From Flavobacteriaceae bacterium (lineage in GTDB: Bacteria; Bacteroidota; Bacteroidia; Flavobacteriales; Flavobacteriaceae): a stretch of DNA of 33,466 nt. The notes under the pieces were generated by a model. The model ran no database searches and was not told where the DNA came from. It saw nothing but the letters and a program-made list of their open reading frames with translations. The position numbers were made by a program, and so were the translations under genes. The stretch is taken from positions 1 to 33,466 of the forward strand of contig JALQVG010000087.1 of assembly GCA_023260435.1 (NCBI GenBank). Direction: 5' to 3'. Positions 1 to 33,466 of the stretch are shown here, piece after piece (positions within the stretch are counted from its first letter, which is position 1; each line of letters begins with the position of its first letter).

Positions 1-130
1 CCAACCAGCTAATCAGACGCGAGGCCATCTTTCAGCGATAAATCTTTGACATTCAGATGATGCCACCCAAATGTATCATGCGGTATTAGCAGTCGTTTCC
101 AACTGTTGTCCCCCTCTGAAAGGCAGGTTC
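1..130 (-). rRNA. 16S rRNA internal fragment, 5' end missing
   Basis: Read on the minus strand, this stretch follows the 16S rRNA conserved framework from the AACCTGCC box through GCTAATACCGCAT to GATTAGCTGGTTGG, roughly E. coli positions 128-262. The remainder of the gene would lie left of the window. The roughly 127 nt that should precede it (the 5' end and first variable region) are not recognisable in bases 131 onward, so the gene is truncated here. The segment GACAACAGTTGGAAACGAC is typical of Firmicutes and some Proteobacteria; Bacteroidota usually have a GATAGCC-type sequence at this place. It is therefore probably foreign to the rest of the window, most simply a contig-end chimera. 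The identification as 16S is firm; the donor lineage is an inference from memory. Confidence 0.85.
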
Positions 131-224
131 AGCTCAAAATCTTTTGCGTTGGGTTTCCCCGCGATTGATCAAGGAAACGCTTATCGCGCCTGAGGACTAC
201 CGCTATCCTTTTTTGGGATAGGTT
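131..224. other. unidentified sequence between 16S fragment and rsmG
   Basis: No gene is seen here. The stretch contains an inverted repeat CGCGAT...ATCGCG (about 161-187). It also has a 6-bp hairpin CTATCC/GGATAG (203-208 with 216-221) right after the rsmG stop, which lacks a U-tract and would be a poor terminator. The junction between Bacteroidota chromosome and the 16S fragment must lie somewhere in or at the edge of this interval. Confidence 0.4.
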
Positions 225-860
225 TTACACCTTGTATTTTTGAGGCAAATACACCAATTTTTTGGTTTCAAAAAATGGGTCAGTAAACCATTGGGTTAAA
301 TCATAGATCTCTACGGTTTTGTAACCGGCTAATTCTTCGGTTAAATCCCCCCCTTTGAGGTAGAGAATACCGTTTTTTATCGAATGTTTGCTGACCTTGT
401 CTACTTTTCCTTTGACCCAATGAGTAAACGTAGGCATGGCTGCCACTGCCCTACTGACCAAAAAATCAAAAGTTCCCTTTACTTCCTCAACGCGGCAATT
501 TTTTGTCCTGACATTGGTTAAGCCCAACCCTTGGACTACCTCATCGACCACTTTTATTTTTTTTCCAATGGCATCAACCAGGGTAAACTGTACCTCGGGA
601 AAAAGTATGGCCAATGGAATGCCTGGAAAGCCTCCTCCAGTGCCGACATCCATCACTCGAGTACCCGGTAAAAACTGTATGAATTTGGCAATGGCCAAAC
701 TGTGCAGCACGTGTCTGAGGTACAACTCATCGATATCTTTTCGAGAAACCACGTTGATCTTTAAATTCCAGTCTTGGTACAAGATCGCTAATTGTTCAAA
801 CTGTGTTTTCTGTTGCTCAGTTAGGTCTGTAAAATGATCAAAAATCAATGAGGAATCCAT
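225..860 (-). CDS. rsmG: 16S rRNA (guanine-N7)-methyltransferase RsmG (GidB)
   Basis: RsmG uses S-adenosylmethionine to methylate N7 of G527 in the 16S rRNA 530 loop; loss of the activity is known in other bacteria to give low-level streptomycin resistance. The SAM-binding motif DVGTGGGFPG sits at residues 71-80 of the 211-residue product, followed by the IPLAILFP helix. An upstream block carrying YQDWN and INVVSRKD is characteristic of the Bacteroidota family. The frame stays open to 935, but the family normally begins at MDSS (860). A TAnnTTTG box at 875-882 falls inside the longer version, so I chose 860. The gene is divergent from the desaturase at 983. It ends 95 bp before the 16S fragment. 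Confidence 0.93.
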   Translation of the reverse strand: MDSSLIFDHFTDLTEQQKTQFEQLAILYQDWNLKINVVSRKDIDELYLRHVLHSLAIAKFIQFLPGTRVMDVGTGGGFPGIPLAILFPEVQFTLVDAIGKKIKVVDEVVQGLGLTNVRTKNCRVEEVKGTFDFLVSRAVAAMPTFTHWVKGKVDKVSKHSIKNGILYLKGGDLTEELAGYKTVEIYDLTQWFTDPFFETKKLVYLPQKYKV

Positions 861-874
861 GGAACTATTTTGTG

Positions 875-882
875 CAAAAATA
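875..882 (-). promoter_or_regulatory. putative -7 box for rsmG
   Basis: Minus strand reads TATTTTTG, an exact match to the Bacteroidota sigma-A -7 consensus TAnnTTTG. It lies 15 bp before the chosen rsmG start and implies a very short leader. No clear TTTG is seen at -33. Confidence 0.4.
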
Positions 883-982
883 CCATATCCTTCAAGATTT
901 TTCATTTTTTTGTTTTTTTTGGGAAACATACGCAATGCCTGAGCTTTGCTTTGCGTTATCTTTACGACTTTAATCGATCTAC

Positions 983-2083
983 ATGTCTAAAACTACAGTA
1001 CGCTTTGCGCGAAAAGACCCACAGGATTTTTTTAAAACCCTTAACGCACGGGTCAACGAATACTTCAAAGAAAAGAACATTCCCAAAACAGGCAACTGGG
1101 CATTACACCTAAAAACAGCGGTCATGTTTACCTTATTTTTGGCCCCATACTTCTTGATACTCAGCCTACCATTACCCGGTTGGGCGCAATTACTCGGTGC
1201 TGTAATCATCGGAGTAGGTATGGCCGGAGTAGGCATGAATGTCATGCATGATGGAAACCACAATGCTTATTCATCCAAATCATGGGTGAATAAAATCATG
1301 GGGAGCAGTATCTATATCTTAGCGGGAAATGTATACAATTGGCAAGTTCAACACAATGTACTTCACCATACCTACACCAATATTCACGAACACGACGAAG
1401 ATTTGGAAGCAGGTCGAATTTTGCGATTCTCCCATCATGCTGAGTGGAGAAAACACCACAAATACCAACATCTTTACTCCGTTTTACTCTATGGGTTATT
1501 GACCTTTAATTGGGCGCTAACCACCGATTTTACCCAAATGTATCGCTACTTGAAACGCGGACTATCCTATGGGAAATTTCCTAAGCCTCTTTGGAATTGG
1601 AGTACACTTGTGGTCACTAAAATTATTTATTTCAGTATCTGGTTGGTCATTCCTATGGTGTTTCTGGACACCCCGTGGTACATGATTCTGCTTGGCTTTT
1701 TTGTGATGCACTACGTAGCGGGATTAATCCTGAGTATGGTTTTTCAGTTGGCACACGTGATTGATCAAGCAGACACGCCTCTACCTGATCAAACCGGAAC
1801 TATGAAAAACACTTGGGCGATACATCAATTGTACACGACGGTTAATTTTGGACGGACCAATCGTTTGATGAATTGGTTTACGGGAGGACTTAACCACCAA
1901 GTTGAACACCACATTTTTCCGAACATCAGCCATATACATTACACAAAAATTTCAAAAATTGTGAAAGAGACGGCCAAGGAGTTTAATTTGCCCTACAACG
2001 AATACAAAACCACTAGAAAAGCCATAATTTCGCACTTCAAACACCTCAGGGACCTAGGAAGAAAACCAGCCTTGAACTATTAA
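983..2083 (+). CDS. membrane fatty acid desaturase (delta-6/linoleoyl-CoA desaturase-like)
   Basis: This is a 366-residue integral-membrane di-iron desaturase that would introduce a cis double bond into acyl chains at the membrane. The three histidine boxes are all present: HDGNH at 89-93, HNVLHH at 124-129, and QVEHH at 306-310. The third box begins with Q rather than H, the variant typical of the delta-6/acyl-lipid front-end-like group. Hydrophobic segments flank the boxes (about 45-65, 68-88, 162-180, 208-228, 232-255). There is no N-terminal cytochrome b5 domain, so electrons would come from a separate ferredoxin or similar donor. The aminotransferase gene follows 6 bp later, so the two are probably co-transcribed. 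The exact regiospecificity cannot be read from sequence. Confidence 0.92.
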   Translation: MSKTTVRFARKDPQDFFKTLNARVNEYFKEKNIPKTGNWALHLKTAVMFTLFLAPYFLILSLPLPGWAQLLGAVIIGVGMAGVGMNVMHDGNHNAYSSKSWVNKIMGSSIYILAGNVYNWQVQHNVLHHTYTNIHEHDEDLEAGRILRFSHHAEWRKHHKYQHLYSVLLYGLLTFNWALTTDFTQMYRYLKRGLSYGKFPKPLWNWSTLVVTKIIYFSIWLVIPMVFLDTPWYMILLGFFVMHYVAGLILSMVFQLAHVIDQADTPLPDQTGTMKNTWAIHQLYTTVNFGRTNRLMNWFTGGLNHQVEHHIFPNISHIHYTKISKIVKETAKEFNLPYNEYKTTRKAIISHFKHLRDLGRKPALNY

Positions 2084-2089
2084 TTATTT

Positions 2090-3283
2090 ATGAGTACCCA
2101 ACACCTTACGGACAGAATCAATCATATGGCCGTGTCTGCGACATTGGCCATGGCAGCTAAAGCCAGAGAACTCAAACAAGAAGGACGAGACATTATCGGA
2201 TTGAGTTTGGGAGAGCCTGACTTTAATGTGCCTGATTTCATTAAAGAAGCAGCCAAGAAGGCTATTGATGAAAATTGGAGCAGCTATTCCCCAGTAGATG
2301 GATATGTGGAGTTAAAGAAAGCTATTGCTGCCAAATTTAAAAGAGACAACAACCTAACCTACGGTTTAGATCAAATCGTGGTTTCTACGGGCGCCAAACA
2401 ATCCCTGTACAACGTTGCTATGGCGATGATTCAACAAGGAGACGAAGTGATTTTACCGGCTCCTTATTGGGTGAGTTATAGCGACATTGTGAAACTGGCG
2501 GAAGGTGTGCCCGTCGAAGTGCCTACTTCACTGGAAACAGATTTTAAAATGACTGCGGCACAATTGGAATCAGCGATTACGCCCAAAACCAAAATGCTGT
2601 GGTTTAGTTCACCTTGTAATCCAAGTGGTTCTGTGTACAGCCAACAAGAATTGGAATCTCTGGCTGAAGTACTGCGCAAACATCCAGGTATTTTTGTGGT
2701 GTCTGATGAAATTTATGAGCACATCAATTTTACCGGGCAACACGTAAGCATCGCCGCCATTGAAGGCATGTACGACCGAACAATTACGGTGAATGGAGTT
2801 TCCAAGGCATTTGCCATGACAGGGTGGCGTATAGGTTATATCGGCGCACCTGCGTGGATAGCTAAAGCCACCAACAAACTGCAAGGACAAGTAACCTCAG
2901 GAGCCAATTCTATCGCTCAGCGCGCAACTATTGCCGCTTTAGAGGCACCCAAATCAAGCATCCAGTTTATGATTGATGAGTTTCACAAAAGAAGAGACCT
3001 CATTTTGGGATTGATGGCAGAAATTCCTGGATTTAAACTCAACGTACCTGAGGGTGCTTTTTATGTGTTCCCAGATGTCTCCGACTACTTTGGTCGAACC
3101 ATACAAGGGGTTAAGATTGAAAACGCCAACGACTTTGCCTTATTTTTATTGGATAAAGCTAACGTGGCTACTGTAACCGGGGAGGCATTTGGCAATAATG
3201 ACTGTATTCGAATTTCTTATGCAGCCTCTGAATCTGAAATCAAAGAAGCGATGTCGCGAATTAAAGCAGCGGTTTTGGCTTAA
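2090..3283 (+). CDS. aspC: aspartate-type aminotransferase, PLP class I (subgroup I-gamma)
   Basis: A 397-residue PLP enzyme, the normal length for class I aminotransferases of the I-gamma subgroup, which interconvert aspartate/oxaloacetate and glutamate/2-oxoglutarate (some members also act on prephenate or aromatic acids). Visible motifs are GEPDFNVP near residue 41, STGAKQ at 99-104, NPSG at 177-180 with the cofactor-contacting Asn, SDEIY at 205-209, and SKAFAMTGWRIG with the Schiff-base Lys239. RISYAAS near the C-terminus contains the substrate-carboxylate Arg. It lies 6 bp downstream of the desaturase and ends just before a bidirectional terminator. Substrate choice is inferred from family only. 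Confidence 0.92.
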   Translation: MSTQHLTDRINHMAVSATLAMAAKARELKQEGRDIIGLSLGEPDFNVPDFIKEAAKKAIDENWSSYSPVDGYVELKKAIAAKFKRDNNLTYGLDQIVVSTGAKQSLYNVAMAMIQQGDEVILPAPYWVSYSDIVKLAEGVPVEVPTSLETDFKMTAAQLESAITPKTKMLWFSSPCNPSGSVYSQQELESLAEVLRKHPGIFVVSDEIYEHINFTGQHVSIAAIEGMYDRTITVNGVSKAFAMTGWRIGYIGAPAWIAKATNKLQGQVTSGANSIAQRATIAALEAPKSSIQFMIDEFHKRRDLILGLMAEIPGFKLNVPEGAFYVFPDVSDYFGRTIQGVKIENANDFALFLLDKANVATVTGEAFGNNDCIRISYAASESEIKEAMSRIKAAVLA

Positions 3284-3302
3284 TCACCTAACGAATAACA
3301 TT

Positions 3303-3334
3303 AAAAAAAAGCGCTCATTTGAGCGCTTTTTTTT
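3303..3334. terminator. bidirectional intrinsic terminator
   Basis: A perfect 6-bp stem GCGCTC/GAGCGC (3311-3316, 3321-3326) with an ATTT loop is flanked by A8 on the left and T8 on the right. It can therefore stop transcription both from the aminotransferase (+) and from trkA (-). Its T-run overlaps the trkA stop codon (3333-3335). Confidence 0.9.
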
Positions 3335-4025
3335 ATTTCAACTTATTGTTGAGCAATCTTTGGATGTCTTCGTTGTGTCCGTAGACCACCAAAACATCAT
3401 CTTTGTTGAGCATGGTGTTTGGAGTGGCCACGCCTTGCACATACTCTTGGGTGATTTTTTTACCTACACGAGTGGAAATTTCAGATTTCTTGATGGTGGT
3501 CAAGACAATCAAATTATAGTTTTTGCGTATGTGTACATCCTTGATGGTTTGCCCAACAAACTCCTCAGGGACATTGGCTTCAACGATGCTGTAGTCACTG
3601 CTCAGCTCGAAGGAATCAATCACGTTTTTCATGCACAATTTCTTGGCCCAACGCTCAGCTGTTTCTTCCTCTGGGTGAACGATTTCATCTACACCAATTG
3701 CCTGCAATACCTTCTCGTGTAAAGGATTAATCGCACGACTGATTAATCTTTTTACACCGAAATTTTTAAAAAGTGCTGTGGCCATTACGTTAGCTCCTTG
3801 ATTTTCTCCAATGGCGACAATAACCACATCTGTTTGTTTCAAGGGAAGTCCAGAAACCGTTGATTCATCGGTAGCGTCTAGACAAATCGTATGAGAAATT
3901 CGTTCCTTAAAGTTTTCAACTTTGGTAATGCTCGTATCAATACCGATGACTTCATTGCCCTGTGCTGTGAGTTTTTCAGAGAGCGATGCGCCAAAATTTC
4001 CAAGTCCGATAACAATATATTTCAT
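3333..4025 (-). CDS. trkA: K+ uptake regulatory protein, RCK type (TrkA/KtrA)
   Basis: A 230-residue cytoplasmic RCK protein that gates the membrane K+ channel subunit encoded just upstream. The N-terminal Rossmann domain shows GLGNFG (residues 7-12) and the acidic Asp30 that binds the ribose of NAD(H) or adenine nucleotides. It is followed by the LDATDES segment and a C-terminal RCK_C domain (about 140-225). At one RCK_N plus one RCK_C it matches KtrA/single-unit TrkA, not the duplicated 458-residue E. coli TrkA. It sits 9 bp downstream of the channel gene, which makes the pair an operon. The stop codon lies inside the downstream terminator's T-run. Confidence 0.92.
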   Translation of the reverse strand: MKYIVIGLGNFGASLSEKLTAQGNEVIGIDTSITKVENFKERISHTICLDATDESTVSGLPLKQTDVVIVAIGENQGANVMATALFKNFGVKRLISRAINPLHEKVLQAIGVDEIVHPEEETAERWAKKLCMKNVIDSFELSSDYSIVEANVPEEFVGQTIKDVHIRKNYNLIVLTTIKKSEISTRVGKKITQEYVQGVATPNTMLNKDDVLVVYGHNEDIQRLLNNKLK

Positions 4026-4034
4026 AGGAATCGT

Positions 4035-5777
4035 TTAGTTGATGGTGATTTCTTGATTCGGGTACTGGTAGTTGATTTGTTTTACTTTTTTAAATACAGC
4101 AATCAATACAGAGAGCATGCCTACCCGACCGACAAACATCACTCCAATGATGACCAATTTACTCATGTCTGATAAATAGGGTGTAATTCCTAAACTCAGT
4201 CCCACTGTGCTGTAGGCAGAAAAGCTCTCAAAGGCTACATCGATAAGCTCTTTCTCTGCGTCAAAAATGGAAATCAAAAATACAGAAGCTCCAATGACTA
4301 TCAAAGAAAGTGAAATAATGGCATAGGACCTGTGTATGGACATCGATGATATTTGCCTTCTAAATACCTCAATCCTTGTTTTCCCTTTGGCGAGCGACAA
4401 TAGATTAAGGGTGGCGATCGCCAATGTGCTGGTCTTTATCCCCCCACCCGTAGAGGATGGAGAGGCACCTACCCACATCAAGAAAAATACCAACATAATC
4501 GTAGAAAACTGTAAGCTATTCAGGTCTATGGCATTAAACCCAGCAGTCCGGGGGGTAGTCGCTTGAAAAAGGGCAGACACTACTTTACCTATACCTTGGT
4601 GACCTTGCAAAGAGTGGTTGTACTCAGTGGCTAAAATGGTTAAAAAGCCAAACACAGTCAACGCTGAAGTGGTGATCAGGGTGATTCGGCTGTTGAGTGT
4701 TAATACCCAGGGACGATAAGTATCTATGTGTTTGAAGGAATAGAATACGCGTCGAATGCTGTACTTAACATAGTCTACAATATTGGAGACAATGGGAAAA
4801 CCCAATCCTCCAATGATAAAGGTAAGCATCACAATAATCTGTAGCGGATAATTTAAATAAAATCCAGTTTCGTAAAGATTACCCGTAAGCGTAGAAAAGC
4901 CTGCGTTGCAAAAGGCTGAGATCGCGTGAAAAACAGCAAAAAACAAATGATCAAACGCTGAAGAAAACAGTCCAGGTGAAACGCTGAAATAGATGAGTAC
5001 ACCAGCAATCAACTCAATAGTAAACGTAATAATCAAAATTCGCTTAAGGGTCGTGAATACCTCACTTAACTTTTGAGTCGAGGTGATGTCGTTCAAGGCC
5101 AATTGATTTTCATAGGTACTCCCACCCTTAAAAAAATAACTAAAATAACTGGCGAATGTTAAGATCCCTATCCCCCCGATTTGAATCAACACCATAATAA
5201 TTGTCTGTCCGAAAAGGGTAAAATGAGTTGCTGTGTCCACCACAATAAGTCCTGTAACGCATACCGCACTGGTCGAAGTAAAAAGGGCGTCGATAAAACC
5301 AATGCCCTCATAAGTGGCGTTCGGGAGCATAAGAAAAAGTGTGCCCACTAAAATGATCGATAGAAAACTGAGAATAAATAACTGTGCAGGATTAAACTGC
5401 GCTCTTTTGTAGTTGATATCGCGTTCCGAGAATTCTCGGACAAACACAAATACCACCATGAGTTTAACCCACCAAACCTTACCGAATAGATTGTTAAATG
5501 GCAAAATTTGCAATTCAACCAACTCGTGATAAAACACACTGAGCAATGAAAGCAGGTACAATAGATCAAATACCCACACTTTGGTTTGCGCTGGTCTAAA
5601 TCTGTTGAGGTAGCGGGCCATCAAGGAGACAAAACCAAAAAACACCACCAACAAATAAATGACTTCAATGGCAGACTGTACCACCAAGCTTTTGTCAAAT
5701 CCAAAGTCAGTAAAGAAGACCATTAGGCCCAAAAGACTGAGCCAGAAGGCCCAAGTATGCAACATTTTTGTCTGCAT
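4035..5777 (-). CDS. trkH: K+ uptake membrane subunit, TrkH/KtrB family
   Basis: A 580-residue inner-membrane protein of the superfamily of K+ transporters. Four pore loops carry the selectivity-filter glycines: CVTGL (173-177), CNAGF (290-294), RTAGF (410-414) and STVGL (523-527). This is the fourfold M1-P-M2 arrangement that binds K+. The pore core begins near residue 130. The first ~115 residues form extra hydrophobic segments (about 10-25, 32-52, 68-88, 103-114) that compact KtrB proteins do not have. With the RCK gene 9 bp downstream it would form a regulated K+ (possibly Na+-coupled) uptake system. The gene diverges from ubiE. Confidence 0.92.
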   Translation of the reverse strand: MQTKMLHTWAFWLSLLGLMVFFTDFGFDKSLVVQSAIEVIYLLVVFFGFVSLMARYLNRFRPAQTKVWVFDLLYLLSLLSVFYHELVELQILPFNNLFGKVWWVKLMVVFVFVREFSERDINYKRAQFNPAQLFILSFLSIILVGTLFLMLPNATYEGIGFIDALFTSTSAVCVTGLIVVDTATHFTLFGQTIIMVLIQIGGIGILTFASYFSYFFKGGSTYENQLALNDITSTQKLSEVFTTLKRILIITFTIELIAGVLIYFSVSPGLFSSAFDHLFFAVFHAISAFCNAGFSTLTGNLYETGFYLNYPLQIIVMLTFIIGGLGFPIVSNIVDYVKYSIRRVFYSFKHIDTYRPWVLTLNSRITLITTSALTVFGFLTILATEYNHSLQGHQGIGKVVSALFQATTPRTAGFNAIDLNSLQFSTIMLVFFLMWVGASPSSTGGGIKTSTLAIATLNLLSLAKGKTRIEVFRRQISSMSIHRSYAIISLSLIVIGASVFLISIFDAEKELIDVAFESFSAYSTVGLSLGITPYLSDMSKLVIIGVMFVGRVGMLSVLIAVFKKVKQINYQYPNQEITIN

Positions 5778-5829
5778 CGAACGGTATACGTTAGGAAACC
5801 AATGCCATTAATCGCTGGTTTTCAAGGAT

Positions 5830-5837
5830 CAAAATTA
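5830..5837 (-). promoter_or_regulatory. putative -7 box for trkH-trkA
   Basis: Minus strand reads TAATTTTG, matching TAnnTTTG, 53 bp before the trkH start. A TTG (5861-5863, minus strand) lies 23 bp upstream and could serve as the -33 element. Confidence 0.45.
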
Positions 5838-5888
5838 TAGATTTAATCATTACCGAAGGTCAATGAGGAGCAAAAACACGTTATGGTG

Positions 5889-5896
5889 TATCTTTG
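5889..5896 (+). promoter_or_regulatory. putative -7 box for ubiE-porT
   Basis: TATCTTTG matches TAnnTTTG and ends 13 bp before the ubiE ATG, implying a leader of only a few bases. No obvious -33 TTTG is seen. Confidence 0.45.
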
Positions 5897-5909
5897 AAAA
5901 AAAATTTAC

Positions 5910-6644
5910 ATGTCAACTGAAGTCAAACCATACAAAGATTCGGACCTGTCTAAAAAGAATCAGGTTACCCAAATGTTTGATACAATTGCCGGAGAATACG
6001 ATCAACTCAATCGCGTTATCTCGATGGGTATCGACTTGAAATGGCGTAAAAAGGTGATTGCTTTGGTCAAAGAACACCAACCCGAACGCGTTCTAGATGT
6101 GGCTACAGGAACTGGAGACTTGGCTGTTGCCTTAGTAGAAACCGGCGCTAAAAAAGTAGTGGGATTGGACTTATCACCTGGTATGTTGGCGCTAGGAGTT
6201 GAAAAAGTGGCCAAACATCAACTCAGTGATCAAGTGGACATGGTTTTAGGAGATTCGGAAGCGTTGCCCTTTGATGCTGATTCGTTTGATGCGGCCACAG
6301 TAGCTTTTGGGGTGAGAAATTTTGAGCACCTTAATCAAGGACTCAGCGAACTATTTAGGGTAATGAAACCCGGGGGACTGTTGGTCGTTTTAGAAACTTC
6401 AGTTCCCGAGCGATTTCCAGCAAAACAGGGCTACCAAGTGTACAGCAATTATCTGCTGCCACTGATCGGTCGAATATTTTCAAAAGACAGATCTGCTTAC
6501 AAATACCTATCTGAATCCGCTGCAAAATTTCCTTGTGGCAAAAAATTCAATGCCCTTTTGGAAGGGGTTGGTTTCATCCGTGTAAAAGATTTACCCCAAA
6601 CTTTAGGGGTAGCCACCATATATACAGCCATTAAACCTGTGTAG
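5910..6644 (+). CDS. ubiE: demethylmenaquinone methyltransferase UbiE/MenG
   Basis: This SAM-dependent C-methyltransferase carries out the last step of menaquinone synthesis, demethylmenaquinone to menaquinone. Flavobacteria respire with menaquinone, so the ubiquinone role is not expected. The 244-residue product has the family signature YDQLNRVISMG near 30-40, SAM motif I LDVATGTGDLA (about 62-72), the LDLSPGML segment, and the second signature RVMKPGG followed by the SNYLLPLIG block near 180. The length is typical. The porT start follows one base after the TAG stop, so the two are translationally close and probably co-transcribed. Confidence 0.95.
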   Translation: MSTEVKPYKDSDLSKKNQVTQMFDTIAGEYDQLNRVISMGIDLKWRKKVIALVKEHQPERVLDVATGTGDLAVALVETGAKKVVGLDLSPGMLALGVEKVAKHQLSDQVDMVLGDSEALPFDADSFDAATVAFGVRNFEHLNQGLSELFRVMKPGGLLVVLETSVPERFPAKQGYQVYSNYLLPLIGRIFSKDRSAYKYLSESAAKFPCGKKFNALLEGVGFIRVKDLPQTLGVATIYTAIKPV

Positions 6645-6645
6645 T

Positions 6646-7305
6646 ATGCGTATTCACCCACTTTGTCTGCTAATTTCCCTTTGTTGGATGGGCACAGCTC
6701 AAGCTCAGTTCAGCGATGATCGAGTTAAAAACATCCCTACAGAGGATGACAAAAAGCTCAATTGGGGGTATTTATTGGGGTTAAATCGGTACGGATTTTC
6801 CGTGGAATACGAAGCTGGAGCAGGGGCTACTGATCAGGTAGTAGTGGCAGAACAAACCGGCTTTCAAGTAGGTTTGATCGGCGAATACCGTCTAAACAAC
6901 TTCAGCGATCTGAGGTTGGAACCGGCTTTGGTGATCAGCAGCCGTACCTTAGAAAACCTACCCAACAGTCCGCAAGCCAAATCCACCTACATCAATCTGC
7001 CTGTTTTGATGAAGGTGAGCACCTTGAGGTTTGCCAATGTGAAACCGTATGTGGTTGCTGGGCCATCTGTATCGATTAATCTAAACAGTCAAGAAAACAC
7101 AGAACCAGATGTCACTATATTAAAGACTAAAACATTTAACTACGGCTATGAGTTGGGCATCGGGGTCGACCTGTATATGCCGTATTTTAAGTTTAGTCCC
7201 TCAATACGTGGTGTTTTTGGCCAATCCAATGAACTGGTTTCAGATCTACCAAATGTCCAAGGCATCTACACCAGAGGGGTGTTTTTGATGCTTACCTTTG
7301 AATAG
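6646..7305 (+). CDS. porT: type IX secretion system protein PorT
   Basis: PorT is a small outer-membrane beta-barrel needed for the Bacteroidota type IX secretion system and, in gliding species, motility. The 219-residue product has a signal peptide ending near AQAQF (residues 18-22). The WGYLLGLNRYGF block and the C-terminal FSPSIRGVFGQSNEL...TRGVFLMLTFE stretch are the blocks I recognise from PorT. It ends in an aromatic-acidic pair typical of OM barrels of this family. No other T9SS genes lie in the window. Placement next to ubiE is a common Bacteroidota arrangement. A generic outer-membrane beta-barrel assignment is the fallback. Confidence 0.85.
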   Translation: MRIHPLCLLISLCWMGTAQAQFSDDRVKNIPTEDDKKLNWGYLLGLNRYGFSVEYEAGAGATDQVVVAEQTGFQVGLIGEYRLNNFSDLRLEPALVISSRTLENLPNSPQAKSTYINLPVLMKVSTLRFANVKPYVVAGPSVSINLNSQENTEPDVTILKTKTFNYGYELGIGVDLYMPYFKFSPSIRGVFGQSNELVSDLPNVQGIYTRGVFLMLTFE

Positions 7306-7314
7306 CAATCTTTT

Positions 7315-8037
7315 TTAAGGGTGACGCAAAGCCCCCAAACACAAACCTGTAGCCATTGCCACATTTAAACTTTCCGCTGCTGGATGCCCAGTAGCCGGAA
7401 TAGTGATTTGGTGGTGCAACAAGCGGATCACGTCCGGGGAAATTCCGTTGGCCTCATTGCCCAAGAGCAATACACCTTGCTTAGGCCATGTAAGCTCATA
7501 TATGGACTGCCCATCAAGCATCGTACCATAAATAGGCAAATCTATTTGACTCAACCAATCGCTTAGTTCGGTATAGTGAACCCTCACTTTCGCCAACGAT
7601 CCCATGGACGCCTGAACTGTTTTTGGATTGTACGCATCAACCGTTCCTTTACTGCAGACCAAGTCCGCTATCCCAAACCAATCACACAAACGAATAATGG
7701 TACCCAGATTACCTGGGTCTTGTACCTCATCAATGGCCACAATCCAACCTTGTGAGGGCAAAGAATTAGTATCCGGAATCGCAAACACAGCTAAACTCCC
7801 AGGAGGGGTCGTCATCGCGCTGACTTGTTTGAGTTGTTGTGGGGACAACACCTGAAACTCTTGTGTGACAAATCGATGCTGATGATCAGCTGTTCCTCCT
7901 ATCCAGTGTAGTTTTAGTCCGTGCTCTAGTAAGGTGGTAATGGTTTTATGCCCCTCAACGATAAAGGCCTTTTCAGCCCATCGATTCTTTTTCTGATGCA
8001 GTGATTTGATCTGCTTGATTTGGTTTTTTCCAACCAT
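7315..8037 (-). CDS. TrmH-family (SpoU) 2'-O-ribose RNA methyltransferase
   Basis: A 240-residue SPOUT-class enzyme that methylates a ribose 2'-OH in rRNA or tRNA using SAM bound in a trefoil knot. All three SpoU motifs are seen: DEVQDPGNLGTIIR (103-116) with catalytic Asn110 and Arg116, LLGNEANGIS (191-200), and IP...AESLNVAMATG (213-231). The N-terminal ~90 residues form the substrate-binding region of the RlmB/TsnR type. The open frame extends to 8073, but MVGKNQIKQIKSL (start at 8037) is the usual Bacteroidota start. It converges on porT with a 9-bp gap and diverges from tamL with only 24 bp between starts. The exact target nucleotide is unknown. Confidence 0.9.
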   Translation of the reverse strand: MVGKNQIKQIKSLHQKKNRWAEKAFIVEGHKTITTLLEHGLKLHWIGGTADHQHRFVTQEFQVLSPQQLKQVSAMTTPPGSLAVFAIPDTNSLPSQGWIVAIDEVQDPGNLGTIIRLCDWFGIADLVCSKGTVDAYNPKTVQASMGSLAKVRVHYTELSDWLSQIDLPIYGTMLDGQSIYELTWPKQGVLLLGNEANGISPDVIRLLHHQITIPATGHPAAESLNVAMATGLCLGALRHP

Positions 8038-8047
8038 ACAAATAGTG

Positions 8048-8055
8048 TAATTTTG
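8048..8055 (+). promoter_or_regulatory. putative -7 box for tamL
   Basis: TAATTTTG matches TAnnTTTG and ends only 6 bp before the tamL ATG at 8062. If real, the transcript would be leaderless or nearly so. Confidence 0.35.
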
Positions 8056-8061
8056 AATGCG

Positions 8062-10515
8062 ATGAATACACACTGCCTCAAGGGCTTGCCCACAAAAGTA
8101 ACGCTTATCTTCATTTTGGGGATGTTGATCGGTTGCAGTGGACTGAAAAACATTCCAGAGGGCAGTTTTTTACTCGACGAACAGACAATTTTACTCGGAA
8201 ATAAAAAGATTAGAAACGACTCTGTTCTCGCCTTGTTATCGACAAAACCCAATAGCCAAATTGCGGGGATTCGCCCTAAACTTTGGCTTTACCAAATATC
8301 AAGAGCACCTCGAGACCTACAAGATCAACCTTGGTTGAGAAAAATAGGTCAAGCACCGATATATTACTCCTCCCAGGAAGCAGCCCGTAATCGGCTCAAA
8401 ATGGTGGACTATTATCAGTCCAAAGGGTATTTCAATGCAAAAATCAAAGACACCGTGGTCTTCCATCCAAAAAAACCTTTGGCAGAGGTTGAGTATTCGT
8501 TGGATCTAGGCAATCCATACATCATCGATCAATTTTCGGTCAAAACCGATAATACGCTCTTGGATAGTCTATACATGGCAGCCCAAGAACATTCCTACAT
8601 CAAAGAAGGTCGTATCGTTAGCGTCGAAGACCTAACCCGTGAGCGCACACGACTTACCCAGTGGTTCAAAAACAATGGAGTATTTCAATTTCAAGAATCT
8701 GCCCTTTCCTTTACCATAAGGCGGGATACTACCGACCGAGGAAAGGATAACCGAGTACAACTTGACCTAAACATCAGTGCCCCCAGGGGACCTGCAGGTA
8801 CAGTTGCTGCCCCTTTCAAACGCGAGCAATGGGAAAAAATTGACGTTTTTGTAGGCCTAGATGCCCGAAATCCGGAGACTGAACTGGACAGTCTGACCTA
8901 CGAAGGGATCACATTTTTTTACCGAGGGAAACTCGGATACCAACCACAGGTATTGGCCAGGGCCATACCCTTGAGTCCCGGTCAGTGGTACAGTGAAGAA
9001 AAGAGAAATCAAACGTATCGTTGGATCAATAATCTCGGGACTTTACGCGCACCGCGAATTGCCGCTGAACCCCAAGATGATGGAATGTTGTACGGTCGGA
9101 TCGATTTGGTACCCAAAGACAGATATGCCACGGAACTAAACCTAGACTTAACCCACAACAACATACAACGATTAGGTATTGCCTTTAGCGCTGGGGTATC
9201 GGCGTTGAACATCAGCCAGCGATCAGATATTCTGCGCATCAACACACGTGGATCCATAGGACTGTTAGGCGATGCCGTAGGCACGGATCAAAAATACACC
9301 TCCGAGTACGGCGTAGATATTTCGTTAACTAGACCAGAATTATGGGTTCCGTTTGGTCTGGGAAAAAACCTGATCAACCAGGATAAGGCACCAAAGACCA
9401 GTGTGGTTCTTGGTAGAAGCATACAAAACAATATCGGACTAGATCGTCAAACCTTGAATGCTTCGTTGGGTTACCAATGGAATGCACAAACTTATTCAAG
9501 ACATACGTTTAATCTGATTGATATACAATATGTGCGCAATCTAAACCCTGATCGGTTCTTCAATGTTTACCAAAACAGTTTTGATCAATTAAATGAGTTG
9601 GCTCAGTTGTGGCGAGACAATCCATCCTACACAAAATATTTTGATTCTTCGACAAACCAATTGATCATACCCTCCGGAGCTCAGGGATTTATTGACGACT
9701 TTTTGAGTAATCAGCTGTTGAGCGATCAATATCAAGAGGTATTACTGATTGAGGAGCGCCGAAAGAGACTGACAGAAAACAACTTGATTTCCAGTACACA
9801 ATGGAGCTACACCAACGGAATATCAAACAACCTAAATGATCCACAATTTTCGCAATTCAGAATACTAGTAGAAAGTGCTGGAGGACTTCTGTCTTTAGCT
9901 GCCCCTTTGGTGGGTCTAGAGAAAAATGAAGACGGCATGTACAGTTATGCCAAAGTTCCCTTTGCTCAATATGTCAAAACTGAATTGAGTTGGATCAAGC
10001 ATTGGCCCTTGGCTCCTACCCAAAGCATTGCTTTTCGCGTTTTTAGTGGAGCCGCCATTCCGTACGGAAATGCTCGGAACATACCATTTACAAGGTCTTA
10101 TTTTGCCGGAGGTTCAAACGACAACAGAGCGTGGAACGCTTACGCACTAGGACCTGGAACAACGAGCAACTTAAATGATTTCAACGAAGCAAATTTCAAA
10201 CTGGCCGCCAATCTCGAATACCGATTTGGCTTAGCTGGTCCCTTTTTAGGAGCATTGTTTGTCGATGCCGGAAATATTTGGAATCTTTTAGATGATACGC
10301 CCAATCGAGAAGCTCAATTCAAAGGATTGGCCTCGTTGAGGGATTTAGCCGCGGGTACTGGAGGTGGGTTGCGCTATGACTTTGGGTACTTTTTATTCAG
10401 ACTAGATTGGGGATTTAAAGCGCATAACCCGGGTAACACAGCCGGAAACCGTTGGTTTAAGTCCATGAATTTTGCGAATTCCGTAATAAACATAGGGATA
10501 AATTATCCTTTTTAG
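8062..10515 (+). CDS. tamL: lipoprotein Omp85 protein TamL (BamA/TamA family)
   Basis: An 817-residue outer-membrane protein of the Omp85 superfamily. From the start at 8062 there is a short basic region, a hydrophobic stretch and a lipobox LIGC with Cys25, so the mature protein is a lipoprotein. That feature distinguishes Bacteroidota TamL from proteobacterial TamA. The middle (about 50-350) reads as POTRA-like repeats. The C-terminal ~400 residues form a 16-strand-type barrel, with the conserved FAGGSNDNRAW substrate-gate segment near 690 and a terminal Phe. It would insert or stabilise outer-membrane proteins with TamB, which is not in this window. A longer frame begins at 8020 but overlaps the divergent methyltransferase start and spoils the signal peptide. 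Confidence 0.9.
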   Translation: MNTHCLKGLPTKVTLIFILGMLIGCSGLKNIPEGSFLLDEQTILLGNKKIRNDSVLALLSTKPNSQIAGIRPKLWLYQISRAPRDLQDQPWLRKIGQAPIYYSSQEAARNRLKMVDYYQSKGYFNAKIKDTVVFHPKKPLAEVEYSLDLGNPYIIDQFSVKTDNTLLDSLYMAAQEHSYIKEGRIVSVEDLTRERTRLTQWFKNNGVFQFQESALSFTIRRDTTDRGKDNRVQLDLNISAPRGPAGTVAAPFKREQWEKIDVFVGLDARNPETELDSLTYEGITFFYRGKLGYQPQVLARAIPLSPGQWYSEEKRNQTYRWINNLGTLRAPRIAAEPQDDGMLYGRIDLVPKDRYATELNLDLTHNNIQRLGIAFSAGVSALNISQRSDILRINTRGSIGLLGDAVGTDQKYTSEYGVDISLTRPELWVPFGLGKNLINQDKAPKTSVVLGRSIQNNIGLDRQTLNASLGYQWNAQTYSRHTFNLIDIQYVRNLNPDRFFNVYQNSFDQLNELAQLWRDNPSYTKYFDSSTNQLIIPSGAQGFIDDFLSNQLLSDQYQEVLLIEERRKRLTENNLISSTQWSYTNGISNNLNDPQFSQFRILVESAGGLLSLAAPLVGLEKNEDGMYSYAKVPFAQYVKTELSWIKHWPLAPTQSIAFRVFSGAAIPYGNARNIPFTRSYFAGGSNDNRAWNAYALGPGTTSNLNDFNEANFKLAANLEYRFGLAGPFLGALFVDAGNIWNLLDDTPNREAQFKGLASLRDLAAGTGGGLRYDFGYFLFRLDWGFKAHNPGNTAGNRWFKSMNFANSVINIGINYPF

Positions 10516-10529
10516 ACCCAAATAATTTA

Positions 10530-10537
10530 TACTTTTG
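10530..10537 (+). promoter_or_regulatory. putative -7 box for fba-accD
   Basis: TACTTTTG matches TAnnTTTG, ending 25 bp before the fba ATG, at a conventional leader length. No clear -33 TTTG is seen. Confidence 0.5.
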
Positions 10538-10562
10538 CCGCTTATCTAACAAAAAATAGACC

Positions 10563-11630
10563 ATGGCCCACAACATTCAACCTGGAGTTGCCACAGGAGA
10601 TCAAGTACAAGCAATTTTTAAATACGCAAAAGAAAAAGGATTTGCCTTACCCGCTGTTAACGTGATTAGCTCAAGCACCATCAATGGTGTTCTCGAGACC
10701 GCTGCCGCTTTAAAGGCGCCTGTAATTATTCAATTTTCCAACGGAGGCGCACAATTCAATGCAGGAAAAGGATTGTCCAACGAAAATCAAAAAGCTGCGA
10801 TTGCTGGTTCAATCGCGGGCGCAAAACACGTACACGAACTAGCTAAGGCATATGGTGTCCCTGTAATACTACACACAGATCACTGCGCGAAAAACCTTTT
10901 ACCTTGGATCGATGGTTTGCTAGATGCGAGCGAACAACATTTTAAACAAACCGGAAGCCCTTTATTTAGCTCACACATGATTGATCTATCTGAAGAGCCA
11001 TTGGAGGAAAACATCGAATTGTGTAAAGAGTACCTAAAGCGCATGAGCGCTATGGGAATGACCTTGGAAATCGAACTAGGAATTACTGGTGGCGAAGAAG
11101 ATGGTGTTGACAATTCTGATGTAGATGACTCCAAGTTATACACCCAACCCGAAGAAGTAGCTTATGCTTATGAGGAACTTTCTAAAATCAGCCCAAGATT
11201 TACTGTGGCCGCAGCTTTTGGAAATGTTCACGGAGTATACAAGCCTGGAAACGTTAAGTTGACACCTAAAATCCTGAAGAATTCTCAAGAATACATCAGC
11301 GAAAAATACGGTGTTGGACATAACCACATCGATTTTGTTTTCCATGGCGGTTCAGGTTCAACCGTTGAAGAAATCCGTGAAGCTATTGGTTATGGGGTGA
11401 TTAAAATGAATATTGACACCGATATGCAATACGCCTACATGGAAGGAGTTCGCAACTATATCCAGGATAAAAATGCGTATCTTCAAGGGCAGATTGGAAA
11501 TCCTGAAGGTGCAGATGCACCGAATAAAAAATACTACGACCCTAGAACTTGGATTCGCGAAGGTGAAAAAACCTTTGTAGCCCGATTGAAGAAGGCTTTC
11601 GAAGACCTAAATAACGTGAATACCCTATAG
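10563..11630 (+). CDS. fbaA: class II fructose-bisphosphate aldolase
   Basis: A cytosolic zinc enzyme of glycolysis and gluconeogenesis that cleaves fructose 1,6-bisphosphate to dihydroxyacetone phosphate and glyceraldehyde 3-phosphate. The 355-residue length and insertions fit class IIA (E. coli FbaA type). Visible active-site parts are HTDHC (104-108) with catalytic Asp106 and zinc ligand His107, LEIELG near 168-173, zinc ligands His223 (NVHGVY) and His261 (FHGGSGS), and the phosphate-binding NIDTD at 283-287. The accD gene follows 28 bp later without a terminator, so the two are likely co-transcribed. Confidence 0.96.
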   Translation: MAHNIQPGVATGDQVQAIFKYAKEKGFALPAVNVISSSTINGVLETAAALKAPVIIQFSNGGAQFNAGKGLSNENQKAAIAGSIAGAKHVHELAKAYGVPVILHTDHCAKNLLPWIDGLLDASEQHFKQTGSPLFSSHMIDLSEEPLEENIELCKEYLKRMSAMGMTLEIELGITGGEEDGVDNSDVDDSKLYTQPEEVAYAYEELSKISPRFTVAAAFGNVHGVYKPGNVKLTPKILKNSQEYISEKYGVGHNHIDFVFHGGSGSTVEEIREAIGYGVIKMNIDTDMQYAYMEGVRNYIQDKNAYLQGQIGNPEGADAPNKKYYDPRTWIREGEKTFVARLKKAFEDLNNVNTL

Positions 11631-11658
11631 TTTTCACGACCAACAAAAATGATCGTCT

Positions 11659-12519
11659 ATGACTGCTTGGTTTAAACGCAAAGAAAAAGGCATACAAACA
11701 GCCACTGAAGAAAAGAAAGATACCCCCAAAGGTCTGTGGTACAAATCTCCTTCTGGAAAAATTGTGGAAACTGAGGAATTGGCTGCTAACTTTTTTGTTA
11801 GCCCCGAGGACGACTACCATGTACGTATTGGCAGTAAGGAGTACTTTGAAATTCTTTTCGATGACAACCAGTTTACAGAACTCGATGCTGGACTGACCGC
11901 AGTCGATACCCTAGAATTTGAAGACACCAAAAAATATGCGGAACGACTAGAGCAAGCGATTGCCAAAACAGGTTTAAAAGACGCTGTGCGCACAGCCGTA
12001 GGTCCCTCAAAAGGCAGAGACATCGTGATTTGCTGTATGGATTTTGCCTTTATTGGCGGTTCGATGGGCGCTGTAGTGGGTGAGAAAATAGTCAGGGGCA
12101 TCGATCACGCCATTAAAAACCAGCTGCCTTTCTTGATGATCTCTAAGTCTGGAGGAGCCAGAATGATGGAAGCTGCTATCTCTTTAATGCAGCTGGCCAA
12201 GACCTCTGCCAAACTAGCTCAGCTAGCCAAAGCAGGCTTGCCCTACATCTCCTTGTGCACCGATCCAACTACTGGGGGAACCACCGCTTCGTATGCCATG
12301 CTCGGAGACATCAACATTGCTGAACCTGGAGCACTTATTGGGTTTGCTGGGCCGCGTGTTGTCAAAGAAGCTACTGGACAAGACTTACCTGAAGGATTTC
12401 AAACATCAGAATTCTTATTGGAACACGGGTTTCTGGATTTTATCACCCACCGTAAAGAATTAAAAAACAAGCTTAATCTCTACATCGATTTAATTCAAAA
12501 TAAGCCTGTGCGTAATTAG
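11659..12519 (+). CDS. accD: acetyl-CoA carboxylase carboxyltransferase beta subunit, zinc finger lost
   Basis: AccD, with AccA, transfers the carboxyl group from carboxybiotin to acetyl-CoA to make malonyl-CoA, the first step of fatty-acid synthesis. The 286-residue protein has the crotonase-fold core with FIGGSMG...[16 protein letters not shown] and [17 protein letters not shown]. The N-terminal four-cysteine zinc ribbon of most AccD proteins is replaced. Where two CPxC pairs are expected there is SPSG (30-33) and SPED (48-51), so zinc cannot be bound there. The surrounding sequence LWYK and YHVRIG aligns well, so this is substitution rather than deletion. I recall the same in other Flavobacteriia. 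accA is not in the window. Confidence 0.93.
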
Positions 12520-12531
12520 GATATTTTATTC

Positions 12532-12539
12532 TATATTTG
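12532..12539 (+). promoter_or_regulatory. putative -7 box for rpsO
   Basis: TATATTTG matches TAnnTTTG. It lies 12 bp after the accD stop and 53 bp before the rpsO ATG, leaving a leader of about 45 nt that could hold S15 autoregulatory structure. Confidence 0.5.
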
Positions 12540-12592
12540 CACCCTGTTTGAAAACCAATCAGATACATAAAAATCATTAAACCAATATTGGC

Positions 12593-12862
12593 ATGTATTT
12601 AAGCAAAGAAGTAAAGTCGGACATCTTCCAAAAACATGGAGGTGACGCAAAAAACACAGGGAACACAGAAGGTCAAATCGCCTTGTTCACCTTTAGAATT
12701 AACCACCTGACTGAGCACTTAAAAAGAAACCGCAAGGATTTCAACACAGAGCGCTCACTGGTAAAATTGGTAGGTAAAAGAAGAAGCCTCTTGGATTACC
12801 TAATCAAGACAGACATTTTGCGCTACCGCGCCATCATCAAGGAACTCGGTATCCGTAAATAA
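12593..12862 (+). CDS. rpsO: 30S ribosomal protein S15
   Basis: The 89-residue product has the family length and the conserved core: TGNTEGQIALFTFRI (about 22-36), LTEHLKRNRKDF, and the RRSLLDYL segment near 64-71. S15 is a primary 16S binder that nucleates the platform of the 30S subunit. The gene has its own putative promoter and is followed at once by a strong intrinsic terminator, then pnp. The rpsO-pnp linkage is conserved across many bacteria. Confidence 0.97.
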   Translation: MYLSKEVKSDIFQKHGGDAKNTGNTEGQIALFTFRINHLTEHLKRNRKDFNTERSLVKLVGKRRSLLDYLIKTDILRYRAIIKELGIRK

Positions 12863-12869
12863 CCTAAAA

Positions 12870-12892
12870 GGGAAGCGATGCTTCCCTTTTTT
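12870..12892 (+). terminator. intrinsic terminator after rpsO
   Basis: GGGAAGC / GCTTCCC forms a 7-bp perfect stem (12870-12876, 12880-12886) with a GAT loop, followed by six T. It starts 8 bp after the rpsO stop and lies between rpsO and pnp. Confidence 0.9.
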
Positions 12893-13000
12893 GCATTAAA
12901 AGCCAACTGCGACGTTTTTCACTGGTCACACACAACAACACAACCTGACCGTCCAGCAGACGGGACCAATGTCGAACAACCTCCGGGTAAAACAAAAAGA
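12893..13000 (+). promoter_or_regulatory. pnp 5' leader with nested hairpins
   Basis: This 108-nt gap between the rpsO terminator and the pnp start contains no TAnnTTTG promoter. It can fold a hairpin CCGTC/GACGG (12949-12953, 12959-12963) directly followed by GACCA (12964-12968). GACCA can pair back to TGGTC at 12923-12927, enclosing an unpaired, G-poor, CA-rich strand. Leaders of pnp are autoregulatory in enterobacteria; that role here is an inference. Confidence 0.35.
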
Positions 13001-15274
13001 ATGATACCAAAAGTATTTAAACAAGAAATTCAATTGGGCGATGGGAGAACCATTACCCTAGAAACAGGAAAACTGGCCAAACAAGCCCATGGTTCCGTAG
13101 TGGTTCAATCAGGAAAATGCATGTTGCTGTGTACCGTTGTGTCTAACTACGATCAACAAGACATCGATTTTCTACCCCTTACAGTAGATTATCGCGAGAA
13201 ATTTGCGGCCTCTGGTCGTTATCCAGGCGGATTCTTCAAAAGAGAAGCACGCCCAAGTGATGGGGAAGTATTAACCATGCGTCTAGTAGACCGCGTGTTG
13301 CGTCCTTTGTTTCCAAAAGATTACCACGCAGAAACCCAAGTGATGATTCAGTTGATGTCTCATGACGAGGAAGTGATGCCTGACGCACTGGCGGGCTTGG
13401 CTGCTTCAGCGGCCATTCAACTGTCCGACATTCCCTTTGAATGCCCTATTTCTGAAGTTCGCGTAGGTCGAATTGACGGTCAATTCATCATTAATCCAAC
13501 ACGAGCTCAACTCGAAGTATCCGATATCGATATGGTGATCGGTGCCTCTGCTGATTCAGTGATGATGGTGGAAGGTGAAATGAAAGAAATTTCAGAGGAA
13601 GAGATGGTCGAAGCCATCGCATTTGCCCACCAAGCGATTAAAGTTCAATGTGCTGCACAAGTAGCCCTGGCTGAAGCCGTTGGCAAAAAAGAAGTGCGCA
13701 CCTACACACCGGAAGCAAGCGATGAGTCATTGGCTCAGATCGTGAGAGAACGCGCCTATGATAAAGTGTATGAAGTAGCTCGTAAAGGTTCTTCTAAAAA
13801 GGAGCGCAGCAGCTCATTTGCCGCTATCAGAGAGGAAGTATTGGCTAGTTTTTCAGAAGAGGAACGCGCTGAAAAAAGCGGTTTGATCAAAAAATACTAC
13901 AGCAAAGCTGAAAAAGAGGCAGTACGTGATTTGACCCTAAATGAAGGTCTTCGTCTCGATGGAAGAAAAACTACCGACATTAGACCTATCTGGTGTGAGG
14001 TTGATTACCTTCCTTCTACCCACGGATCTGCTTTGTTTACCCGCGGCGAAACCCAAGCGTTGGCTACGGTAACTTTGGGAACTTCCAGAGAAGCCAATCA
14101 AATCGATATGCCTTCTTTTGAAGGAGAAGAAACTTTCTACCTACACTACAATTTTCCCCCATTCTCCACCGGAGAAGCTCGTCCCATCAGGGGAACTTCT
14201 CGTCGCGAGGTAGGTCATGGTAACTTGGCACAACGCGCCCTTAAAGGGATGGTTCCTGCTGATTGCCCGTACACGGTTCGCGTGGTGAGTGAAGTTTTGG
14301 AATCCAACGGTTCTTCTTCTATGGCGACTGTTTGTGCAGGTACTATGGCGTTGATGGATGCTGGTGTTCAAATGACTAAACCTGTATCAGGTATTGCTAT
14401 GGGCTTGATCACTGATACAAAAACCGGCAAATACGCCGTATTGTCTGACATCCTAGGAGACGAAGATCACTTGGGAGATATGGACTTTAAAGTGACTGGA
14501 ACGGCTGACGGAATTACCGCCTGTCAAATGGACATCAAAGTAAAAGGCCTTTCCTATGAGATTTTAGTGAACGCTTTAAAGCAAGCTGCTGCTGGTAGGT
14601 TACATATCTTGGAAAAGTTGGTGGAAACCATCGAAGCGCCTAGAGCTGATGTAAAAGCCCACGCGCCAAAAATGATTACCACCCGTATTCCTAACGAGTA
14701 CATCGGCGCCTTGATCGGTCCTGGAGGAAAAGTGATCCAAGAATTGCAAAAAACCACCAAAACAACCATCGTGATTAACGAAGACCCGATTACTGAAGAA
14801 GGGATTGTGGAAATTTTAGGTACTAATCAAGCAGGTATTGATGCGGTATTGGCCAAAATTGACTCATTGACCTTTAAACCCGTAGTAGGCCAAGTATATC
14901 AAGTAAAAGTGATCAAAATCCTAGATTTTGGGGCTGTAGTAGAATACTTAGACGCACCGGGCAATGAAGTATTGCTCCACGTATCTGAACTAGCTTGGGA
15001 ACGCACGGAAAACGTCACCGACGTGGTGAATATGGGAGATACTTTCGAAGTGAAATACTTTGGTGTAGACCCTAAAACCAGAAAAGACAAGGTATCTAAA
15101 AAAGCCTTAGTCCCTAAACCGGAAGGGTACGAATCCAGACCTCGTCCAGAGCGTAAAGACAATGACCGTGGTCCGAGAAGAAACGACCGAAGAGATGATC
15201 GCCGAGATGACCGAAGAGACCGTCCAGAACGTTCCGATCGAGCACCTCAAAACGATGCTCCTCAAGAGGATTAA
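13001..15274 (+). CDS. pnp: polyribonucleotide nucleotidyltransferase (PNPase)
   Basis: PNPase degrades RNA 3'-to-5' by phosphorolysis and can add tails in reverse. The 757-residue protein has two RNase PH-like cores (about 1-210 and 315-545) separated by an all-helical domain. The second core carries the [17 protein letters not shown] phosphate site. A KH domain with [12 protein letters not shown] (about 563-629) and an S1 domain (about 630-700) follow. It ends in a ~55-residue charged tail rich in Arg/Asp with the repeat RRDD. The frame is open back to 12878, inside the rpsO terminator. The family start [10 protein letters not shown] at 13001 is clearly the real one. Transcription may come by read-through from rpsO. 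Confidence 0.97.
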
Positions 15275-15282
15275 CCTGCAAA

Positions 15283-15313
15283 ACGCCCGAAAATAATTTC
15301 GGGCGTTTTTTTT
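15283..15313 (+). terminator. intrinsic terminator after pnp
   Basis: A perfect 10-bp stem ACGCCCGAAA/TTTCGGGCGT (15283-15292, 15297-15306) with an ATAA loop is followed by eight T (15306-15313). It begins 9 bp after the pnp stop. Confidence 0.93.
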
Positions 15314-15394
15314 ATACTATTTTGTAACCTTTTTGCGTTTTACACGTATAATAAGGGTGTGCTACAAAGTGCACCATTAAACGCCCACAAATTC

Positions 15395-16258
15395 ATGAGA
15401 CAACTCAAGATTACCAAACAGGTAACCAATAGAGAAACCGCATCATTAGACAAGTATTTACAAGAAATTGGAAAAGTCGATCTGATCACTGCTGAAGAAG
15501 AAGTAGAACTAGCTCAACGCATTAAAGCAGGTGACCAGCGAGCTTTAGAAAAACTGACCAAAGCCAATTTAAGGTTTGTGGTCTCTGTAGCTAAACAGTA
15601 TCAAAACCAAGGACTTACTTTACCGGATTTGATCAACGAGGGAAATCTTGGTTTGATCAAGGCTGCTCAGCGATTCGACGAAACTCGTGGATTCAAATTT
15701 ATTTCCTACGCGGTTTGGTGGATCCGTCAATCCATTCTTCAAGCCCTAGCGGAACAATCCCGTATTGTGCGTCTTCCACTGAATAAAATTGGGTCGATTA
15801 ATAAGATCAACAAAACATTTGCCTTCCTGGAACAAGCACATGAGCGCCAACCTTCTGCAGAGGAAATAGCCAAAGAGTTGGATATGACTGTGGAAGATGT
15901 GAAGCAATCACTCAAAAACTCTGGGCGCCATGTATCTATGGATGCACCACTGATTGACGGAGAGGATTCCAACCTGTACGATGTACTCCGTTCTGGCGAA
16001 TCACCAAACCCTGACAGAGAACTGATGCACGATTCTTTGCGCACAGAAATCGAGCGGGCACTAGAAACCCTAACGCCTAGAGAAGCCGATGTAGTTCGCC
16101 TGTATTTTGGCTTGGCCGGGCAACATTCAATGACCTTAGAAGAAATCGGAGAAACTTTTGACTTGACCAGAGAGCGAGTTCGTCAAATAAAAGAAAAAGC
16201 GATTCGACGACTCAAACACACCTCGAGAAGTAAAATCCTAAAAACGTATTTGGGCTAA
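15395..16258 (+). CDS. rpoD: housekeeping sigma factor RpoD/SigA
   Basis: The primary sigma factor directs RNA polymerase to vegetative promoters, including the TAnnTTTG class seen throughout this window. The 287-residue product is the short Bacteroidota form without region 1.1. Region 1.2 ([16 protein letters not shown]) comes first, then region 2 with [12 protein letters not shown] and the -10-melting block [13 protein letters not shown], then region 3. Region 4 has the helix-turn-helix [19 protein letters not shown] near 242-260. A GTG at 15359 would add 12 residues, but MRQLKITKQ at 15395 is the family start. It is bounded by terminators on both sides, so it is mainly monocistronic. The leader contains a TATAAT-like string (15349-15354) of unknown relevance. 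Confidence 0.96.
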
Positions 16259-16262
16259 CCTT

Positions 16263-16289
16263 AAGCCCCTGGTTTCAGGGGCTTTTTTA
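16263..16289 (+). terminator. intrinsic terminator after rpoD
   Basis: A 9-bp stem AAGCCCCTG/CAGGGGCTT (16263-16271, 16276-16284) with a GTTT loop is followed by a T-run. It begins 4 bp after the rpoD stop and abuts the start of rpe. Confidence 0.9.
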
Positions 16290-16298
16290 ATGACTACT

Positions 16299-16955
16299 AT
16301 GAGCAAAACACTGATTGCACCCTCTGTACTCGCTGCAGATTTTGCCAATTTAGAAAGAGACATCACCCTGATCAACCAATCCTCGGCTGATTGGTTTCAT
16401 ATCGACATCATGGACGGTGTTTTTGTCCCAAATATTTCATTTGGTATGCCCGTTTTGGCTGCCATAGGTCGTCATGCGCAAAAGCCTCTTGATGTACACT
16501 TGATGATCGTTGATCCTGATCGATACATCGATGTATTTGCCGATTTGGGTGCTCATGTTTTAAGTGTTCACTTAGAAGCCTGTACCCACCTGCACAGAAC
16601 TGTTCAGGCGATAAAAGCTAAAGGGATGAAAGCAGGCGTTGCCCTTAATCCTCATACACCCATACATCTTTTAGAAGATATTATTCAGGACCTCGACTTA
16701 GTGGTTGTGATGAGTGTTAATCCGGGATTTGGGGGGCAAAAGTTCATCGAAAACACCTATGAAAAGGTACGTGTGCTCAAGGCCCTTATTCAGCGAAAGT
16801 CTAGCCAAGCGTTGATTGAAATCGATGGGGGTGTTCAGTCCTCTAATGCCGCACAACTAGTGGCCGCTGGTGCTGATGTACTCGTAGCGGGAAATTTTGT
16901 ATTCAGCAGCCCTGAGCCGATCAAAACCATCCAAGAACTGAAAAATTTGGACTGA
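16299..16955 (+). CDS. rpe: ribulose-phosphate 3-epimerase
   Basis: Rpe interconverts ribulose 5-phosphate and xylulose 5-phosphate in the pentose phosphate pathway. The 218-residue TIM barrel shows IAPSVLAADFANL at the start, FHIDIMDGVFVPN (33-45) with metal ligands His34 and Asp36, DVHLMI with His67, VMSVNPGFGGQKF, and EIDGG with the second catalytic Asp. ATG codons at 16290 and 16299 are both possible; MSKTLIAPS matches the family start. Only a few bases separate it from the rpoD terminator, so either read-through or a promoter inside rpoD must drive it. Its TGA overlaps the ypdA ATG by one base. Confidence 0.95.
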   Translation: MSKTLIAPSVLAADFANLERDITLINQSSADWFHIDIMDGVFVPNISFGMPVLAAIGRHAQKPLDVHLMIVDPDRYIDVFADLGAHVLSVHLEACTHLHRTVQAIKAKGMKAGVALNPHTPIHLLEDIIQDLDLVVVMSVNPGFGGQKFIENTYEKVRVLKALIQRKSSQALIEIDGGVQSSNAAQLVAAGADVLVAGNFVFSSPEPIKTIQELKNLD

Positions 16956-17923
16956 TGAACTACACAGATCTGTTGATTGTCGGAGCAGGACCCATTGGTA
17001 TATCATGTGCCCTGGCCGCCCAAAAAGCAGGTCTTTCCTATAGGGTCATTGAAAAAGGTTGCTTGACAAACTCCCTGTTTAATTATCCTCTAGACATGCA
17101 GTTTTTCTCCTCTTCAGAAAAGCTGGAACTCGAACAAATACCCTTTGTTTCTACATCGGTCAAACCCAGCCGCACAGAAGCCCTCGAATATTACCGCAGA
17201 GTTGCTAGCGCACATAAACTCCACATACAGCTTTACGAACGCGTTAATCAAATCATACCTTCGGATACAAACTTTAAGGTGATCACCGATCTAAACACCT
17301 ATAGTGCTAAATCGGTTGTTTTAGCTACTGGTTTTTTTGACATACCAGAAAACTTGGGTGTTCCCGGAGAATCGCTGAGTAAAGTGACTCATTATTTCCA
17401 TCAAGCCCACCCCTACTCTATGCAAAAAGTGGCGGTTGTGGGTGCCAGTAATTCAGCGATTGACGCCGCGCTGGCTTGTTATCGAAAAGGAGCAGAAGTT
17501 ACCTTAATAGTGCGTGGTCCTGAAATCGGAAAACGAGTAAAATACTGGGTAAGACCTGACATCATCAACAGAATTGAAGAAGGATCCATCAAAGCGCACT
17601 TTAATACCCAAATTAAAGCCATACATCCCAAATCTATCGAACTCATTCAGGGTGAGCGTACTTGGCAAGAAGATAATGAGTACGTGATCGCTATGACGGG
17701 TTACCGACCCGATCTTGATTTTCTGTCCAATTTGGGCATTCCTCTGGAAGGGGTGATGAAAAAGCCTGTACACGATTCAGCAACCATGATGACTCCCATT
17801 AAAGGATTGTATTTGGCAGGGGTCATTTGCGGTGGTTTGGAAACACATAAATGGTTTATCGAAAATTCCCGTACACACGGAAAACAAATAGTAACTCACA
17901 TCCTTGAAAACAACCAAGCGTAA
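16955..17923 (+). CDS. ypdA: YpdA-type NAD(P)H:disulfide oxidoreductase (putative bacillithiol disulfide reductase)
   Basis: A 322-residue flavoprotein with the N-terminal FAD Rossmann motif GAGPIG (10-15) and a second NAD(P)H-binding motif VVGASNSA near 160-167. Between them lies FFSSSEKLEL and later ATGFFDIPENLG. It lacks the CxxC of thioredoxin reductases. This matches YpdA, which in Firmicutes reduces bacillithiol disulfide; many Bacteroidota are also thought to use bacillithiol. The gene begins on the last base of rpe (TGATG), so they are translationally coupled. The following transporter gene starts inside its last 20 bases. No bshA/B/C genes lie in the window, so the substrate is inferred. 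Confidence 0.88.
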   Translation: MNYTDLLIVGAGPIGISCALAAQKAGLSYRVIEKGCLTNSLFNYPLDMQFFSSSEKLELEQIPFVSTSVKPSRTEALEYYRRVASAHKLHIQLYERVNQIIPSDTNFKVITDLNTYSAKSVVLATGFFDIPENLGVPGESLSKVTHYFHQAHPYSMQKVAVVGASNSAIDAALACYRKGAEVTLIVRGPEIGKRVKYWVRPDIINRIEEGSIKAHFNTQIKAIHPKSIELIQGERTWQEDNEYVIAMTGYRPDLDFLSNLGIPLEGVMKKPVHDSATMMTPIKGLYLAGVICGGLETHKWFIENSRTHGKQIVTHILENNQA

Positions 17924-19160
17924 AACCTGGGATCTCCTAAGGTCATTGGGACCTGGGATTCTTTTTGCCTCCATGGCTGTAGGCACTTCTCACCTAGTAC
18001 TATCTACAAAAGCGGGGGCGCAATTTGGCTGGTGGGCACTACTTCCTATCGCAGCGGCCAACTGGCTGAAATATCCATTTTTCGAATTCGGTATTCGGTA
18101 TACCCAAGTTACCGGCAAATCGCTCTTGCAAGGATATTTAGAAAAGGGCAAGGTGTATTTTAATGCCTATGCCTTGGTTACTTTGGTGAGTTCAATAACC
18201 ATACTATCAACCCTATATACCGTTACTGCAGGCTTGATGCTGCAGGTGATTCCTTCGTTGAATATACCGCTCCCCGCGATGGTTGGTCTGTTGTTGGCTT
18301 TAGTCGCCGCCGTCCTAAGTTATGGCCAATACCGCTGGTTAGAAAACAGCCTTAAAGCAGTAGTGACCCTGCTGGTAGCCGCCTTGTTAATCACCGTAAC
18401 CATGGCCTTATGGGAAGGTCCTGTACCTCAAGACCCCACTTGGGTTTTTCCAGAGGTAAGCGATACAGCTGCTGTATTATTTTGGATCAGTTTGATCGGA
18501 TGGATGCCCACAGCAGTAGAAGCTTCCAGCTGGGTAAGCATGTGGCGTCTGGCCAAAAACAAAAACGATGAACAAAATTTAACCCAGGCACTCAAAGAAT
18601 TTAAGTTTGGCTATTGGGTAACTGCGGTATTGGCTGTGCTCTTTTTAATGCTGGGGCTATACACTTTTTACGGAACTCAAGTAACCCTAAGCAACCAATC
18701 GGTAGCGTTTGCGGATCAGCTTATCGGGGTTTTTGCCCAACGCATGGGCGCATGGACCTACCCTATTGTTGCCTTGGCTGCCTTTGCCACAATGCTGAGC
18801 AGTTGTATTACAGCTCATGACGCATTGGGAAGAATCAGTGTCGATACCCTCCAAAAATGGAAGGTGATCCACGGCTCAGAAACACAACGCTATTTGGTGA
18901 TTTTGGTATGGGTATTGGCTCTGGCCAACGCCTGGGTTGTCTGGTATACTGGGGCTCAAATGGGGTGGTTGGTGGCTACCGCCACTACGGTATCCTTTGT
19001 ATTGGCCCCTGCGATTGGCTGGTTGAATTTCTGCTTGGTCACCAGTCCGGGGTTTGAGAAATCACAACAACCCAACCGCAAACTGATCATCCAAGCCTAC
19101 GCTGGTATGATCTTCCTGAGTCTGTTTGCCGGGTATTATTTTTGGTTGCTTTGGGCTTAA
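17904..19160 (+). CDS. Nramp-family transporter lacking canonical metal-binding motifs
   Basis: A 418-residue inner-membrane protein with about 11 hydrophobic segments. The opening SLGPGIL, then KAGAQFGWWALLPIAAANWLKY, places it in the Nramp/divalent metal transporter family. The two motifs that bind Mn2+/Fe2+ are absent: TM1 DPGN is replaced around AVGTSH (25-30), and TM6 MPH is replaced by MPTAVEAS (201-208). Substrate is therefore uncertain; Mg2+ or another solute is possible. The only start that keeps TM1 is TTG at 17904, inside the end of ypdA, suggesting translational coupling. It converges on fabD with the two stop codons overlapping by 2 bases (genes by 4). Confidence 0.8.
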   Translation: MKTTKRKTWDLLRSLGPGILFASMAVGTSHLVLSTKAGAQFGWWALLPIAAANWLKYPFFEFGIRYTQVTGKSLLQGYLEKGKVYFNAYALVTLVSSITILSTLYTVTAGLMLQVIPSLNIPLPAMVGLLLALVAAVLSYGQYRWLENSLKAVVTLLVAALLITVTMALWEGPVPQDPTWVFPEVSDTAAVLFWISLIGWMPTAVEASSWVSMWRLAKNKNDEQNLTQALKEFKFGYWVTAVLAVLFLMLGLYTFYGTQVTLSNQSVAFADQLIGVFAQRMGAWTYPIVALAAFATMLSSCITAHDALGRISVDTLQKWKVIHGSETQRYLVILVWVLALANAWVVWYTGAQMGWLVATATTVSFVLAPAIGWLNFCLVTSPGFEKSQQPNRKLIIQAYAGMIFLSLFAGYYFWLLWA

Positions 19161-20038
19161 AGAACCGCAGATACTGCCTCCAATTCCGGAGTTATTTTTT
19201 TGACTAAGCCCTGTAGCACTTTCCCAGGTCCTACCTCTACAAATTCTGTGACACCCATCTGGGCCATAAACTGAACACTTTGTGTCCATTTTACCGGGGC
19301 AGTTAGTTGAGCTATTAGATTTTCTTTGATTTCCAACGGATCAGTTACTGCTTTAGCGTGTACATTTTGAACTACGGGACAAATGGGTTGGTGAAAAGTT
19401 GTTTGCGCTATAGCCTCTGCCAGTGCTGTGCGAGCAGGTTCCATGAGCGGAGAGTGAAATGCCCCCCCTACAGGAAGTAGAAGAGCTCTTTTAGCTCCAG
19501 CTGCTTTTAACGCTTCGCAGGCTTGTTCCACCGCCGCCAAAGCACCGGAGATCACCAGTTGTCCAGGACAATTATAATTGGCGGCCACCACAACTCCTGG
19601 GGTTTCTGCACAAACTTTTTCCACAAGTTCATCCGCTAATCCCAAAACAGCAGCCATGGTACCTTGAGTTAATTCACAAGCGCTTTGCATGGCCATTGCT
19701 CGAGCATATACTAAGCGTAAAGCATCTTCCATGGCGAGTGTTTTATTGGCCACTAAAGCGGAAAACTCACCCAACGAATGTCCTGCAACAACATCGGGTT
19801 TAAACTGATCTCCCAAAGAAGCAGCTAAAGCTACCGAGTGTAAAAAAATAGCTGGTTGGGTTACTTTAGTTTCTTTAAGATCTTCGGCTGATCCGTCAAA
19901 CATCAAGTCAGTAATGGAATATCCAAGGACGGTATCCGCTTGGAGCATCATCGATTGGGCAACAGGAGACTGATCAAATAAATCTCGGCCCATTCCTGGG
20001 AATTGGGCCCCTTGGCCTGGAAAAATATATGCTTTCAT
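19157..20038 (-). CDS. fabD: malonyl-CoA:ACP transacylase FabD
   Basis: FabD moves malonyl from CoA to acyl carrier protein, supplying the elongation unit of fatty-acid synthesis. The 293-residue product has the opening YIFPGQGAQFPGMG, the nucleophile elbow GHSLG (86-90, Ser88), the Arg-containing ARAMAMQ segment, and catalytic His195 in GGAFHSPLM. A longer open frame reaches 20134 but overlaps the upstream gene. MKAYIFPGQ at 20038 is the family start and lies 4 bp after the upstream stop. This makes fabD the second gene of a two-gene operon with a gamma-carbonic-anhydrase-like gene. Confidence 0.96.
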   Translation of the reverse strand: MKAYIFPGQGAQFPGMGRDLFDQSPVAQSMMLQADTVLGYSITDLMFDGSAEDLKETKVTQPAIFLHSVALAASLGDQFKPDVVAGHSLGEFSALVANKTLAMEDALRLVYARAMAMQSACELTQGTMAAVLGLADELVEKVCAETPGVVVAANYNCPGQLVISGALAAVEQACEALKAAGAKRALLLPVGGAFHSPLMEPARTALAEAIAQTTFHQPICPVVQNVHAKAVTDPLEIKENLIAQLTAPVKWTQSVQFMAQMGVTEFVEVGPGKVLQGLVKKITPELEAVSAVL

Positions 20039-20042
20039 AGGT

Positions 20043-20570
20043 TTATTTTGGCTTATGGGACGCTGGGTACCAAGTGGCGTAATGAATATAATTTTGAGCA
20101 ATTCTGAGGACCTCACCTTGAGTAAGCTCCTCACTGATATCTTTTATTTTAACCGCCGGAACTCCGGCAAAAATACTGCCAGAAGGCACATGGGTTCCCT
20201 TGGTAAGCACTGCTCCAGCAGCGATAATGCTGTTGGACTCTACCACACAACCATCCATCACGATACTCCCCATACCGATCAAAACACGATCGTGAATGAT
20301 ACATCCGTGCACCAAAGCGTTGTGGCCAATAGACACGTCATCCCCTATTTCAGTGGGATGTGTTTTATACGTGCAATGAACGACTGCGCCATCTTGAACA
20401 TTGACCCGATTTCCTAGTCGAATGTAATTAACATCAGCACGAATCACTGCGTTGTACCAAACACTGCATTGATCACCCATCACCAGGTCACCCACCAAAA
20501 CTGCATTGGGGGCAATCAAGCAATCTGAGCCCCACTGGGGTGAAATACCGTGTATTGAAATCGGTTCCAT
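20043..20570 (-). CDS. gamma-carbonic anhydrase family protein (hexapeptide repeat)
   Basis: A 175-residue left-handed beta-helix protein built of hexapeptide repeats, for example IAPNAVLVGDLVMGDQ and SNSIIAAGAVLTKG. Three histidines at the positions of the gamma-CA metal site are present: His65 (VVHC), His83 (IGHN) and His88 (LVHG). An Arg-Asp pair (RADVNYI) and Gln59-Asp60 follow the YrdA/PaaY/Cam-like pattern. Some members of this group are proven carbonic anhydrases and others lack activity, so activity is not assured. It lies 4 bp upstream of fabD; a link to CO2 supply for carboxylation is speculation. Confidence 0.88.
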   Translation of the reverse strand: MEPISIHGISPQWGSDCLIAPNAVLVGDLVMGDQCSVWYNAVIRADVNYIRLGNRVNVQDGAVVHCTYKTHPTEIGDDVSIGHNALVHGCIIHDRVLIGMGSIVMDGCVVESNSIIAAGAVLTKGTHVPSGSIFAGVPAVKIKDISEELTQGEVLRIAQNYIHYATWYPASHKPK

Positions 20571-20584
20571 CGACTAATTTGAGA

Positions 20585-20592
20585 CAAATATA
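20585..20592 (-). promoter_or_regulatory. putative -7 box for the gamma-CA/fabD operon
   Basis: Minus strand reads TATATTTG, matching TAnnTTTG, 14 bp before the start at 20570. It forms part of a divergent promoter region shared with the NifU-like gene. Confidence 0.5.
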
Positions 20593-20643
20593 ATTTAATC
20601 CAAGTAAATTAAACATCTTCTGGGGATATACGCACTGTCTTCG

Positions 20644-20651
20644 TATTTTTG
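20644..20651 (+). promoter_or_regulatory. putative -7 box for the NifU-like gene
   Basis: TATTTTTG matches TAnnTTTG and ends 15 bp before the ATG at 20667. The TTG at 20661, which would extend the protein by two residues, would sit almost at the transcription start. Confidence 0.45.
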
Positions 20652-20666
20652 TAAAAATGATTGTAT

Positions 20667-21533
20667 ATGAGTGCTTACAAAATCACCGCAATACCTACAA
20701 AACACCCTGAAATACTAAAGTTCGATTCCAATGGACTGGTTTCTCCACATAAAAATTATGAGTTTCAATCCATTCAAGAAGCTGAAGTATCCCCGCTAGC
20801 ACAGCAACTGTTTATGCTGCCGTTTGTCAAAGCCGTTTATTTATCAAGCCACTTTATCGGTATTCACAAATCTGATATTGTAGGCTGGGAGGATGTTCAG
20901 GATGAGCTCATTCAGGTACTAGAAGACTACTTAAATAGTGGTGCCCCTGTGGTTTCCCAACAGGACCCCATCAGTCAAGCGTATACCTTGTATATCGAGA
21001 CCACTCCTAATCCAGAGGTATTAAAGTTTGCCGCCAATAAAAACATTACTGCCCAAACAGTGGAATACAAAAACGAAGCTCAGGCTGAGCGATCCCCGCT
21101 CGCCCTCAAACTGTTCTCGTTGAGCTATGTTCAAGAGGTATTTATCGATCAAAATTATGTTTCTATCACCAAAACTCGGGCCCAAGATTGGGAGTCTGTA
21201 AAAACCGAAGTCAAACAACTCATCCTTGATTTCTTGTCCAGCGGAACACCTGCTGTCTTACCTGTGGAAAAAAACAACGCCCAAACACAAGATCCCATAA
21301 GTCTTCAAATCATTTCCATCATAGATGAATACATCAAGCCTGCAGTGGCCGGTGATGGTGGAAACATCTTATTTGAATCCTATGATCCTGAATCAAAAGT
21401 TGTGTCTGTGCTACTTCAAGGGGCCTGCAGCGGTTGCCCTTCCTCTACGTTCACCCTTAAAAACGGTATAGAAAGCATGTTGCAAAATATGATGCCAGGA
21501 AAAGTAAATGAAGTGATTGCCACCAATGCTTAA
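20667..21533 (+). CDS. NifU-family Fe-S scaffold/carrier with two Nfu_N domains
   Basis: A 288-residue protein of the NfuA type that carries and delivers [4Fe-4S] clusters. It contains two tandem Nfu_N-like domains (about 1-90 and 110-205). Each has the pattern TPNPEVLKF-like (KHPEILKF in the first, TTPNPEVLKFA in the second), a SPLA block and a buried aromatic turn before a WEDV/WESV segment. The C-terminal NifU domain (about 215-288) has the cluster-binding CSGC at 254-257. The duplicated N-terminal domain is common in Flavobacteriia, less so elsewhere. The MscS gene starts 4 bp after its stop. Confidence 0.9.
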   Translation: MSAYKITAIPTKHPEILKFDSNGLVSPHKNYEFQSIQEAEVSPLAQQLFMLPFVKAVYLSSHFIGIHKSDIVGWEDVQDELIQVLEDYLNSGAPVVSQQDPISQAYTLYIETTPNPEVLKFAANKNITAQTVEYKNEAQAERSPLALKLFSLSYVQEVFIDQNYVSITKTRAQDWESVKTEVKQLILDFLSSGTPAVLPVEKNNAQTQDPISLQIISIIDEYIKPAVAGDGGNILFESYDPESKVVSVLLQGACSGCPSSTFTLKNGIESMLQNMMPGKVNEVIATNA

Positions 21534-21537
21534 GACC

Positions 21538-22392
21538 ATGAATCAAAAAATTAATCAAATCAAAGAATACGTCCCAGTTAACGAGGTAAAGGATTATTGG
21601 GATCATTTGCTGGAAATCGTTACCGGTATCATGCCGAACATCATCTATGCTACCCTCATATTATTGGTGGGTATGTGGGTGGTGCGTATCATCAACCGTA
21701 TGGTACATCGATTTTTTGAAAAAAAGGACTATGACCTTACGCTGGAATCCTTTTTACAAAGTTTTATCAATATAGCCCTAAAAGCCATTCTATTTGTGCT
21801 GGTGATTACGCAGTTAGGGGTAAAATCATCCTCGCTGGTGGCTGTAGTAGGTGCCGCTGGTTTAGCTGTTGGTCTAGCGCTTCAAGGATCTCTGGCCAAT
21901 TTTGCCGGAGGAGTGCTTATTTTAGTGTTTAAACCATTTCGGGTGGGTGATTTCATTGAAGCACAGGGCATCAGTGGAACCGTCAGTGAGATCAGTATTT
22001 TTACCACAAAAATCAACACTTTTGCCAACCTTACTGCTGTCATACCCAATGGCGACCTATCCAACCACACCATCATCAACTACAATACTGAACCCACTAG
22101 AAGGGATAATATTGTTTTTGGTATCGGCTATTCTTCAGACATCAAAAAGGCCAAAGACTTATTGCTCGAAATATGCGCCAATGATGCAGATGTTTTAAAA
22201 GAACCCGAGCCTGTCGTAGTTGTCCAAAACCTAGGAGACAGCGCTGTGGAACTCAGTTTGCGCTATTGGGCGCACAATGAGGTCTTTTGGGATGCGCACT
22301 TTAGAATTATTGAATCGGCCAAACTAGCCTTTGACAAAAATGGGATTGAAATACCTTTCCCACAAAGAGTGGTTCACCAGATTAAATCATAA
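21538..22392 (+). CDS. small-conductance mechanosensitive channel (MscS family)
   Basis: A 284-residue inner-membrane channel that opens on membrane tension to release solutes during hypo-osmotic shock. Hydrophobic helices lie near 30-55, 75-100 and 105-135. The third is the pore-lining helix with the Gly/Ala-rich packing VGAAGLAVGLALQGSLANFAGG. The beta domain follows with FRVGDFIE, then IPNGDLSN and the C-terminal cytoplasmic vestibule. Starts at 21526 (inside the NifU gene) and 21538 are possible; 21538 gives the usual short N-terminus. The gene ends at a bidirectional terminator. Confidence 0.93.
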   Translation: MNQKINQIKEYVPVNEVKDYWDHLLEIVTGIMPNIIYATLILLVGMWVVRIINRMVHRFFEKKDYDLTLESFLQSFINIALKAILFVLVITQLGVKSSSLVAVVGAAGLAVGLALQGSLANFAGGVLILVFKPFRVGDFIEAQGISGTVSEISIFTTKINTFANLTAVIPNGDLSNHTIINYNTEPTRRDNIVFGIGYSSDIKKAKDLLLEICANDADVLKEPEPVVVVQNLGDSAVELSLRYWAHNEVFWDAHFRIIESAKLAFDKNGIEIPFPQRVVHQIKS

Positions 22393-22425
22393 AAAAAATC
22401 CTGAGCAGTGCTCAGGATTTTTTTT
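22391..22425. terminator. bidirectional intrinsic terminator
   Basis: A 10-bp perfect stem AATCCTGAGC/GCTCAGGATT (22397-22406, 22410-22419) with an AGT loop is flanked by A8 and T8. It serves the MscS gene (+) and the export operon ending in tsaB (-). The tsaB stop codon (22412-22414) lies within the stem. Confidence 0.92.
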
Positions 22426-23086
22426 GAGGTTTGTTAGCAATAAAATCTTTAAGGTAACTCGGCTCGAAATAGGCGACGTCTTCAAACAGACCAGCTTCAA
22501 ACGACCTCCATACCTGCTCGGCCATTTGCGCTGCATGAGGCCAAACGGATGCGTAATATTCAGCACCCAAAACAGGATCAATTTCTTTGCATTTATCTGC
22601 TCCAGACCCTACAAAAAGCAGGTTTTCTTCCAAAAAAATAGACTTCTGGAAGTAACCTGGAACAATCACTTGTGGCTGAGGATCCATCAAAGCACTTCCT
22701 TGGGAGTCATAGATACCGAGGTAAACCTCATCCCTACGCGCATCCAAGACAGACACTGTCCGCATTTCAGGTTGCAAATACTGTTGAGCTAAAACAGCTA
22801 GGGTATCCATAGAAATCAGGGGGATCTGTAGGGCAAAGCACAATCCTTTAGCTGCAGAAACGCCAATACGCAGACCTGTATAAGATCCAGGTCCTCTGCT
22901 GACCCCTACGGCCAAAAGGTCTTGAGGCCGTATACCTTGTTGATCCAATAATTGAGCTATGAGTACATGCAACACTTCAGCGTGGGCATATTGTGCCTCA
23001 TTCACCGACAAGGAAGAAACACAAATGCCCTGTTGGGATAATCCAACAGAGCATTGGGTGGTTGATGTCTCAATCAAAAGAATCAT
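22412..23086 (-). CDS. tsaB: tRNA threonylcarbamoyladenosine biosynthesis protein TsaB
   Basis: TsaB is an ASKHA-fold partner of TsaD needed for the t6A37 modification of ANN-decoding tRNAs. The 224-residue product begins ILLIETSTTQCSVGL and has HAEVLHVLI and the signature VSRGPGSYTGLRIGVSAAKGL near 62-82. The C-terminal part is short and variable as usual. It begins 2 bp after the outer-membrane factor gene's stop, so it is probably translated from the export operon transcript. That is an unusual partner for an essential tRNA gene. Its last codons lie in the terminator. Confidence 0.95.
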   Translation of the reverse strand: MILLIETSTTQCSVGLSQQGICVSSLSVNEAQYAHAEVLHVLIAQLLDQQGIRPQDLLAVGVSRGPGSYTGLRIGVSAAKGLCFALQIPLISMDTLAVLAQQYLQPEMRTVSVLDARRDEVYLGIYDSQGSALMDPQPQVIVPGYFQKSIFLEENLLFVGSGADKCKEIDPVLGAEYYASVWPHAAQMAEQVWRSFEAGLFEDVAYFEPSYLKDFIANKPQKKS

Positions 23087-23088
23087 AC

Positions 23089-24426
23089 CTAGGCCTCTAA
23101 TCGAATACCAAAAAAGTATTCCAATACTTTTAGACGAAAGATATAATTGTACTTAGACTGAATCATGGAAGCTTGAGCAGCGTCCAACCTGGATTGAGCT
23201 TGACTATACTCAAAAGCATTCATCATACCCACTTCAAATCGTTCTCTGGCATAACGCAAAGATAGCGTTCTAGCTTCAAGCGTTTTTAAGGATGCTTGGT
23301 ACGCGTTAAAGGTTCCTTCAACATCTGCGTATGCTTGGTTGACATTGGCTTCTAAATCAAGTGTTTGCTGGGCATATTGAAGCTGACTGCGCTCCAATTG
23401 AATCTTAGATCTTTTAATGGCGTTGTTCAATGAATTACCGTTAAATATGGGGATATTCATTTGCGCACCGTAGGAAATACCATCATTGGTCCATAATTGC
23501 TCTTGAAAACCAATTAATTGGCCTGTTAGGCGATCGTAGTTTTGATCAGAATAACGGGTATTGTAATTAACAAACATTCCCAGTGTAGGATATTTGGCCC
23601 CTTTGGCAATCTGTAGGTCCTTTTTGGCGATATCGACATTGGTTTCTGCCAACTTGATGTCGCCTCTAAATGACATCGCTTTTTCAAAAATCACTTTAGG
23701 ATCGTTGTTGGCTATGTCACTGACCGGAAGAGGAATATCCCCATCTACAACGTCAAAGTTGACGTAATCTCTGATCTGTAGTAGTTGAGCCAAAGTAATT
23801 CGCCCCATAATCACTCTGTTTTGTGTCTCCACAAGCTGTTGTTGCTGACCTGCCAAAGTAGCTTCCAATTCAACTACATCTCCCTGTGGGATCACTCCAG
23901 AAGATTGAAGTACCGTAGCGCGTTCCAAATCCTTCTGAGTCACTGTTTTTTGGGCCTCTATGGTCTTTAATGTTTCCTTGGCGGAAACCACTTGTAAATA
24001 AGCGTTGACAATGTTCAAACGGATGTTGTCCTTTAAATTGTCAAGATTATAGGTCGCTGCTAAACGGGACATTTCAGCCCTTTGCAATCGATATACATTG
24101 CGCAATCCATCAAAGACTGTCAATGATGAACCTAAGTTACCCGATCCAGAAAAAATGGTGCTGGATACCAACGTATTGGTGGTAGGATCTAGGGCTAAAC
24201 CCGTGTTTCCAGAAGCACTCATAGAACCGCTTAAATTGGGTAATAAACGCCCTATAGCATCCGACTTTTCGATCAAACTCTGCTCGTAATCCAATTCAAA
24301 CTGAGCGATGCTTAAATTGTTTTTTTCTGCATAGGCAATGCACTCTTGTAAAGACCATTTCTTTACTTGAGCCTGAACCGTGGTAAGCGCACATACCAGA
24401 ACAAAAAGTAGTTGGAATTTTTTCAT
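23089..24426 (-). CDS. TolC-family outer membrane efflux protein
   Basis: A 445-residue outer-membrane factor. From the start at 24426 there is a signal peptide, MKKFQLLFVLVCALTTVQAQ, followed by the WSLQECIAYAEKNNLSI opening typical of Bacteroidota TolC proteins. Two OEP repeats follow (about 25-215 and 235-440) with long heptad-rich helices, including the FDGLRN and IPIFNGN turns before the barrel strands. It would trimerise into the exit duct of the tripartite exporter encoded upstream. The open frame extends to 24441, touching the adaptor stop; the start at 24426 gives a clean signal peptide. Confidence 0.93.
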   Translation of the reverse strand: MKKFQLLFVLVCALTTVQAQVKKWSLQECIAYAEKNNLSIAQFELDYEQSLIEKSDAIGRLLPNLSGSMSASGNTGLALDPTTNTLVSSTIFSGSGNLGSSLTVFDGLRNVYRLQRAEMSRLAATYNLDNLKDNIRLNIVNAYLQVVSAKETLKTIEAQKTVTQKDLERATVLQSSGVIPQGDVVELEATLAGQQQQLVETQNRVIMGRITLAQLLQIRDYVNFDVVDGDIPLPVSDIANNDPKVIFEKAMSFRGDIKLAETNVDIAKKDLQIAKGAKYPTLGMFVNYNTRYSDQNYDRLTGQLIGFQEQLWTNDGISYGAQMNIPIFNGNSLNNAIKRSKIQLERSQLQYAQQTLDLEANVNQAYADVEGTFNAYQASLKTLEARTLSLRYARERFEVGMMNAFEYSQAQSRLDAAQASMIQSKYNYIFRLKVLEYFFGIRLEA

Positions 24427-24440
24427 GTTATATCGCATCA

Positions 24441-25577
24441 CTAGTTGTCTGTTTTCTCTTCTTCAGCCTCATCACCTTTTTTGATAGGCTCTGTCTTGTT
24501 CCAAACCTTAACCTTGTCTTCAGCAGTTACCCCGGAAATAATTTCTACGTTGATCCCATCAGATATCCCGATCTCAATATCTCTGCGTTCAAATTTCTGA
24601 TCACCGATTAAAACTTCCACATAAGGTTTATCCGTTTTGCGATCGAATTGCAACACTGCCTCAGGAAGTGATAAAACATCTACTTTTCGTTCGGTGACCA
24701 AAGTAGCGTTAGCTGAATACCCAGCGCGCACCAAAACATCTTCTTTGATGATGACGTCACCCTCGATCTTGAACTGAACGGCACCTTGTTCTTCAATCCC
24801 TTTGGGAGAAACAAATCTAAGGGTTGCATCCAACGTGGTTTTCTCCATGGCCCCTAGACTAATCGAAAGAGGCATGCCAATGGATAATTTATTCACTTCG
24901 CCTTCATCTACTTTACCTTCAAAAATCATCAGTGTCAAATCAGCAATCGTGGCGATGGTTGTACCTGCGTTAAAGTTGTTAGAAAGGATGACTTGGTCCC
25001 CTTCCTTGACGGGAATTTCCAATATAGTCCCGCTTACTGTTGCGCGAATATTGGTGTTTGAAGTAGCTGAACCACCAGCAGAACCTAACTTGATGATCTC
25101 ATAATCCGATTTGGCATTTTCCAAATCCAAGCGCGCTTGATCAAAACGCAATTTTTGGGTGTTAAATTCCTGAGAGGAAATGACTTGTTTTTCAAACAGT
25201 TGTTTGTTGCGCGAAAACTCTATTTGCGCATTGGCAAAAGCTACTTCACTTGACTTAACACGCATACTAGCCTGGTTCATAGCTTGTTCATTAGGAACTA
25301 CCTTGACCTTAGCAATTAAATCCCCAGCTTTAACCTTTTCCCCTTCTTTCAAATAAATCCGATCGATAATACCTGAGATCTGCGGCTTAATTTCTACTTC
25401 AACTTCAGGAACTACCTTACCTGTGGCGACTGTTTTTGTCTCAATAGTTTGAGGTGCTGGAGTTATCGTCTCGTAAATCACAGAGGATTTACTGTTGGAC
25501 TTAATAAAAAATGCGGCAGCCCAAAGAATGCCGATCACTCCTAGGGATATTCCCGCGTACTTTACTACTTTTTTCAT
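24441..25577 (-). CDS. MacA-like periplasmic adaptor (membrane fusion protein)
   Basis: A 378-residue HlyD/MacA-type adaptor that links the ABC permeases to the TolC-like duct. An N-terminal signal-anchor helix (about 7-26) has no lipobox Cys. The split biotinyl-lipoyl domain shows VVPEVEVEIKPQISGII and LKEGEKVKAGDLIAKV before the coiled-coil hairpin (about 98-165) and ATVSGTILEIPVKEGDQV after it. Beta-barrel and membrane-proximal domains follow. A Lys/Glu-rich tail ends the protein. It is placed between the second permease (26 bp upstream) and the outer-membrane factor, in the same operon. Confidence 0.93.
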   Translation of the reverse strand: MKKVVKYAGISLGVIGILWAAAFFIKSNSKSSVIYETITPAPQTIETKTVATGKVVPEVEVEIKPQISGIIDRIYLKEGEKVKAGDLIAKVKVVPNEQAMNQASMRVKSSEVAFANAQIEFSRNKQLFEKQVISSQEFNTQKLRFDQARLDLENAKSDYEIIKLGSAGGSATSNTNIRATVSGTILEIPVKEGDQVILSNNFNAGTTIATIADLTLMIFEGKVDEGEVNKLSIGMPLSISLGAMEKTTLDATLRFVSPKGIEEQGAVQFKIEGDVIIKEDVLVRAGYSANATLVTERKVDVLSLPEAVLQFDRKTDKPYVEVLIGDQKFERRDIEIGISDGINVEIISGVTAEDKVKVWNKTEPIKKGDEAEEEKTDN

Positions 25578-25603
25578 GGATTCAGGTTTGTTACTGTATT
25601 AAA

Positions 25604-26875
25604 TTATTCTTCTCTTAATGCATCAATAGGTTTAATGCTGACCGCCCTCTGGGCTGGAATCATTCCGATTAATGTACCTAAAACAATCATAAGCGCCAAT
25701 GCACCTAAGACATAACTGATGGGTACAGTTGGGTTAGCATAGGGAAAGTCACCTCCTTCAGTGAGGTTGCCCACTAAATTCAAGACCATAGCTCCCAATA
25801 CAATGCCCAATACACCCGCGATTACTGTCAAGAAAACAGACTCCATAATGATCAGCATACGCACTTCCCCTGGGGTAGCCCCTAGAGCGCGTCGCACACC
25901 GATTTCACGGGTTCTTTCTTTTACAGAGATCAATAATATATTTCCGATTCCGATAACACCTGCCAAAATAGTAGCTAGTCCCACCACCAAAGACAAAAAG
26001 GTCATTCCTTGGGCAAAACCCATGATGCGGCCGAAAGCCTCCCCTAAATTAAACGAACCAAAAGCTCTTTCATCTTCAGGATCAACTCGATGTCTGTTTT
26101 TTAAAATCGTTTTTACCTGTTTTTCAACGGCGACTACGTCGGCATCATCATAAGCAGCTATCACAAAGTAACCCACGCGATCACCAGTGTTGTAGAGTTT
26201 TTGAAATGTAGTAAACGGTATATAAATATCACTGTCGTTATCAAAACTCACTCCATTTGAATACTTGTGAACCCCAACGACCTGGAAATACACATTGTCG
26301 ATTCGAATAAAAGTACCAATAGGATTCACGTCCTTCTCGTATAGTTCAGATTGAGTTCGCTCACCAATGACACACACTTTTCGGCTGAGTTCAATGTCTT
26401 GGTCATTGATAAATCGACCACCGTCGTAAATCTTCTTGGTAGCAATTTTGGTGTAAATCGGGTAGTCTCCCAATACTGAATAGGTACCTGACTTTTGTCC
26501 GTGTACGGTTAAGGCAGGAGAACCTCCAAAAACACCTTGAGCATTACGCGGGGCGATGTGTTGAATTTCAGGGATTTTATTGGTCAATGCCGTGGCATCA
26601 CCCAACCTTAACTCCAGACTCCTTCCTGTTTTAAATCCTTCAAAAGGTATGCTGGTGGATTGAGCCCACACAAACATGGAATTCATCGCCACGTCTTTGA
26701 ATACCTTGTCAAAACCATTATCCAGACCTTTGGCGGCACCAGCCATCGCTATGTACACAAAAATACCCCACAAAACACCGATCACGGTGATGATGGTCCG
26801 GGTTTTATTTTTTCGAATAGACCCGAATATCTCTTGCCAGGTATTGGCATCTAATAAAAATCTAAAACTACTCAT
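25604..26875 (-). CDS. MacB-like ABC transporter permease (second of two)
   Basis: A 423-residue permease of the MacB/FtsX-like type VII architecture. One helix follows the amphipathic start (about 24-46), then a large periplasmic MacB_PCD domain (about 47-295), then three C-terminal helices (about 300-325, 350-378, 392-412). The coupling segment KERTREIGVRRALGATPGEV contacts the ATPase. There is no fused nucleotide-binding domain. It overlaps the preceding permease gene by 8 bp and is only moderately similar to it by eye, so the working unit is likely a permease heterodimer. Confidence 0.92.
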   Translation of the reverse strand: MSSFRFLLDANTWQEIFGSIRKNKTRTIITVIGVLWGIFVYIAMAGAAKGLDNGFDKVFKDVAMNSMFVWAQSTSIPFEGFKTGRSLELRLGDATALTNKIPEIQHIAPRNAQGVFGGSPALTVHGQKSGTYSVLGDYPIYTKIATKKIYDGGRFINDQDIELSRKVCVIGERTQSELYEKDVNPIGTFIRIDNVYFQVVGVHKYSNGVSFDNDSDIYIPFTTFQKLYNTGDRVGYFVIAAYDDADVVAVEKQVKTILKNRHRVDPEDERAFGSFNLGEAFGRIMGFAQGMTFLSLVVGLATILAGVIGIGNILLISVKERTREIGVRRALGATPGEVRMLIIMESVFLTVIAGVLGIVLGAMVLNLVGNLTEGGDFPYANPTVPISYVLGALALMIVLGTLIGMIPAQRAVSIKPIDALREE

Positions 26876-28097
26876 CCCTCAATGCTATAATTGGTTTGAT
26901 ATCCGCTGCTTTTTTAGCAGGAATATAACCGGCTATTCCACCAAAAATAATCAGGACAATGGTGGCCCCTATGGCCACACCCGTATCTACGTAGGGATTT
27001 TTGATGAAATAATCCTCTAGTGTTTCTCCTAGGGCGGTCAATATTGATATCCCGACCACCATACCGATAAAACCAGACAGCGTCGTGATGAAAATAGATT
27101 CGAATAAAATGGTGTTGATCACTTGACGAGGCGTGGCACCCAAAGCCTTACGGATCCCCAATTCCTTAGTGCGTTCTTTCACCACAAAAACCATAATATT
27201 GCTGATTCCAATAATTCCAGCAATGAGCGTTCCAATACTGAAAAAAGAAACTATAATTTGTAGAACCGTGGCAAATTGTTGGTTTTGCTTTAGCTGATCA
27301 GCCACATTTCTGATAAATATTCCATTGGGATCGCTGGGACTGATGTACTTTTTCTCTCGGATAAAGGTACCCAAACTCTTTTCAAAGGCCATCGCACCAG
27401 CATAACCAATCTCAGGTTTAAAGCCCACGATAATCTGATCTACCTTGTCGGTGTTTTTTTCGATTAACTGTGTGGTGGTGTATGGGGTGTAAATTAATCG
27501 CTCTTCATTATCCCCTCCCTCATCTTGAAAAACACCCACAACCTTGTAGGCAAGACCACCTACATCGATATATGCCCCTAAAGCGGAGGCTCCCTTGAAC
27601 AAATCTTTTTCCACCATGCGGCCTATAACGGCATGTTTTGCTCGAGAGCGAATATCTTCCTGATTGATGTAACGACCAAACATGATGATGGTTTGCTCAG
27701 CAAACTGGTGAGCGGGCGCTACACCACGGATTGAATAGTTATTGGACTCATTGTTGTACTTCACTACAGCTCCTCGCGAGATTCTCGGAGTGACGTAAAG
27801 CAAAAACGGATCGAAGTTTTTTTCAATGTCCGCTAAGTCGCTGTTGTCAAATTCAATGCGACGCTCAGATTTATACCCTTTATAAGGTTTTGACGTACGG
27901 CCAGGAAATAGAAAAAAGGTATTGGTGGCATCGTCGTTGAAAAACTCGTTAAAGGTGTTTTTTAATCCATTGCCAAAACCAAACAGCACAACAAAAATCA
28001 ATATTCCCAAAGCCACCGTAAATCCTGAGAGAAATGTTCTCAGTTTGTTTTTCAGGATGGTGTCAAATATCTCTTTCCAAAGATCTCTATTGAACAT
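26868..28097 (-). CDS. MacB-like ABC transporter permease (first of two)
   Basis: A 409-residue permease with the same layout as its downstream neighbour: N-terminal helix (about 23-45), periplasmic MacB_PCD domain (about 46-280), and three C-terminal helices. The coupling motif is [20 protein letters not shown]. It starts within the last 11 bases of the ATPase gene and ends within the next permease gene, so three genes are translationally chained. The substrate of the exporter is not readable; relatives handle antibiotics, lipopeptides, lipids or haem-like molecules. Confidence 0.92.
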
Positions 28098-28791
28098 AGG
28101 CCGAGGCGCGTTTTTGGTTGACTTTTTTATCCTCGACGATAACCCCGTCTTTTAGGATAACAACACGTTTACACATTTCCGCAATGTCGGGCTCGTGGGT
28201 AACTACCAAAATAGTGTTTCCTTTGTCATTGATCTGCTGGATTAAATCCATTACCTCATAGGATGTTTTACTATCTAAAGCACCTGTGGGCTCGTCGGCC
28301 AACAATACTTTAGGCTCTGCAGCCATAGCACGGGCAATAGCCACACGTTGTTTCTGTCCCCCAGAAAGTTCACTGGGTAAATGGGTTGCCCAAGGTTTTA
28401 AACCAACTTGATCCAAATACTCCAAGGCCTTTTCGTTGCGGACTTTCCTAGATACCCTTTGGTAATAAAGCGGCAGAGCCACATTCTCCTGAGCCGTCTT
28501 GTAATTGATCAAATTAAACGATTGGAAAACAAACCCAAGGAATTTATTGCGGTATTGAGCTGCCTTTGTCTCATTCATGTTTTCGATGGGCACTCCGTCC
28601 AACACATAGGATCCTGTGTCCGCAACGTCCAACATACCCAGAATGTTGAGCAGGGTAGATTTGCCTGAGCCTGAAGAACCCATAATCGCCACCAGTTCAC
28701 CTGCTTCTACATTAAAATTTATTCCCTTTAGTACATGAAGGGAGTTACTGCCCATTTGGTAGGACTTGTGAAGATCTTTAATCTCAATCAT
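28087..28791 (-). CDS. ABC transporter ATP-binding protein (MacB/LolD-type)
   Basis: A 234-residue ATPase of the LolD/MacB subfamily that powers the two permeases. It has Walker [10 protein letters not shown] (38-46), Q-loop Gln90, signature [14 protein letters not shown] (142-155), Walker [13 protein letters not shown] (162-173) with catalytic Glu167, and a switch His in [10 protein letters not shown]. It is the first gene of the operon ATPase-permease-permease-adaptor-outer-membrane factor-tsaB. A 9-base TATATTTTG (minus, 28850-28858) lies about 59 bp upstream and may be the promoter with one extra spacer base. Confidence 0.95.
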
Positions 28792-28849
28792 AATGATGCT
28801 TTAGCACTAGGTAATAGACGCGCTATTCGTGAAAATGTTACAGGAAACT

Positions 28850-28858
28850 CAAAATATA
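28850..28858 (-). promoter_or_regulatory. possible -7 box for the export operon
   Basis: Minus strand reads TATATTTTG, one base longer than TAnnTTTG. It is the only such element in the 86-bp gap before the ATPase gene. Confidence 0.25.
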
Positions 28859-28877
28859 TCTGGCTAATATAAGTTCC

Positions 28878-29114
28878 TCAGGATTGCAAGCTCTTTTTTT
28901 TCGATAACTTTAACTGTCTGTAGACGGCAAAAAAGACAGCCCCCACCAACAAATAGGGAATGGCCATCAGATAAACTATCCCGTCATTGATGCCTTTGGC
29001 CATAGAATTATCCGCTTCACTTTCCAGTACTGCCCGACACATAGCGCACTGAGCATCGACACTCTGGGTAGTAAAAACCAAGATGATCAAGCCGAAAATT
29101 AAACGATTTTTCAT
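28878..29114 (-). CDS. small membrane protein with CAMCR motif, function unknown
   Basis: A 78-residue protein. A signal peptide (about 1-22) leads directly to CAMC (23-26, a CxxC), then a conserved acidic stretch ESEADN, the INDGIVYLM segment and one transmembrane helix (about 47-65) with a basic tail. I recall similar short proteins next to DUF420 genes in flavobacterial oxidase clusters, but no function is established. It is the last gene of the assembly block; its ATG overlaps the DUF420 stop (ATGA). A periplasmic CxxC next to a SCO gene suggests a role in copper or thiol handling; this is inference. A longer frame to 29198 lies inside the DUF420 gene and is not credible. Confidence 0.75.
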   Translation of the reverse strand: MKNRLIFGLIILVFTTQSVDAQCAMCRAVLESEADNSMAKGINDGIVYLMAIPYLLVGAVFFAVYRQLKLSKKKSLQS

Positions 29115-29638
29115 GCGTAGTAAGGAGCGATCATTAAATACACGACAACTCCGGTAACCGCCACATATAACCATACGGGAAAAGTGTATCTCGCCCACTT
29201 TTTGTGCGCTTCAAAATCTCTGAGATAAGTCTTAGAATAGGTCACCAAGACTAGGGGAATCACAGCAATAGAGAGCAATATGTGGCTGATTAAAATAAAA
29301 TAGTAGGTGGCCTTAACCCAACCAATGCCCCCAAAAGGAGTTGGATCTGAGGTCATGTGATAGGCGATATACATCACTAAAAATAGCAATGAAAGAACAA
29401 TAGCTGTGGTCATCAGACGTTCATGCAGCACCCTTTTTCCTTGTTTGATCGCCCAAACAGCCACGACCAAAACTAAAGCCGTTATCGCGTTAATGCCCGC
29501 ATAAATAGGTGGCAGAAACGATAAAGGAGCTACATTGGGGATACGCACCATAAACAATATAGCCACCACTACTGGAATAGCCACAGAAGTGACCGCGATC
29601 AACGCTTTGATACTTTTCGAATTTAATGGTTGTTCCAT
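29111..29638 (-). CDS. DUF420 family membrane protein (oxidase-associated)
   Basis: A 175-residue protein with five hydrophobic segments (about 12-30, 42-62, 78-96, 108-130, 150-170). It has conserved histidines in VLHERLMTT, AYHMTSD, ISHILLS and the AHKKWARYTFPVWLYVAVTGVV block. This is the DUF420/YozB family, which in Bacillus and Staphylococcus is linked to haem-copper oxidase assembly (CtaM). It overlaps the SCO stop by 16 bases and the next gene's start by 4. The position in the oxidase locus supports a cofactor-assembly role. Confidence 0.85.
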   Translation of the reverse strand: MEQPLNSKSIKALIAVTSVAIPVVVAILFMVRIPNVAPLSFLPPIYAGINAITALVLVVAVWAIKQGKRVLHERLMTTAIVLSLLFLVMYIAYHMTSDPTPFGGIGWVKATYYFILISHILLSIAVIPLVLVTYSKTYLRDFEAHKKWARYTFPVWLYVAVTGVVVYLMIAPYYA

Positions 29639-30357
29639 GGATTTTCTTTAAGAAGTTTTTTGATGTCTTGAATTAACGGAATTAGTTGGGAGGTTTCCCC
29701 AAATTCATCAACCGGTGCATCTTCGGTGATAAATCCCCTGTAATAGATTATAGGATTCCCAAAATCATCGTTGCGAGAACGCAAATATCCTTGAGCATCC
29801 ACCAAGGCAAATAAGCCTGCGTGTTCAAATCCACCAGGAGCTCCAGGCAACTGAGCCGCAAAGATGTTAAACCCCTCATTGGCCAATTGATAAACCTCCG
29901 CTTGAGGGCCATTGAGGAAATGCCAATCCGTGTCCGTAACTCCATAGCGTTCAGCATAGCCTTTTAACACCTCAGGTGTATCGTTCTCAGGGTCGATCGA
30001 TATGGAAACAATAGAGACCGGTTCATCTCCGAAGGTGTCGTGGACTGTTTTGAGGTTGGTGCTCATCACTGGACATATCGTGGGACAGGAGGTAAAAAAA
30101 AAGTCAATGACATAAACACGACCCAACAGATCTTGATCAGTGATCAACAAACTATCTTGGTTGTAAAAAGCAAAGGGAGGCACCTTTCTTTTCGTTCCAT
30201 TCAGCTCGATATACGACAGCGGTGTTCTGGCCAATAAATCCTCTTGCTCCACACCTCCATCGGTAGCTAACCTCGCTGATATCAGCGGAATAAATATCCA
30301 GGCAAAGGCAGCAACTAACAAGAGTAAAATCCAATAAGCCGGTTTGATTTTTTTCAT
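29623..30357 (-). CDS. SCO1/SenC/PrrC copper chaperone for cytochrome oxidase
   Basis: A 244-residue thioredoxin-fold protein anchored by an N-terminal helix (about 8-27), with its domain in the periplasm. It carries the copper-binding CPTICP (Cys91, Cys95) and the third ligand His179 in FEHAGLF. The core strands are VYVIDFFFTS and VSISIDPEND. SCO proteins deliver copper to the CuA site of oxidase subunit II. It begins right after the stop of the SCO-like gene (adjacent codons) and overlaps the DUF420 gene. Confidence 0.95.
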   Translation of the reverse strand: MKKIKPAYWILLLLVAAFAWIFIPLISARLATDGGVEQEDLLARTPLSYIELNGTKRKVPPFAFYNQDSLLITDQDLLGRVYVIDFFFTSCPTICPVMSTNLKTVHDTFGDEPVSIVSISIDPENDTPEVLKGYAERYGVTDTDWHFLNGPQAEVYQLANEGFNIFAAQLPGAPGGFEHAGLFALVDAQGYLRSRNDDFGNPIIYYRGFITEDAPVDEFGETSQLIPLIQDIKKLLKENPWNNH

Positions 30358-30978
30358 TTATCTACCGTTGTTCTTTTTAAGGGCCATGCGGTACTCCGCG
30401 AGCAGGATTTTCACATCATCTACCATGTACTTGCTCAAATCGGCTACTGAGGTTGCGTCGTATCGCGGGAAAGGGTATTCTGAGTCATCGGAGGTTCGCC
30501 CGCGAACTAATTGATCCTTATCGATAATAAACACATAATTTGACCCGCCATCAGCATTTAGTTGATCCGTGGGGCTTAGAGATACAAACACTTCCTGAAC
30601 TTGATCTTTTGTGGCGGGAAGGAAATACCAATGGCTTAAATCAACGAGCTCACCTAATTGATGCCTGAGCTCATCCACAACAGATTGTTCTGAAGGGTCA
30701 AAATACAACACCACTTGAAAATCCTTAAACTCGTGGAATCGCTTGTAAATCTTTTCATTCAGATTGGAAGAGAACGCCTTTTTTAAAGCGACTTGGCTCC
30801 CTAAAAACCCCAGAATAGTGATTTTGTTGTGCAGTTCGATTCCAGGAGCTTGAATCGGCTTAGGATTCACTACGGGTAAACGACCAAAATTGTTGATTCC
30901 AGAAGCAAAAAAAAGATAAGCCACCAGTGGAATGACAAAAAGTACAAATAGAACGAAACGCTTTTGAAATTGCTGCAT
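30358..30978 (-). CDS. cysteine-less SCO-like (thioredoxin-fold) membrane-anchored protein
   Basis: A 206-residue protein with an N-terminal transmembrane helix (about 8-26) and a soluble domain. By eye it follows the SCO neighbour strand by strand. KITILGFLGS stands where the SCO has VYVIDFFFTS, and FQVVLYFDPSEQ where it has SIVSISIDPEND. HWYFLPATKDQV matches WHFLNGPQAEV, YVFIIDKDQLVRGR matches FALVDAQGYLRSR, and both end in a DVKILL/DIKKLL helix. It contains no cysteine at all, and the SCO copper-ligand His is missing, so it cannot bind copper the SCO way. It precedes the SCO gene with no gap. Function unknown; the SCO kinship is my inference. Confidence 0.7.
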   Translation of the reverse strand: MQQFQKRFVLFVLFVIPLVAYLFFASGINNFGRLPVVNPKPIQAPGIELHNKITILGFLGSQVALKKAFSSNLNEKIYKRFHEFKDFQVVLYFDPSEQSVVDELRHQLGELVDLSHWYFLPATKDQVQEVFVSLSPTDQLNADGGSNYVFIIDKDQLVRGRTSDDSEYPFPRYDATSVADLSKYMVDDVKILLAEYRMALKKNNGR

Positions 30979-30982
30979 ACCA

Positions 30983-30990
30983 CAAAAATA
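30983..30990 (-). promoter_or_regulatory. possible -7 box before the SCO-like gene
   Basis: Minus strand reads TATTTTTG (TAnnTTTG) but ends only 5 bases before the ATG, partly in the terminator T-run. It could give a leaderless transcript or be chance. Confidence 0.25.
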
Positions 30991-31014
30991 AAAAAGCGGC
31001 TCAAAACCGCTTTT
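30983..31014 (-). terminator. intrinsic terminator after oxidase subunit IV gene
   Basis: On the minus strand AAAAGCGG/CCGCTTTT forms an 8-bp stem (31007-31014 with 30992-30999) with a 7-nt loop, then a T-rich run. It starts about 20 bp after the subunit IV stop and separates the oxidase structural genes from the SCO block. Confidence 0.8.
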
Positions 31015-31032
31015 ATATGAATAGGGATTTAT

Positions 31033-31416
31033 TTAAAAATTCCATTTTATAAACCCATTGGCATAGGTTTCGTAGACGTAATTTCCCTCAATCAATAATA
31101 AGGTAGTCAGGTAGGCGATCAAAAAGACTGCAGTCCAAACAACAGATCTTCTCAAACCAGTTTTTTCATCGCGTAAGTGCATAAAGTCCCAAGCGATGTA
31201 ATAGGCTTTCACTAAGGTTAAACCGATAAATATCCAGTTTAATAGCCTCATGCCCAATAAAGGGGTCTTTACCAAAAATTCAGGTTTAGTAATACCTAAC
31301 GCAACTTCTACGGCGGTAATTAAACTCAAGAAGATAAGGACACCCCAAATCTTTTGAACGTTGTTCTTGAAAGTAACCGCTCCGCGGAAAATCGATAGTT
31401 TATGTTCGTGTGCCAT
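31033..31416 (-). CDS. cytochrome c oxidase subunit IV family protein
   Basis: A 127-residue membrane protein of the bacterial COX4 family with three hydrophobic helices (about 22-42, 58-76, 90-112). It has a Bacteroidota-type start HEHKLSIFRG and the AYYIAWDFMHLRDE loop. It is a small structural subunit of an aa3/caa3-type haem-copper oxidase. It lies 17 bp after the second subunit III gene and ends before a terminator. Confidence 0.9.
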   Translation of the reverse strand: MAHEHKLSIFRGAVTFKNNVQKIWGVLIFLSLITAVEVALGITKPEFLVKTPLLGMRLLNWIFIGLTLVKAYYIAWDFMHLRDEKTGLRRSVVWTAVFLIAYLTTLLLIEGNYVYETYANGFIKWNF

Positions 31417-31433
31417 GTGAGATTGGAGCTAAA

Positions 31434-32408
31434 TTATACCAAGTAAAAGAAGGTGAATACAAATACCCAAACTAGATCTACAAAGTGCCAGTACAGACCT
31501 ACTTTTTCCACCATTTCGTAATGCTTTCTCTTTTCATAAGTACCCAAAAGCACATTAAAGAAAATAATTACATTGATGACCACCCCAGAAAAGACGTGGA
31601 AACCGTGGAACCCTGTAATAAAGAAAAAGAAATCGGCAAATAGACGGTGACCGTACTCATTGCGGATCAGATTAGCACCTTCAACTACGTGGAGTCCACC
31701 AGCTAACGCCTCGATGGAGGCATTTCTATCCAATATTGTTTTTGCTCCAGCCTCGTTGATAGTCTCTGTACGCACTAACACATTTTCGTGTGCGGCAAGT
31801 CCAGCTTGAACATCAGCAACTGTATAGCTAGGTAAAGCATCTTCATCTACAAACCATACACCGTTCTTGTTTAAATGCTGGGTGCGATCGGTTTCAGCTG
31901 CCGTAACAAAATCGTGAAGCGCTATTTGATGGCCAGTTTCCGCATCGACAAACTGTAGGATTCTACCTCCTTTGGTCTCAACAGCTCCGTATTCGCCTTT
32001 GATAAAAGTAGCCCATTCCCAGGCTTGAGAGCCCACGAAGATGGCTCCACCAACAATGGTAAGCAGCATATATAATGCCACTTTGGACTTTCGCAGATGA
32101 TGACCAGCATCAACAGCTAAAACCATAGTAACCGATGACATGATCAAAATAAAGGTCATGAAAGCGACGTAGTACATCGGGTAGTTGCCATGAAAAAATG
32201 GAACGTGGGTGAATACCTGATCTGCAATCGGCCAAATTTCAATAAACTTGAATCTGGAAAATCCGTAAGAAACCAAAAATGCAGAAAAAGTAAGCGCATC
32301 GGAAAGGATGAAAAACCACATCATCATTTTCCCATAACTCGCGTTAAGAGGTTCATTTCCGCCGCCCCAAACTTTAGCAGGTTGGTGATTAGCTACCGCT
32401 GTCTCCAT
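31434..32408 (-). CDS. ctaE: cytochrome c oxidase subunit III with inserted domain
   Basis: A 324-residue subunit III. The transmembrane bundle is recognised from WGGGNEP...KMMMWFFILSDALTFSAF, FVGSQAWEW, FFITGFHGFHVFSGV and the C-terminal VGLYWHFVDLVWVFVF. Between the helices ending near 140 and starting near 255 there is a ~110-residue hydrophilic insertion (LQFVDAETGHQIALHDF onwards) that standard subunit III lacks. I recall the same insertion in Flavobacterium, so it looks like a clade trait. Subunit III supports proton uptake and stability of subunit I. A neighbouring gene encodes a second, shorter subunit III. Confidence 0.92.
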   Translation of the reverse strand: METAVANHQPAKVWGGGNEPLNASYGKMMMWFFILSDALTFSAFLVSYGFSRFKFIEIWPIADQVFTHVPFFHGNYPMYYVAFMTFILIMSSVTMVLAVDAGHHLRKSKVALYMLLTIVGGAIFVGSQAWEWATFIKGEYGAVETKGGRILQFVDAETGHQIALHDFVTAAETDRTQHLNKNGVWFVDEDALPSYTVADVQAGLAAHENVLVRTETINEAGAKTILDRNASIEALAGGLHVVEGANLIRNEYGHRLFADFFFFITGFHGFHVFSGVVINVIIFFNVLLGTYEKRKHYEMVEKVGLYWHFVDLVWVFVFTFFYLV

Positions 32409-32435
32409 AAAAAGGATGAATTATATTAACGTTGA

Positions 32436-32443
32436 CAAATTTA
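32436..32443 (-). promoter_or_regulatory. putative -7 box for the ctaE-subunit IV pair
   Basis: Minus strand reads TAAATTTG, matching TAnnTTTG, 28 bp before the ATG at 32408. It lies in the 65-bp gap between the two subunit III genes, so the downstream pair may have its own promoter. Confidence 0.4.
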
Positions 32444-32473
32444 CTTTTTTTTAATAACTGTGCCGAACCGATT

Positions 32474-33055
32474 TTAAAAAAAATAAAAAAACAAAAGCAA
32501 GTACAACCACAGAATATCTACAAAATGCCAAAAGGTAACACCTAGCTCAAAACCAAGCGTATTAGTTGGCGTGTAACGACCTTTAAGGTGTTGAATCAGG
32601 ACTACCGCCAGAGATATCCAACCAGCAGCCAAGTGCACTAAGTGTACCGCGGCAATCAAGTAAACAAATGAAATCGTGACATTGCTGGTCGGACCAGTAA
32701 GGTAATAACCCATGCCAATCAACTGATTAAACCCGACAAATTGTAGGTACGCAAAAACTACACCCAACATCAAAGTTCCCAACAACATCCAGGTTACAGA
32801 CTTGCCTTGACCTGAAAGCAACTGTTTTTTGGCCAGGATGAGCAATGCGCTGCTCAACATAATGACTGCAGCTGAATACCAAAATGCCGAGGGGATTTCA
32901 AAGCTTTCTAACCAATCTTTGCGGTTACTACTGACCACAAATGCGGATGTCCATCCAGCAAATCCCATCACCATACTGATGATCCCAAACCAGAGCATCA
33001 TTTTTTTGGCCCTAATCTGTTTTTCCATTAATTCAGTGTCTTGACTCATATCCAT
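32474..33055 (-). CDS. haem-copper oxidase subunit III, short paralogue
   Basis: A 193-residue protein with five hydrophobic segments and the subunit III landmarks: KKMMLWFGIISMVMGFAGWTSA at the start, LQFVGFNQL, AAVHLVHLAAGW and VTFWHFVDILWLYLLLFFYFF at the end. The last stretch carries the conserved Trp-His-Phe-x-Asp. It lacks the insertion of the neighbouring subunit III. The start is either 33055 (MDMSQ) or 33049 (MSQ, which overlaps the cyoE stop as ATGA). Both imply coupling to cyoE; I keep 33055 because related proteins start MEMT-like. Confidence 0.9.
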   Translation of the reverse strand: MDMSQDTELMEKQIRAKKMMLWFGIISMVMGFAGWTSAFVVSSNRKDWLESFEIPSAFWYSAAVIMLSSALLILAKKQLLSGQGKSVTWMLLGTLMLGVVFAYLQFVGFNQLIGMGYYLTGPTSNVTISFVYLIAAVHLVHLAAGWISLAVVLIQHLKGRYTPTNTLGFELGVTFWHFVDILWLYLLLFFYFF

Positions 33056-33466
33056 CGATCTAAAACATAAATTACTTGTACAGCAGAAATATAAAAAACA
33101 CTAGCCAACATCAATTTTTTGGCTGAGGCGGTGCTTCGGTCAAGAAATAATTGAACCCCATAATAACCCATAACCAATCCAAGGGAGGTAATCACCACCG
33201 CAGCATAAACAGACAACGATAGGGTTCCCGTAACACCAAAAACGGGTATGATGGCCACTAACAGCATCCAAATAATGTAGATTAAAATTAGTGCAGCCGA
33301 CGTGGTATCCTTTTTTCTAGTAGGTAATAAGGCAAATCCTCCTCGTTGATAATCTTCATCCAACATCCAAGCCAATGCCCAGAAATGAGGAAACTGCCAA
33401 AAGAATTGAACCATAAACAAGGTGCCTGGTTCTATACCAAATGAATTAGTAGCTGCCACCCAACCC
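33046..33466 (-). CDS. cyoE: protoheme IX farnesyltransferase (haem O synthase), C-terminal part
   Basis: The enzyme attaches a farnesyl chain to haem B to give haem O, the precursor of haem A for the oxidase encoded downstream. Only the last ~140 residues are in the window; the frame stays open to base 33466 and the gene continues beyond it. Recognisable parts are GWVAATNSFG at the edge, the second Asp-rich region FWQFPHFWALAWMLDEDYQRGG, then LPTRKKDTT and three C-terminal helices. The GTG at 33457-33459 is an internal Val, not a start. Its stop overlaps the subunit III start. Confidence 0.93.
   Translation of the reverse strand, partial: GWVAATNSFGIEPGTLFMVQFFWQFPHFWALAWMLDEDYQRGGFALLPTRKKDTTSAALILIYIIWMLLVAIIPVFGVTGTLSLSVYAAVVITSLGLVMGYYGVQLFLDRSTASAKKLMLASVFYISAVQVIYVLDRWI

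Follow-up and report, generated by a model that had tools for sequence, protein, structure and literature searches.

SCO proteins are required for building the CuA site, but what do they do beyond copper and thiol chemistry? This question can be addressed at a locus where a SCO-like gene without a single cysteine codon lies directly before a canonical SCO gene, inside a cytochrome oxidase operon. The locus belongs to a 33,466-nucleotide stretch of DNA from a Flavobacteriaceae bacterium, hereafter the window, and all its features given below are on the minus strand.

The locus and its cysteine-less SCO paralogue

The cysteine-less SCO paralogue (30358-30978, hereafter the Cys-less ORF) has an ATG start and encodes 206 amino acids, none of them cysteine. 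Right after its stop codon comes the ATG of the gene at 29623-30357, a canonical SCO1/SenC protein (PF02630, E 6.9e-28) with the copper/thiol motif CPTIC (30073-30087, from sequence and alignment), the His ligand and a short C-terminal helix in its model. Directly upstream of the Cys-less ORF we found COX4_pro, the cytochrome oxidase subunit IV (31033-31416; PF03626, E 5.4e-15), the second COX3-type subunit III (31434-32408; PF00510, E 1.5e-9), the first one (32474-33055; PF00510, E 3.5e-12) and a ctaB-like gene that is cut by the window end (33046-33465); this is the conserved first gene of the locus, and ctaB is the name that we presume for it. On the other side, the SCO gene is followed by a DUF420 membrane protein of the CtaM family, linked to oxidase assembly (29111-29638; PF04238, E 1.1e-43), and by a conserved neighbour encoding a small membrane protein with a CAMC motif (28878-29198), recognized by sequence and locus comparison. 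The order ctaB, COX3a, COX3b, COX4, Cys-less ORF, SCO, DUF420, CAMC is recurrent in the fetched loci (a redundant set), with median gaps of 2 nt between the Cys-less ORF and SCO and of 78 nt between COX4 and the Cys-less ORF (148 loci).

The host genome (1.75 Mb, 92% complete) contains a single copy of the Cys-less ORF and a second, unlinked SCO gene on contig C84. By protein match, its named relatives are Flavobacteriaceae assemblies, followed by Maribacter, Croceitalea, Cellulophaga, Euzebyella and Aquimarina. Contig C40 carries an operon of NrfD-type, Fer4 (Fe-S), cytochrome c, COX2 and COX1 domain genes, which we take to be an alternative complex III (ACIII) followed by COX2 and COX1. This COX2 reads LLCNKICGKSHYNM, that is CxxxCxxxHxxM, presumably the pattern of a CuA site; hence, a copper site needing SCO would be present in the host.

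Four parts can be distinguished in the Cys-less ORF. Residues 2-30 (30889-30975) form an N-terminal membrane anchor, a SCO trait, which is a helix in the model and shows conserved columns with the motif KKxxxLxxLFxLPxxxYLFFxSGxxNF. Residues 36-174 (30457-30873) make up a thioredoxin/SCO-like periplasmic domain, according to the model and its structure matches. Within it, at the place of the CxxxC motif, the protein has QVALK (residues 62-66, 30781-30795, from the alignment columns), a sequence without copper ligands in which Q62 and K66 occupy the positions of the SCO cysteines. The distal His ligand is missing from the window protein as well, and the corresponding column in the family holds mostly S, G or A. 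Finally, residues 178-204 (30367-30447) form a long C-terminal helix in the model, with the conserved tail DD..LAEYR.ALKK. There are invariant residues in both the anchor and the tail of the homologues. The initial annotation had described this C-terminal helix as common to both neighbours: a helix is indeed present in both models, but it spans 27 residues in the Cys-less ORF against 14 in the adjacent SCO (residues 225-238), and the AEYRxALKK-type extension conserved in the first family is missing from the second.

Fold and SCO descent

A strand-by-strand likeness between the two neighbours had also been proposed. Pairwise sequence comparison does not carry it, given that BLASTP of the Cys-less ORF against the adjacent SCO was not significant (E 0.86) and that Pfam and NCBIfam gave no family for it even at E<=10, with the PF02630 cut-off not reached. 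Nor did PF02630 appear, at E<=1, among the models listed for 20 homologues of the Cys-less ORF; these showed scattered weak Pfam matches only, such as Redoxin in three of them (best E 0.015). Searching PDB sequences with the protein or its profile gave RPAP3 as the best match (E 0.08), which we took as chance. The likeness is supported instead by structure and by profile-profile comparison. An AlphaFold2 model built from 20 sequences reached a mean pLDDT of 83.9 and a pTM of 0.76, and its first-ranked match was 1on4, Sco1 of B. subtilis, in Foldseek (E 3.9e-5) and 4hde, SCO1/SenC of B. anthracis, in VIA-align (Z 14.3, rmsd 2.6, 147 aligned residues). An unrelated fold is thus excluded. The second match in VIA-align was 1xzo (BsSco, Z 13.0), followed by GPX8 at 12.3 and by other GPX and peroxiredoxins from 12.3 down; with these proteins so close below SCO, the fold alone is no proof of SCO descent.

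Descent is settled by sequence profiles. The profile of the 20 homologues matched the CxxxC-bearing operon SCO of another family (L241) with an E-value of 4e-31. In a profile-profile comparison with 13 CxxxC-bearing operon SCO of other families, the match reached 99.9% and E 4.7e-31, spanning columns 2-216, from anchor to tail; a variant including Cys-less rows from other families gave E 2.9e-32. The comparison with the adjacent SCO's own family was weaker (59%, E 9.1e-5). On these grounds, fold and descent place the Cys-less ORF in the SCO superfamily, and its defining residues suggest that it is not a copper chaperone. With the SCO1/SenC family (PF02630; Sco1, BsSco/YpmQ, SenC) it shares the fold, the single N-terminal anchor, the location in an operon of oxidase genes and the W, D-K and RxR positions, while it differs by lacking CxxxC and the His ligand, by falling below every Pfam threshold and by its long helix with the AEYRxALKK tail.

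To reconstruct the history of the pair, we built a tree of 106 sequences from which the copper-site and tail columns had been taken out, with unlinked type-2 SCO as the outgroup. The 28 rows of the Cys-less ORF came together (29 including L252 of family f43, 97*), as did 27 of the 28 tandem SCO rows (93), and both groups were nested among single operon SCO. The support of 0 at the base of the Cys-less group is due to the intrusion of L252, a Cys-less sequence on a long branch that comes from another family. Branches are long, and the deep order is without resolution. When Cys-less ORF and tandem SCO were constrained to one clade (leaving G181 out), the likelihood was 22.5 units above that of the free quick tree (p-AU 0.753), and this higher likelihood is what would be expected from one tandem duplication. 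An origin of the Cys-less ORF from a non-SCO thioredoxin was rejected on the basis of the tree and of the profile-profile match of E 4.7e-31.

Conservation and reciprocal retention of SCO features

The Cys-less ORF was matched in 189 of the 199 Flavobacteriaceae genomes searched. Among the ten missing genomes, we saw no assembly with the whole locus present and the copy absent: in one (G181) a diverged Cys-less copy occupies the corresponding position; two (G023, G116) have neither a COX2 nor a usable SCO that we could see; another (G128) has a different oxidase locus with one SCO; no COX2 was seen in two more (G140, G146); three assemblies that are 66, 87 and 82% complete (G081, G149 and G151, respectively) gave a COX2 match and no visible COX3b; and in the last one (G170) the contig ends inside COX3b. 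G140, one of the genomes in which no COX2 was seen, has two CPGIC SCO genes separated by about 2.9 kb (L158, 4728-8910). An order-wide search gave a match in 143 of 296 genomes, many of them being the single SCO itself, so this value should not be read as the paralogue's prevalence.

Regarding selection, we compared the window with L002, its nearest clearly distinct relative (82.5% identity), and obtained a dN/dS of 0.044 for the Cys-less ORF and 0.045 for SCO, the dS of the Cys-less ORF being near saturation in this comparison (pN/pS 0.145 vs 0.064). The Cys-less ORF also evolves faster than its neighbours, with a mean distance of 1.14 vs 0.38-0.82. Among 154 distinct CxxxC-less sequences, 103 contain no cysteine at all. 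The Cys-less ORF is nearly universal in Flavobacteriaceae and is under strong purifying selection. A cysteine-free SCO-like protein directly before a canonical SCO, and with it a tandem of active and inactive SCO folds in an oxidase operon, had been noted from the window, and both are borne out.

From the 154 distinct CxxxC-less sequences we kept 150 non-redundant tandem pairs, with COX4 before and a CxxxC-bearing SCO after the first copy. The four dropped were L045 (COX4 not seen), L151 (a mislabelled TlpA-like pair), L170 (a fragment) and L236 (SCO unlinked). Flavobacteriaceae account for 143 of the pairs, and the remaining seven are spread over four further families of the order (f10, f12, f13, f15). 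The comparison set consisted of 33 single SCO genes that follow COX4 in genomes from six families of the order.

Cysteines at both ligand columns were present in 150/150 tandem SCO and in 0/150 Cys-less copies, a value that is partly by construction, since lack of CxxxC was the criterion for calling the first copy; independently of this definition, two consecutive CxxxC copies after COX4 occurred in none of the listed loci. The His ligand was found in 150/150 tandem SCO and in a single Cys-less copy (1/150), and all three ligands were present in every one of the 33 single operon SCO. The tail, whose comparison is free of the labelling circularity affecting the Cys columns, gave the reverse picture: EY at positions +7/+8 of the conserved Asp was found in 143 of 150 Cys-less copies, in none of the 150 tandem SCO and in 25 of 33 single SCO, the motif thus missing in seven and eight members of the first and last set, respectively. 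Median distances from the conserved Asp to the C-terminus were 22 residues in the Cys-less ORF, 8 in tandem SCO and 21 in single SCO. The same was observed for the anchor, with a strict motif in 120/150, 2/150 and 13/33 sequences of the three sets, and a loose one in 138, 34 and 22. Besides, the anchor of the Cys-less ORF aligns with that of the single-SCO profile in the profile-profile alignment, while the match between the tandem and single SCO profiles begins at column 46, past the anchor (E 3.6e-66).

This reciprocal retention, a feature missed by the initial annotation, indicates that the ancestral operon SCO probably carried the copper site, the anchor and the tail. Homologues with an intact CxxxC, which had been anticipated as a sign of mere degradation, do exist in the form of the single operon SCO; what they reveal is a split of features between the two copies. 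In nearly every Flavobacteriaceae genome examined there is one SCO with the copper site only and one with anchor and tail only.

Two single SCO genes located after COX4 in f15 (L119 and L129) have an extra four-cysteine loop before the tail (CTGC...CSGC and CTGC...CSDC), resembling a small metal knuckle.

Copper-site loss elsewhere and a proposed role of the paralogue

Families of the class outside the order have, as a rule, an intact operon SCO (e.g. the copies read in f18, f19, f25 and f31). In f29, all three ligands are lost in 3/3 genomes, with the tail retained as ANY instead of AEY, and the operon SCO of f43 lacks the three ligands and retains the tail in the one genome seen. In f35, which is one genus, we searched 36 genomes and read 30 operon SCO copies. 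Canonical ligands were found in 22 of them, two have one extra residue between the cysteines with the His kept, and six lack between one and three ligands, in various combinations (C-S-Q three times, S-S-Q, N-C-G and C-C-P). The tail was kept in 30/30 copies as [AV]E[YF]. It looks as if copper-site decay were under way in this genus with the tail maintained. A CxxxC-bearing SCO was present elsewhere in 5/5 of the ligand-loss genomes scanned (G488, G528, G535, G567 and G502). The two copies with the extra residue (L316 and L317, from G704 and G775) read CNSVVC and CNSIVC, CxxxxC instead of CxxxC, and this lengthened copper loop is perhaps a step of decay.

Two loci depart from the usual arrangement. 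In G181, a member of the family (L157, 5311-6903), the order is COX4, diverged Cys-less copy, CAMC, SCO, and this SCO groups in the tree outside the tandem SCO, beside one from another family, as if the SCO of the locus had been replaced. In G016 (L236, 3445-5974), the Cys-less copy lies about 1.5 kb from COX4 and away from SCO: it is on the COX3/COX4 contig, and the SCO is on another contig with DUF420 and CAMC.

The explanation that we prefer, and to which we give an even chance, is that two SCO functions were split between the copies, with copper chemistry in one and a copper-independent docking or assembly task on cytochrome aa3 in the other. The SCO of the cytochrome aa3 operon would have performed both, copper/thiol chemistry for CuA via CxxxC and His, and a second task via the N-terminal anchor and the extended C-terminal helix with its AEYRxALKK-type tail. 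Its gene would then have been duplicated in tandem in an ancestor that Flavobacteriaceae share with a few sister lineages in the order. The canonical SCO downstream would have kept the copper site, with a different anchor and without the tail, and the Cys-less ORF upstream would have kept anchor and tail and lost the copper site. We infer that the latter is an assembly or docking factor, which anchor and tail may hold in the membrane beside COX3/COX4 or beside the CuA-subunit intermediate in the assembly of the ACIII-linked aa3 oxidase, where it might present or stabilise the site to which SCO delivers copper. A structural role is the likeliest one, and the tail could serve another end, such as dimerisation or stability. 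The copper site of the operon SCO would be replaceable by another SCO, while anchor and tail at the locus seemingly are not. Extended to the Bacteroidia, the proposal reads that two functions of the operon SCO can be separated, with the thioredoxin core responsible for copper/thiol chemistry and the anchor and AEY tail for copper-independent oxidase docking, that docking is the one retained by the operon, and that both may have been separated by the Flavobacteriales tandem duplication and, at least twice more in other families, by copper-site decay with a backup SCO, one case being mid-decay within a single genus; we judge the chances for and against this generalization to be balanced.

If this is true, the pair would amount to a natural separation-of-function experiment on what SCO proteins do apart from copper, and it provides a function hypothesis for a protein family that had no Pfam or NCBIfam match here. 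The second function would thus be directly testable in Flavobacterium johnsoniae, a harmless and genetically tractable bacterium whose ACIII-aa3 chain has already been taken apart with deletion mutants, in a paper with no mention of Sco in the text accessible to us (PMC8552683). The accessible part of a review of bacterial oxidase assembly factors contains no mention of Bacteroid- or Flavobacter-; it describes CtaM as a membrane protein and an assembly factor of heme A oxidases (PMC9145763). DUF420/CtaM, in the same operon here, would be alike as a membrane assembly factor, and differs in being an unrelated polytopic protein.

The strongest rival to the assembly or docking reading makes the Cys-less ORF an accessory subunit that stays permanently in cytochrome aa3 or in the ACIII-aa3 supercomplex, a SCO fold recruited structurally with anchor and tail as the interface. 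We regard it as unlikely, though ahead of the others. Its gene comes directly after COX4, among subunit genes, as a single copy in the host genome and with a conserved anchor and tail, and G016 keeps it on the COX3/COX4 contig despite the unlinked SCO. The operon also carries assembly factors (SCO, DUF420), however, so the place of the gene fits a subunit and an assembly factor alike. The structure of the F. johnsoniae supercomplex has reportedly been solved. Among PDB sequences, COX3b of the window matched bo3 subunits only and COX4 matched nothing; with no close counterpart of either, absence of the ORF from the solved supercomplex would be uninformative.

An obligate heterodimer of the Cys-less ORF with the adjacent SCO, regulating or positioning it, was the idea put forward in the initial annotation. 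The folds are homologous, the genes are in tandem with a median gap of 2 nt, and dimers have been suggested for human SCO in the accessible text of one article (PMC5877523). Several observations speak against it and make it rather improbable in our estimate: no adjacent SCO was seen beside the Cys-less operon copy in f29, f35 and f43, G016 has the two genes on different contigs, and G181 pairs its ORF with a SCO from outside the tandem group. Rate covariation points no more to SCO than to the oxidase subunits: partial correlations of the Cys-less ORF over 96 loci were 0.20 with COX4, 0.19 with COX3b, 0.16 with DUF420 and 0.15 with SCO, values so weak with every neighbour that they single out no partner. 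The location of the G016 ORF with COX3/COX4, with its SCO elsewhere, leans to the oxidase as the partner.

The remaining functional alternative comes from plants. The initial annotation knew of no described role for such a protein, and for bacteria this stands in the literature searched, where we found no cysteine-less SCO nor a role for one; the Sco genome survey of Banci et al. 2007, outside the search and cited in PMC9145763 and PMC3971200, may mention ligand-free bacterial members. Bizionia argentinensis presumably belongs to the same family as our host. A copper survey of this species, the nearest match in the literature, lists SCO proteins described as keeping CxxxC, and the accessible part names no cysteine-less one (PMC11213822). 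For seed plants the claim fails: as far as the accessible texts go, HCC2 (Arabidopsis SCO2) is a SCO paralogue that has lost the Cys and His ligands beside an active HCC1 (PMC6696091, PMC5877523, PMC3971200), the same ligand loss beside an active paralogue that the 150-pair alignment gives for the Cys-less ORF. According to these sources, HCC2 is mitochondrial, separately encoded and retains other cysteines, while in the Cys-less ORF the loss of the copper site goes with an anchor and a tail that the active copy lacks; presumably, both are of independent origin. In the same papers, as seen in part, HCC2 is dispensable for COX activity, interacts with the metallochaperone module and complements a yeast sco2 mutant, and its function is left open (PMC5877523, PMC3971200, PMC6696091); the 2019 review, in the part accessible to us, considers the complementation of another SCO by a ligand-free one very surprising and leaves the function to further research (PMC6696091). 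Other pairs, namely yeast Sco1/Sco2, human SCO1/SCO2 and Paracoccus ScoA/ScoB, are alike in that two paralogues share CuA work, but the accessible text presents each partner as active towards copper or thiols and mentions no split between copper site and tail (PMC6696091). A redox or stress role outside oxidase assembly, as proposed for HCC2, draws on reports of knockouts that are sensitive to UV-B and normal in COX activity (PMC5877523, PMC3971200, accessible parts). HCC2 is described in these parts as retaining five other cysteines, in contrast to the 103 of 154 distinct sequences here without any, and the Cys-less ORF is strictly linked to COX genes in the operon, so we consider such a role very improbable.

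A functionless, decaying SCO duplicate is scarcely credible: the faster evolution noted above would be in line with it, but the reading of the Cys-less ORF as a degraded pseudogene was rejected on its prevalence (189/199 genomes), its invariant anchor and tail residues and its dN/dS of 0.044, and the frame is open in the window.

The CAMC protein of the locus (28878-29198), conserved in the majority of loci fetched, gave no convincing family in a Pfam scan, and it is possible that it acts as a thiol or copper partner of the operon SCO. Its motif comes after a signal sequence and reads CAMC in 152 of 177 labelled proteins and CSMC in 12 others listed.
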